Assembly: GCA_012845835.1 (NCBI GenBank)
Contig: JABAKD010000011.1
Coordinates: 312,501-376,500, forward strand
Reading direction: 5' to 3'
DNA from: Undaria pinnatifida
Lineage: Eukaryota > Sar > Phaeophyceae > Laminariales > Alariaceae
Length of the DNA stretch: 64,000 nucleotides
The translations under genes and the position numbers were made by a program. The notes beneath the pieces were generated by a model. It was not told where the DNA came from. It saw only the letters and a program-made list of their open reading frames with translations, and did not search any database. Every line of letters starts with the position of its first letter. Positions within the stretch are counted from its first letter, which is position 1. Shown here piece by piece: positions 1 to 64,000 of the stretch.

Positions 1-791
1 CCAATGCGTGTAGTTGACTAAAGCTACAAATGTCCAGGGCTTTCCCGGGTAGGATCATTTCTCGGTATACCAGTATGCCAGTCGAATCGGATCAGGGTGA
101 CCCGACCCGGACCGACCCGTGAGATTTGAAAATGTTCTGACCCGCCCCGCCCCGCCCCGACCCGTCCCGTCCCGTCCCGTGAGATTTGAACACCTCCTGA
201 CCCGACCCGACTCTAGCCCCGGTTTTGCTTTAAACCTCCTGATCCGACCCGCTGGCCGGGTCGTGACCTGTGAAAAGCCGGGTTTAATGTCCACCACCGC
301 GAGTTACTATCGAAAGCTACAGTGTGATTTCTATTACATGGACCATGGTGGCAGGACGGGCTCCAATACGAGTAGTGCTGATGTTTCTGCCTGAGTCGTC
401 GCACGCGGATGTTGAAAGCTGCTGTGCTGCTGTAATTTGCCAGGTACAAAGGGTTGAATTCTGCTGTGTGTACAACGCAGCAGCGCGGAGAGGTACTGTG
501 TAAGTTGCAATATTCTTGCTGAAAGCTACTGTGTATACCCGTACCAAACGCAAGACAGAGTTGAAAGCTTCGTAACGCCCTTAACACAGGGTTGAAAACT
601 GCGATTTCGTTGAAAAATGCGGTATCATAGGTACAGCGCATTGTTGAAAGCTACTCGTACGTTTATACAAAGCGGTGTTGAAATCTACTCTGTGCGGATA
701 CAAGAACATAATGTTAAAAGGCTATCTGCAGGCACTAGAAGTAACTGCACATTTCCCATTTTCTATTTCCTTTTTGGATATTTTGAGCCAG
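1..791. repeat. GC-rich and 'gttgaaagct' degenerate repeats upstream of the first visible exon
   Basis: 97-252 is built from CCCGACCCG/CCCGTCCCG units, with 'gtgagatttgaa' repeated at 119 and 179. 400-700 carries about eight imperfect copies of 'gttgaaagctactgtg'. No exon is evident. It is probably intron or 5' flank of gene A. Confidence 0.6.
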
Positions 792-1084
792 GGCGACGGT
801 GTGACGACGAGCGATACCATCAACAGCTGGGGGGGCTCCTCGGACAAGTCGGAGGTGGATAGCCACAGCAACTCCTTGAAGGGACTGCCGGGTGGGCTAG
901 TGTCAGACGGCCACCAGCCTCTTCCAACTTCCAAGACTCCTGAGGAAGGCTGGAGCGGCGGGGGGGGGGCGGGGGGCGCTCCCAAGGGCGCGGCGCGAGT
1001 GAAGGAGAAGGAGAAGGAGCGGCGGGATATGCTGTTCGTGTCGGGCATGATGGGTGTCAAGCGGCGCAGCTTGGGTACGCTCAG
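792..1084 (+). CDS. Gene A exon 1 of those visible: linker with basic-acidic cluster
   Basis: The acceptor at 790-791 follows a pyrimidine-rich run, and translation begins GDGVTTSDTINSWGG in phase 0. It has a Gly run and a charged KEKEKERRD stretch. The donor is cag|gtgctg at 1085; an alternative at 1075 (gtacgc) gives the wrong phase for the next exon. No initiator Met with context is evident, so upstream exons are probably outside the window. Confidence 0.65.
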
Positions 1085-4054
1085 GTGCTGGTTGTTGAAG
1101 TGGTTCTTACGAAGTGGTCGCCGCGTCCCAGAGGTTTACCTGCCAGATCTTATTGCTCGGGGACCAAAGAAGATTTGTTTTGGTCCATTTTCAAGAAGTA
1201 GGTTGATTTTTTCAACTCTTTGGACATTTTCTAAGCAGCTGTTTGATGACCACACAAGCTCTCTGCTCCCGGTTGAAACCCTAATCCCGCCCGGGAAACA
1301 ATGGGTTTCCAAAGCCCATCTTCCTGTCATTTTTTTTTTTCGTTTCCCGTTTGTTTTTTGTGTTGCCTTACATGCAACATCCCAACACCCCAGCCCCCCA
1401 GGTTTGATCGTTTCTCGTCACCTTTGGTGTTGATCGTTTCGCGCTTACTTATTGCGACAACCTAGCCTCCCATATTTTCGGTGGTTTCTCGTTTGCTTTT
1501 TCAATGTTGGCGCCGGTTTCTTTCTCCGTTTCTGGTTACTTTTTTGTGTTAACTTACAACGACCCCGCCTTCCGTAATTTTGTTTGTTTTCCGTTTGTGC
1601 GTGTTTCTGTCCCTCGTGCTAGGTCTCGGCGCGAGGAGAAGGTCCGGGCGGGATCGGCGGTGGTGATGGACCTGCCGTCGTCCGCAGTGGAAGACCCGAG
1701 CCCTTTCGTACCCCCTAGCCAGTACGAGGTAAGCGTTTGCTGTGATAGCGAGGGGGGAGCTGATTGTGGTGGTGTCGGCGAAGGTGACTGGGATGGCGAT
1801 AGTCGTTGATGGTGATGACGATGATGATGGAGATGTGAGCAGCGGCGGCGGGTGGATGATAGAGGTTGTTTTGGTGGTGGTAGAGGTTGTTTTGGTGGTG
1901 GTGATGGTGACGGTGATTGGGATGGTGATGGTGATGGTGATGATGATGGCGATGATGATGGTGATGGTGGTGGCGAGGGTGATTGGGATGTGGTCATGGT
2001 ATGGTCAACGGTGATGGCGATGGTATGGCGAAGGTGATGGCGAAGATGATGGTGAAGTCGATATGGTTGATGGTGATCGTGATAATAGTTGATAGTGATG
2101 GTGTGGTGACAACCACAGGCAGTGATGGTGGGTGGTGGTGGTGAGAGTGATGCAGATGATGCAGATGGTGCTGGTGCTGGCGTTCTCTGTCCGCAGCCTC
2201 GAGAGCTACCCGACAATGTCTAATGACGATATCTAGTGATGATGTCTAGTGACGGTTTCCAATGACGATGTCTAATGCCGATGTCTAGTGACGATGTCTA
2301 ATGACGATGTCTAATGACGATAGCTAATGACGATGTCTATTGGCGATGGTTTAAAGTTGGTACGGTCGGCAAGCGTCGAAAAAATGTGTTGCTACTATTA
2401 ATACCGGGTTGGCATGACGGGCGCTTGCTAATATACGAAGTATACGTACTACCGGTAGCAGTTTCGACCGGTGCTCGTTTTGTGGTGACGGACCGTAATT
2501 CGACAACCATAATTCGACAGTTTAGTTGCTGCTCCGCCAATACATCCCCTCTGGCATCATTCTCTGACAGCTACACCAATCTCGCCCATCCGTCATCCTT
2601 TTGCGGTCGACCCCTGGACAGGTCCGACTGAATGTCTCGAGGGGTCTCGGACTGTCCCTGCAGATCACGGGGAACGATGTCCGCGTGAAAGGGTTTTCCA
2701 CAGTGCAGGGAGGCGAGATTGGGCCTGCGCAGGCGTGCGGAGCTATCCAGGCAAGTATTTGCATTGGGGGTGGACAGGTTGACTCCAGGTTATGAGCGTG
2801 GGGGCGGTGTACGCAAGAGCAACAGAGCATATTTGGCATGGATGAAACGAAGGAGAAGTGCGGTTTTACCATGGTTTGATCCTGCAGCGTACGATCGCGT
2901 ATGCTGCGCCCGTATCGTGCAACGCCTTGCATCGGTGTCCGACATGATGAAGATAGTAGATGGGACGGAAAAAAAACAACAATAACGACATGCCCGCCAA
3001 GTCCGCCCCAACCCGCCCCCCCGCCCGCCGTTGGGTGCTACAGGTGGGTGACGCCCTTGTCCGTGTAAATCACGAGGTTCTCACCCTCCTTAACCACGAC
3101 AAGGTAGTCGGCGTCCTGAGAGGCCTGCTCAACACCAGCGGTAGCCAAGTGCTCCTCCTCAGGTTCGAGCTGGGGGAAGACTCCCGGAGACAGCAGCAGC
3201 AGCAGCAGCAGCAGCCTGCGATACCCGCACCTATCTACACCCCCAAAGGTTCACGGGACCCTCCCCTTGGGCCTTCTCCTTCATCGGAGCCGCGCTCTCT
3301 GGTGGGCGGGATGGGTGGAGGAGGTGGGGCGCTTGGGGAGGGTGACCTAGACGATCAAGAGTTCCGAGCGGAGTCTTGGCACGGGTCGAGGAGGGTCGCA
3401 GTTGAGGGGGAGGGGGGGGGGAGAAGGGAGACGGCCCGATCGGAGTCGCCACCCCATTTTTCCGGACCAGCGGCAGCAGAAGCAGCAGCAGCACGTGTAA
3501 CAACAGCAACGGCCGGAACATCAGCAGCGGCTGGAACAACGGCGGCAGCTGTTGCCGCGGTGGCTGTGACAGCAGCGGCGGCGTCAGCAGCAGCGGCAGC
3601 GGCAGTGGCGGCAGTGGCTGATGTTAGCCGACGGGGGGAAGAAATGGGGAGTTTTCGAACGCACTCGCACACTTCGGGCGAAGAGAACGACGGCGCGACG
3701 AAGAAACTGAGGGTGGGTGGCGCACGCCCCGCGGAGACTGGTCCGGGCGTTTCCACTGGGAAATTTTCGGTGGGGGGGGCGGGGGTAGGGGTTGAAGTGG
3801 GGACCGGGATGTATGCTGTGCAACCGTTCCCCGGGCTGAGGGGGGCGTGGGCCGCGGTTGAGGGAGGCGGGGGGGCGCGGAGGCGGAGCGCGCAAATGGG
3901 AGAGCTGTGGGGCGAACAGGAGACGGCATGTGGCAGTGGCAGCAGGCATGTTTACCTCGGTGATATGGGGCACGACAGAGCAAAGAGAACGTTGGCCTCG
4001 ATCGCGCAAGATGTACAGGTGCGTGGTGGCCGTCGGGGTGGTTTTAGTTGTAAG

Positions 4055-4110
<56 letters not shown>

Positions 4111-6026
4111 GATTGTCGCAGCTGTAACCTTTCTAGAAATGTTGGGAATCTAGAAACGCGGCGTTCTTCTGGTCCGCGCACAATACGCGTGTGCCAATAT
4201 TTTCGCTCTCTAGCCGCAATTTGCGTTTGAATCGCTTGATCCCTGTAAAAGCGGCGTTAAAAGCGGCCTTGAACACGGCCTGGTATCGTGTGTACGGGTA
4301 TGTACTTACGTGTACTCGTTTAATTCATTCGGTCACCTTTTCTAAAAATTCAGTTTTTTTCTGGTTTTCATCTGATTCTTCACCATTTCGATGTTTTTAG
4401 TGATATGATTATGATACATTAAATGCTGCGTACCAGGTATTATATGTCGGTCCCTCTATAATGCCTAAGTAGTAGTGCCGGTTGCCTGGCGCATCTGCGT
4501 CCGTCTGTAAAATCGCTCGGCACTAATGGGAGCAACCAGTCGTGGCAGTAATTGGAGTAGTGCCAATTGCCATCATGATGGAGGTATTTCCTGTGGGTAT
4601 CTACTTGCCTGCCAGTAGCTACAGCGAATAATGCTGTACCGCTGTACCGTACCGGTGTACCGTACGAGTGTACCGTGGTGTAGTGGTCCCCCTATGGTGC
4701 CGGTTGAGTAGTGCCGGTCGCCCGATAAAGTGCTTGTATACAGTTTGCTGGAGACAACCAGTACGGTAGTGGCAGTATGCAGAATAGGGCCGGTAACGGT
4801 CTTAGACCGGGAGGCTGTCACATGCCGTAGCAAGACGCACTACGACAATTCGACGACGGCTGCTACTGGTGTATCTGTAGCGAGATAGATAAGAATACAC
4901 GTAGCTGTACCATTAAATCGAGCGAGACCGCACGGGGATATCTCCCGATGGCAGGATCGACCAAAAGCAACGCTGCAGCCTTCTTCTGCCCGTCGGAACG
5001 CACGAGCGCAATATTGTTTGCGTCCTATTGTATGCATTTTTATGGATAGCGTCTGCTCGTTTGATTAGTCTTTGGAAGTGCTTGGGACCGAGGGTGATCG
5101 TAGTTACACGGATACCAGGTATGCAACAAGGCGTAGAAATAGTGAGGTTGGTTTCAAGGGCCTTAGTTACTGTTTGAGCAACCCTGACTTTGGTGTCTAC
5201 ATTTACGTTTTTTTCCAAGCGTTCTTATAGTGTCGAAGGGAAAACACATGAAGGCCCCCGTAGAGTACGTGTTGACAAATGTGAACATCGCACTTTTATA
5301 CCTGGTATACCCTTTCCCACGCCGGCGTCAGCCGTCAGCCTTGTTACGCTCGTATACACGTTTAATGTACTGGGTATACTTTCAGGGCTAATTTATTATC
5401 ATGACCAAACAACACATTCGCTTCGACCGTCTCTTGCGTTACCCGATGGTCTTGGAGTCGCGTTAACTCAGCGTTGCGAGTCAGCGTAGAAGCCTTGTGT
5501 GAATACCAGTAGTAATACCAGGCAATCGTGAAGGTCGTCGTCATAATCGTGATCGTTGCCGTTGCTGTTGTCACCGTGATTGCTGTAGTTGTTGTCATCG
5601 TGGCCGTTATGGTGATGGTGATTGTCGTCGTGATCGTTGTAGTTGTAGTCGTCGTGGCCGCTTTTGTTGGGGTTGCTGTCGTTGTCGCTGTCGTCGTCGT
5701 TGCAATTGTAGTAATCAGATCTCTGCCGGTGTCACCGGCGTAACCGGGATCGCTGTCGCTGTCGCTGTCGTTGTCGATGCTGTTGTCATTGCCTTCATCG
5801 TTTTCTAGCTGTGGTATAAATGACCGTTGCCGTTGCCGTCGTGGTTGTAGTTGTAATTGTTGTCGTTGTCGTCATCGTGGTCGTTGTAGCTGTGGTTACC
5901 GTGATCGTTGTCGTTGTAGGCATTGTGATCGTTGTTGCTGTACTCGTTGTAGCCTTGGTGGTTGTGGTTGTCGCCATCGTCGTCGTTGTAGTAGTTGTCG
6001 TTGTAGTCACTGTGATGGTTGTTGTT

Positions 6027-6087
<61 letters not shown>

Positions 6088-6095
6088 TTGTTGTT

Positions 6096-6141
<46 letters not shown>

Positions 6142-6321
6142 CCGTTGTCGTTGTAGTGGTCGTTGCCGTTGTAGTGGTCGTTGCCGTTGTTATTGTAGTC
6201 GTCAAGATCGCTGTCGATGTCGTTGCCGTCATCGTTATCGTTGTAGCTGTAGTCATCGTGATCGTTGTCGTTGTTGGAATAGTCGTTGTCGTTGTCGTTG
6301 TCGTTGTCATTGTCGTTGTCT

Positions 6322-6357
<36 letters not shown>

Positions 6358-9300
6358 TTGTTGTTGTTGTTGTTATTGTCGTTGTCGTTGTCGTTGTAGT
6401 GGTCGTTGCCGTTGTTATTGTAGTCGTCAAGATCGCTGTGCTGTCATCGTTATCGTTGTAGCTGTAGTCATCTTGATCGTTGCCGTCGGCGTTGAAGTTG
6501 CAGTCATCGTGATCGTTGTCGTTGTGGGAATAGTCGTGGTCGTTGTCGTTGTCGTTGTTGGAGTAGTCGTGGTCGTTGTCGTTGTCGTCATCGTTGTCCT
6601 TGCCGTCAGTGCCGTTGCAGGCGTAGACATCGTGGTCGTTGCCTTTGTAGCCTTTGTGGTCGTTGTACTTGTTGTCAATTGGTGGTCGTTGGAGTTGTAG
6701 TCGTCGTGGTACGTTGTCGTCATCGTTGTCGATGGCGTTGTCGTTGTGTTTGTCGTTGTCGTTGTGTTTGTCGTTGTTGTTGTGTTGGTCGTTGTCGTTG
6801 TCGTCATTATGGCGGTTGTAGGTGTCATTGTCGTCGTAATGGCCGTTGTTGGTGTCATGGTCATCGTCATCGTAGTCATGATTGTAGTTGTAGTCATCAT
6901 AACCAGTGTGGTTGTAGTCATCGTGATGATTGCGGTTTTGATTGAGTCATCGTGGTCGTTGTAGGTATAGCCATCGTGGTTGCTGCAGGTGTAGCCGGTT
7001 GTGATCGTTGTAGTATAGTTGTATTCGTCATGGTCCCTGTCGTTGTCGTTGTCGTCACCACCGTCATCGTCGTTGTAGGCGTAGTTATCGTGATCGGTGT
7101 TGTTGCTGTTGGTGGTGGCGGTGGTATTGCAGTTGTCGTTGTGGTTGTAGTAATTGGTAGGTTTGTAAACATGAGAAACAAAGTATAGGACAAAACGAGG
7201 ATGTTTATTTTATAGTGAGTATGAGGCAAGTCCGTCTCGGAGATATGTATCGGATAGCATTGAGAAACGAGCACCTCACGACCAGCGTCGTGTGGAACTC
7301 GTCGCGTGCAGGTTAGCAAGTGCACGCCGAACGCAAGCGAGTTACGGTTCTTGCTGATAACGTGAGCATATGTGATAAGAGTCGTTGGATTGCTGTCGGG
7401 TTTAGCGTTCGTGATGGTTGTTGTTTTTGCTGTCGTTGTCGTTGTCGTTGTCGTTGTAGCTTCACTCGTCGTGATCGTTGTCGTTGTTGTCGTAGTCGTT
7501 GCAGTTATACTCATCGTGGTTGTTGTAGTTGTAGTCATCGTGGTTGTTGTAGTTGTAGTCATCGTGGTCACTGTTGTTGTAGTCGTCGTGGGTATTTTTG
7601 GAATTCGTTATCATTTTGCCAGTATTTTTGGAATTCTCGTTATTTTTTTTCAGTGGCACAAGAGTTGAGCGAAAATATACGGAGCTTATTAGGTCAAAGC
7701 CTGCATCGTGGCCGTTGCCGTTTCTAGTCGTCGCTGTACATATTGTGGGGAACGAGGGAAAGAAAGCCGCCCAACTCGGCCTGTTACCGCGTACAGCAGT
7801 TGCTGTAGCTCGTGACTATAGTCCGTCTACGGCTTCACCCACACTTGGGAATGGACTACGTGGATCCAGAATGAGATGCGTTTTCATGGGGCTATTTTGT
7901 TGGCTGCATTGACGGTTAGTTGGGAGTTGGGAGGCGAAAATAAAGGCCAATCGGCTAACTGTGGTGTATCTGGATATGAAACACAGTAGTGTGGGCCACA
8001 AACACCCCAGTCAGATGCAATCAATCAAACCCAAAAGTCCGCAAACTACCGCAAGGAACGGGTTTCAATGTGCCTACGAAGCCAACGAGTGCCACTCCTT
8101 CCCTAGGCCACACCAACCCACATCCTCGAGCCCCCCCCCCTCCCTCCCCCTCCCTCCCTTCGATGAAAACCCTAACACCTCAGGGGCTCTACCGAATCAG
8201 CGACTACGCCGAGGAGTCCCGCTTCTTCCACGGCCGAGCCAGGCGCGGCCTCGCAGACCCCTCGCTCCCAACCACCGCCACCCCACATCCCACTCCCCCC
8301 CCCCCGCCGGGATCAACCCTCCCTCTCTCCTTACCGGGGTTGCGCCTCCCTCTCTCCGCACGGCCCGGCTTGCTATCGGCCCTGGGCGAAGAGCCGCCTC
8401 CGGTGCCGCGGGACATATATCGCGGCCGCCGCCGCCGCCGCCCGCGCCGGAGACGGTCGGCGCCTAATTCCCTAGCTGCGGCTGGAGCAGGGGGTGGGGT
8501 CGGGGGTGGAGGCGGGGGCGGCGAAAAGGAGGCGGCGATCGATCTACCTGCTTGTCGGGAGGTGGTGGCGCGGGAACTTGAGCGGCTGGAGGGGGACCTT
8601 GAGCGGCGAGCTGCCAGGCTCGCCAGACGGCGGCGACGGTGAGGGTCGTGCTCGTTGTTTACCTGCTGCTGGCGTCGTGAGATAGGACGGGGCGGGGTCG
8701 AGTGGGGTAGGGGCGGCCGTGGTAAAGTGGGGCTTGTCTCGTAGGCAGCCGTAAATTTGTTCGCGCGTGAGACGGAGTAACGCCACTATTTAATGCAATG
8801 CCATCGTCAGTAAGTAGAGTATTTCATTAAAATACCAACGCCATTGATTGAAATCACCACCACCTCCCACCGCCATGCGTCGCATCTTCTGCTGGCGTCC
8901 AGGTCTAGCGTGCACACCTTGGTGGTGAGAACGCTGTGTCACTAGTAAATATCGCCGTCGCCATCAATATATAGCATAATCGCCTCTATTAAATCAAGTA
9001 CTATTACCATTATTAAGCACAACTCTTTAGTAAAAAGCCGCCATTATTGCGTGTAACGACATCACCACCGCTGCCACCCCCCATGCTTCTGCTACCGCCG
9101 GTCAGGTCAAGCGTACGCAGCGTAGTGGTGAGAATACTGAAGAAGCCTCATCGTGCGGGAGGCGCCTTGTTCGACCCGACTCCCTCCTCCATCGCCCCCA
9201 TCCATCTCAACCGCGAACAGAAACCCTCGGGCCAGAAAAGCTTTAGCCCCCACCGTCCCACTACAAGACGATCCTCGAGAAGCGCCGCCGCTAGCGCCGG

Positions 9301-12300
9301 GGCTAACGGCTGGGGGAGGGGGGGAAGGGGAGACGCGGCGATCGACGGAGCCCTAGAACTTAGCGATTTTAGCGATATTTTTACAGACAGCGAGGGCGAC
9401 ACATCGGCTACTGTACCAACGCAGGCGTCGCAAAGACAGGGTCGCCCGCTGGGGAACCTCGCAGAAGATAGTAGCCGCAGGGTATTGGGCAGAGAGGAGG
9501 GGGGGGCGGGGGGGGGCGGAGATGACGAGCGGGGTGAGGTGTTGCAGCCCGAGGAGGGGGGGGGGTCGTGTGACATATTTTTGGAGGCGGTTTCGACGGG
9601 GGGGATGGAGCAGGAACTGCTGGGCACGCTTGCTGTTGAGGTGGGTGGGGGACAACAGGCTGCTGCTTCGTCGCGTTCAGTTTTTAGGTGGTGTAGCGTT
9701 ACTCTGACCCGGGCCGTAATGCCATAGAAGTCCCCAAGGGAGACGCAGGGTTGTCGGTGTTGGGGAAGCGTTCTCCTCACGGTTCACGGTGTCTCATTCA
9801 TCTCTCCTTTGGCTCGCTGCTTAGACTTACCGAGTATGACAATATCACACTCTTGCTTTATGTTAAATTAGGAAACGAGTACGGGGAAATGACCTGGTTG
9901 AGGGCCCCCGTCAGTTAAAAAATATTGGGCCCAACAGGTAGTGCTGCCTTATCATAGCATGCTTCTACTGTAACACCACAGCGCTCAACACCAGCAGTGC
10001 TTTCGTTCGGCGGACAGCCGTCTACAAAGTGCTCACGGATGACTTTCGACAGCACTCTCGATCTCGCAGCCAAGGTACAGTTTTCGGTTTTGTTAGAACC
10101 TCTGGGCCCTGACCTCCAATCCCAGACCCCCCCCCCCAACCAGGGTACCGTTTTTTTTGCTCTTTTTGTGGCGGTCACCAGGATGGTTATGGAGTTAGAT
10201 CATATTATGCGGGGTGGAGAACCCTAACTCCGCACAAGGAGAATGGTCGCGTCGCGTAGTGTGAATATGGTAAGGCACCCACGAGGCAGTTACAAAAAAA
10301 TACCCATTGCTGTTTCTGGATTGGCCACACCCGAAAACAAAGTATAACTCATCGGTGCTGTCATTCATAAGCGAAAAAGTAGGCCCAAGGTGCCGAAGTC
10401 TGTCTTACGAAGGATGCAGTTCACCCTTCATGCGACTCGCCGAACACCTCACGGCGCTTTGCGCTTGGTGCAAGCAATGTCTGACTCGTTGGTGAAAACC
10501 CGACGTGCTCCCTCCCGGCAAAGTAGGGATGCGAAGGTCTATGGTCATACGATTACGGCCATGCACAAACTGATTATACCCCCCCCTCCCCCGCCTTAAC
10601 TCGTTTGTAGACGTTTTTGGGACGAACTGCTTGGAATTTGTGTGGATTGCGTTATTCAGTAGTAATGCGAACGACGGGCGTTCTGGCCTGTTGCCTATCG
10701 CAGAGAATTCCGAGGGCTTGGCAACACCCCAACCCCATTCTCAGACGTGTCTACAGGGCAGGAACCCCCTCCGGTGGGCACTCACGTGCCGCCCGCCCGA
10801 GGACCTTTTTTGAATTCGTCGGGAGTGTCTGCGGGCTCTCCTGGCGTCAGTTACCCGCGCGGAAGGTGCCAGGCGGAAGGTGCCAGGCGGAAGGTGCCAG
10901 GCCGACTTATATCGGGGTTATTATTCGTGGTGTACGACGGGCCGATATATGTCTACCCTTGCTTATTCCCCGCCCTCCCGACCTTGCAGGTGCTCGGTGT
11001 AGACCCTCCCAGGCCCCTCCCCCCGGCCGCGTACGACCTGCACACCGCGCTAGAAACCGTACAACACTTCGCCACGCAGACCCTCGCGGGGGTGGTCCAA
11101 GCCGAGGCAACAGGCGGCTTCGACCCCGACTCGTACTCGGGCTCCCGTTCCCCCACGCGGGGCGCGGCTAGGGCTACGGCCGCGGCGAAGGAAGCACGGG
11201 AGGCGGCGGCGGCGGCGGGGTCGCGGGAGGGGTGGGATAAGCTTTGGCCTCCGAGGGAGCTGACGGCAGCGCTAGGGCTGGTGACGGCGAGGCAGATGGC
11301 GCACACCATGCGATGCGACGCGGAACCTTTGATCCAGGTGAGAGGGGCGTGTTGTGGTACAATCGGTTTTGGGACGATAGGGGTACCTCGTAGCGCTTAT
11401 GGGCCAAAATATTTCTAATGTTTCTGATATTTCTGATTTCTGATTTCGTTAGCTGAGGAAAGCACTCAATCTCAATATTGTAATAATCTATTTTGTGCTT
11501 CATGTTGATTTTCGTTGTATGGGTTTTCGCCAGGTTTATTTGTCGACGAGCGTTTTTTGAAAGTCGGTTTTGCGGTTGCTCTTCCTGGGTTTCCATTGGG
11601 TTGGAAATTGGAGGTTGGAGGATGTTTGCAGCCGTTAAAGGGCGTCTGAAGTGACTTGCCGCGACGTTTGTTGTTTTGTTTTTGTTTCGTTTTTCGACCG
11701 GCTCTGGATTGCGGCTCTGGATTGCGGCGTGCGGCTGTACCCGATTTTTTGTTTGCACAGGTATGGATGCGGTGTTTCACCCCGGTAGATGTCAAGCACC
11801 GGGGGAGGCTTTGGGGGGCGCTCGCTCCGTCTGCGCTTGACGGCCTCGACTTTGCGGCGGGAAGGTGGCATCGGCAGCTGGTGTGCGGCCTCGTGACGCT
11901 CTTCGCCCAGGTGACGAGAAATCGAAACGCTCGGTTTAACGAAAGCGAAACGCTTGGTTTGCATCGAAATGAGGTACTGAGATTAACGAAATCGCACGCT
12001 CAGTTTATGGAAATATACCGCTCGGGCTTAACTGCGCGAAGCGCCGCGAAACGTTCGGTTGTTAGGAAGCGAAGCTAAATGTTTCGGTTGAACGAAAGCG
12101 AAATGCACGGTTTGTATGGAAAATGAAACGCTTGGAACGTCCAGTGAGAGCGTGCAGCAGCATGTACATGTAACTAATATATTTATATATCTATATAGGA
12201 ATACATGTAGCATACGTATATATATGTGTGTATGTATGTATGTATGTATGTATGTATGTATGTATGTATGTATGTATGTATGTATGTATGTATGTATGTA

Positions 12301-15300
12301 TGTATGTATGTATGTATGTATGTATGTATGTATGTATGTATGTATGTATGTATGTATGTATGTATGTATGTATGTATGCATGTATGCATGTATGTATGTA
12401 TGTATTTATGTATGTATGTAGTATGTATGTATGTATGTATGTATGTATGTATGTATGCATGCATGCATGTATGTATGTATGTATGTGTGTATGTATGTAT
12501 GTATGTATGTCGCGCACGTGTCGTACAGCTCCTTGCATTGCAGTTATTAGTAGGATTAATAGGAGTAATAGAATATATGTCTCTTACCCAAGCGACCCTG
12601 GCTGCTTGGTGCGACCAATACCGTAATCAAGTCGTTTTTTTATTGAATAGTTTCCCCCCCTTTACTGCCGAAAGTACGGCTGGCCATACTAACAATACTT
12701 CCAAGTAGAACATTAATAGTACGAGTAAGATAGTCACCGACGATACATTGGGAGGGCTCGGTAATACAGTTGTCCCTATACTAGTATTAATAGCAACTCA
12801 CCCAGTAATTGTTGAGAGGGCTCGGCATTGGAGTTGTGTCATAGTACATTACGATGAGTTCTATACTATTGGTAGTAGTGAGTCGCCGACTAGTTGATGA
12901 GAGCTCGGTAATACAGTTGTATAATGCTACGTTACAGTTCGCTCAATGCTCCAATTAAGTCATCGAATACTGGTTGGGGAGGATTTTTGCGAAATTCTGC
13001 GTTTTTGTGCGCTTGATAAATTTTCCTGCTGCGTTTGTGGCTCTCAATGTGTTTTTATCGACGACGACTGCAGTTTCGCCGCCCTGCCATATCGTTGATG
13101 AGTCGCAATATAATATTAACGAGCCTTAGCATAGAGTTGCCAGGTATAGACTGTGGCATCATTGCGCAGAATGATTATGGACCGAAATCGCCCTTGACAA
13201 ATTTTTCATATGTCTTCATATGTCTTCATATGTCTTCATGTGTCTTCATATGTCTTCATATGTCTTCATATGTCTTCATATGTCTTCATATATCTTCATA
13301 TGTCTTCATATATCTTCATATGTCTTCACATATCTTCATATGTCTTCATATGTCTTCATATATCTTCATATGTCTTCATACGTCTTCATATGTCTTCAAT
13401 GACCAAAAACGCGCGACCGGAGTATAATGCAGTTTGCAAAGATGAGCATCTACCCTTACATTGATTGAACTCGCGGCTGACGTATTTGAAATATGTTTCT
13501 AAAATACTGACGAGCCGTAAAGTCCGGCCAACTCGCAGGCCTACCCAAAGGGGTCCTAACCCGCTCATGACGGCTATTACCACTATCCTAACTATCGTAA
13601 CCCTTCCGATTGCGACGTTCCAGATTCACATGAGCTGGCCCTTTCTCGTAAGACCTTCCGACGACCCCGGCACAGTAGGCCTCCTTTCTCTCAGACTGGA
13701 AACCTCGTGGCTAAGCACCCCTGACAGCAACGATGGGAGTGGCAGAGCCGCATCTACTGCCACGTCTCCGTCGTGTGAAGGTTTGAGTAACGGCGAGAGC
13801 GGAGACTGGGGCCAGGCGGGGGGCGGCAGAGAGGGGCCAGTGCAGTGGCACGAGGACAAAGCGGTCGACTTTATTCAGGTGTGCGGACGAAATGGAAGGA
13901 GATGAGAGCGCATCTTTTTGTTTCGTTTGTTTTGTCTGTTTGTTTGCTTGTTTTGTTTGTTTGGTTGTTTGGTTGTTTGGTTGTTTGGTTGTTTGTTTGG
14001 TTGTTTGTTTGTTTATTTGCTTGTTTTGTTTGTTTGCTTGTTTGCATGTTTGCTTGTTTGCTTGTTTGCTTGTTTGTTTGTTTGTTTGTTTTTTTGTTTG
14101 TTTGCTTGTTTGTTTGCTTATTTGTGTGTTTGTTTTCTTGTTCGTCCACGGCCTAACAGTATTAGTACGTGCAGCTCTTATCCGAACTGCTGACAAGCCT
14201 CTTCCCTTTCATCGTGTGCACCGGCTTCCATTTCGTTTTCGCGTCGCAGGACTACGGCGCGTACCTTGAAGCGGACGCGATAGCCGCCGCGGCGTCCTGC
14301 CGTGAGATGGAGTGGGCGCTGCACGAGATACTTTCCCTCGCCGCGCAGTGCGCAGACTATAAAGCTAACGAGAGGTAAGCTTTGGAACGATTGGCATTGT
14401 CTTCCTCTAGACCGTTGTAGAATTGCATGCACGTTTTTCAAGGCAAGTTGCTCAGAATAGCGTGGAATGTTGTTGACGGTGCTATAAAAGGCCTTACACT
14501 AACCAACTCGCTCCCCCCGTGCACCACACGCCTCCCAGGGTTCTGCATCAGCTTCTCCGGGGGGCCCGAACGCCGATGATCTCGCGCTCGCCAATGTTCG
14601 GACCCACACCTCAGAGCCCCAGCACCAGCGGTGTCAGGACCCCCACCACGAGCCCCCTCAGCCCTGCCCTGTCGGCTTACCAGATTTCCGTGGCAGTCGC
14701 GGCTGCTGCAGCCAAGGATGAGCCTTTTCGAGCGCAGGCTTCGGGACCCATGGAGGAGGAAGCTGTGCGGAAAGCGCTGGAATTGCCTCCCGCCGCCTCG
14801 CGCGGCACCGCCACTGCTACTGCTGCCGCTGCTGATGCTGCTGGGGAGAATGCAAGAACGTCGAGGCTAACGCTGGCGGCATTGTCCCATAGAGACGCTG
14901 GGTTTGCAGGTGGAGGTGGAGGCGGAGCGGAGGGGGGGTGGGGAGGAATGCCCCGTGCGAGCCAGGCTCCTGGAAGCGCTCCCCTGTGCCTGCTGCTGAG
15001 CAATTTGGGGGAGCTGTTCCGATGGGATACGGCCGCGGCGGCGGATATGTGTGCGGATGCCTTTCCTGGGGTGCGGCCTTGGTGAGGAAGTTTGCAGTCG
15101 CTGCTGTTGCTGCTGTTGTTGTTGCTGTTGCTGTTGTTATTGTTGTTGCTGCGGCCACGAAGGAGCTGGATGCTACACGGTTGCTGTCATTGCTGTTGTG
15201 TGTTGTTGCTATTGCTGTTGCTGTTGCTGTTGCTGTTGTTGTTGCTGTTGCTGTTGTTATTCCCACATATAATCGTCGCCATTGTCTAGCCTGTAGTCAC

Positions 15301-17444
15301 AGGACGATCCCCAATACCCCTGCAGCCCGGAGAACAATACGTAATTGGCGATCGCATTATCGGTCTTGTTGAGCGTTGGGGAGGGTGTAGTTGTTTCACG
15401 CATGGCCGTAGTCTCTAGGCCTGTTGGACGGGGGGCGGTGGGGGGTTGTTGCTTAATTGGTGCAAGCCTAAGGAGTGGGGTTGACAGATTTTGGGTTGGT
15501 GTGAAGCGTGCCTGGCATTTTCACACTCGATAGACACTATACTTTGTTTCAAGTTGTCTCGCCTTGTTCTGCCTTGTCCTGCCTTACCTTCGCTTGATTT
15601 GCCTTCCCTTGCGTTGCCCCGTCGCATCTTACCTCACGCCGCCCCACCTTACCCGACCCTACTTTACTATCCTCGCCACACCCCACCTCACCCCATCTCG
15701 TTGTATGGGGGCTTGATACGTATGTGCGCTGACTTCCGACTTCATATTTTATCTTTTTCGTTGGCGGGTGTAGGAGTTTCTTTAGTCATCACTTATCGTA
15801 CGTGCACACTTTTTTTTTTCCTGGGGTATTGTTCCATACCAGAGTGACTGGAGCCTGTCTTGTGACCGCGGGCGTGGCTATGCGACTTGATGTGAGAACA
15901 ACAAAAACAACGACAACAACACTCCGCGATCTTTAGGGACTTACACCGTCCCTTGCACCTAGACAAAGCCTGGGCTTACCTTACCTTGCCTTGTCAGTCC
16001 CTACTTTACCCCACCCCACCCCACCTCAAATTTCCCTACATCCCCCACCCCACCTCGCCTTACCTTCATCCACCCCGACCCCATCCGCGGCCCGCAGGAA
16101 CGTACACCGCGCGTTGCACCAAGACAAGGCCTGGACCGTAGCCGAGCCGATGACACCGATGCCGCCGGCGGGGGGCGCCAGACAGCCTGTGGGAGATGAT
16201 GCGGCCACACGTAACGATGCAGCGTTTCAGGCCTACCTCTGGACGATGATCGAGAAGCGCCCGAAGGAATGCCGGAAGGACTGGTGTGTGGTCTCGGTGG
16301 TGTACTTTGTTCGGGGGGGCAGGGGGGGGGAGGGGGGACACTGTGCTGTGCTGTGACGTGATGTATCCTTCTTAGAGCTGTGTAACTGGTCCCGATGTTT
16401 TGTATGTATTGGCCGGTATCGTGCCCTATTCTGATTGGCTTTCAGTCCATGTTTTATCGCTTGTAAAAACGCTGGAATGCATTCTTCGCCCTCATGACAG
16501 GCAGTCGTTCTGTTCTCTATACGATTCTGGATCGGTCCTGGGCTCTTCCGTATGTCCCCATTCGTTCTTCTAGACGATTCTGGGCTGCTCTCCCGTATAT
16601 ACGACATAAACGAATCTTTGTGTATAGTGAACCTGGGCCTGAGCTTCTCTCCCTCCTCTCCCGTATATACATTCGCTCCCTACATTGGTTCAGTCCCCAA
16701 TTCCATCACAGCTGGGCGTTCTTTCTGTCGATCGTCGGGTGAGCTTTCGTCATGTAATATGTCACCTCCATGTTCTGTTTCTGTTTTCTCAACTATCTCG
16801 TTCACTGCTTTTTTGTTTCGGCGATTACTTTCGTTTACTCTTCACCACTCACTACTATTCGCACGATCGAGTACCTTTTTTTTTGCTTTTGGGATTGAGC
16901 TTACACGATTTTGTGCTGTTTCTTCTTTTCGACCTTCTATTAATAGCGCTTGGTTTTATACTGCTGCTGTGATTGTTTTTTCGATTTGCTCGTGCTCCTC
17001 ACCCCGTGCCCTTTTGTCTGGATTTTATGCACACCTTTATTTTGCTGCATGTTTCTGTTTTCCTGCCTTCTCGTGGTCTTTTTGCTGTTTGCGCGAAGCT
17101 AGGAGCGTATCACTCGTGTTCGAGTACGGCATTTATTGCCGCCTTTTCCGAACCCTTGCCACCAGCTGCTTACCATTTCTTTTCATGTTTTTGACATATT
17201 TTCCTTTTGGTGCTGAATATAAATACGACTTGTGCTCTTTTTTTGTCTTGTGCTCTTGTCTTTACTCTATACACCTAAATTTTGCTGCGTGTCACTATTA
17301 CTTCTACTGCTGTACTACTACTGCTACTACTGCTACGAAACTACTACTCCTGCTGCTACTGCTGCTACTCCTACTGCTACTGCTTCTGCTACTGCTACTA
17401 CTCCTATAATACTACTATTACTACTACTATAATACTATTATTAT

Positions 17445-17533
<89 letters not shown>

Positions 17534-17713
17534 CTACTGCTACTACTGCTACTACTGCTACTACTACTACTGCTGCTGCTACTGCTACTACTGCTACTAC
17601 TACTGCTACTGCTGCTACTACTATTACTACTACTACTATAACTGCTGCTACTGCTACTACTACTGCTACTGCTGCTACTGCTACTACTGCTACTACTACT
17701 ACTGCTACTGCTG

Positions 17714-17748
<35 letters not shown>

Positions 17749-17804
17749 GCTGCTACTGCTACTGCTACTGCTGCTACTACTACTACTGCTACTGCTACTA
17801 TTAT

Positions 17805-17835
<31 letters not shown>

Positions 17836-17842
17836 GCTACTG

Positions 17843-17937
<95 letters not shown>

Positions 17938-18021
17938 GCTACTACTACTGCTACTACTACTACTACTGCTACTGCTGCTACTACTATTACTACTACTACT
18001 ACTACTACTACTATAACACTG

Positions 18022-18069
<48 letters not shown>

Positions 18070-21000
18070 TAACTACTGCTACTGCTACTGCTACTACTAC
18101 TACTTCCGCGCACAGATTAATCCCCCCCCCTCCCTCCTTTTCAATCCCCCGCCCCCCCGAGGGGAGTCGCCGACCTTTACAAGGATATCCTTAATGAGGA
18201 CACGCACCCAGTAATACGCGCGATCGGAGTATCACACACAGGTGCAAGGATGAGTTTCGACGAAATCTTCGATCTGACAGCTGGAGTGTATTTTTATTTT
18301 CACATTATATGAAGCCGTGGCAGCTTTTCCGTTGTTGACTAGGCGTTACCTGCTTCAAACGTTTTCTCGTGTTTTTTAATCACATAAAAAACTTGGTTAC
18401 ATACAACAAACACTGCATCACACACTGCGTGTGCTTGCTCTTTGTTCATCAGTGCGTGCATGGGTTTTTTTCGGTCGACGGGTGGGTGGCGTGTTTACTA
18501 TTTATTCAACACTGCGTGTGCTCTTTGTTTTTTTAATGTAGGAATGGGTTCTTCGCGGTAGACGGGTGGATCGCGTGTTTATCATTTACTATCAGGTGGT
18601 GTGCTTTCGGTCGTCCTTGGTAAGGTTTCCTTTGGAAGCGAGTTGTTGGTGGGGCGTTCGAACTGTGCCTTTATGATCCGAGTAATTGGTGTGGTGCCAT
18701 CTCCTTGATATTTTCAATATAATTCCTATGGTAGTGTGTTGCATATCGTTCGGCTCTTACGCGTGGTGGCTGTGCACTGGTGATGTGCGGCAGTGTTGGG
18801 TTCTGCCAGCTTTTGCGGTGGGGTGGTACGCTAGGTATTGTATGTTATTTTGCTCGTACATTACCCTTTCTGGGGTCGGATTGTGTTATTTTGGTGTTCC
18901 TTTTGGTTTCGTATTTTACGACATGCCATTCATCAATATTGAGTACAATATGCCCTTTCGGTTACTTTAACAACGACAATATCAAGTCACAATGCTGCAT
19001 TTTATCATTTACGCAATTCACTGCGCTTTTATATGCCACTGGCGGCCGGAATCAGGGTCTTGGGCTCGCTTCATTGAGCTGGCGGCGTCAGCCGCCGAAA
19101 ACCTCGTACTAATACATACCTTCTGATGATCGAGAAGTGTCCGAAGAAATGCCGGAAAGACCAGTGTGTTGTCGTGGAGAACCCTCGGAGGCGTGTTTTA
19201 TGCCGAGGGAGGCGGGGGTCGGGGACGGTGCGATATCCTGCTCCTTTTTGTAAGGTGTCTACGAGCGCACCACTGGTATACTGGCACCAATGTTTTATGT
19301 ATGGTGGCCAGTGCCGTCTCATATTTGAACTGGTTTTCATTTCCAACACATGTTTTATGGTGATCGAGAAGTGGTGATCGAGAAGCGGTGATCGACAAGT
19401 GGTGATCGACAAGTGGTGATCGAGAAGTGGTGATTGAGAAGTGGTGATTGAGAAGTGGTGATCGAGAAGTGGTGATCGAGAAGTGGTGATCGAGAAGTGG
19501 TGATCGAGAAGCTCCCGAAGGAATGCTGGGAATACCGATGTTGCGGTCGTGCAGAAAACGTCGTCGGCGTGTTTTTTTTGCGTGGGGGGCGGAGTTGGGG
19601 GCGGGGGTGCTCTGCTGTGCTTTTCTCTTCTTAAGGCTGTGTAAAACGCTACCTTTCGCCGTTTCAGCCCCCTCCCTTCTGTCCGCGTTAGGGAAATGAC
19701 CCAGCGGTGCTTGCAGCTGCCGGTGAGGTTTTCGATTGATGATTTGTGCAAACTCTACTCCTCGCTGTGTGGTCACCCCCCTCCCTGTTTTCTCCCTCAG
19801 GAAAATGATCAGGCGTTGCTCACAGCTGTCACTACGTGAGGCTCATCCCTGTTTGTTTTACCCCCTTCTCTCTTCCTCGAAAATGACCCAGCGGTTCTTC
19901 CAACATTACTTTTAATCGTTTATGCGATCGCTACGCCTTCCATGTTTGCTCTCCCCCTCCCTTCTGGTGTTAAGCCGGCGACAATGCATGATACTGATGA
20001 ACGCTCCTCCCACCGCCTCACTAACGGTTCTTAGTAGGATGTAGCTCACCGTCCATGCGACTCGCTAAACACATCACGGCGCTTCGCCCTTGGTGCACCC
20101 GATGTCTGCCTTGTCGGTGAAACCTTAAGTGCTCCGTCCCGACGACGGAGGGATGCGAGCGTCAATGGCTATGCATGGTAACAAGTACACCCCATGCGAG
20201 GGTCTATGGTCTCAAGACTATGGCCGTGCATAATACGATCACGCCAAACCCCCTCCTCCCCCCTCTCTGCCTCAGGAAAATGATCCAGCGGTGCTTACAG
20301 CTTTCGCTAAGGCTGTCAACGCGACTCCGGGCGCTACCCTCCAGCCACGCTTTGCACGGCTTCTGCAAAGCGGCGACTAGAAATTTCAAGTGCCGCCGAC
20401 GCGCTAGCTCTGAAACGCACGAAACAGGTGGGAATGTGGAGGCATTTTCGACGGACAGGGGACGGTCGTTTGTCAGCCCCGGTAATATGAGCCGAGGGCG
20501 ACCTGGTGCTGTCGAGAGCCCAGGTAATAACAGCCGAGGGCGGCATGGAGCTGTTGGGGACGCTCTGACGCCGATACGCTTGGGCGTGGAGGCGGAGGAA
20601 AGCGGTGGAATTGATGGCGGTTCAGGTTTGGCTTTGACGCGGTACTCGGACGTTGTTGAGGAGGTGGTGTCGCTGTGGTGCCGAGACGCGGCGGCTTTCG
20701 ACCTGGAGCCTCTGTGGCTCTTGCCCAAGCTCCGGTCTCACAAGAACTGGTGAGAGGTTGTATAGGTGCTTTTTATAGGGTTATATTTTATGGTGAAACT
20801 TTTCAGTGCTTTGTATAGAGTTATACTTCGTGTATATTAATTTGGCCTTCCGATAGTGTACACCACGAGCTTCAATACCGTTCACTTGAAAAACACATCT
20901 CCAAAAAGAAGCAAAACCCAGGGTATTGTTTTTGTTGTTGTTGCTTGTATTAATCCTCCGTCGGATGGGTAAAAATAAACTTTAGCTCACGACAATTCAT

Positions 21001-24000
21001 TTAGGTGTCATGTGTCAATGTAGCTCGGTTACCCAAAGAACAGTGCTGCCATGGCCTTGCATTTGGGCAATGACGAACTGCTTGGCATTTAGTGAATGCC
21101 GCCCCTGCCAGCCAAGATGCCAGGGCACGGTCAGTCAAGGGAAAACGTCCAGCGGTCAAGGGTTTAAACTGATCGTTCAACACTAAACCAATGGTTTTGC
21201 CGTCAGTCAAGGGCGTCGGTGAAGGGCTGAAAGTGTCGTCCGCATCTTTGACGACCATTAGTGTTTAATAAGTTTGTCCGGCTTCGACGAAATGGTTGAT
21301 TGGCTGGTTGATATGATAGTCCACACTATCTCCTCATTATATGTTCCTTCAGACCAATTTCCCAGGCGGTCAGGCCTATAAATAGGAACCGAAATCGCCC
21401 TTGACAAGACAAAATCCAGGGGATTGGTATATCGTCAATGACTAAAAACGCGCACCCGGAGTATCGCGCAGCTTGCCAAGATGAATATGCACTCTTGAAT
21501 GGATCGAACTCGACACCTCGACACACAGCTGACATATTTCAAGTATTAAAACATATGTGTATATATATTGGTCCTGTCCGTCATAAGTGCCTTGTCCCAA
21601 AAAGTGCCCCCCTTAAGCATAGCGCGCGTCATAAGGCCTTTTGCTAGTGCAAAGATCAAAAGCTACGCTATTGTCGGCTATGTTGTCCCAAAAAGGTGGG
21701 CGCCGTTCTGAAGGGGTTCATGTTAGGTTTGTGGGCAGGGTTAGGGCCCGGGTTTTGGGTCGGGGTGGAAAGTCAAGTAGTTTTTAAACATTTTCGCTTA
21801 TGCTGGGCCAATATTTAATCTGTAGAGCAGTCGTGCTCCGTCCCTCCCCTGGAGGGGTGTGAGGATCTATGGCCTGGTCTATGGCCTGGTCTATGGTCTA
21901 TGGCCTGGTCTGACAGACTGCGGTGAGGCATGGCAACGATTTCACCCCGCCCCGCTCATCTACCATGTCCCTTTGTCAGGGAGGTGGCCTTGCAGATGTG
22001 CGCGGCAGTGGCGTGCTCTTGGGAAGAACAATACCAAGAGCGAGAACGAGAACACGCGACCGGCTCGGCCGCGGGGGGTGCGAGCGGCCTTCACCCTCGC
22101 AGCGCCAACCTAGCCTCGGTTCTTGTGGTGTTTGACACCCTCGCGGACGCGTGCTTCGTGAATTTCAGGGACGGAGACGCCAAAACTTTGGCCGCGGCAC
22201 TAGGTACCATGTGGGCGGCTGATTGGTCCCTCCAGAGGGCAATAAGGCTCCCTCTAGGAGCGTCCCAAAGGTTTTCCACTAGAATAGGAGGGCGGGAACA
22301 GCGGGGAGGCCTGGGGGGGGCGTCAAGTCCTGAGCAGGGACCCACTACAACAGGAGGGCGGGACCAGGGAGAGTTGGGGGGGGGGTCTGGTTCTGAGCGG
22401 GAATCCACTTTAACAGGAGGACGGCAACAGGGAAGGACGGAAGCGGGTTCTGATTCCGAGCAGGGAACGGCGACGGCAGCATCGACATCGGCGGCGACTA
22501 TGTGGGGGGAAGCGCACCCACAAGGAGAGGTAGCGCGACCAGTGAAGAAGCCGGGTGTGACTGGAGGCGTGTTTTTTGGAGCGGACTCCGAGGGTCGGGA
22601 AGACGAGGGAGGTGGCTTTGTTGGGGAGGACGCAGGGGGTGGAGGGGATGGAGAGGGTGGGGAATGGGCAGGGAGGGCTTCGGGTGATGACGGGGGCGGA
22701 CGCTCGTGGATTGAGGAGTCTAAGACGGTGGATGTTGTCCGGGGCTTGACGCAGCGGTGCCAAGGCTCCCTCCGAGGAGCAGATAACGGTAATAGTGGTG
22801 GGGGTGGCGTGGGTTCTGATGGCGTTGATGTGTCGATCGTATCGGATTCGGGAGGAGGTGAGTGGGCGAGCGTGATGTCACCACAGGATCTGGCGGAGGC
22901 GGTGGTGGATGGTGTGGGCCCCGCGGCGGCCGGAGATGTGCTCGCGGCCTGCCCGCAGCTGCTGGATAGCATGAGCCCCGAGGTAAGAGCTCTTGTCGGT
23001 AATGGCGGTGATGTCGGTGATAGTCTTGTCAGCGGGTTACCTGGTGGTTGGATAATACTGTGCAGTTATGGTGTTAAATATGCTTGGTTTTTTATTCATG
23101 TGTAGAACCTCTTATCGCTGGTATCTCCGTAGTCTGGTCATGGCATTGCCTGATATATAGTCGAATAATGTGTTCTTGATAGATTGGTGATTTCTGACTG
23201 TATGGTGATACCAACAACACCTATGTTGAAGGTCCGATAAGTCTGTCAGTTTGCCAAGTATGTCTGGTATTAATAGTCTGGCGATAGGTTAGCATGGTGG
23301 CCCGGCGGTCTGATGATCTGGTTGTGCGACGTGACGTGTGGGTGATAGTTGGAATAGTTGAATCAGCAGCGCTCATCGGGTAACAAGTTAGCGTAAGTCC
23401 GCTGTCTCTAGAAGTGGCCACACCAACGAACAAATACCATCATCCCACGCTGTCATCCGTACGCGAGGAAGTACGCCCAAGGTGCGGAAGTCCGCCTCAC
23501 AAGTGGTTCTTAGTAATGTGCAGCTCGCCCTTCATGCAATTCGCGGAACACATCACGGCGCTTCGCGCTTGGTGCACGCGATGTCTTGCCTGGTCGGTGA
23601 ACACCCGGCGTGCTCCGTCCCGGCATTGTACGGATGCTAGGGCCTATGGTGGTACGACTACGGTCACGTGTAAACTGAGTACACCCAGTAACCCCCCCCC
23701 CTTGAAATATATATATATATAATAGTTGGCCTCGGTTGGCGCCGACGCTGTAAAATATTATGTGTATAATGGGGTTGGCGTTGGTTGGCAACGACGCTGC
23801 AACACATGCCAATCACTGCATGAGCTAGACAACCAGGGTACCGTTTTTTTTTCTTTTTGGCGTATCACCAGGATGGTTATCGAGTTAGATCATATTGTGT
23901 TTGTTGGAGAACTCTATCTCCGCACAAGGGGAATGGTCGCATCACTTAGTGTGAATACGGTAAGGCACCCACGAGGAAGTTACATGTTAATACCCATTGC

Positions 24001-26639
24001 TGTCTCTGGCGTGGCCACACCAAAACGCAAAGTAGCTCATTAGCGCTGTCATCCATTAGCGACAAAGTAGGCAAAAGGTGCCGAAGTCCGTCTTGAGAGC
24101 GGTTCTTGGAAGGATGCAGTTCACCCTCCATGCGACTCGCCGAACACCTCACGGCGCTTCGCGCTTGGTGCAAGCAATGTCTGCCTGGTTGGTGAAAACC
24201 CGACGTGCTCCGTCCCGGCATAGTAGGGATGCGAAGGCCTATGGTCCTACGACTACGGCCATGCACAAACTGAGTACACCCCCCACCCCCTATGTGGGCT
24301 ATGGTCCTGCGGACGACGACCATGCCTGATACGATGATACGATCATTTCACCCCACCCCCCCTCTATGGTCAATGGTGTTCCGTCTCAAGAAAGGGGTGC
24401 GTGGTTTATGGCTAAATGGCTAAGGCAAGTAACATATGAGTTTTCCCTCCCGATCTATAGTCTGAAAACCGTGGCCATGCATAAAATGGGTGCACCCCCC
24501 CCTCTCGAACGCCTCCTCCCCATTGTCGTGATGCAGTTCTTCACGGGCTTAGCGGACCGACACGCGGCCTTACGCCGACAAAAAGCGCTAGAAGGTACCC
24601 TGCTGAGGGAAGCCACTGCCGCCGTCTGGGCCGCCCAGCAAGGCCGCTTGGGCGAAGGACCCACGGAGGGAAGCGGCGTGCACTCTGTTGGCACAGGTAC
24701 GTATCGTATGGGTACTGCGGTGCACGTGTTGTCTATCGGGATGCTTCTTTTTCAGCATTTCTTGTGACCAGGCGAGATAAGCTAATGTAAGAACGTCATC
24801 ACCGTCACCGCAAGTGAGTCCTTTTCCTTGTGCGATGAAATTCGTATCTGGTTCCGGTGAACATGCAATATCATTAAATCACTGGACTGCGTACGTCAAT
24901 AGTATAGAAAACCGCCTCTCTATCCCTATTAATGCTGCACTAAGTATCCCACGTACTTGTCACTATACAACGGGGAAAAAAACGCCTGGTATCCTACACT
25001 AGTATCAAGTAGTTTGCTGCTGTACAGCTGCGAAAGGTATCCCACACTAGCTTGAGGTATTGCTAGTTATTTCACAGCTGCACAGGAATTGTCCCACAGG
25101 ATTTCCAAGTAGTTTGTAGGTTGTTGTTTAAAACACATTGCAAGGCGTTCTAAAGGACTTCAAACGGCGCATGCAGTGTTACAGGGTTGTGAAACCTATC
25201 ACCTGATTTCTTGCAGTTATAAAGGGACTGAGCTCTGTTTTACAGGGGTAATAGAGTATATTCTCGTTTTAAAAGGAATTACAAATGGTAACATGGTTTC
25301 TTTTCCAACGGGAATATAAAGGGTTTATAGCCTGTTTTCTCTTCTAAAGGGGTTGTAAATTACAATGTGTTCTCTCTTATAACTGAGTTATAACCTGTGC
25401 TTTCTTCTAACGGGATTATTTATTAGCGTGTTCCCGCTTTTATCGGGGTTTCTAACCTGTTCTCTCTTCAAAGGAGTTATACCCTGGTTTTCATCTCTAA
25501 AGGTTTATATGACCTTGTCTCTATACTAAGCAGGCTATACCGTGGTCTCTTTTCTACAGTGGTTATAAAGCTGTCTTCTATTCCAAAGAGGTTAATTCCT
25601 GTCCTCTCTTCTAAAGGGGTTATTAACCTGGTATCTCTTCTCAAGGGGTTATCATCTGGTCACTCTCCTAAAGGGGTTATAGCCTGGCCTCTCTAACGGC
25701 GTATATGACCTGGCCTCTGTTCTGACAGGTATGCTAAGCGAGTGGTGCGGTGGCCTCTTTTCTAACGGGTTATAACCTGTCCTCTATTCTAAGCAATTTA
25801 TACCGCGATCTCTTTTCCTGCGGGTTATAACCTGGTCTCTATTCTCACGGGGTATTCTCACGGGGATATAACCTGTTCTCTCTTCCAAAGGGGTTGTTAA
25901 TTATAACCTGATCTCTCTTCTAAAGGGGTAATAGCCTGTTCTTTCTTCTAAAGGGGTTATTACCTGGTCTCTCTTGCTCGATTGTGAAGGTGCCGGCGAC
26001 AGGACAAGCCATCTAGGCCCTCGTCTGGCGTGGCTCGCGTGCGAGGAGCTTACCTCCTTCTTTCAGCACCACGACCATCTGCAAGCACGAGAATCGGGGC
26101 GGCGGCCAACTGCAAGAACCGCCCAAGCTTGGGCTAACGAAGCGATCCCCCACCACCCAGCCCAGAGGCGGTTGTTTGAGGAGGGGACGCGGTACCCCAA
26201 CGAAAACGAGGGGGACGGGGAGGGTGGGAGTCGGTGGCGGGGGAGGCAGTTGTTGGATAAGGAGCAGCTGTTGAAGCTTGCGGTGGCAAAGACGGGGGTG
26301 AACCTGGTCCTGCCCGCGAACGCCCACCACGGGGTCACGCTTAAGCCGCGGTCGCCGTGCGTTTTCTGCGGACTCCCTCTTTCCGACTCGTCTATCCCCA
26401 CGACTGCCGGTGGTGGTGGTGGTGTTGGCGGTGGCGGTGGCAGTGGAGGTGGTGATGATGGCCTTGCTAGGATAGGAGACGGGGCAACGTTTCCTTCCCC
26501 AGAGGCGGTAGAGCTTGGGCTTGCTGTCAGGCCGTGCGGGCATGGCTACCACGCGAGGTGCATGGAACAAAGCGTGGGAGGGTGGAGCGAGGGGGGGGAC
26601 GAGTGGGGGGTATCCCTGCGTTGTCCCGAGTGTAGATAG
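792..26639 (+). CDS. Gene A: giant PDZ and C-terminal RING-H2 protein (Vps8/CORVET-like candidate), 16 exons, 5' incomplete
   Basis: Exons: 792-1084, 1623-1728, 2622-2750, 3044-4018, 8184-8638, 9106-9640, 10990-11337, 11761-11910, 13624-13878, 14250-14374, 14539-15081, 16098-16283, 20276-20749, 21980-22982, 24537-24696, 25990-26639. They total 6,387 nt (2,128 residues plus TAG) and the phase agrees at every junction. One donor is GC (2751); the others are GT. The PDZ domain spans about residues 131-220, with RGLGLSL as the carboxylate-binding loop. The middle is alpha-helical and Gly/Ala/Ser-rich. The RING-H2 ligands are C2036, C2039, C2095, H2097, H2100, C2103, C2124 and C2127, and the protein ends one residue later. 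A RING at the extreme C-terminus is typical of Vps8, Vps11, Vps18 and Vps41, membrane-tethering subunits on endosomes and vacuoles. The beta-propeller expected at their N-terminus would lie before the window. A RING E3 ligase with a PDZ domain is the alternative. Confidence 0.8.
1623..1728 (+). CDS. Gene A exon 2: start of PDZ domain
   Basis: It begins one base into a codon and reads SRREEKVRAGSAVVMDLPSS, ending PPSQYE before a strong gtaagc donor. The last residues are the first beta strand of the PDZ, completed by VRLNV in the next exon. Confidence 0.8.
1742..2160. repeat. GGTGAT-rich simple repeat in gene A intron 2
   Basis: Imperfect (GGTGAT)n and (GGTGGT)n on the sense strand. The His/Pro-rich minus-strand frame and Val-rich plus frames here are repeat artefacts. 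Confidence 0.8.
2214..2345. repeat. 13-bp tandem repeat TAATGACGATGTC
   Basis: About ten imperfect units lie between exons 2 and 3. The unit shares 'taatg..gatgtc' words with the heptamer array at 30336-31306. Confidence 0.8.
2622..2750 (+). CDS. Gene A exon 3: PDZ core with GLGL loop, followed by a GC donor
   Basis: 43 codons starting VRLNVSRGLGLSLQI and ending QACGAIQ. RGLGLSL matches the PDZ GLGF loop, and VRVKGF and GPAQACGAIQ match the usual betaC-alphaA region. The donor is cag|gcaagt, a non-canonical GC donor with otherwise strong consensus. The next exon resumes in phase at VGDALVRVN, so the join gives the PDZ signature AIQVGDALVRVN. Confidence 0.9.
3044..4018 (+). CDS. Gene A exon 4: end of PDZ, then long low-complexity region
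   Basis: 325 codons. The first 45 finish the PDZ (VGDALVRVNHEVLTLLNHDK, then SGSQVLLLRF). Then come eight Gln encoded by (CAG)n, Gly/Glu-rich stretches and an Ala-rich run at about 3470-3620, typical of disordered linkers. It ends with a better-ordered segment, HVYLGDMGHDRAKRTLASI, before cag|gtgcgt. The Ala and Gln runs are encoded by expanded GCx and CAG repeats, so their length probably varies between strains. Confidence 0.85.
4440..4860. repeat. Interspersed repeat family 5 ('gtagtgccggttgcc')
   Basis: It shares ordered blocks with 52655-52850: 'cctctata', 'gtagtgccggttgcctg', 'gtaaaatcgct.ggca', 'atggga.caac', 'attagtgcc'. The ends are unclear and no coding is seen. Confidence 0.55.
5520..7165. 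repeat. CGTTGT-type mega-array, main block
   Basis: About 1.65 kb of CGTTGT, GTTGTT and NNCGTNGTNG hexamer-like sequence, with strong G+T bias on the gene A sense strand. Higher-order structure is visible: a ~120-bp block (gttattgtagtcgtcaagat onward) at about 6170-6290 recurs at about 6400-6520. A shorter block sits at 4045-4111 and another at 7410-7600. Confidence 0.9.
7410..7600. repeat. CGTTGT-type array, distal block
   Basis: Continues the intron 4 array after ~250 bp of unique sequence. It includes 24-bp units 'gttgttgtagttgtagtcat'. Confidence 0.85.
8184..8638 (+). CDS. Gene A exon 5: Pro-rich, Arg-rich and heptad-like segment
   Basis: Starts GLYRISDYAEESRFFHGRAR directly in phase with exon 4. 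Then come a Pro-rich region, an Arg cluster (RGRRRRRPRRRR, resembling a nuclear-localisation or RNA-binding patch, though codon-repeat drift could also explain it), a Gly run, and a charged helix VARELERLEGDLERRAARL with coiled-coil character. It ends two bases into a codon at gacg|gtgagg. Confidence 0.8.
8848..8935 (+). pseudogene. Duplicated intron 5/exon 6 boundary (decoy acceptor)
   Basis: The block from 'atcaccacc' through 'cgccatgc..ctgctgg' and 'cag|gtctagcgt' to 'tggtggtgag' parallels 9060-9135, including the real exon 6 acceptor at 9104-9105. The copy lacks the open frame that follows in exon 6. Confidence 0.65.
9106..9640 (+). CDS. Gene A exon 6: Ser-rich linker with acidic ELSDFSDIFTDSEGD motif
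   Basis: The single leading base completes Arg from exon 5. A basic/Ser-rich stretch leads to the acidic, aromatic segment ELSDFSDIFTDSEGD, then Gly/Glu-rich sequence, ending MEQELLGTLAVE before gag|gtgggt. The acidic-aromatic motif looks like a short linear interaction motif; its partner is unknown. Confidence 0.8.
10128..10600 (+). repeat. Interspersed repeat family 1, full copy
   Basis: Runs from 'aaccagggtaccgtttttttt' to 'ggccatgcacaaactga', collinear with 23829-24290 over about 460 bp with scattered differences. No transposase frame or tRNA-like promoter was recognised, so it is an unclassified short non-autonomous element. Confidence 0.8.
10858..10906. repeat. 14-bp tandem repeat GGAAGGTGCCAGGC, about 3 copies
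   Basis: Perfect tandem units in intron 6, just upstream of exon 7. Confidence 0.85.
10990..11337 (+). CDS. Gene A exon 7: helical segment
   Basis: 116 codons in phase 0, beginning VLGVDPPRPLPPAAYDLHTA and ending RCDAEPLIQ before cag|gtgaga. It is mostly predicted helix (THALETVQHFATQTL-like spacing, Ala-rich AKEAREAAAAA) with no signature motif. The acceptor follows ccctcccgaccttgcag. Confidence 0.8.
11761..11910 (+). CDS. Gene A exon 8: conserved-looking helical segment
   Basis: 50 codons, VWMRCFTPVDVKHRGRLWGA to VCGLVTLFAQ, phase 0 on both sides, between ttgcacag and cag|gtgacg. Its compact, non-repetitive composition resembles an alpha-solenoid piece. Confidence 0.8.
12229..12510. repeat. 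(TATG)n microsatellite
   Basis: About 280 bp of TATG with a few C or T interruptions, in intron 8. Open frames here are artefacts. Confidence 0.95.
13170..13510. repeat. Interspersed family 2 copy interrupted by a 10-bp array
   Basis: 'gaccgaaatcgcccttgacaa' at about 13180 and 'caatgaccaaaaacgcgcgac' at about 13398 match consecutive parts of the 21370-21560 copy. Between them, at 13206-13399, lie about 19 units of TATGTCTTCA. Confidence 0.7.
13624..13878 (+). CDS. Gene A exon 9: solenoid-like segment with Ser/Gly insert
   Basis: 85 codons, starting IHMSWPFLVRPSDDPGT and ending WHEDKAVDFIQ before cag|gtgtgc. The ends look structured and the middle is a Ser/Gly-rich insert. Joined to exon 10, the sequence DKAVDFIQDYGAYLEADAIA resembles the helix-turn-helix repeats of Vps-C/clathrin-type solenoids. 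Confidence 0.8.
13915..14145. repeat. (TTTG)n/(TTGC)n microsatellite
   Basis: 230 bp of TTTG with GG and CT variants in intron 9. Confidence 0.9.
14250..14374 (+). CDS. Gene A exon 10: alpha-solenoid repeat
   Basis: DYGAYLEADAIAAAASCREM and EWALHEILSLAAQCADYKANE form two amphipathic helices like a CHCR/VPS repeat. The exon ends two bases into a codon at gag|gtaagc-type donor 14375. Confidence 0.85.
14539..15081 (+). CDS. Gene A exon 11: Ser/Pro-rich loop then helical region
   Basis: Starts with VLHQLLRGARTP, then a Ser/Pro-rich stretch (SPMFGPTPQSPSTSG) of the kind often phosphorylated. Ala-rich helices follow, ending LLSNLGELFRWDTAAAADMC and AFPGVRP. It ends with TG of a split Trp codon at cttg|gtgagg. 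Confidence 0.8.
15090..15265. repeat. (GTTGCT)n-type repeat
   Basis: Two blocks of GTTGCT/GTTGTT with unique sequence between, early in intron 11. 15540-15690 and 15960-16075 of the same intron are degenerate 'ccttgccttacctt/caccccacc' runs. Confidence 0.75.
16098..16283 (+). CDS. Gene A exon 12: helical segment whose 3' edge is duplicated downstream
   Basis: 62 codons, W/NVHRALHQDKAWTVAEPM to AYLWTMIEKRPKECRKD(W), bounded by cccgcag and tg|gtgtgt. Degenerate copies of its last ~40 bases and adjoining intron recur at 19124 and 19501. Confidence 0.8.
17290..18110. repeat. (ACT)n with ACTGCT variants, about 0.8 kb
   Basis: Trinucleotide array in intron 12. It reads as poly-Leu/poly-Thr or, on the minus strand, poly-Val/Ser; none is a gene. 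Confidence 0.95.
18160..18310 (+). repeat. Interspersed family 2 copy
   Basis: 'ggggagtcgccgacct' to 'ggagtgtatttttattttc' is close to 57950-58105, including 'gcgcgatcggagtatcacac' and 'gatgagtttcgacgaaatct'. Confidence 0.8.
19124..19362 (+). pseudogene. Copy 1 of exon 12 end with adjoining intron
   Basis: 'gatgatcgagaagtgtccga' matches the exon 12 end at 16247 onward. Downstream intron words also match ('tgttttatgtatggtggcc' against 16396 onward, 'ccaacacatgttttatggt' against 16445). The donor is not preserved. Confidence 0.7.
19363..19510. repeat. 12-bp tandem array GTGGTGATCGAGAA
   Basis: About 11 units of 'tgatcgagaag(tg/cg)g', the first bases of the duplicated exon 12 end. It seems to have arisen by local expansion of that copy. 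Confidence 0.85.
19501..19730 (+). pseudogene. Copy 2: exon 12 end, short intron and exon 13 start together
   Basis: 'tgatcgagaagctcccgaag' (exon 12 end) is followed within about 180 bp by 'ccgcgttagggaaatgaccc' (exon 13 start, compare 'gcctcaggaaaatgatccag' at 20269). It resembles a complete ancestral exon-intron-exon unit. Two more exon 13-start copies follow at about 19788-19840 and 19868-19905. Confidence 0.65.
20020..20262 (+). repeat. Interspersed family 1, partial copy
   Basis: Shares 'catgcgactcgc', 'acatcacggcgcttcgc', 'gctccgtcccg' and 'tatggccgtgcat' with the full copies. It ends just before the exon 13 acceptor, overlapping its pyrimidine tract. Confidence 0.7.
20276..20749 (+). 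CDS. Gene A exon 13
   Basis: The single leading base completes Trp from exon 12. It reads KMIQRCLQLSLRLSTRLRAL through a Gly/Ser linker to VEEVVSLWCRDAAAFDLEPL and LPKLRSHKN(W). Both ends look helical. The donor is ctg|gtgaga. The first ~35 bases are mimicked three times upstream. Confidence 0.8.
21370..21560 (+). repeat. Interspersed family 2 copy
   Basis: 'ccgaaatcgcccttgacaag' through 'gacatatttcaagtattaaa'. It carries a single 'tatatcgtcaatgac' where the 13170 copy has the expanded 10-bp array. Confidence 0.75.
21980..22982 (+). CDS. Gene A exon 14: largest exon
   Basis: Starts (W)EVALQMCAAVACSWEEQYQE. A helical block ends ALGTMWAADWSLQRAIRLPL. A long disordered Gly/Glu/Ser region follows (four GGR-Q-type imperfect repeats at about 22285-22440), then the helix DLAEAVVDGVGPAAAGDVLA and PQLLDSMSPE before gag|gtaaga. 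Confidence 0.85.
23395..23695 (+). repeat. Interspersed family 1, partial copy
   Basis: 'gtggccacaccaacgaacaa' to 'taaactgagtacacc', matching the 3' two-thirds of the full copies. It lies immediately upstream of another copy. Confidence 0.75.
23829..24290 (+). repeat. Interspersed family 1, full copy
   Basis: Collinear with 10128-10600; the two define the full unit. A short extra fragment follows at 24290-24345. Confidence 0.85.
24537..24696 (+). CDS. Gene A exon 15: long charged helix
   Basis: FFTGLADRHAALRRQKALEG then TLLREATAAVWAAQQGRLGE form a probable coiled coil or helical hairpin just ahead of the RING exon. It ends one base into a codon at acag|gtacgt. Confidence 0.8.
25180..25985. 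repeat. Degenerate ~28-bp tandem array filling the end of intron 15
   Basis: About 25 units of the form 'tctcttctaaaggggttata' plus 'acctggtc'. The last unit runs into the terminal exon acceptor ('ctcttgctcgattgtgaag'), so the array supplies its pyrimidine tract. Confidence 0.8.
25990..26639 (+). CDS. Gene A terminal exon: C-terminal RING-H2 zinc finger
   Basis: Two leading bases complete Gly. RLAWLACEELTSFFQHHDHL and DKEQLLKLAVAKTGVNLVLP precede the zinc ligands CVFC, then CGHGYHARC, then CPEC, followed by Arg and TAG at 26637-26639. All eight RING-H2 ligands are present. The loop between the first and second pairs is about 55 residues and carries a Gly run from a (GGT)n repeat, longer than usual. 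Confidence 0.9.
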
Positions 26640-26849
26640 GCTGAGGCCAGTAGGCTAGTGGGATACAATAGATAGGGGTGGGCCAGTGGAGCTTTATACG
26701 TACGACCATACGTGGCGGGCTTGGCGCCTATACTATTTGTATGGAAACGAAACGAATGAGACCTGATAGGAGTGCTTCGCACCCGTTTCGTGATGAATTC
26801 CTTGCGATATTAGCGCAGTCTTTGTGTGGCATTTCCGAGCTCTGTGCTA
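26640..26849. other. 3' flank of gene A
   Basis: A/T-moderate unique sequence after the stop. No AATAAA was seen. Probably 3' UTR. Confidence 0.4.
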
Positions 26850-26933
26850 TTGATTGGTTGATTGAATGATTAGCTGGTTGATTGGTTGATCGGATGATTG
26901 ATTGATTGGTTGAATGATTAGCTGGTTGATTGG

Positions 26934-27006
<73 letters not shown>

Positions 27007-27066
27007 GGGTTGATTGTTTTTGACTGATTGATTGATTGCTTGGTTGTTTGATTGATTGGTCGGTTG
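26850..27066. repeat. (GATT)n microsatellite
   Basis: About 215 bp of TTGATTGA units with a few interruptions, shortly after gene A. Confidence 0.95.
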
Positions 27067-30000
27067 ACCACAAATATTTTACAAGTATATGTCCGGTTTG
27101 TGCTTCATAATTTACGTGGGGTATTTTTATGGGGGAGGGGGGGGGAGGGAAGGAAGCACGCGGGGAAGGTTCTTAAATATTGGATGTTTTGGGCACTTCG
27201 AGACTGTGGTGCCTCAACCTGATGTGAAATTATGCATGGCGCATATATTTCGCGCGGGCTCTTAGGGGGTTGAGTACGTCCACCGATATATATGGGGCAA
27301 AACAAAGCAGACCACGGGTGATTATTGTGGTTTCCGCGACATTTGTTCGGAACAGCGTAATTTGGTGCCGCCTTCTGGGAATTGGTCGGTACGCTTGTGT
27401 GTGCTGAGCGAGACTTGGTTCGCGTGTTGTGACCGCGGGTCTATGAACCATCTTCACCCCTTCAGTACTGTAATGAGGCATTTTTTGGAACAACCTACTT
27501 GGGCTAAGTGGGGGGGGTTTGGCCAGTAGCGAAAAAGGTCAGCCTACTGTACGTCTATTGCTTCCTTGATATTGTTATTCTGCTGTGCTCTCTGTTGCTG
27601 TAGACGTTGTCCGGGAGAACATAATGTTTTAGTTTGACTTTTGTTTTATGGAGATGCTTTTTTTTATGTTATTTGGAGCAGTTTGTAGTTGTTTACGGCG
27701 CGAATGCTGCGCGCGCTATGACGAGTACCGGCCAAGGTTTAGCTCGTAGCCAATGGTTGGTGGTCTCTTCACCTGTCGCGACGGAACGGAAAAGGCTGTG
27801 TTTTGTTGCTGTTGCCATCCCTTCTTCATACATTGCATGCGATGATTGTTGGAGATTGTTTTCACGGTTTTTGGCCAAGAACGTTCCTCAGCTTTGAATA
27901 CGTCGTAGGCGAGTGAGATGGTCTTGTGTCGTTTTTTTTTTCACGTTACAGGCGACAAGGCAGTACCGACACCGCCACGCTTTTTGTTTGTTTGTGCTTG
28001 TTTCTTTTCCTGGAACTTGGCCAAGAACATCCCTCACATAATTCATCGGCTATAGAACACGCAGATGGGCGCAATGGGCGGGATCCTGTTTTGACTTCAC
28101 TGACGACAACGCAGTCCCAAATTCGCCATGCTGCTCTTTTATCGGGAACTTCAACAAGAAACGTTCTTCAGATCGTTGCTCGGGCTCTGCAGGAAGCTTG
28201 TGGGTAGAATGGAATGGGCGGGATCCTGTTTGTTTGCGCTCTAGCCTCGGCGCTCCGCTGAGGACTGAAGAGGCTGTATAGGAGACCGCGGTTTGACCCC
28301 TTGACTGACCGCTCTCCAACACTAAGGCTAGTATCAAAAGGTCAAAGTGGTCCTTGACGCGACACAAAAGATCAGTTTCCGCTTGACGGACAGCCCCCCT
28401 AGACAAAAACTAGTATACTAAGGTCGAAAGAGGCCTTGGCGCGTCCAACAAATATACCCGCCTCCTGGCATATTTTGCTGAGGACGGTAGGTGAATGTTG
28501 CACGCGTTTAGATGGGAGTTTTCCGGGAATTTTCCTAGGGTTGCCGATCGAGCAAACTTTGCAACCTGCTCTCGCTTGATACGCGGATCCCACGCTGAGG
28601 GCCTTGGGTCCTCGTTCACGTGGCGGTTTCGGCCCGGGTCCTGTTTTCCTCGTATCATATACCAGTAATTTGGTATTTATAGATTTGTATAATTATGTAT
28701 TACATTTTGTCCGAGGCGTGTCGACACGGGGGCGGGGGGTGGCAGTTGAATTACGTGTTTCGCTGTCTTGATTTTCGCCTCATCTTTGGGGTCGATGACT
28801 CGGATAGATTTTCATATTTACGGGGCACGCACTTGTATTTGGTTGCTTGCTTGTTTGGGCTCGCGATCGATGTGGGTGATGCTGCCGTGCTGAATTGCAC
28901 CATCCAGATGTCGTGATGTAGCAGTACTACTGTGTGCTGTCTTCATCTTGAGGCCGATCATTCGGGTTAATTTGTTATGGTTTGAGGTCACTCGTTTGCG
29001 TATGGTCGTTGTCGTTAATGTAGCGCTGCCGTATTGTGTGTTGTCACGTTGAAGCGGATACTTCGGGTGGACTTCAACGGTTGAGTGTACACCCGCACTC
29101 ATTTTCTCATTGGGGTGATTGGTATCGTTGATGTTGCAGCAACGTACTTTGTCTTTATCGTGTCTTCATCTGGAAACCGATTACCCGGGAGGATTTCTAT
29201 TGTTGTGCTACGGGCGCTCGTGAAGGTGTACACCCGGCGTTGTCAATGATGCTGCAGTGCTGCAGTACGGTAGCCCCCCCAAAAACATACAGTAGTGCCT
29301 CTGGTAGAACATGACTGCAGCAACGGTAACCTTGGCGTCGGTTTTGGCCTCGTGCAAAGCCGAACGTAGATTCTTTTTTTTTATGGTGATGGATGACAGC
29401 ATACTTCAGGCGTGAGAAGAACTTCATCGAAACTAAGATTTGCACGCTGCCCCTGATGGGTGATTTGTGATTTGATCGCGCGTGTGGCACGGTGGTTTTG
29501 ACACCGTGCCAAGCCGTACGTGTAGTGCTTTATGCCTTCGATTGCCCCGGAGGCGTGAGCCTTGGGTGACTTAGCGAGGCCATTTATTTAGTTCCCTTGG
29601 AATGTGAGCGATGGTTTTCATGCACGAGGGATCTTCGTGCGTGCGCGCTGTGGTCGTGATTACCCCTGCTGTCGTAGAGGGGAAGTAGCGCAACAAAAGT
29701 CTATTCTACCTGCAATATTGTTATCATGCCGTACAGGAGGTGTCTACGATGATAGCTAATATAGCGGTGCGTGCGCGCTGTGATCATGACTACTGTCTTT
29801 TCTTGTTTTTTTAATCGTCGCTTTTGCTCTCCGGATCGACTCGTATCATAAGACATTAATAAGACGTTAATAAGGCGTTTTACCCTAGCGACCTTCTAGA
29901 CAACAACACCCATGGTCACAGGCGTCTTCCCTTTCACCCCCCGATACTTGCCTTCATTTTTATCGTGCATAGGGTTACATGCGCCCTTCCCCCCGATACA

Positions 30001-30335
30001 TGTCTTCATTTTATCGCGCATAGGGTTAGCTGCGCCTACGTATCATACTACAGAGAGAAGTAGATGCAATGGGAAAAACTTATTACTGGAAACGTTTGTT
30101 TTTTTGCAGTATTAATAGTACATGCCATACAGGAGGGGTCTACGACAAATATCTGGTACAGCGGTCCGTGCCCACTGTGATCATGACAACCGGACCGGAC
30201 GCATGCTTGAATTACCCGATTACTATGAAAGGTGCCCCCTAATTTTCTGCGTCTTTTTTTAATTCAGTGTATCAAGTATAAGATGCCCTCCGCCTCACCC
30301 ATCCGTGGACGTCGGGAAACATCGAAGCGCAAAAC
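27067..30335. other. Intergenic stretch without a recognisable gene
   Basis: Several open frames of 60-118 codons exist on both strands, but none has splice context, family motifs or plausible composition. Small direct repeats occur ('ccaagaac.t.cctca' at 27874 and 28021; 'tacaggaggtgtctacgatg' at 29736 and 30130; 'cgatacatgtcttcatttt' variants at 29940-30020). Confidence 0.5.
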
Positions 30336-31306
30336 CCATCTCTAATGTCTAATGTCTAATGTCTAATGTCTAATGTCTGGTTCTAATGTCTAATGTCTAA
30401 TGTCTAATGTCTAGTGTCTAATGTCTAATGTCTAAGGTCTAATGTATAATGTATAATGTATAATGTCTACTGTCTAATGTCTAGCGTCTAATATCTAGTG
30501 TCTAATGTCTAACAATGTCTAATGTCTAAATGTCTAGTGTCTAATGTCTAATAATGTCTAATGTTTAGTGTCCAATGTCTAATGTCTAATGTCTAATAAT
30601 GTCTAATGTCTATTGTTTAATGTCTAATGTTTAATGTATAATGTCTGAATGTCTATTGTTTAATGTCTGAATGTCTAAGGTCTAATGTCTGAATGTCTAA
30701 TGTCTAACGTCTAATGTCTAGTGTCTACTGTCTAATATCTAATGTCTGAATGTCTAATGTCTAGTCCAATGTCTAATGTCGAATGTCTAATGTCTCATGT
30801 CCGATGTCTAACAATGTTTAATGTCTAATGCCTAATGTCTAACGTCTAATGTCTAATGTCTAGTGTCTAACGTCTAATAATGTCTAATGTCTAATGTCTA
30901 ATAATGTCCAATGTCTAATGTCTAATAATGTCTAGTGTCTGCTTAATGTCTAATGTCTTATGTTTAATGTCTAATGTCTAGTGTCTAATGTATAATGTAT
31001 AATGTCTAAAGTTTGAATGTCTAATGTCTAATGTCTAATGTCAAATGTCTAACGTCTGAATGTCTAATGTCTAATGTCTAGTGTCTAATGTCTAGTGTCT
31101 AATAATGTCCAATGTCTAATAATGTCTAATGTCTAATGTCTGAATGTCTAATGTCTAATGTCTAATGTCTAGTGTCCAATGTCTACTGTCTAATAATGTT
31201 TAATGTCTAATGTCTGAATGTCTCATGTTTAATGTCTAATGCCTATTGTCTAATGTCTAATGTTTAGTGTCTAATAATGTCTAATGTCTAATGTCTAATG
31301 TCCCAG
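30336..31306. repeat. Heptamer satellite TAATGTC, nearly 1 kb
   Basis: About 130 units of TAATGTC with variants TAGTGTC, TAACGTC and TAATGTT and occasional one- or two-base insertions (aatAATGTC). Stop-rich in all frames. It sits between the convergent genes. Confidence 0.95.
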
Positions 31307-32609
31307 GTATATAACTTAAATAAATCGCAATAAACACAAAATATTCACATTCGAACGGTGTTGGTTTGGCTACTTTCATACTTTGATCGGTTTTACGAGC
31401 GGGTAGTTTGATTTTAGTGCGATTGGTGACTAGTGGTCATTATTTTTATTGGATTCATTTTTGTTCGATTAGTTTGATTGATTTGGTTGGTTTGATCGAT
31501 CTGCTTGATTATTTTAGTTTGATTTCTTGGTTAGTTCGAGTAGTGTGATTGTGAATAGCCTGACTATTTGGCGAGCCGCGTCATCAGCCAGATTTTTTTT
31601 CGGCGATCATACTATTATTATGAATACATCTCCCGTACCTCGCGTCATCGGCAACCCACACACGTTTACTGCGTATTTACAAGGGCTGTGATCCGGCAGG
31701 CTTTCGCGACCTGCACCCGTCCGGGCCGTACGAAGAATTTGCACTGTACTTCGGTTGCTTGCACATGCGTACCTGGTGGTGCATATGTGCGTGTTCGTTT
31801 GCTTGTGTGCGCGTGTGATGCGTGTGCGGCCGACCGCGTGATCGGCATTTGTTTTGTTGCCGTAGAATGATTTTCAAGTGCTCAGAAATACCTGACCCAT
31901 ATGCGCTACTACTACTGTAGTACGGTAAGGCTAAGACCTGTTAATGGTATTCATGTTTTTTTTAAGCTCCATGTTTCGAGGAGCTCTATCCCCTGTCTTC
32001 GTCCCAAAATTGACCTTGAGAAACCAGTGAAATTTTAACCGGAGAATCTAGATGAACAACGCCATGGGCAATGTAGGTACTACTGTAGAAACTGGTAACA
32101 AGACCTCAACACCTGCAGTTAGTCCGATGAATGGGCGATGTCGTGTGTCATGCTGGGTGACTACGGGAAGCACTGAGGGGGCCTAGCAAGCAAAAGAACG
32201 GCGGCATACCTGCAATTAGTCCCATGAATTGGCGATGTCATGTGTCAAGCTGGGTGACAACGGAAAGCACTGAGGCAGACTAGCAAGCGAAAGAACGGCA
32301 GCATACCTGGTCATGTGGTAGATGCGTGAACTGACCTAATGAATTGTGAAGCATGAATGGTGTTCTGATTACATAAGAGGGGGCTTAAGAGGGGGGAAAT
32401 ATCGGGGGGAAAGTTACCATTCAGCTCATCGGCGACACAGCCCGGGCCGGTTGAGGAAGGGAGTGTGTATTTTCCGAGGCAAAACTCAAGCTTTTTCAGT
32501 GTTATACGACACGCGCGCAGCACGCCGACTCTTGTGCGGGTGAGTGCTCTGATAATATCTCAATTTTCATGCTCCTGGTTGATTTATATTGGGTAAATTA
32601 GTAGCTTGT
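31307..32609. other. Intergenic stretch, no gene seen
   Basis: T-rich 'gattgatttggtttgat' sequence at 31380-31560, then unique sequence. 32105-32190 and 32205-32300 are a direct duplication ('cctgcagttagtcc.atgaa' to 'gcaagc.aaagaacgg'). Confidence 0.5.
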
Positions 32610-32880
32610 TTAGTTGGTAGGTTTGGAGCCCCGTCAGGCAACATACTTTCACGAAAAAGAGGTACTGTACTGTAGCCCTATTATCGTGGAGCCCCGTCAG
32701 TCAGAAGTGTTTTGGACAAAAAGAGGTACTGTTCTTATTGTATCTCTATTACCGTGGGGCCGTGTCAATCAGAAATGTTTTGGCCAAAAAGAGGTACTGT
32801 ATTGTACCCCTATTATTGTGGAGCCCCGTCAGTCAGAAATGATTTGGCCAAAAAGAGGTAATGTATTGCACCCCTATCAG
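32610..32880. repeat. ~68-bp tandem repeat, four units
   Basis: Units 'ggagccccgtcagtcagaa' to 'aaaaagaggtactgta' and 'cccctattat'. A related single unit lies at 34965-35045 ('gaaccccgtcattcagga'). Confidence 0.8.
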
Positions 32881-33060
32881 TTAGTTAGTTAGTTGGCTAG
32901 TTAGTTAGGTAGGTAGGTAGGTAGGTAGGTAGGTAGGTAGGTAGGTAGGTAGGTAGGTAGGTATGTAGGTGGGTAGGTAGGCAGGTAGGTAGGTAGTTGG
33001 GTAGGTAGGTAGGTAGGTAGGTAGGTCGTAGGTCGGTAGGTAGGTGGGTAGGTAGGCGAT
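32880..33060. repeat. (GTAG)n microsatellite
   Basis: 'agttagttagttggctag' then (GTAG)n with minor variants. Confidence 0.95.
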
Positions 33061-33416
33061 AAGCGCCGACCATCCTAAGGTTTTGTGTTCGAATTGTCGA
33101 GTCAAGCTCATTTTAAAACCTCAGAACAGCAAAACGAGAAACACTTCACGCGAGATACATAAAGCCGCACGTTCGTTTAGTGGTAGAAAAGAAGTGGTAG
33201 TAGCCTCTTCTTCATCATGAAACAAGCAGGAAACTCTAGGTCATAGAAGTAGTAGATTCGAAGTCGTAGAAGAGGCAGATGATACGTCGTAGAAAGTCGT
33301 AGGTGTTCTGCTGTACGTCTCGGTCGTGTGCTATGATAGAGATAGCACTCTTGAGATTCGGTCGTGTGACGCTATGACCAAAAACAAATACGAAGTATGG
33401 AGTATATGTTACCGAT

Positions 33417-33570
33417 AGTCCCACAGTTGAGGAGGTCAACCAATCAACCAATCAGCACGTCATGATAGTTCCACAGTTGAAGAGGTCAACCAACCAACCA
33501 ATCAGAACGTCACAATAGTTCCACACTTGAGGAGGTCAACCAACCCGCCTTATCAGAACGTCAGAAGGCC
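33417..33570. repeat. ~60-bp tandem repeat, three units
   Basis: 'agttccacagttgaggaggt' then 'caaccaaccaatcagaacg', in three imperfect copies. A ~110-bp direct duplication with 'ttaataaa.ccgtc' to 'tttgcagta' follows at 33790-33950. Confidence 0.8.
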
Positions 33571-34019
33571 ACAAACCCCTACCGTGGGATGCCACTACTA
33601 TTCATTCATACTATTAATACTGTTAATACTATTAAAAGGGTCTACTAATACTATTAACACTATTAATACTGTTGATAGGGTAGGGGCCGGCGGCTCTTTA
33701 GGAACGCGGGAATGACGCGGGATATATGACAGAGATCACAGCCATTTCTTCGGCTAACAATATTCCTCAACGACGGGGCTGCTTATTAATTAACCTGTTA
33801 ATAAAGCCGTCTCGGAATATCGTAACTCTTGGTTTGCAGTACGTACGATATCTATATATATATATATATATCTATATATATCTGTATATGTATATGTATA
33901 TGTTAATAAAACCGTCGGAATATTGTAACTCTTGCTTTGCAGTAGGACATATAGACTATATATAAATATATAAATATGTAGGTATGCCTAGGCCATGGGG
34001 TTGTTCATGGTGGTATCAG

Positions 34020-34240
34020 AAGGTACTAAGTCTTGCTCGTGTTTGTAGTGATGAGAATGTACTTGTTTGTGTTTGTCGTCACCACTGAGAATGAGAATGT
34101 GCTTGTTCGTGGTAATGAGAATGTACTTGTTCGTGTTTGGCCATGATAATGTACTTGTTCGTGTTTTCTTGGGTCAAGAATGTGCTTGTTCGTGTTTTCT
34201 TGGATCAAGAATGTGCTTGTTTGTGTTTTCTAGGGTGAAG
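34020..34240. repeat. 'aatgtgcttgttcgtgttt' degenerate tandem repeat
   Basis: Seven or eight imperfect ~28-32 bp units. Confidence 0.8.
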
Positions 34241-34389
34241 AAGGTACTAAGTATGGCGCTCTCCTCATGTTCGAGGAACCTCCCAAAAAAAGGAAAACGG
34301 TGCACATCCCCACCCTACCAGATGTGTCATCCGTCGAGGTCATAAACAAATTGCCGCCATGGATCCATCAAGGAAGGTAAGGCTCTCTG

Positions 34390-34785
34390 CTTCGTCGAAG
34401 TGGTAGATTCTACGTCGTAACAGTCGTAGGTTCTTGTCGTACAGCTGTAGAGTCTAGGTCGTAGAAGCCGTAGATTCTACAGTACAGCGCAGTATTGCGG
34501 AGGAGCATGATGAGCTTTACTTGTCGATCACTCACAAAAAGTTCAGAAACAAGAAGAAAACAATCGTTTCGAAGTGGCATACATACATTCTACGTCCGAG
34601 AAGTAGTATGTATGCATATGTTCCTCCTGAGTCGTAGAAGTGGTGGGTTTCTCCCAAGATGTAGAAGTAGTAGTAGATGCCTCCTACTTCGTAGAAGTTA
34701 CAAGTGATGGGTTTCTCCTAAGTCGTAGAAGTAGTAGATGCCTCCTACGTCGAAGAAGTGGTAGATTCTTCCTAAGTCGTGACGC
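34390..34785. repeat. Dispersed units of the 'gtcgtagaagtggtagattc' repeat
   Basis: Same unit as the array next to the gene B stop, less regular. Further units lie at 33240-33310. Confidence 0.7.
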
Positions 34786-34789
34786 GTGC

Positions 34790-35045
34790 TACGACAGAGG
34801 TGCACCCCTTTTTTTCTGAGGTTCCTCAATTTTGGGTGTGCCTAAAACCTCTCCCAATTTGGAGAAAAGCAAAGCCGCCACCGGATAGAAAATTCCATGG
34901 CCTAGGTACGGAACGAGAATTCATGCAAAAAAATTTCCTATTGTTTATTTTTTTCCGACGATTGTTGGGTTAGGGAACCCCGTCATTCAGGAAACAAAAT
35001 AGCCAAAAAAGCCAAAAAAAAGGTATACCTCTATCGTATCGTGCG
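34790..35045. repeat. Interspersed family 6 copy
   Basis: 'gaggtgcaccccttttttt' to 'ggtatacctctatcgtatcg', matching 59225-59530. Confidence 0.6.
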
Positions 35046-35084
35046 TCTCTATCTTGATCATAGTATACATATATTCCTTCTAAG

Positions 35085-35370
35085 CTGTGGCAGTGGTAGA
35101 TTCCTTCTAAGTCGTCGTGGAATTGGTAGATTCTTCCCAAGTTGTAGAAGTAGCACATTTCTCCTTAGTCGCAAATGTGGTAGATTTTTCCTGAGTCGTC
35201 GTAGAAGTGGTAGATTCTTCCCAAGTCGTTGTAGAAGTGGTAGATCCATCCTAAGTCGTAGAAGTGGTAGATTCCTTCTAAGTCGTCGTAGAATTGGTAG
35301 ATTCATCACAAGTCGTCGTAAAAGTGGTAGACCCATATTAAGTCGAAGAAGCGGTAGATTCTACGTCTTC
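35085..35370. repeat. ~30-bp tandem array abutting the gene B stop codon
   Basis: About nine units of 'gtcgtagaagtggtagattc' plus 'ttcctaa'. The last unit ends three bases from the TAA of gene B, so on the minus strand the array forms the first part of the 3' UTR. Confidence 0.85.
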
Positions 35371-35372
35371 GG

Positions 35373-35562
35373 TTACGCAAAAAGTGCCGCGATGGAATCG
35401 TCAAGGGCCAGAGCTTTCGGGTCCTTCCCGGTCTTATTGGGCACTTGGGCTGGCGCCCCAAGATCCAGCAGCAGTGAAACTAGCGACCCGAAGCCACTCC
35501 TTGCGGCAATGTGCAGCGGGGTGTCGCTGTCCTTGTCTCCCCTTCCGACCTCCGATCCTTTC
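35373..35562 (-). CDS. Gene B terminal exon: last ankyrin repeats
   Basis: (E)KGSEVGRGDKDSDTPLHIAA, RSGFGSLVSLLLDLGAPAQV and NKTGKDPKALALDDSIAALF then Ala and TAA. The acceptor is ttgacag. The last repeat is truncated, as is common for capping repeats. A ~30-bp tandem array begins directly after the stop. Confidence 0.9.
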
Positions 35563-36053
35563 CTGTCAATCAACGTTGATAAGAGAGGTGGTGTTAAGAT
35601 ATAGAAAGAGAGACGGGGCGGGTTCGGGAGACTCTTAGCGTAAACGTAAGGAGCTAATACGTCACGCGCGCAGGCGGCATCCCCGTGTTGCTTGCGCTGG
35701 TCCGCGTTCATCCTGTATCCTACAATCCTGTATAGTAGTAGTTTGTGCGTGGGTAGTAGTCGCTTGAAAAATATCGTGCGCACTGCTTTGCTCGATGTGT
35801 GATGGTCGCTGCACAACGGAAATAATATTCCACTTTTGATAAAACTCCGCTGCAAAAGACGTATACCCACACACAGTCCACAAGCAAATAGGTTCTCAAG
35901 GACCGCCGAGGACGACGCGTGTGCTGCGCTACGACAGGAGGTATGTGGGGTATACCACGTTTTGGCTGAGAAAAACGTATTCAGAGAATGACGGAGCCAC
36001 CTTTCACCAAACAGCCCGTCGGAACTTCGTGAGTTTTGTTGTTTTTGTTGTTT

Positions 36054-36101
<48 letters not shown>

Positions 36102-39100
36102 TCGTCGGTAGTTTTTTTCGTTTTAATACCTATAGACTATAGGCCATGGGATTTTTAATCGGTATTAAAACGAACAAATCACCCCCCCTCACCCCCCCAA
36201 GAAAAAACTGTCTCTTGGAAGAGCTAGCCGCAGGAAAAAAACGGTGCGCAAACACCCCTAGTATCGACAGACCAAGGTTTTAAAGGTAGGCTTTAAAGGT
36301 AGGCATTTAAGGTAGAGGCTCTAAAGGCACCTGCTTTTTCACTGTTTTTTTTTTGTTTTTCTCATTCGCGCGCGTGACTCTGTACCTTGCTGTGGTGACA
36401 AGAAAAAAACAAAAAAACTTTCGGCGATTTTTCTTGTTGCGAGCAGTGTAGCTCTAACCCTTCCATCATATCATAGCGGATTCAACCCGCAAAAAATTAG
36501 AACAGCTCTCGACACGAAAGCTTCAAGACCGCGAAGGAACAGGGGGATGGTCACGTCGCGCGAGTGAGCGCCACCCCAATCCACTAAAAGCCGAGGCATC
36601 AAAAAGTGAGCCCCTTCCCGTATGTGTGGTCTAAAATCGCAGTACGCGTGCTTTGGGCGCAGCTCTAAACGGGCTGAGGAGCCAGAAAAAAAACTAGAGG
36701 GTACTAGAGGGCAAGTTTAAGGCAGTACTCACTCCACGAGTTTTTTTACCACGGCGTTCTGTCCGAACATGCAGGCCTTGTGCAGAGGTGTGGATCCTTG
36801 CACGTTGGCCATGTCCGGCTCCGCTCCGCCGGCCAGCAGGCGGACGATGATGTTCAGCACGCCTCGGCAAGCCGCGTAGTGAAGCGGGGTGTTGCCTGGG
36901 GGCGGCGGTGGATCGACAGGATAACCCCCCGGTTCGGGGACGGAAACGTCAAGCAGAGAATCACGCAACTTCGCGGCGGGTGGGTCGAAAATTGGTTTCC
37001 CCCGCCCGGGGACGGAAACATCAACTGATCAAGTGGAGAAGAACGCAAGTTCATGGGTTGGATCGATCGCTCGCACCACGCGTCTGTTCGTTGTGACACA
37101 GCCTGTACATATACATCGAAGTAAGTTAGCTTCGTTCTTAAGGGACAGACGGCTCGTGTGACGTGACATGACATGACGTGACGTGACGTGACATGACATG
37201 ACATGACATGACATGACATGACATGACATGACATGACATGACGAGAACAGCGACATGACATGACGAGAACAGCGACATGACATGACGAGAAGAGCGAGTT
37301 CAACTTCGTGGACAAGATGGAAGAGAAATATGGTATTCGCTGAAACCAAGCGTTTTTGAAAAATTGCGCGCTATTGTACACATGACGCTCGCGAGAGCGC
37401 CTTTGAAATAAAACTGGGTGTTGCCCGCGGCGGTGGGAGACGAGATATCCCTCAGGAATAGAGACACGGCGTTCTTGAGATGCGGGGATGTATCGAAATG
37501 AAGGCACATGCTCCCACGAATGAATCGAGGCAAGCGTGCCTTGACACTCTGACGACCGACCGCCGCGAACCAATCAAAAAGAAAATTTCTGTAACGAAAA
37601 CAAAAAACAGGTGATAGAGACACACCATGATACTTTTAGCAGTCGGGGCTGTCTAGTAGGTCAGCGATTGGTGGCTGTGCTGGTGTTCCTAAGGCTGACT
37701 GCTACTTCACTCAGCGGTTACAGTGTGCATCCCCAACCAAAGCAGAAAACCTGTGGATGATGATGTGTGCCTGTATTGGCAGTATGACATTTTGACAGTA
37801 GGACAGTATGACGGTATGACAGTATGACAGTACCTGGTATGACAATATGACAGTATGACAGCAGTATGGCAGCACGAGATAAGCAACGCTGCGGTGGGAG
37901 CGCGACGCATAATTTGTCTTGAAGGTCCTCCCTTGAAGTATATCAATAATACCACATACGGAGTAGAATATAACGACATTAGGAATGGAGCCATCCCACG
38001 GTAGGGTATGGTTGCAGCATGATCAGATCAGATCAGTCCCTGAGGTCCTCACATGAAGAGCTCAATATATCACCCGAAAAATGACTTGGAAGGCATTCGT
38101 TCGCACAACACGACCAAGCTGCTATCTATGCCTCAGTCCTAAAGAAGTGCACTGTACTCGTGAAACGACTGGACTGCAGTATACAACACACCTCTAGTTC
38201 CTCGCTTGAGGAGCTCAATCAGACAGGTATATTATTAGTTAATGCAACAACGGGGGCCCCTATCGTGGGATGACTCACCAATACAGTAATAGTGTGCATA
38301 CAGTAATACAGTAATAGTGTGCATACAGTAATACAGTAACAGTGTGCATACAGTAATACCTCATCCGAAAAAAAACTGATCTTGAGCAAAACCTTGCCCG
38401 TCTTTAACTCAGGATGAACAATGACTGACTGATTCGTCATGCCTTAGCAAATATACAACAACTGATCATCATGAAAAACGCTAACCTAACTGGGTATTGG
38501 ACACATAGACTACATGCTATATCCCGTAGAGATGACATCACCGTTTCTTCTTCTGTGGATCCTCCCTTAACCCCTTCAGAGCCGCCAAACCCCTTCCTGT
38601 ACTAACTGCAAGTAAATTTGTCCCCAAATAGGGTTTCGACTTGTAAAGGCGTTCAAGAGAGCTCTATACCCCACCCATAGACCGATTTTTTTACAGCAGT
38701 AAAACTTAAAGTGCTACAAGTCGGGTCACCAGGCTCATCACCTAGGCACCGAAACCATCAGCATTGCGAAGCCAGAAGCGCAATATTCCGACGATGGTGT
38801 TATCAATACTATAATAGCAGGTTAAGGCGTCCCGTCGTTCGGAAATGTCGCTAGCCAGTATATACGTGCATCCTTTTCTTTTTCTTTTTCTTTTTTTCTT
38901 TCATCCTCCGGCAGATGGAGTGACTTGAAACCTCTAAAAAATCACCACAACTTACCGCGTATTTTCATGCAGGTCGTGTGTCAATTTGGATCAATTTGGA
39001 TCAATTTGGGTGAATTTGGGTCAATTTGTGTCAACTTGTGTCAATTTGGATCACGATGACACTTACTGATGCATTAAGGTAGTAAGGTATATCACATTTT

Positions 39101-42100
39101 TTTTGTTTTTGGCTATTTGCGAATGACGGAGCTCCTTGAAGAAAAAAAAATGTCGCAAAGTCATTCTAATTTCGCAATATGTTATTTTATTTTTGTATAC
39201 ACACTTCCGGCTGAAAAACAGCGATTTTCCTTCACGAACGTTTCATGGCTGCTGCTCCACACGAGGAAATGGCGCTAATAAAAAATAGTCTCCATATATT
39301 TTCTTGCTTGCAAAGGAAGAACTATCGAACGATCACGTCGGGGTTGATAAGGAAGGGGCACCACCGTATTTCAGGAGGTACGGCCTGGTAGCTGGTTCCA
39401 AAACCGGCGATTTCGTGGAAGAAAAGTGAAAAGCTAAGGAAGGGGGCTACCGTAGAACGACTCATCCATTTCTGCATATAAATGTATTTGCCTTAGAAGG
39501 AAGAAAGTAGCGCTCTCCTCAGCAAAGTTCCCAGCAAGGTTCTCAGAAACGTTATTACTCAACTGTATTCTTAATCCAGCGCTATGATAGGTTATGATTG
39601 CTTACGATAGGTTATGGTAGGTTATGCATTCTTCTCTTCCCGAGGTAGCGGCAGCGCGAGCTCTCAACACCGGCGGTCCCCGTTGCTACGCCAGTTCCTC
39701 AACCGAGGTCTGGTTAGTCATTGTTTAGTCAGTCATTGGTTAGTTAGCCTCGTTAGTTCGCCTCGTTAGTCTGATTAGTCTGGTTAGTCCGGTTAGTCCA
39801 GTTAGTCCGGTTAGTCTGGTACGTCTGGTCAGTCTGGTCAGTCTGATAAGTCTGGTTAGTCTGGTTGGCATGGCTAGCCTCGTTAGTCTGATAAGTCTCG
39901 CTGGTGTGGAACATCTTGGGCCAAAACGTGCCACTCCCGGCTGTACCTCACACCGCCGTTGTTTTTATTCTGGCGCTATTTTTTAGGGGAAAACAAATTT
40001 TGAGAAAAACGGGAAGTCCATCCCGATGGCCTAGGTATGCATGCAGCAAAAAAGCAATAATATCGCAAAAGAAGAGCAGCATTCCCACGCTTTGGGGCTA
40101 ACCTCCTTGGGACCTTGATTTGCAGGGTAAGCCACACGAAACTACACGGGGGGCTGCTAGCTTTAGGGGTGAAGGCCTTCCTTCACGCGGGACTCCCACT
40201 GGAGGGGTTGCACGACGCGCGCATCTAGCATAAACTATCTATCGTGCGTTTTGTTGCACATGGTTCATGCTATTACAATGGCCGCATTTCTTGTTCATTG
40301 TATCGCTACACACTATCATCAGTATAATTAGCAAGTATCAAAAAAGGTCAAGGGTGGAAAAAAAAAATTGCTCAAAAAAATGATATCCCTCTACCGCAGG
40401 ATGGCGGCATTCCAACCATTCAATCCATTCCATCCATTCCAACCATTCCAACCATTCCAATTATTCCGACCATTCCAACCATTCTAACCATCCCAACCAT
40501 TCCAATCATTCCAACCATTCCAACCATTCCAACCATTCCATCCATTCCAACCATTCCAACCATTCCATCCATTTCATCCATTCCTATCATTCCATTCATT
40601 CCAACCATTCCAACCATTCCAATCATTCCAACCATTCCAACCATTCCATCCGTTCCATCCATTCCAACCATTGGGGTTAAGGGACGCCACGTCCTTCAGA
40701 TTTGTTTTTCCCCTACGAAAAGCGATATCCCCCTATCCTATCGTAGCGCGCGGGACCTACGTCTCAAGCGTCTCAAGCGCCTCACCGAATTCGTCGACGG
40801 CGTTGGCGTCGGCACCCCTGTCCAATAGGAGAGCAATGCACCCCTCGTGGGAATTGCTGCAGGCGTGGTGAAGCGCCCGCATGCCGGCGTACCCGAAGGC
40901 TTCCACGTTGGCTTCCTTGTCCAAGAGATACGAGGCCACATCTTCGTGCCCATTCCTAGTTAATAATAATAAAAATAATAAAATGCGTCACAGCATGCAG
41001 CATGCAGCGCTTTAAGAACCCGTGTGCCAAGAAACCGACAAATTAAGAAAATATGTGTCTTGAATGTTCAGCGGTACAAATACCCTAAGAAAGCATGCAT
41101 GATGGAGGACGTATCCATCCGAAGGCTTCGACGCTGGCTTCTGTGTCGGGCGAATGTGCGGTCGAGAGCCATTATTTGGGTGCAATATGATGTTAGGAGC
41201 TCAGAAAATTCTCAGAAACTTCTCAGAAACTTCTCAGAAAACTGCTCATCATGGTAGGAGCTCAGAAAATTCTCGGAAACTTCTGCTGTGCACACTCCTA
41301 CCGAGGGATAACTCGGATCAAAAACTTCGAGGTACAGTATACACGTACCAGGTACGACGTATATACATGGAGTAAGTGGGTCTCCCAGTAAGCTGGTGAT
41401 GTGCGAGAGCAATATGGCCTCCTGCCGATGACGCCAAGTATGATAAGAATAAGATTAAGGGTCTGTTTACGACACAGACCACCCGTTCTTTCCTTGCAGG
41501 TTTCTCTACTACTAATAGGCTACTACTAATAGGCTACTACTAATAGGCTACTACTAATAGGCTACTACTAATAGGCTACTACTAATAGGCTACCACTAAT
41601 AGGCTACTACTAATAGGCTACTACCAATAGGCTACTACTAACAGGCTACTACTAATAGGCTACTACTAATAGGCTACTACTAATAGGCAGGTTCCACGTT
41701 GGTCACTCACTTGTACTAGATATATGAGCTCTTCTTGTATTAGTTCCACACACGCCACGGACGGACTGAATAGCGTTCAATTCCGCGAGGCAAAAAAAGC
41801 AGCATCCCCTTTTTCCCATACGCAAATGCCTTCAAGGGCATGTGAAACCCTTTTATATCTAGCTGTATCCCATATCTCACGCCTTCTTAGGCTCCCAGGG
41901 GAATGCCATAACACCATCACAACATCCCTACTGTTCAAAATAATACTGTTCTATACTGTAGGTTTATTACGCGGCAAGGAGTTGGGGATTTTTTGCGCGG
42001 TATAATACCGTAAAAAAGATACCTGGTATACTATAATATAGTACAATAAAATACAGTACAACACAGTACAATACAGTACAATACAGTACAACACAGTACA

Positions 42101-45100
42101 ATATAGCACAATATAGTACAGAATAGTGCAATATAGTACAATATAGTACAATATAGTTCAAAATAATATAGTTCAATATAGCACAATATAGTACAATATA
42201 GTACAATATAGCACAATATGGTACAATATAGTACAATATAGTACCAATATAGTACAATATAGTACCAATATAGTACAATATAGTACAATATAGTGCAATG
42301 TCGTAGTGCATTTAGTACAAAGTAGTACAGTATAGTACTATAGTAGGGTTTGAGCCTGAAACGTTGGCACTCGCACAGCTTGAAGCAGCAAGTCGCTGCA
42401 CTGACAGTGGCACAGAGCACGCACGTATTATTTTGGTGTTAAAATCGTTGTTCTCACATTAGATTATGTTATATTGAGCGTTGTATAATAAAAATTCAAA
42501 TACACACACTTAATCTCTGAGATGAAGATTTCGTCGAAACGCATCTTTGCAAGCTGTGTGCGGCACTCCGATCGCACGGCTTCAGTACACTGTGTGTGTC
42601 CTCGTTAAAGGATGCAGGTCGGCGAGTATTGTTTTAAGAAAAAACGAACACTTAGGCAAATTAGGCTGAGATTGACACAAAAACATGAAATTCGGGAGGA
42701 GTACAGAACACCTACCAAGCTACTTATTATATCAAGAACACGAACGCATAAGCAAAATCAGGCGGAGATTGACACAAAAACATGAAATTCGGGAGTAGTA
42801 GTAGTAGGACAGAAAATCTATAATACCTGGTTTCTGTTAAGAAAACGAACACTAAAACGAGAAAAAAGTAAACCGAGATTGACACAAAACGTGAAATTCG
42901 GGAGTAATAATACAGAACATCTACCCCTACCTGTGGTGGCTATTACAGAAAAATCAACACTTGAAAAAACAAAAAAAGTAGGCTGAGATTGACACAACAA
43001 CGTGAAATGGCTATTATTACGGGAAAACGAACACTTAAAAAAACAAAAGTAGGCTGAGATTGACACAAAAACGTGAAATTCGGGAGTAGTAGTAGCACAA
43101 AACATCTATAACAGTACTTGTACCTACCTGTTGTCGCATGTAGAAGACGAACACACGAAGCGAGAAAAAAAGTAGGCTGAGATTGACACGAAAACGCCAA
43201 GTTCGGGAATCGCCTCGCTGAAGGTAGTGCGGAATACGTCAATTTCCCGAACAAGCATTCAATGAATGCCTTCCTGTGAAGGTGATAATGCTGATAATAC
43301 TGACCAAGCCGATAAAGTGTCGTACCTGGTACAGACTAAATACCTGGTAGTGACGTTATCTTCGAAGTGCTTTTTTCTCATCCCTTTTATTATCTTCGAA
43401 GTTATAGTGTCTCCTTCGCCGTCGGCCCTAAACGTAACTCAAACCCGGGTCACCACAAACGGGCTCTTCCCCCCCCCCCCCCACTGAATAGCCTCCCTAC
43501 AATCCCGGGACGCATCGCGTCGGGTTTTTATCGACGAGGAAGACACTACTTACTTGCTTCTCAAAGCGCGAATCGCCGTTTTCGGAAGGTCGCATGAAGG
43601 GGGGGGGGGGGGGAGGGGGGGGCGTACTCGTTTTCTTGCTCGCCTTAGTCATTTGGCCGTTGACCGTGCAACTCTTTCCGAGACCTGGAGCACCTCTAAC
43701 ACTCCTTACACAGAGACACCTCCCAACGTTCGGGCGCTCACTACGTTTCTTTACGTTTCTCCCGAATGATGTTAGGTGAAGACCTTTTTGTCGCCTAAGA
43801 TGTCGCCTAAGTTGTCGCCTAAGATGTCGCCTAAGATGTCGCCTAAGATGTCGCCTAAGATGTCGCCTAAGATGTCGCCTAAGATGTCGCCGTCTATCGC
43901 CCAGGATAATATTGTCGAGATCGATTGTTTTCCTTAACACTATCTATTCCCTCAAACTTTCTCCGTGTCACATTTTTCGCCTGTTTTCCTCTCCTCCTCC
44001 TCCTCCTCCTCCTCCTCCTCCTCTCACACATCCCGTTCCTCCGTGTACAACCGATCACATTCTCTCACTCTGTGAGATCTACGCATAAAGGGGCGGGGGG
44101 TGTAGTCAGTTTGTGCATGTGGCCCTATTCGTATGGCCATAGAGCCTCGCATCCCTACTATGCCGGGACGGAGCATGTCAGATTTTCCCCGACCAGGCGG
44201 ACATCGCGTGCACCAAGAGCGAAGCGCCGTGAGGTGGTCGGCAAGGCGCATCAAGACTGGCGGGCGGGGGGGCGTGCTCATTTGTTGCTTGCCTCGTTTG
44301 ACCGTTGACCAGGCATCTGTTTCGAGACGGAGCACCGTTCCTACACTCCTATTAGGAATAGAGACACCTAGTGATACGACGTGACGAGTTCACACCCGTC
44401 TTGCTGAAGTATGTTTACGTACATACATGCCAAATCGATTAAGCTTTCATCATGCAACCGCGCCATTGGTCCAACGTCTATAGTCTAACGAATTAACCTG
44501 GACGTAGATTAATGGCACATCGTACATTACCGGCATACGTGTGTTTCGTGTTCACTTTAACGCTTGTGGGTAGGGCTTGAGAGGGAAAAATGAAGACTAA
44601 AGATGGCGTTCGCGACATCCTTCACACAAAGCAGCACGGGCTGCTACCAATGGATCAGCTGACGACGACGTTTACTGTCGAGCTTGGGGGTCCTCGACGA
44701 GAACGACCCAAGCACCAATATCTCTCACTCTATAAAACCTCCCCTCGCTTAGCCCCTTTAGAGCCGCAAAATACCTCCCTACACTGAAGGCAAGATAGAA
44801 GTTCGTGAGGTTTGTGAAGGCGAGAGAGAGGCTCGTGAAGGCGAGAAAGAGGGTTGTGAAGGCACTTCCTTGCCCCATCTACGAAAGAACGAGCGAGTCT
44901 CGGCCTCGGCCAACACTCGTCCGCGACCAAGACAAGGCAGACACAATCGACATCATCGGAGGAGGCGACCTTCGTATGTACATATGGATACCGATATATA
45001 TATATATATGTGTATGTTTTCCGGCTTGTTCGGTTCTTATTTTTATTTGTGCCTGTGGCATGTTGTAATGCTGCCGGCTGCTTTGTGTTCCGTATACATT

Positions 45101-48100
45101 GTATACATACAGGTGTTTTGCGGACGGGAGTGATATTTTTTACAGAGAAACTACACACCAAGAGGCGTCTGTGATTTTTATCTGTGTCATCGTTGTTGCA
45201 GCATTAGCAGTACTATTATGTCTGCCTTCCGATATTTCAATGTGCAGCGTATAGTACGTGTGTCAATCGCAAATAATTGACGAAGAAATAGCAGTACACA
45301 AAAAAAGAATATGCTTAGTAACGCAGCTTGCAAAGATGAGTATCGACCCTAAATTTGTCGAGGTCGCAGCTGACGTTGTTAGAATAATGCTATAAAATAA
45401 CGACATCCCCAACCAAATTTGACGAACAAAAACCATCCCAAAACCAAAAAAAAAAAGCCAAAAAACGCCCCTGCACATCTCATTCGTCAAACAGCGACTG
45501 AGCCCCCCTCTTCTGCAGCGGTATTATCATTTTACGTTTTACGAAACGTGTGAATGTGCTAAATTTTTCGGAACAGCATCCCGCACTTTCATGGCCACAT
45601 TACTTGGTCGCACTAGATGCACATATTTTTTTTGCTCATCCCCATCTACTTTCTTCGTTCTCCTTTCTCCTTTCTCCCTCCCTAGGCCTAACTCAGATCA
45701 GGGGTCAATATAAGCAGGTTCGGCCCCCCCCCCCCTCCCCCCCCGCCACTACACGGTGTACGCGCCTTCGTTTTTTATCGCAAGAAGACCGCTTCAGCCT
45801 AATATTTCCTCGCCGACTCGCATCGAATATAGTCTACTCACCCACGCTGGTGTTAATAGACGCTCGATTCTTTCCATTTATGTTGTAAATACTCTCAAAA
45901 GTCTACTACATACAGGTGTGGGTGTGATGCGGCACGACTTCACGCCACAACTCCTGGAAAGCCTTTTTTCCGACAAATTTACTTGGAGCTAGTATACGCA
46001 AGGATTTGGGGGCCCTAAAGCGGTCAAGTGTTGAGGAATTGGTGGGCTATTAGTCCGTTTGACCACTTGCAAAAGGTTAACCAATAGCTTACCTTACCCA
46101 AACTAAGCCTTATTACATAATGCTTTCCCCCCCTGAAACGGCGGGATAGCAGGTCGGCCGGATCTACGGGCCGCGGACCTGTCAATATCCAAGCGGTTTC
46201 ATTTCCTGGGGATACCGGGCGGAGGGTATTTTTCAAGTTCGACATGGGGGGAAAGCCTGATAAAGTTTACTGGTATTAGTATTGTGGATGGTGGGATTCG
46301 AACCCACGACCCCAAAAACCCATGGTCCTGCCGACGACGCCATTTGTTTAGGAATTGGTGGGGTATTAATCCGTTTGACCACTTGCAAAAGGTTAACCAA
46401 TAGCTTACCCAAACTAAGCATTATAACATAAGTCATCACCTAGCTATGCATATATATATTAGTGAGACTAATATCATACCATGTAGTTAGTTGATTTACG
46501 GAGGTGCCGACTATCCGACTCATCGTGTTTCCATACTTGCAGGAAGGACTGTTCAATGCGTTGTGCGCCGCTTTCTGTATTTTGGGCGTGCCGAAGGGCT
46601 GGTTTGGCTCGCTTCCCTCGCCTGGCTTTTGGTCGGCACGTCGGCTGGCCATCAGCTTGCTTCGGCAGCAGACTTGCCGACTAAAAATTTCACAAATAGT
46701 TGGCTAACAGCGCGTCCCGATTAGTTTTTTAGTAATGAAATCCTGCCGAATCACAGCTCTACGACAGCTCCGATCCACGTGGGACTCGATCCCGAAAACT
46801 AACGCTATTAATGGAGGCACACGACGGTAACCGCTACACAACCGGGGCGACATTATCCCAGCTTGTTCGATTGTTGTTGTTAATACCTTCATATCTGGTA
46901 CTAGACTATGGCCTTATTGTTAAGAAATTATAGTTCGCGGGGGGGGGGGGGGGTGGGGGGGGGGCGTGCAAGGGGGAGGGGGGAATGTCTAGAAGGTACT
47001 GGTCCGTTTGGCCACTGGTAATTGGTTAACCAATTACCAGTACCCAAAGTAAGGCTTATACGGGTGGCTACTTGTAACACCCCCCCCCCCTGGACCAGCG
47101 GGGTAGCAAGTCGGCCGGATATACATACGGGCGGACGTGCCAATCAATATCCACGCGGTTCCTATTCCTGGGGATGCCTGTGATAGGACTACTCTTCAGT
47201 GAGAAGACTACTCTTCAGGGAAAAGACTACTCTTCAGTGAGAAGACCACTCTTCAGTGAGAAGACTATTCTTCAGGGAGAAGACTATTCTTCAAGCTCGA
47301 CATGGGGGGAAGAAAGCCGTAAAAGTTTAGTACTGATGGATGGTGAGCTTCGAGCCCCTACCCACGACCCAGAAACCCACGGTCTGCCGACGACGCCATG
47401 TGTTAACCAAGGAAAAGGTATTGTCAATATAGACTAGTCCGTTTGACCACTGGTAAAGGTTATAAGGTTAACCACTATTATAGTGAGCTGCCCAGGTATC
47501 CGGCCTACCCTGCTATCTCGGCGGTCCAGAGGGGGAGGGCGTTTCATGGCTTCGTTTCGGCAGGCAATTGTTTAGCCATTCACCAGTGGTCGAACGGACT
47601 AGCACCTTCTAAATATTATACCAGGTAGTTCCTTCACATGTTACGAGTACTACTTTACTTTGCTGCTGCTATTATTACTCTTTGACGCAGGTGCCGATAC
47701 AATCAGCCGTGGTTTGTAACATGCGAAGCGTGATCATTATATAGAACACAACAATTCGTGTTATCATTAACGAGCTGGATGTATGTGGCCTCGAATATTT
47801 AATTCAACAATAAACGGGTCCCGCCAACCGTACTCTATGCCTGGTACACGGGGTATGCTGCTACAAAACATACAACAGTCAATCCATGCATTATATCTGC
47901 TATTATGATATTAATTACGAAGTGTTTCCTTGCTCGTAGCCGTTGCCTTTCCGCCCACTCTTGTTAAAATTGCTACGTACGTTACACGAGTTGTTCACCA
48001 GGCATTGTATGTAGTCACAACAATCCCTTTGGGACTGGAAAGGAGAAACAAAAAAGTCGGAACAACAGAAAATTACTGTTGTGGTTAGTATAATAATAGT

Positions 48101-51100
48101 GTTGTACCAGGTATGACCATCCGGCAATGATATCTAGATGTGCAGCATGCATGATGAGCTTTCAGCCTTAATGATTGTCAGAAAAGTACAGGAGGAGCAA
48201 AACCAAGGGAAACACATGACGCCTAAAACAGGAAAGCATGATGCATGTACTGTAATAGATAGAAAGCATGGACTCTACGTTGATTGATGACGATTATGTT
48301 GTAGTCTATATTTTTCATTTTTTGTAATATATGGTTACAGCATAATCGTCGTCCACACAGTCATAGGCACTCTTTTTCTTTTTTTTTGCAGTATTATGTG
48401 TAGAATGATAGCTAGAATGATAGGGGATGGATGTACCCTACGTGCTGAACGACACACGCGAGGCGCGGCATGTTGGTGGTGCTTGTGCTGGTTGTGTTGG
48501 TCGTTCGTTGTACGCTCTGTCCCTAGAGGTTGGAACAGACCGTACATGATATCGTCTACTCGTCGACTGTTAGCTCGCCATACAGTACAGTACAGTACAG
48601 TACAGTACAGTACAGTACAGAGTAGTGTGGCCCCGCCGTCAACAAGACAAAAAAACGCCTCCTCCGCAGAGCTGTATTAAGCAAACCTCCAAACCTTATT
48701 ATTGTGACACCAATTCCTCAACACATCCAATAATTCCTCCACTCAATCTACGTATGTACCGGTATATATTAATGTAGAGATTATTGTCGTGGCGCCCGCC
48801 GCTGAGCACGATTTCTTGGTCCGAATGACTTTTTACTCAATAATATCGGTAGTAGCATTTCTTGGTTCTTGCCGATGTAATAGTGTGCCTAAGTCTTGGT
48901 ATCCCATTTCCTTTCTGTGGCTGTGTTCTGTGCTGCGCTTGGGCCCCCATGACAAAATTCTGCGGCGACTACTTCTAATACACGTGGTACTGTATTAATT
49001 ACTTATTAATAGGGCGACAACTTTCAGGAAACTGAGGAAACTGAGGAAGGTCAGGAAACTGAGGAAGGTCGCTCCGAGCGCGCGCGCGAGCGATCGACGC
49101 ATATGCATACACACATATATAGAGAGAGAGATGCGCCTCGAAGCATATATCATGTCACACCATGGTCGGTCATGTTTCAATAGCTATGATGTTTCGCGCG
49201 ACATATTATACGCTGTGACTATATTGCTCTTCTCGTGTTTAGGTGTAATGCCGCCTGCAAACGTGGCCGGATGGGAAGGACAAAATAGAAATAATGTCAG
49301 AATGGAATGACTTATTTATTGTGTAAGGCAGACGGTTTTTTCATGCAGCAAGAAAGCAAACATTCTTTCCGTCGAACGAATTAATCAGTTTTTTTTCGTC
49401 GCGACAACATGTCGTCGGCACACAACAAAAACATACAAAATGTCGTCGACACCACTTTTCTTTTGTGTGCCAGCATCATCATTCTCACTCATTATTGTGT
49501 GCAGTGAAAGATATAAGGCAGTGAGAGATATAAGGCAGGCACATTCTATCCGTCGAAAATGTTGACCAGCTATTGGCGAGCGGCACAGTAGTGCACCCAA
49601 TAATATGTACCACAGGAAGGATACAAGTCTGGTAGATGTCAATGCGTGAAAAAAGTGATGATAAGATAAAAGTCAAAATGTTAAAACAGCGCAGTGCAAT
49701 CCGGTCGCCCCGGTGGTCTTCTTGTGGTTATCCTCGAATACTACTCGCAGCAGCGTTGGTCCTTGAGTTCGATCCCCACCGTGGTGAGATTTTTATTTTA
49801 TTTGCAAAAAAAGCAAAAAAATGATCAATAAACTGCTGAGAGCGCTTAGCAGAGTGGGTCAGGTACAATTCGATGCGAGTCGACAAGGGAAGAAAATGCT
49901 GGATTACCCTCGCGATAAAAATGATAAAAATGAAGGCGTTATTATACCGTAGTGGGGAGGGGCGAGGGGGGGCCGCTGTGTGATCCCGGATCTGAGTTTC
50001 TACTAGGAAGCAGCGCGAGAGAGTAATGCGAGGATAATAAATGGGATGAAGAAAAAAAAAAAGTGCTGTCCGTGGTCGCCACATACATGGTGTCGCTGGT
50101 TCAACGACCATCTTCGCCACAACAAAAAAGGGTCGTCAGTACAGCAGTGTTGTTTTTGCAACATATCGGCATCACTTACTTGTTAGTGGTATGTATGTTC
50201 GGCAGACATTCTTTCCGTCGGAGTACCTTTTTTTTCGTCAACTTTTCGCGCGAAGCACGCGGTACAATTACTGATGTGAACCATCGTCATGAGTGAGTGT
50301 CGGCTATGTTCCAAGTCTATCCACGCCATGTCAATCACTGTCCGTCGTCAAGCACAAAGAAAGACGTGTGGTCGGTACGATATAGTAGTAACGAAAGCAT
50401 GGTCGTCGCAGCTTCGTCGTCGCCCTCCAAAAATGATTGTCGTCGGCGGTACCTGTATAACGAACGCTTTTTTTGTGTCCACTGGTTGGTATTGGCGTCG
50501 TCAGGCAGACGTAAAAAATGGGGGTTCCATCGATCGATGTCGCAAAACGTATGTACCACTGCTGATGTAAGGATTACTACTAGTGCTGTAGTTTGCCTAA
50601 TGTTAAGGTATGCTATTGGTTACCCTTTGGCAAGTGGTCAAACGGATTAATACCCCACCAATTCCTTAACAAATGGCGTCGTCGGCAGGACCATGGGTTT
50701 TTGGGGTCGTGGGTTCGAATCCCACCATCCACAATACTAATACCAGTAAACTTTTTCAGGCTTTCCCCATCCATGTCGAACTTGAAAAAACTCTCCCCCC
50801 GGTATCCCCAGGAAATGAAACCGCTTGGATATTGACAGGTCCGCGGCCCGTATATCCGGCCGACCTGCTATCCCGCCGTTTCAGGGGGGGGGAGTGTTAT
50901 AAGTAGTTGTAAGGCTTAGTTTGGGGAAGTTATTGGTTAACCTTTTGCATGTGGTCAAACGGACTAATACCCCACCGATTCCTTAACACCAGCATGCAAT
51001 CACTATATTGTACGTTACAATTATCTGCGCGTCGAAACATGCGCGTAGCTTTTCCCAGCCAACCATCTTTATGAACAGCGGGCTTTTTTGGTTGATACTT

Positions 51101-51295
51101 CGTTGGAGATGCTGGAGGGCGGGGGGGGGAGGGGGCTCAGTCGCTGTTTGACCGACGAGATGCAGGGAGGGGCATTTACGTGTTTTGGTTTAGGAGGGTT
51201 TTTGATTCGTCGATGATGGTGATGACGTTATTTTATTAAGCGTCTTATTTTGCGCTGTTGTTTCTTGGTCATGTTTTTGCGATTGATGCACACGT

Positions 51296-51347
<52 letters not shown>

Positions 51348-54300
51348 GCTGTTGTTGTTGTTGTCACAATAACTCGCATAATCAAGCCCGTGGTCACAGG
51401 ACAGGCTCCAGTCACTCTTGTTATAAGTCTTAGTTTGGGTAAGCTATTGGTTAACCTTTTGCAAGTGGTCCAACGGACTAGTACCCCACTAATAACCTTA
51501 ACACTCAGGAGTGGAGGGATACCCCAGGGACAAAGCACGAACCAAAGGTGGTACACGCATATCTGGTATATCATAGCTGACGCAATTCATGCCCCGACGA
51601 ACTGTATGCTGAAAATTGCAATGTCGGATGGCAAATATTATCCCAATAATATTAATAAAGATATGTTTTCCCTTTGGGTCTTCAGAGGAAAAAACATAAT
51701 CGCAAAAACGCAACGATCGCAGCATCAACACTAATACCAAGCGACCCGGGCATTCGCGGCACAGTATCAGACTACGATAATAGATTGAGCACCCGGACTC
51801 AATGCGAAGATTTGCACGACACGTGCGCTGACACGGCGGGGGACCATTTTGTAACAACAACAAAATAAAAAGTTGCAAGGACCATGGCACTGGAACGTAA
51901 CTGTGAAATTAAAGGTGGGGGACACAGAGTGCCCCCTGCAGGTCTGCCAATTGATCAGGTCCTCGGAGAGTACTCACTTTCGTTCCTTCGTAGAGATGTA
52001 GCTTTATTCGTTTCCACCAGAGCCCGGGATAGCTTCTGAGATCGGAGGCGCGTGCCTCCGATCTAATTCCTAACTTCCCCGCATATAAACCGCCAACCTT
52101 ATCATACGAAACCCATCCAAATGATCTTAAATTCGGATACCTACAGGCCTTTCGAGGCCGTATCTTAACACTAGCCCACCCTGATGAGTCGCATATGCAG
52201 AAATATGGGAGATTCGGGGAAACTCCGGTTCTACGAACTAGACCATGAGTCGAAGATGCGGCTCCTCAAACCCCACTCCCACACCTCTAACCGTCTGGCT
52301 ATGGAGCCAGAAACATGCGACAAGACGACTGGGACTTGCATCTGCCCCTAGCCATCCGTCCTGCCGTCGACGCCACATGTGAAATTAAAGGTGGGGGACA
52401 CAGAGTGCCCCCTGCAGGTCTGCCAATTGAGCAGGTCCTCGGAGAGTACTCACTTTCGTTCCTTTGTAGAGATGTAGCTTTATTCGTTTCCACCAGAGCC
52501 CGGGATAGCTTCTGAGATCGGAGGCGCGTGCCTCCGATCTAATTCCTAACTTCCCCGCATATAAACCGCCAACCTTATCATACGAACCCCATCCAAACGA
52601 TCTTAAATTCGGATACCTACAGGCCTTTCGAGGCCGTATCTCAACATAACGACCACAGTAATAGCTCGATCCCTGTATAGTGCGGGTTGAGTAGTGCCGG
52701 TTGCCTGCTACAGTGCCTGTGAAATCGCTTGGCAAAAAATAAATGGGAACAACAAGTAGATGCAGTACATGCGGATTAGTGCCGGTTGTCGTGATAGTGC
52801 TGGTATTTCCCTCTATAGTGCACATACCGCCACTATAGAGGGACCGCTACTGCTATTACTACTAATAATGAGAATCCAACGATACTGGACACCAGGGCGA
52901 AAGTAGGCGTTCAGCTTGTGGTGCGAACCCCCGCAGCCCCCCCCGGAGGGCTGCCGCAAGGGCCCCCGGAGGCCACCCGGAGGCCGTTTTGTATTTCATA
53001 TATATGCGTCAACATACTCAAAATGTGCTTCTGGCCCGCTTGATAAATCGTCTTTTGGACGTGGTGCCGGCTACCCTAGAACTTATGTTATGCTTTTTAC
53101 AAAATAAAACAAGGACCAAATGACGATCAATAAGCATCAGATATACTGTGAGGTACTTGCACAGGAGCCACAGCGTCCCCGGCCTGGTGTGCGTATGGAA
53201 CAGGTCCTCGTTTGTCACTAACCTGCGCGAAGCATTGTTGTAGTAGTAAGAAGAACAGCTTCATTTGTCCAATTCAGTTCTCTAATGGACTCTGATCAAG
53301 CAATCGGGCCTCGCCCTGAACAAAAAAGAAACGGCTCGGCCCAAGCGTCGCCCTGAACTCGAAACAAATCGCTCGGTCCAAGTCCCTTCCTGGATCCGAA
53401 AGAGACTACTCGGGCCAAGCCTCGCCCTGAGCCCTAAAGAAACCCCTTACCCTGTAGCCTACCACGCTACCACCACAGCCAAAAACATCTACTGTATCTC
53501 GTTCCTGTGTTGGTTACTTGTGTGCGCCTCACGGAGGCATCATCGAAAATGATAGCCGCTTCTCGGAGGATGTCATTCCACTTTTCGTGAGATGAGATGA
53601 ACGCCATCCTTCCTGTGTGGCCAAGAGGGTCGTGTCAAGAGCTCAAGGCGCGCCGCCGAAAGACCGTTGCGGGCGGAAGTTTTAATGCTGTTCTGAGCCG
53701 AGAACCCGCGCTCCCACCCGATGTGTGTGTGTGTTCTTCACATTAAACCGTTCTTCTACTCGTCGACATCCAGCACACCCAGTGTCCGTACTGATTCTTC
53801 ATGTACGAGTTGTTTGAGGCCTGCTTCGAGCTGTTAGAGGCCTACTTCGTCCTCAGGCGGAGGAAAACGGCAAAAATCCAATCTAATTCTCAAGGGAAGT
53901 GAAGTAGTGCGCGCAAAAAGAGGAAACCAGCCCCAAATATAGCACCTACGACCAAAATAACACAAAAACAAATTCGCCTACGGTGCAATGGGGCGTTCGT
54001 GGTGCCAGCCGCACCCTGCCTTCGGCGCGTTTGCGGTGAAAAAACGGCATTTACGACGAATTTTAAAGAAAACGTGCGCCCCAGCTCCACATTTGACCGC
54101 CTATTTCACGTCCTGCTCGATGCTTCCACAACAAACTATGGAGCTCCATGAACCATTAAAACGTAAACAAAAAAATGATTGCAAGAATGGCTACCCCTGT
54201 AATCTTGTATGATAATCTAATACTCCAGTATGATCTAATATGATCTAACATGATCTAATATGATCTAATATGATCTAATAGGATCTCATATATATGATCA

Positions 54301-57295
54301 AATAGGATCTTCTACAATCTAATAGGATCTTACATGATCTACAATGATATATCTCGTAATATTATGTGATGTGATCTGCAGTGTAGTATGATCTATTAAA
54401 AATATGATCTAATATGGTATAATATGATATACGCCGATCGCCCCGGTGATCTAGTGGTGAAGCTGTAACAGTGCTAAGGATGGGTTCAGCCGTACGAATC
54501 TATCAAATCTATCGGTACGGACAATTTTAATTTGACAGAGAGACCAACTGCCGAGAGAGCGCTTTATAGCGTGGGTATTGGTACAATGTAATTCGACGCA
54601 AGTCGACGAGGGAGGAAAGGGCTGAAGTCTTCTCGAAATAAAAACGATCGCGCGTACCGTAGTGGGAAGGGGGAAGAATAGCCTGCTTATTAGTGACCCC
54701 GGATATGAGCTACTCGCACGTCTAGGGAGGGAGAAGGACAAAGACAAGGACAAAGACAAAGACAAAGACAAAGACAAAGACAAAGACAAAGACAAAGACA
54801 AAGACAAAGACAAAGACAAAGACAAAGACAAAGACAAAGACAAAGACAAAGACAAAGACAAAGACAAAGACAAAGACAAAGACAAAGACAAAGACAAAGA
54901 CAAAGACAAAGACAAAGACAAAGACAAAGACAAAGACAAAGACAAAGACAAAGACAAAGACAACGACAAAGACAAAGGCAAAGACAAAGACAAACACGAA
55001 CACGAACACGAACACAAACACAAAGACAAAGACAAAAGACAAAAGACAAAGTGCATAGAAAGTAGGTGGGAGAAACAAAAAAACTAGAATGGTGTAATAT
55101 GGTACATACAGTAGCAGGAGCCTGGTACATTGTCGCCCCGGCCCTGGGGTACGAAAAGGGCAGGGACTGCTCTATTGATTGGTTGTATTTTAGGTTGTAT
55201 ATCACTATCTAGTACACACCGCTTATTCACTTACTAAGTGACTATGTGAATAAATGTATAAGCGACTCTAATTGATTAATTAACTACTTCCGAAGTATGT
55301 GATTAAACGACTAAGTGATCTGGTGGATAGTATCCACTAGACTGCTTAACCACTTTCTGAGTGATTGTGCCCACTAGATCACTGGGCCACTGAGTAAGTG
55401 ACTACGTGGTCTAGCAGATTAATGCCATACCCCCAACCAAACCCTGGTACCTTTGGGCTCGTAGCATCAATCCGTCACAGCGGCATTGGTGTTCGTGGCG
55501 AACCCCTTGCTACGCACTGCTCGATGGGAAACCAAAAACCTTCGAGCACGAAAAAAAAAAACATCCCAGTGAGAGTTAACGATCATGCCCTCACTTCAAC
55601 CCGCTCACATCAGGCTCAAGAAACGGACAATCTACCCACCAATGTTATAAGGCTTAGTTTGGGTAAGCTATGGGTTAACCTTTGGCAAGTGGTCAAACGG
55701 ACTAATACCCCACTAAATACCTTAACAAATGGCGTCGTCGACAGACCATGGGTTTTTTGGATCGTGGGTCCGAATCCCACCATCCACAATAATAATAAAC
55801 TTTTTTAGACTTTCCCCGTGTCGAACTTGAAAAAAACTCTAATACCCTCCCCGGGGTATCCCCAGGAAATGAAACTGCTTGGATATTGACAGGTCCGCCC
55901 GTGGATCCGGTCGACCTGGTATCCCGCCGTTTCAGGGGGGAAGAGTATTATAAGGCTTAGTTTGGGTAAGCTACTACTGTATTGTTGGTTAACTTTTTGC
56001 AAGTGGTCAAACGGACTAATACCCCACTAATGCCTTAACACCAAGCAATAGTCACCTAGCAATCAATCACTTGTGTCAAAGCACTATTTGACTATTAATA
56101 AGTGGTCTATCTTGCGGATAGTGCTATATAACCAACAGGCTGGAGAAAACGTGCGAATGATATTTAGTGTCATTGTTTGTTGCTGTCCGACCATAAGCCA
56201 CATGTCATCGTCACCTTCAACGCCGACCACTCATCATAAATATTCACAAAAACATTCACAAAACACAGTTGAACATAAAACACGAAGGATAGATCAGATC
56301 AGATCCCTATTGATGATCTATATATGATCTATAGATGATCTGTGTCTTTTAGGGCAGATAAATCCCTGGCCTATATGATCCGTATGGCCTGAATAGGTAA
56401 CGTTGCAAGGTGGGAGCCGTATGATCTGCGTGACCTAGAACATTTTTCATTCCTGGGTTGGAGCTGTCCTACACAGATCCTGCACAGCATACCATAACCA
56501 CAGCTGTAGCATCTATATGATCTCTATTATCAATATTATCTATAGATCATATATGACATATACGGAGTATGATCTATATGATCTATATGATCTATATGAA
56601 CTTTATGATCTATATGATATGTATGATATGTATGAACTATATGATCTATATGCTCTGTATGATCTAGATCGTCATATGCCCTTTGTGTGAAACGTTCACA
56701 GAAGTATGTGGAAGAAAACGCAATAGGATAGAGGGAGGGAAGGAGTGCCTGCTGTGCTCCCTCGGACCTGAGTTACGACGGCGGAGAGAGTAGCTGAAAA
56801 ACTGCAAAGATAATAGATGGGGTGGGGAAGGGAGGGAAGAGGAGCGCTTGCTGTTTGATGTTTGATATGTCACCCCCGGATTTAAGATACCCAAAAGTCG
56901 GGAGGGGGAGGGGGAGGGGGTAGGAGTTCCTGCTATGTTACCCCGGATCTGAGGTACGACGACGGAGAGAGGTGCTTAAAAACTCCAAAGATAGGAGATG
57001 GGATGGGGAGGGTAGGGGGGAGGAGGGCCTGCTGTTTTGATAAATGTGACCCCGGGTCTGAGGTACGAAAAGTGCGGGAGCTGGAGGAAGAATGCAAAGA
57101 TAATATCGATAGACGCGGTGGAAAACAAATACTTCAAAGTATTAGGTTCCACGTGCATCTTGAACTCTTGATCACGCCGTCGGAAAGAATGCCTAAAAAG
57201 TAATGGCAATACTTCGTATAATAATGTATTATTAGTATAAAAAGGTTGTAATCCATGTGTTATCTACTCACTACTGCTGTCAATTCACGTACGAC

Positions 57296-57335
<40 letters not shown>

Positions 57336-60300
57336 AGAGTCCCTGGCAAGTAGTTTGGTATGAAAATCGACCATTCATTATTATTGCGAATTTGTTTTTG
57401 TTCCCGTGTCTGTCTTTTGCACATTTATTTTCTTTTGGCCATTAATTAGGTGCCAGCGCATCCATGATCATTTTCCCATTTTTCATTTTTATTTTTCCAT
57501 CCCATTTATTTCCTCGCAAACTACTCTCGCGCTCCCTCCCAGTAGTAACTCAGATCCGGGGTCGCATAGTGGGCGCTCCTCCCCCCTCCCCACTGCGGTA
57601 CGTGCCTTCATTTTTATCGCGAGAAGAATTCAACATTTTCTTCCCCCGTCGACTCGCGTCGAATTGTACCTACCCACGCTGCTACGTAGGCGCTCTCAGC
57701 AGTTGATCCCTTTTTGTTTTTGTTTTTTGGCATTTTTGCAACTAAAGTCAAGTACGAGTATCATCACGGTAAGAATCGAACTCAAGGACCAACGGTATCT
57801 AATATCACGGAGATCCATTGCTAACAGGGGTAAATGCCTTATCATGCCTTCCTTATCATCACCATAATATTCTATATATAGGGTTTTATAGTTTCCGCGC
57901 ACAGACTGACTAACATCACCCTGTTGACCCTGATAGCTACACTGTAGTTGTAAGGGGAGTCGCCGACCTATATCCTTAATGAGGACACACAACTCGTAAT
58001 GCGCGCGATCGGAGTATCACACACAGCTTGCAAAGATGAGTTTCGACGAAATCTTCGATCTCACAGCTGGAGTGTATTTTCATTTTCTATAATATATATA
58101 TATATTGTTGCAAAAAATTCACCGGAAATGTCCCATAATTTTTGCACTATCTCGGCCCGAACACCAATTTTTTTATTTTTTGTTTTTGCGCCGTCACCCT
58201 AGGGGCTATGCGAACAATTCAAGCTATCGTTTACCGTTATCGACAATTGACAGAGTTATGCCCCCATAGGCATTAAATGACCCCTGTTAGCAATAAATCT
58301 CCGTAACATTATTAGTATTCGAGGGTAACCACTAGACCACACGGGGCGACCGGCTATGGTTAGGGTTATAATATTAATATTGCTATTGTTATAAACATAT
58401 TAATTGATACAATATACCTGGTGCGAGAGAACGCCTCACTGAACCTCATTGCCTCATTGTTTCGTGCCTCGTTGGTTGGTATTATTTCGGCTGGCGTCGA
58501 CACCCTTTCGTTTATGCGTTCGAAAACGAATGGGTAGGGTATCAATTATTATAGCAGGACACACTTACTTACTCGTTGCATCGCGGGCAATCAGCTACTA
58601 CGAAGTATTGCATCATCATTGCTATGCGTCGCCATCCAAGGACATAAGTATTTAATATGAGAGGAGATGCGTAGCATGGGATTGAACGCCGGTCGCTCAG
58701 ACGCGTTGCTCCTAGAAAGTATAGGCTGGAGAAAACACAACATGCAGTGTAATGGAAGAAAACCAACGGAAACCCACAAAACAGGAAACACTCTTTATCG
58801 CAAAATTGTCAACTGAACCCGCAATTTCGTCGACAACTATTAGAATTTAGAGGAGGGAATTAATTATGTTTCCTCGTTGTACTTCGTCCCTTCATCAGGT
58901 TGCTGGTTGGTGGTTGGTGGTGTTTTTTTTCTTGTCTGCATCGACGCACACTCGTTTGTTTTTGCGTTTAAAAACGAGTGAGTGAGTGATCAGTTATTAA
59001 AGCACAGGACACACTTATTGTATCGCGGCCGCAAGCTACGATATAGGTGCCGCTCCATTTTTTGGGGGGACTCTTGTCTTGAGAAGTTTTGCATCAGTAA
59101 GAACAAAATGTCTTACTTACTCTCAACAAAATGCCTTACTTAGTCAATCCCAAAAACTGTGATCGATTAACGCAGAAACAAAACCGCTACCCGACTATGA
59201 ACAATTGTTGTCCAATTCGACGCAGGACGCGAGCTACCATAGAGGTGCAGCACCTCTTTTTTTCGGAGGATTCATCAATTTGGGGTCTTATTAAGATCTT
59301 ATATTAAGATTCTCTCCACCAAACACTGACTTACGAAAAAATATAACCGCTATGATACTGGATGAACCATTCATACCATGGCCTAGGTAGGTACACGACG
59401 ATAATCATGCCAAAAAAAAACGGCGGACTTCCTAGGATGATTGTGTATTTTCTAAGGAGACCCATTATTCAAAAACAAAAAAAAACACAAAAAAAGGGCA
59501 TGCCGCTCTTCTTGTAGCACGCGTCACATGGGCTCCTGGGTATCAAAAACTACTTTTAGTTTTTTAAAGGATCGAAATTCCGACGACGTTGGGGTTAAGG
59601 TAGCTTACCTCATCACATTTCCACGATTGCCCTTATTCTCAAGACGTATACTTGTATGAGCCAGAAAGCGGTAGTCTATACTTTAATACCTACATCGTAG
59701 AAGGCGTCGGGCTAAGAGCCTAAGATCGGCAATAAAATAGCAGGCATATGCCACGTCCTGTAGAAGTGCACTCACGTCTTCGGGGAGACAACTGACAAAT
59801 TGGTAGCTACTAATTGGAATTAGAGCACAATCCTTTGCTGCATGCAGCGGTTCTCAAGTGGTATTCATAGATGCGACTCTCTAAAATAAATATAAAAAAA
59901 TACTAATTGTAACGCATACATTAAGCTGACGACGGTTACATTTTTTTTTTTTTTTTTTTTTTTTCATCCTACGGCGGATGGGAAAAATAAAGCTTTAGCT
60001 CACCACACTTCCACGTATTTTCATACGCGTCGTGTGTCGATTTAACTCAGTTGCTACAACTATCCTGCGACAGCTGCATTAATAATATATTTTCTCACAC
60101 TAAACCCGTTCCAGAAAACGCGGGTCGGTGCAGGTGTTGAGGCATTTAGTGGGGTATTAGTCCGTTTGATCACTTGCAAAAGGTTAACCAATAGCTTACT
60201 CAAACTAAGCCTTACAACTACTTATAACACCCCCCCCCCCTGAAACGGCGGGATACCAGGTCGACCGGATATACGGGCGGACCTGTCAATATCCGAGCGG

Positions 60301-61197
60301 TTTCATTTCCTGGGGATACCCCGGGGAGGGTATTCAAGTTCGACATGGGGAAAGCCTGATTTTATTATTATTGTGGATGGTGGGATTTGAACCCACGACC
60401 CAAAAAACCCATGGTCTGTCGACGACGCCATTTGTTGAGGTATTTAGTGGGGTATTAGTACTTGCAAAAGGTTAACTAACAGCTTACCCAAACTAAGCCT
60501 TATAACACAGGTGTGTCCTTTACACGTCGACGGCTAAAATAAAGATGTTAGAGGGTTCACGGAAAATTGTATCAGTAACGCGAGTTTCGGGTGTGGGGTT
60601 GCGCGCGTTGGTTGTGTATGTCGCGTGTATCCACGGTCGTGTCACCTCATAGTCTACCTTGTAGATACTACTAGATGTTAGGCGGCATGCCATACTTCGC
60701 ATTAGTGGTAACGATACCATTGTTGACACATCATACCGGTAATCCGAGCACGCGAGCGTAAGGCTGTGATTGTTTGGTGTGCGCGTCTCGTGTCGCCTTA
60801 TCACCCAGATGCTACAGTAGTAGCCGCCATCCCCCTCCCCCCTCCCGTGACGTTTTGCGTTTGCAGTATTGCGCTTGCCGTACCCGTCTTTATCCGCCCA
60901 GATATTGGGCGTCATCCCTCTGTGATATTGTTTACCGTGTTCAAGCCGAATGTTCTGCAAAGGTACTCTAAGGTATTGTCTTGCTATTTTCGAACACGCT
61001 AGTGGGAGGTTGTAGTGCCTTGTTTGGCGTGTGTGTCACCTTATGGCCCAGATGATAGGCGTCATCCCCCTGTCGTCTTTCGCGTTCACGTCAACCCCAT
61101 CCCGCTCCACCAGCCTTCTCAGCAGATCCAGCACTCCAAAGCTCGCTAATCGCCAGGGATCGGTGTCGATGCTCGCCGTCTGCATCATACGCGCCAT
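35373..61197 (-). CDS. Gene B: ankyrin-repeat protein, four exons, 20 kb first intron
   Basis: On the minus strand the exons are 61179-61040, 40955-40786, 36895-36733 and 35562-35373; phases match at all joins (663 nt, 220 residues plus TAA). The spliced product is an unbroken run of about five 33-residue ankyrin repeats, with junctions such as GMTPIIWAI/RNGHEDVASYL and VDEFG/NTPLHYAACRG restoring the register exactly. The first exon may instead start at an in-frame ATG at 61197-61195 (MARMMQ), giving 226 residues; otherwise it continues from an exon further upstream. Introns are 20.1, 3.9 and 1.2 kb. Ankyrin repeats are protein-protein interaction modules; no other domain shows, so the partner and location are unknown. 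It converges with gene A. Confidence 0.8.
36036..36100. repeat. (GTT)n microsatellite
   Basis: About 60 bp of GTT/TTTGTT in gene B intron 3. Confidence 0.95.
36118..36173. repeat. 12-bp perfect inverted repeat
   Basis: CGTTTTAATACC and GGTATTAAAACG separated by about 30 bp. It could fold as a hairpin or be a small element terminus. Confidence 0.6.
36733..36895 (-). CDS. Gene B exon 3: ankyrin repeats 3-4
   Basis: NTPLHYAACRGVLNIIVRLL, AGGAEPDMANVQGSTPLHKA and CMFGQNAVVKKLV(E), between cgcccccag and a perfect gtgagt donor. Two TPLH motifs are spaced one repeat apart. Confidence 0.9.
37157..37290. repeat. (ACATG)n pentamer array
   Basis: ACATG/ACGTG units, then three 22-bp units 'acatgacgagaacagcg'. 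In gene B intron 2. Confidence 0.9.
37775..37880. repeat. 'gacagtatgacag' degenerate repeat
   Basis: Imperfect 9-10 bp units. A separate 25-bp triplicate 'cagtaatagtgtgcata' lies at 38278-38352. Confidence 0.75.
38880..39060. repeat. Interspersed family 4 copy plus TCAATTTGGA repeat
   Basis: 'tcatcctccggcagatgga' to 'cgtattttcatgcaggtcgt' matches 59960-60045 and, more weakly, 20950-21040. It runs into seven units of TCAATTTGGA. Confidence 0.6.
39710..39905. repeat. TTAGTCTGG tandem repeat
   Basis: About 20 units of 9-10 bp with base variants. In gene B intron 2. Confidence 0.9.
40408..40672. repeat. ATTCCAACC 9-bp tandem repeat
   Basis: About 29 units (CCATTCCAA with T variants) ending about 110 bp before gene B exon 2's donor. 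Confidence 0.95.
40786..40955 (-). CDS. Gene B exon 2: ankyrin repeats 2-3
   Basis: Acceptor ttaactag, then (R)NGHEDVASYLLDKEANVEAF and YAGMRALHHACSNSHEGCIA and LLLDRGADANAVDEF(G), donor gtgagg. It has classical ankyrin helices and the hairpin Asp-Asn-Ala pattern. Confidence 0.88.
41105..41160 (-). pseudogene. Fragmentary copy of gene B exon 2
   Basis: The minus strand reads 'cagaagccagcgtcgaagcc' then 'ttcgga', matching the DKEANVEAFG part of exon 2 ('gaagccaacgtggaagcctt'). It lies about 200 bp upstream in the intron and is too short to encode a repeat. Confidence 0.6.
41508..41691. repeat. 14-bp tandem repeat TACTACTAATAGGC
   Basis: Thirteen near-perfect units. Each contains TACTAAT, close to the TACTAAC branch-point consensus on the plus strand, but the host gene is on the minus strand. 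Confidence 0.95.
42012..42345. repeat. 10-bp tandem repeat TACAATATAG
   Basis: About 33 units with variants (TACAACACAG, TACCAATATAG). Confidence 0.95.
42470..42600 (-). repeat. Interspersed family 2 copy, minus strand
   Basis: 'gatgaagatttcgtcgaaac' then 'gcatctttgcaagctgtgtg' is the reverse complement of the core at 58015-58060. Confidence 0.75.
42640..43215. repeat. ~100-bp tandem repeat, six units
   Basis: Each unit has 'cgaacact', 'gtaggctgagattgacacaa', 'acgtgaaattcgggagtagt' and 'acagaacatcta'. Minus-strand frames repeat 'CQSQPTF' from this array. Confidence 0.9.
43785..43892. repeat. 12-bp tandem repeat GTCGCCTAAGAT
   Basis: Nine near-perfect units. Confidence 0.95.
43990..44025. 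repeat. (CTC)n microsatellite
   Basis: About 12 CTC units. Confidence 0.9.
44093..44350 (-). repeat. Interspersed family 1 copy, minus strand
   Basis: The reverse complement of 'gctccgtcccggcatagtag' and 'ggcgcttcgc.cttggtgca' is recognisable. It lacks the 5' third of the unit. Confidence 0.75.
45295..45400 (+). repeat. Interspersed family 2 copy, short
   Basis: 'cgcagcttgcaaagatgagt' then 'gtcgcagctgacgttgttag'. Confidence 0.65.
45655..45890 (-). repeat. SINE body, minus strand, 3' part
   Basis: 'taactcagatcaggggtcaa', a G-run region, 'tttatcgcaagaagac' and 'gccgactcgcatcgaat' match the body of the full SINE at 49703-50062 in reverse complement. The tRNA-like head is not evident. Confidence 0.65.
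46029..46428 (-). mobile_element. TRIM-like mini-LTR element, family T1 (copy 1)
   Basis: Direct terminal repeats 46029-46117 and 46345-46428 flank a ~230-bp core with no coding. On the minus strand the repeat starts TGTTATAA-like and ends CCTTAACA-like. It is followed after two bases by TGGCGTCGTCGGC (candidate primer-binding site, 46331-46343), and the other repeat is preceded by a G-rich tract. The core also holds a tRNA T-arm, gtgggttcgaatcccac (minus strand, 46291-46307). Confidence 0.8.
46765..46855 (-). repeat. tRNA-derived SINE head, minus strand
   Basis: The minus strand reads 'gtcgccccggttgtgtagcg' (A-box-like) and 'gggatcgagtcccacgtgga' (B-box GATCGAGTCCC). The body is lost. Confidence 0.65.
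46986..47630 (-). mobile_element. Degenerate T1 element with internal tandem expansion
   Basis: Recognisable pieces in T1 order: 'ggttaaccaattaccagtac', 'ccagcggggtagcaagtcgg', 'gttcctattcctggggatgc', 'gctcgacatgggggga', and 'gtctgccgacgacgccatgt' (primer-site complement). About five units of a 19-21 bp repeat (gaagactactcttcagg) at 47187-47295 sit inside the core. A reversed terminal-repeat piece lies at 47560-47630. Confidence 0.65.
48580..48622. repeat. (TACAG)n microsatellite
   Basis: Eight units of ACAGT. A short 'aaactgaggaaggtcagg' repeat lies at 49027-49072. Confidence 0.9.
49703..50062 (+). mobile_element. tRNA-derived SINE, full-length copy with A-rich tail
   Basis: The head reads gtcgccccggtggtcttctt (A-box region GGTGGTCTTCTTGTGG) and ccttgagttcgatccccac (B-box GAGTTCGATCC), in tRNA spacing. 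A body of about 270 bp follows ('caattcgatgcgagtcgac', 'gtagtggggaggggcg', 'gtgatcccggatctgagtt'), then an A-rich end 'gaagaaaaaaaaaaag'. No coding. It needs LINE machinery in trans, as is usual for SINEs. Related copies lie at 45655, 46765, 54435, 56700, 57475 and 58279. Confidence 0.8.
50601..50988 (+). mobile_element. TRIM-like T1 element (copy 2)
   Basis: Terminal repeats 50601-50671 (5' truncated) and 50895-50988. TGGCGTCGTCGGC begins at 50674, two bases after the first repeat. 'tttcaggggggggga' immediately precedes the second repeat, like a polypurine tract. T-arm at about 50710-50727. No target duplication is obvious. Confidence 0.8.
51295..51365. repeat. (GTT)n microsatellite
   Basis: About 65 bp of GTT. 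Confidence 0.95.
51419..51503 (+). mobile_element. Solo T1 terminal repeat
   Basis: 85 bp from tgttataagtcttagtttgg to ataaccttaaca with no core or partner repeat. It is the expected product of recombination between LTRs. Confidence 0.8.
51902..52646 (-). mobile_element. TRIM-like element, family T2, with TAAC target duplication
   Basis: Two 269-bp direct repeats (51902-52170 and 52378-52646) differ at only about five positions and flank a 207-bp non-coding core. The repeats begin TGTGAAATT and end TTAACA/TCAACA. The flanks are taac on both sides. On the minus strand the core begins TGTGGCGTCGACGGCAGG, the same type of primer-binding site as T1, and a purine-rich AGGGTGGGC precedes the other repeat. 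Each repeat contains an 11-bp perfect hairpin (agatcggaggc/gcctccgatct, at about 52040 and 52515) and a UUCG-loop hairpin near its end (ggcctttcgaggcc). Confidence 0.88.
52655..52850. repeat. Interspersed family 5 copy
   Basis: Collinear words with 4440-4860. The T2 element is inserted at its edge (taac|gacc). Confidence 0.55.
52925..52990. repeat. Short GC-rich repeat 'ccccggaggc'
   Basis: Three or four units of cccggagg(cc) around 52940-52985. Unclassified. Confidence 0.5.
53290..53440. repeat. ~50-bp degenerate repeat 'gcctcgccctgaac'
   Basis: Three or four units of 'tcgccctgaactcgaaa' plus 'ctcgg.ccaag'. No gene is seen around it (53030-54210). Confidence 0.55.
54215..54430. repeat. 10-bp repeat TATGATCTAA
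   Basis: Tandem and dispersed units. A second block at 56290-56670 has 'tatatgatcta' units. Confidence 0.85.
54435..54735 (+). mobile_element. SINE copy whose tail passes into a (GACAAA)n array
   Basis: The head 'gatcgccccggtgatctagt' with A-box TGATCTAGTGGTGAAGC, and the body ('ttcgacgcaagtcgacgagg', 'gtaccgtagtgggaagggg', 'gaccccggatatgag') match 49703-50062. The 3' end is 'gagggagaaggacaaagac', the first units of the adjoining microsatellite. Confidence 0.75.
54736..55050. repeat. (GACAAA)n microsatellite
   Basis: About 50 units, nearly perfect. Reads as poly-(Lys-Asp) or, on the minus strand, poly-(Leu-Ser/Cys-Leu/Phe-Val); these frames are artefacts. Confidence 0.95.
55643..56040 (+). 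mobile_element. TRIM-like T1 element (copy 3), with CCAA target duplication
   Basis: Terminal repeats 55643-55727 (85 bp) and 55946-56040 (with a ~10-bp insertion). Primer-site-like tggcgtcgtcgacag starts at 55730. The T-arm gtgggtccgaatcccac has one loop change. 'ttcaggggggaaga' precedes the right repeat. The flanks are ccaa|tgttat and taaca|ccaa. Confidence 0.85.
56290..56670. repeat. 'tatatgatcta' degenerate array
   Basis: Several blocks of TATGATCTA/TATGATATG, interrupted by unique sequence at 56340-56510. Confidence 0.75.
56700..57090 (+). repeat. Three tandem SINE 3' ends
   Basis: The ~125-bp unit 'gggagg.aggagtgcctgct', 'cccggatctgaggtacgac', 'aactgcaaagataataga', 'tggggtgggg' occurs three times. 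It corresponds to the SINE body's last third and A-rich tail. Confidence 0.7.
57297..57335. repeat. (TAG)n microsatellite
   Basis: Thirteen units. Confidence 0.95.
57475..57835 (-). mobile_element. tRNA-derived SINE, near full-length, minus strand
   Basis: In reverse complement: head with B-box 'ccttgagttcgattcttacc', body 'attcgacgcgagtcgacggg', 'gtaccgcagtggggaggggg', 'gaccccggatctgagttact', and an A-rich tail (plus strand tttcatttttatttttcc). Collinear with 49703-50062. Confidence 0.8.
57950..58105 (+). repeat. Interspersed family 2, best-preserved copy
   Basis: 'ggggagtcgccgacctatat' to 'gagtgtattttcattttcta'. No coding and no tRNA-like boxes. Confidence 0.8.
58279..58353 (-). repeat. 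tRNA-derived SINE head, minus strand
   Basis: The minus strand reads 'gtcgccccgtgtggtctagt' (A-box TGGTCTAGTGG), 'ggttaccctcgaatactaat' and 'agatttattgctaacagggg', the region upstream of the B-box in its sister copies. Confidence 0.65.
58665..58745 (-). repeat. Other tRNA-like sequence, minus strand
   Basis: 'gcgtctgagcgaccggcgtt' then 'caatcccatgctacgc' ends like a tRNA T-arm/acceptor. It cannot be folded into a complete cloverleaf by eye. Confidence 0.4.
59225..59530. repeat. Interspersed family 6 copy ('ccatggcctaggta')
   Basis: Shares 'gaggtgca.c.cctttttttc', 'cttc(a)attttgggt', 'attc.ataccatggcctaggta', 'catgc.aaaaaaa' and 'cattattcaaaaaca' in order with 34790-35045. Partial copy at 39955-40080. 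Confidence 0.6.
59940..60070. repeat. Poly-T and interspersed family 4 copy
   Basis: 24 T residues, then 'catcctacggcggatgggaa' to 'cgtgtgtcgatttaactcag'. Sister pieces at 20950-21040 and 38880-38990 also follow T-rich runs, so the minus-strand view is an element ending in poly(A). Confidence 0.6.
60135..60507 (-). mobile_element. TRIM-like T1 element (copy 4), with CAGG target duplication
   Basis: Terminal repeats 60135-60229 and 60433-60507. The T-arm on the minus strand is gtgggttcaaatcccac. The primer-site-like sequence (minus) tggcgtcgtcgacag is next to the right repeat. A C-run (minus-strand G-run) lies at 60229-60240 next to the left repeat. The flanks are cagg|tgttg and taaca|cagg. 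Confidence 0.85.
60775..60935 (-). pseudogene. Decayed copies of the 3' edge of gene B exon 1
   Basis: 'tgtcgccttatcacccagat' at about 60790 and 'ccgcccagatattgggcgtc' at about 60895 resemble 61034-61070 (GMTPIIWAIR plus donor). No usable reading frame extends from them. Confidence 0.6.
61040..61197 (-). CDS. Gene B exon 1: first ankyrin repeat
   Basis: Reads (MARMMQ)TASIDTDPWRLASFG, then VLDLLRRLVERDGVDVNAKD and GMTPIIWAI, ending with AG of a split Arg codon before gtgaca. The 3' boundary is firm by phase. The 5' boundary is either an acceptor at 61180-61181 or the ATG at 61197. Two decayed copies flank it. Confidence 0.75.
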
Positions 61198-61299
61198 ACA
61201 AGGGCTTCATATTGGCATCAATGTCATGCAGGGGTTATATCATACTCGTGTTATCATCATGCAGGGGTTACGTTAGCGCTATATGTCATACTCTCGTAC

Positions 61300-61445
61300 A
61301 GGGGCTTTATCCCTCTGCTCTGTCATATTTCGCGTTGTCGTCAACCCCGCCCTGCTCCACCACCGGCCTCCTCAGCAGGTCCAGCACTCCAAAGCCGGCC
61401 GATTGTGGGTGGTCGATGCTCGCCGTCTGGATCATACGCATCATA
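61300..61445 (-). pseudogene. Near-complete but broken copy of gene B exon 1
   Basis: The minus strand reads QTASIDHPQSAGFGVLDLLR and VVEQGGVDDNAKYDRAEG then a stop where exon 1 continues with GMTPIIWAI. The upstream 'aagcctttagtatgatgcgtatgatccag' region is duplicated too, so the copy spans intron and exon. Confidence 0.75.
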
Positions 61446-63045
61446 CTAAAGGCTTGTCGTTTAGAATGTTGGAAGCGGCCGTTCCAAATCAGAACCACCA
61501 GAGGTCGTACGCGATTCGTCCCCCACCAGGCTTGTATGATTTGTATGACATGCGCTGTAGATACTGGTGTAAAGGGCGAAATGCGCACAATAACGGTAAA
61601 CTACAGTAGTAGTAGCAGTAGTAGCAGTACAAGTAACCTTAATGTTGTAGAGATAACGGGCAACACCTCCTGCATGCGTCGTGAGGCGATCCTCGACGGA
61701 AAAGATGATTCCATGCCACGACATTAATATATACTGTATATATTGTCGTCGAGCTTCGGCAGTACGTGGGCTTGTGGATAATATATATTAATGCGTGTGT
61801 AGTCTATGTGTTGATTTGCACAAAACGAAAATACGAGTGATAGTTCGCGAGTTGTCTATCTTGGCAGCAAACGTCAACTCGCAATCAAGCACGTTGCAAG
61901 AAAAAATGTACATATAGCAGTCTATATAGACGCAGTTACATGAAATAGCTCCGTGAGCCCACGAGTACGGGTAATAGGAGGGAAGAGCAGGCAACACCAC
62001 CTAGCATTGTTTGAGATGACCGTTCATGTTCGCTTCACGTTCATTCACCTTGATATATACTTCGAAGTATATTGTAGTCGAGCTTCGCCAAGTATGAAAT
62101 CATACGCGCGTGTCGCTCGAATATCTTTCTGGGTCATGATGTTATTATGTGCTTCTTTCACTATAGAACAGAGGCATCATGCGATCATGCGAGGATGCAT
62201 CATAGCGAGGAGAGTAAAAGCATAATCATCAGCAGCATATATATGTGTGTCACGATCAATACAAACAGCGTTCCAAGCACTATATGTAGACTACATTTTG
62301 TGCTCCATCCCCCATTAGTCTCTTGCTGGCTGTGGTCATCATGTAATGTTGTTGTTGAGGAGAGCTTTTTTTTTTGCTTCTTATAGGCGAGTACGAGTGC
62401 GAGCTTGGATGTTTTGTTCGTTGCGCTGCTGTGACAACAAGTTTTCGTTGCGATTTCCCAAAACACAAGAGATATTATTCGACTACGAGCGGGGGCATGT
62501 ATGTATCTGGTATGTATACCGGCATTTGGAAATTTCAAACAGCGTTTCGAGAGCACACCAAAAAAACACACCACGCACACCAATATTATACCCGTGCTTC
62601 ATCCTCCGACGCTCTCTTCTTCTTGCGGACTAAACCGTTGCTGCAGTAGAAACGGCCTATCTTTTGCTGTCGAGTATCTCGGCAGCATGATGCGAGTGCT
62701 TTTTGGTGTAGATAATATCTTGTTTCGCACGACGAGCAATTGAAACAGAGTTTCAATGCAGCACACCACTCACGTGTGCTTCATCTTCCAGAGCTCTCTT
62801 GCTGACAAGTTCTTGAAGCAGGGACGACCTCCTCCGTTTCTCAGACATCGCTGCTTCCGACCAACCGCGCCCACAGATTGCTCCGAGCACGAGCTACGAG
62901 TGTACAGTGCAGAGTCGATAGATTCTGTTCGCGGAGTCCAGGTATCCTGGAATGTACTCGTACTCGAGCGCACGCACTGATCCGAAAAGGCCGTTCTTAA
63001 TCCCTTGGTACCATAGATCCAGAAGATATCGGTTAACGACTTTTT
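61446..63045. other. Stretch without a recognisable gene
   Basis: Short (AGT)n at 61606-61632. Open frames of 60-127 codons on both strands have no motif or splice support. Any 5' exons of gene B would lie here or beyond the window. Confidence 0.4.
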
Positions 63046-63320
63046 TAGCTGTGGACCCGTCAAGGATGAAAACAAGTGACGCGTCAAGTATTGTTTTGAC
63101 GTATATCTTCACTATTATAAATATTTGACCACTATTGGCGGACCTCCGTCAAAACTAAAGTCCCGTCAAACCTGGAAAATGACGGGGAGAATTTCCGGCC
63201 AGAAAGACCCGTCAAGGACTTTTGAGAGGACCCGTCGTGGTATTTACAGGCGTATTATACTAATTTAAGTAAACGATTATCCTTGACGGCTACACGTCAA
63301 GGATTCTGACGCCGTCAACC
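63046..63320. repeat. Cluster of CCGTCAA/TTGACGG motifs
   Basis: About eight occurrences of (A/C)CCGTCAA or its complement in 270 bp (63056, 63148, 63163, 63209, 63284, 63311 and variants). Such dense short repeats are typical of subterminal regions of hAT-like transposons or of an operator array. Confidence 0.55.
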
Positions 63321-63389
63321 TCTAGATATAACAATTTTAAGGCTACACTTCCACTTTTGGGACAAGTGACTTGGAATTAGTACAAAATA

Positions 63390-63713
63390 GTGGCTCCGCG
63401 GAAGTGCAGTGCTAAAATCTGGAAATCGGTGATGTTGAAACTGTCGTTTGTGACGAACGGACCACGCGGGGCAATAGCAGCGAAAAGGACAACATCGCAA
63501 GCAGCAGCCTGTCAAAACTCAAAAGCTCGACAACAACACTGGCTTGTGGACGAGCTTCTAGCACCACATACTACACGTGGTAACTACTGTACAGGCAGTA
63601 GAGGTACGAGTAGTACATGTCGTAGTGGTGAGGAGGAATGCCATCGTCGCAGCGTTTACGTGGTGAGAGTGTCGCCACCACCACTACTACTACAACAGCC
63701 ACTGCATCTTTGA
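63390..63713 (+). CDS. Unrecognised open frame after the CCGTCAA cluster
   Basis: 107 codons from an ATG, MAPRKCSAKIWKSV at the start, basic and Ser/Thr/Gln-rich. KIWKSV faintly recalls the start of BED-type fingers of hAT transposases (K-x-W-x-x-F), but no Cys-x2-Cys or His pair follows. Could be an eroded transposase 5' end or chance. Confidence 0.2.
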   Translation: MAPRKCSAKIWKSVMLKLSFVTNGPRGAIAAKRTTSQAAACQNSKARQQHWLVDELLAPHTTRGNYCTGSRGTSSTCRSGEEECHRRSVYVVRVSPPPLLLQQPLHL

Positions 63714-64000
63714 GGAGAGGACCGCCGAACAAAAAAACAGAACCAGGGCTGCACAGCACAATAAATTCAGCTCCTGGGGAGACTGACTTGCTACATTCAA
63801 GCCTTGGCAGCAGGCGAACAACTTCAATCTGTGAGTGGTATTCAAGCATACCGAGAAACTCTCCTATTAATAGGTCTAGTCAGGTCTCTAGTCGGTGGTG
63901 GATGGGGTCGTGACGCGCGGTGAGGTGCTGCAGCCTACGCCACAAATAAAGCAAACGCCACCAGGCATTTTCACATCTTTTTTTTCGCATTTTTTTCATC

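Follow-up and report, generated by a model that had tools for sequence, protein, structure and literature searches.

Helenus is a TRIM that carries a tRNA-like sequence with both promoter boxes in its LTRs, and animal Helenus elements have 4-bp target duplications; in the available passages of the same source, Helenus and Cassandra stand as precedents for Pol III-type promoters in TRIMs (Kojima 2024, PMC10886601). The LTR elements reported from Ectocarpus measure 3.9-14.5 kb, and no TRIM is named in the available passages of that work (PMC12477816). Our literature search for TRIMs in stramenopiles returned no relevant paper. Here we analyse a 64,000-nucleotide stretch of Undaria pinnatifida DNA (C13:312501-376500, hereafter the window), taken from a genome of 511 Mb in 68 contigs. 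The window holds a family of short LTR elements, T1, which a preliminary description had read as an LTR mini-retrotransposon and a Pol III unit in one. We are highly confident that T1 is a TRIM primed by the host tRNA-Ser(AGA), and that the T-arm in its interior is a separate module rather than one part of a full Pol III promoter.

T1 copies in the window

We located T1 by blastn of copy C (query 50590-51000) against the whole window, which revealed five copies plus a single LTR, all within 46029..60507. The preliminary description had the single LTR right and counted four copies, missing the degraded copy B. Copy A (46029..46428, minus strand) is a complete LTR-interior-LTR unit flanked by CAAG and TAAG, a match at 3 of 4 positions. 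Copy B (~46995..47462, minus strand) is degraded, with a tandem-repeat insert at ~47184-47290 and a disrupted T-arm. The start of the 5' LTR is rearranged in copy C (50601..50988, plus strand), and this copy has no clean target duplication. The single LTR (51419..51503, plus strand) lies between CTCT and CTCA, again matching at 3 of 4 positions. Copy D (55643..56040, plus strand) is bounded by CCAA (55639-55642 and 56041-56044) and copy E (60135..60507, minus strand) by CAGG (60131-60134 and 60508-60511), both duplications being exact, as first described.

The LTRs are ~85 bp long and have TG...CA ends, the start of the copy C 5' LTR and copy B being damaged; divergence within LTR pairs is about 5-7% of aligned bases in copies A, D and E and 17% in copy C. 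A primer-binding site (PBS), a 2-nt spacer and a purine/G tract ahead of the 3' LTR are present in the window copies. The polypurine tract, read from the sequence, lies at 50883..50894 (plus strand) in copy C, where it adjoins the 3' LTR, and at 55934..55945 (plus strand) in copy D. The terminal dinucleotides, a primer site two bases after the 5' LTR and a G-rich tract before the 3' LTR had all been noted in the preliminary description, and we saw each of them. At 373-402 bp, the elements in the window are too short to encode the enzymes for their own movement. A Pfam scan of 10 of the 37 stop-to-stop ORFs of the window (at least 180 aa) gave no match and no autonomous partner.

The length of the target duplication was tallied on chained T1-type LTRs with clear ends, after dropping 12 rows whose ends were unclear. 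A 4-bp duplication occurs in 9 of 19 scorable chains, two of which are copies D and E, and duplications of 2, 3, 5 or 6 bp occur in none of the 19; shuffled flanks gave 4-bp duplications in 0.6 cases on average and 4 at most. The preliminary description had proposed this measurement, and it gives a length fixed at 4 bp. The other 10 chains show no target duplication, and none of six single-LTR chains has one of 4 bp. In the three-LTR chains L023, L027 and L088, the duplication is found at the outer ends. An earlier unchained scan, in which 6 of 34 rows scored with duplicates included, was superseded by the chained scan because arrays hide the outer ends.

T1 thus shows every TRIM feature tested: LTRs, a PBS, a polypurine tract, a fixed duplication and a non-coding length below 1 kb. 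A tRNA-derived SINE with chance repeats, which the T-arm and the TGGC motif could suggest, is almost certainly the wrong reading: the paired LTRs, the PBS with its 2-nt spacer, the polypurine tract and the fixed 4-bp duplications rule it out, and no tRNA gene was called in the window. A retrozyme or other catalytic RNA was also rejected, with no Rfam match at gathering in the window. A more permissive Rfam search of 45900-60700 (E up to 5) gave seven matches, all below gathering, of which four are weak tmRNA-model matches on the T-arm and three are others. Two ARAGORN calls of long-intron tRNAs, in L002 and L023, were dismissed as artefacts.

The serine tRNA primer and its read-through copies

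The PBS of copy C (50674..50691, plus strand) starts 2 nt past the 5' LTR, and the same 18 nt recur in copy A (46325..46342, minus strand). Over all 18 nt this sequence, TGGCGTCGTCGGCAGGAC, is perfectly complementary to the host tRNA-Ser(AGA) 3' end plus CCA. A search for a tRNA with a matching 3' end, as suggested at the outset, thus returned tRNA-Ser(AGA) with 18 of 18 nt including the CCA; the primer site had first been read at the right position but too short, running to 18 nt in copies A and C. Copies D (55730..55747, plus strand) and E (60413..60430, minus strand) carry the variant TGGCGTCGTCGACAGACC, which matches tRNA-Ser(AGA) over only 11 contiguous nt. Many further copies have variant sites (TGGCGTCGTCGACAGACC, TGGCGTCGTCAGC) with partial complementarity to the tRNA genes seen, and another serine tRNA may serve as their primer.

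A pattern for the tRNA-Ser 3' end, with A58 fixed, occurs at 46 places genome-wide, 45 of which were read. Six of them are tRNA-Ser(AGA) genes without CCA, each ending in GTCCTGCCGACGACG and having at least five consecutive T within the next 30 nt. Four of these genes (L146, L147, L149 and L150) lie within 6 kb on contig C24, L151 is ~170 kb from that cluster, and L140 is on C18. The C24 cluster also contains L148, a gene-like sequence with an odd anticodon arm and no CCA. Four tRNA-Ser(CGA) genes (L195-L198, read in two pieces) end in CCGTCGACG, likewise without CCA.

The 13-nt core of the site, TGGCGTCGTCGGC, occurs 12 times in the window with up to 2 mismatches, against 1.16 expected, and 2940 times genome-wide as an exact match, against 83 for the reversed pattern. 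From the latter we sampled the 100 places listed, all on contig C1 and taken regardless of their neighbours; with up to 1 mismatch, the window added and duplicate loci removed, the comparison set comprised 122 PBS sites. A CA stands exactly 2 nt ahead of the TGG in 82 of the 122. Counted from the TGG, the antisense tRNA match is exactly 18 nt at 55 sites, shorter at 57 and longer at 10, the last being a lower bound because copies with a changed base 58 score as 18 nt. Judged by eye, several unrelated LTR types carry the same PBS. The window also contains a second family, T2 (51902..52646, minus strand), with 269-bp LTRs around ~207 bp and the target duplication TAAC; its LTRs are 98.1% identical by blastn and 97.4% with hand-set boundaries. 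The T2 PBS (52358..52375, minus strand), TGGCGTCGACGGCAGGAC, is an exact complement of the tRNA-Ser(CGA) 3' end plus CCA. With the T1 PBS fitting tRNA-Ser(AGA), one window therefore holds two families that fit two serine isoacceptors.

In the cycle that we propose, T1 RNA would run from the 5' to the 3' LTR and be reverse-transcribed by the proteins of an autonomous LTR element; we infer this mobilisation in trans, as well as the polymerase used. Pairing of tRNA-Ser(AGA) with the 18-nt PBS would prime the first strand, and the G-rich polypurine tract would prime the second. Plus-strand copying would normally halt at A58 of the primer, as known from HIV, leaving an 18-nt PBS, and integrase would insert the product with a 4-bp duplication.

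Some PBSs run on into an antisense tRNA-Ser with CCA beside T1-type LTRs (by eye in L129, L141, L166, L210, L211 and L214, among others). We aligned 65 rows to tRNA-Ser(AGA), of which 55 carry CCA; 13 of these 55 match just a few bases past 18 nt and may be chance, 34 stem from the A58-fixed pattern, and two rows represent one palindromic locus. The columns that differ most in the CCA rows are 34 (27/30), 26 (11/17) and 58 (12/55), and at every other column five rows at most differ. As A58 was fixed in 34 rows, all 12 base-58 changes fall among the other 21. Positions 26, 34 and 58 are known sites of m2,2G26, I34 and m1A58. The copied tRNA ends at gene indices 25-29 in 17 of the 55 rows, at 33-37 in 12 and at full length (0-1) in 8; a further 10 ends at indices 62-64 sit at the cut-off of the analysis and are uninformative.

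A second pattern, built on the D-arm and anticodon with positions 25, 26 and 34 unfixed, found 38 places. Eleven are genes by their lack of CCA (AGA 6, CGA 4, TGA 1), and all have G26. In the 27 non-gene places, base 26 is not G in 25 (A 18, T 6, C 1), and base 34 is G in 15, C in 10, A in 1 and T in 1. At the 18 of these places where the CCA was examined, it was seen at 16, changed at 1 and unreadable at 1; six of the other 9 have G34, and a real tRNA-Ser gene with G34 may be among them. Inheritance among read-through copies inflates all such counts. Fourteen copies could be split by their acceptor end, a check that is independent of base 34. All six copies with a CGA-type 3' end have C34, and those with an AGA-type end (n=8) have G34 in 6, A34 in 1 and C34 in 1. 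Inosine arises only from A34, and the CGA type is therefore a built-in control. At base 58, on which these 14 copies were not selected, T occurs in 9, A in 3, G in 1 and a deletion in 1; m1A is read as T. L127, L142, L162 and L205 join a CGA anticodon to an AGA-type 3' end, a possible sign of cross-priming or of correction of the PBS.

The copy ends and changed bases fit known stops and misreadings at modified tRNA positions. In the available passages of the respective sources, m1A58 is where plus-strand synthesis of HIV stops, and position 37 gives a minor product (PMC13191261); I34 yields G, and misincorporation occurs at m2,2G26 and m1A58 (PMC11417395). It is quite probable that LTR elements of this genome, T1 included, have repeatedly copied the serine-tRNA primer past the usual stop and retained the extra sequence at the PBS. 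Such copies would keep the mature state of the tRNA: the CCA, A34 as G (inosine), G26 as A, T or C (m2,2G26) and A58 often as T (m1A58), with many ends near 26 and 34-37. Among the papers listed by our literature search, none reports tRNA modification traces in read-through primer copies. The copies identify the priming tRNA down to the isoacceptor and apparently also register I34, m2,2G26 and m1A58, with no need of RNA work; their pattern agrees with the idea that the length of the 18-nt PBS is determined by m1A58. If this interpretation is true, a genome could serve as a fossil archive that shows how tRNAs were modified and which isoacceptors primed which families. The tRNA that primes an LTR element, and the presence of these modifications in a lineage, would then be testable from genome sequence alone in unculturable organisms.

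The T-arm module and the Pol III question

The T-arm sequence GTGGGTTCGAATCCCAC, searched with up to 3 mismatches, occurs 4 times in the window against 0.10 expected; a genome-wide pattern that leaves ten positions free found 1611 places, and its reversed control none. The match is exact in copy A (46291..46307, minus strand) and in copy C, where the T-arm or B-box-like module lies at 50709..50725 (plus strand); copies D (55764..55780, plus strand) and E (60380..60396, minus strand) differ by one change. The T-arm first described as perfect is thus so in A and C, but not in D, E or B. All of the first 20 module places listed on contig C2 sit 35-40 nt past an LTR end and a tRNA-Ser PBS that has 0-2 mismatches in 13 nt, 19 of them beside T1-type LTRs and one beside a T2-like LTR, as judged by eye.

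In 45 PBS-anchored modules, one of which was entered twice, uniformity is 91% or higher at each of columns 44-72 apart from 57 (73%), 59 (51%) and 60 (50%). Among the 100 module places listed, the share of minor bases at positions 53-62 is 6, 5, 0, 4, 25, 2, 44, 46, 5 and 4%. Positions 57, 59 and 60 are precisely those that the T-loop/B-box rule GGTTCRANNCC leaves free, and 74 of the 100 modules match this rule at every letter. Three haplotypes (GATC, GAAT and AAAT) make up 83 of the 100, and few independent changes therefore underlie the T-loop pattern. The AT/TC alternation at 59-60 could be a single event, and columns 43, 73 and 75, just outside the chosen block, also vary. At the 77 PBS sites without a module, a B-box with up to 1 mismatch was found at 4, two of which are one palindromic locus (controls: 1/77 upstream, 0/77 shuffled). 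The T-arm is real and stands apart as a high-copy module; its variation obeys the T-loop/B-box rule, and any use that it has is putative.

We also considered where the module came from. The T-arm of human tRNA-Leu has the same 19 nt as the T1 module. A tRNA-Leu donor was set aside, as a search with the 5'-end pattern of its acceptor, GTGGATG, gave 7 matches against 7 in the control; by this pattern no host tRNA stood out as donor. An origin from the antisense tRNA-Ser anticodon arm was rejected by eye because the variation of the module does not track anticodons.

The PBS read as an A-box, with the T-arm as B-box, would give an internal Pol III promoter from which the replicating RNA is transcribed, as in TRIMp3. 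This proposal draws on the B-box-like stretch 35-40 nt past the TGGC in 20 of 20 copies, on the B-box-type variation of the module, and on Cassandra and Helenus as TRIM precedents in the available passages of PMC10886601. We regard it as very unlikely. The D-arm or A-box noted in the preliminary description is the PBS itself; all 45 modules have C in place of A14, 11 of them also GA for G18/G19, and the 20 B-box-selected C2 copies all lack A14, with a changed G18/G19 in 11. Between PBS and T-loop, 37 of the 45 modules contain at least five consecutive T, against a longest inner T run of 2 (21 genes), 3 (13) or 4 (2) in 36 host tRNA genes, organelle-type included. In the 30 nt downstream of these 36 genes, the first stretch of at least four T is T6-T9 in 20, T4 in 7, T5 in 1 and longer in 2, and is absent in 6; the six tRNA-Ser(AGA) genes are all followed by T5 or more. 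In addition, tRNA-Ser accounts for the PBS, which 77 sites have without the module, 4 of these with a B-box at up to 1 mismatch, and a start near the PBS would presumably leave almost no 5' LTR in the RNA. With A14 missing, G18/G19 often changed and, in most modules, a T run of at least five ahead of the T-arm, a Pol III unit is not supported. Of the dual nature first proposed for T1, the LTR mini-retrotransposon is supported, now with a host tRNA match and with copies that hold antisense sequence of this tRNA at the PBS, and the Pol III half is not.

Alternatively, the module may work in RNA, either mimicking a T-arm and pairing with the primer tRNA or folding within the leader, comparable to retroviral contacts outside the PBS. 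It lies directly downstream of the PBS, and in HIV-1 tRNA contacts beyond the 18-nt PBS are known (PMC13191261, available passages). In 41 scored modules (4 of the 45 were skipped), all 5 T-stem pairs are kept in 31, 4 pairs in 9 and 1 pair in 1, which would suit a hairpin, yet only one module of the 41 has a two-sided, compensatory change. The T-stem changes are thus uncompensated, and a DNA site or a relic fits better than an RNA hairpin. The commonest T-loop, TTCGATC, would moreover shorten the pairing with the tRNA-Ser T-loop (by eye, not computed), and the same PBS occurs at 77 sites without the module. Overall, a role in RNA seems rather improbable.

A B-box-only site bound by TFIIIC, comparable to extra-TFIIIC sites, would influence chromatin or the output of RNA and involve no Pol III transcription. 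The B-box-type variation, the uncompensated T-stem, as expected of a DNA site, and the lack of a usable A-box all agree with such a site; the few founder haplotypes speak against it, and passive inheritance could yield equal uniformity. We consider TFIIIC binding possible but on the unlikely side. The reading of the module as a passively kept remnant of a captured piece of tRNA has a somewhat better claim, though one still short of probable. The read-through copies show repeated tRNA capture at the same place, and most of columns 76-85, downstream of the module, are also fairly uniform, so that youth alone might explain much. Against a relic, the founder-level differences within the uniform block lie at those three T-loop positions that are free to vary, and the module occurs with more than one LTR type (L015, L065, L090 and L175, by eye). 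Most likely, the module is a captured tRNA T-arm that is kept either passively or as a putative B-box-type protein-binding site.

T1 among known small elements

SINEs have no LTRs, a non-LTR tail and duplications of variable length, whereas T1 has LTRs and fixed 4-bp duplications. Retrozymes are, like T1, small LTR-type elements with a PBS, but no hammerhead ribozyme appears among the Rfam matches of T1, either in the window at gathering or in 45900-60700 at E up to 5. Cassandra, with a 5S rRNA promoter in its LTRs, shares with T1 the combination of a TRIM and sequence related to a Pol III gene; Rfam found no 5S sequence in the window at gathering. Helenus, as far as the available passages describe it, is closer, being likewise a very small LTR element whose B-box-like sequence derives from a tRNA, and having 4-bp duplications in animals. 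In Helenus and TRIMp3 the tRNA-like part lies inside the LTRs and combines an A-box (TRGCY...YGG) with a B-box (GGTTC), whereas that of T1 lies between the PBS and the polypurine tract and has the B-box but no canonical A-box. With its tRNA-like part in the interior and a T-arm alone, T1 is not Helenus by that definition. T1 agrees best with TRIM/SMART elements, which in the available descriptions are gene-less and below 1 kb, with short LTRs, a PBS, a polypurine tract, a target duplication and a tandem arrangement (Wukong), and it is set apart from them by its tRNA-Ser primer, its 4-bp duplication and its conserved interior T-arm module. T1 is itself of a known kind, a TRIM; its PBS matches a host tRNA exactly, and a conserved interior T-arm stands in place of a Pol III promoter in the LTR.

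Read-through copies and serine tRNA primers

Among loci fetched from the same genome, the primer-binding site (PBS) runs on into antisense tRNA-Ser, including CCA, at L023, L078, L098, L104, L109, L115 and L117, with further CCA-bearing copies among L127-L172 and L199-L214. Relative to tRNA-Ser genes, these read-through copies are changed at bases 26, 34 and 58, a sequence pattern that matches what is expected of m2,2G26, I34 and m1A58. A variant PBS, TGGCGTCGTCGACA(G/A)ACC, is frequent (55730 and 60418 in the window; L023, L027, L088, L179, L188, L191 and L192), and its primer is possibly another serine tRNA. The second TRIM-like family in the window, T2 (51902-52646, minus strand), has a PBS exactly complementary to tRNA-Ser(CGA); its 269-bp LTRs share 98.1% identity (blastn) and its target-site duplication is TAAC.

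Arrays, repeats and a palindrome

T1, the TRIM-like family with ~85-bp LTRs, forms tandem LTR-interior-LTR arrays at L002, L023, L027 and L088, and in the last three a single 4-bp target duplication brackets the entire array. An imperfect tandem repeat of TACTCTTCAGTGAGAAGAC units lies at 47184-47290 inside the degraded T1 copy B. At L069, the LTR end and PBS lie in a short tandem repeat with three PBS cores spaced 26 nt apart. Locus L013 (G000:C1:447500-449000) contains a palindrome at about 235-1150, in which oppositely oriented LTR-plus-PBS arms flank the 3' half of a tRNA-Ser; the arrangement resembles a head-to-head fusion of two primer-copied ends.

Module combinations across families

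The T1 T-arm module, a B-box-like interior segment, is linked to other LTR types at L015 (PBS at 406), L065 (-1081), L090 and L175, and T1-type LTRs are linked to other interiors at L072 and L080; modules seem to have been exchanged between families.
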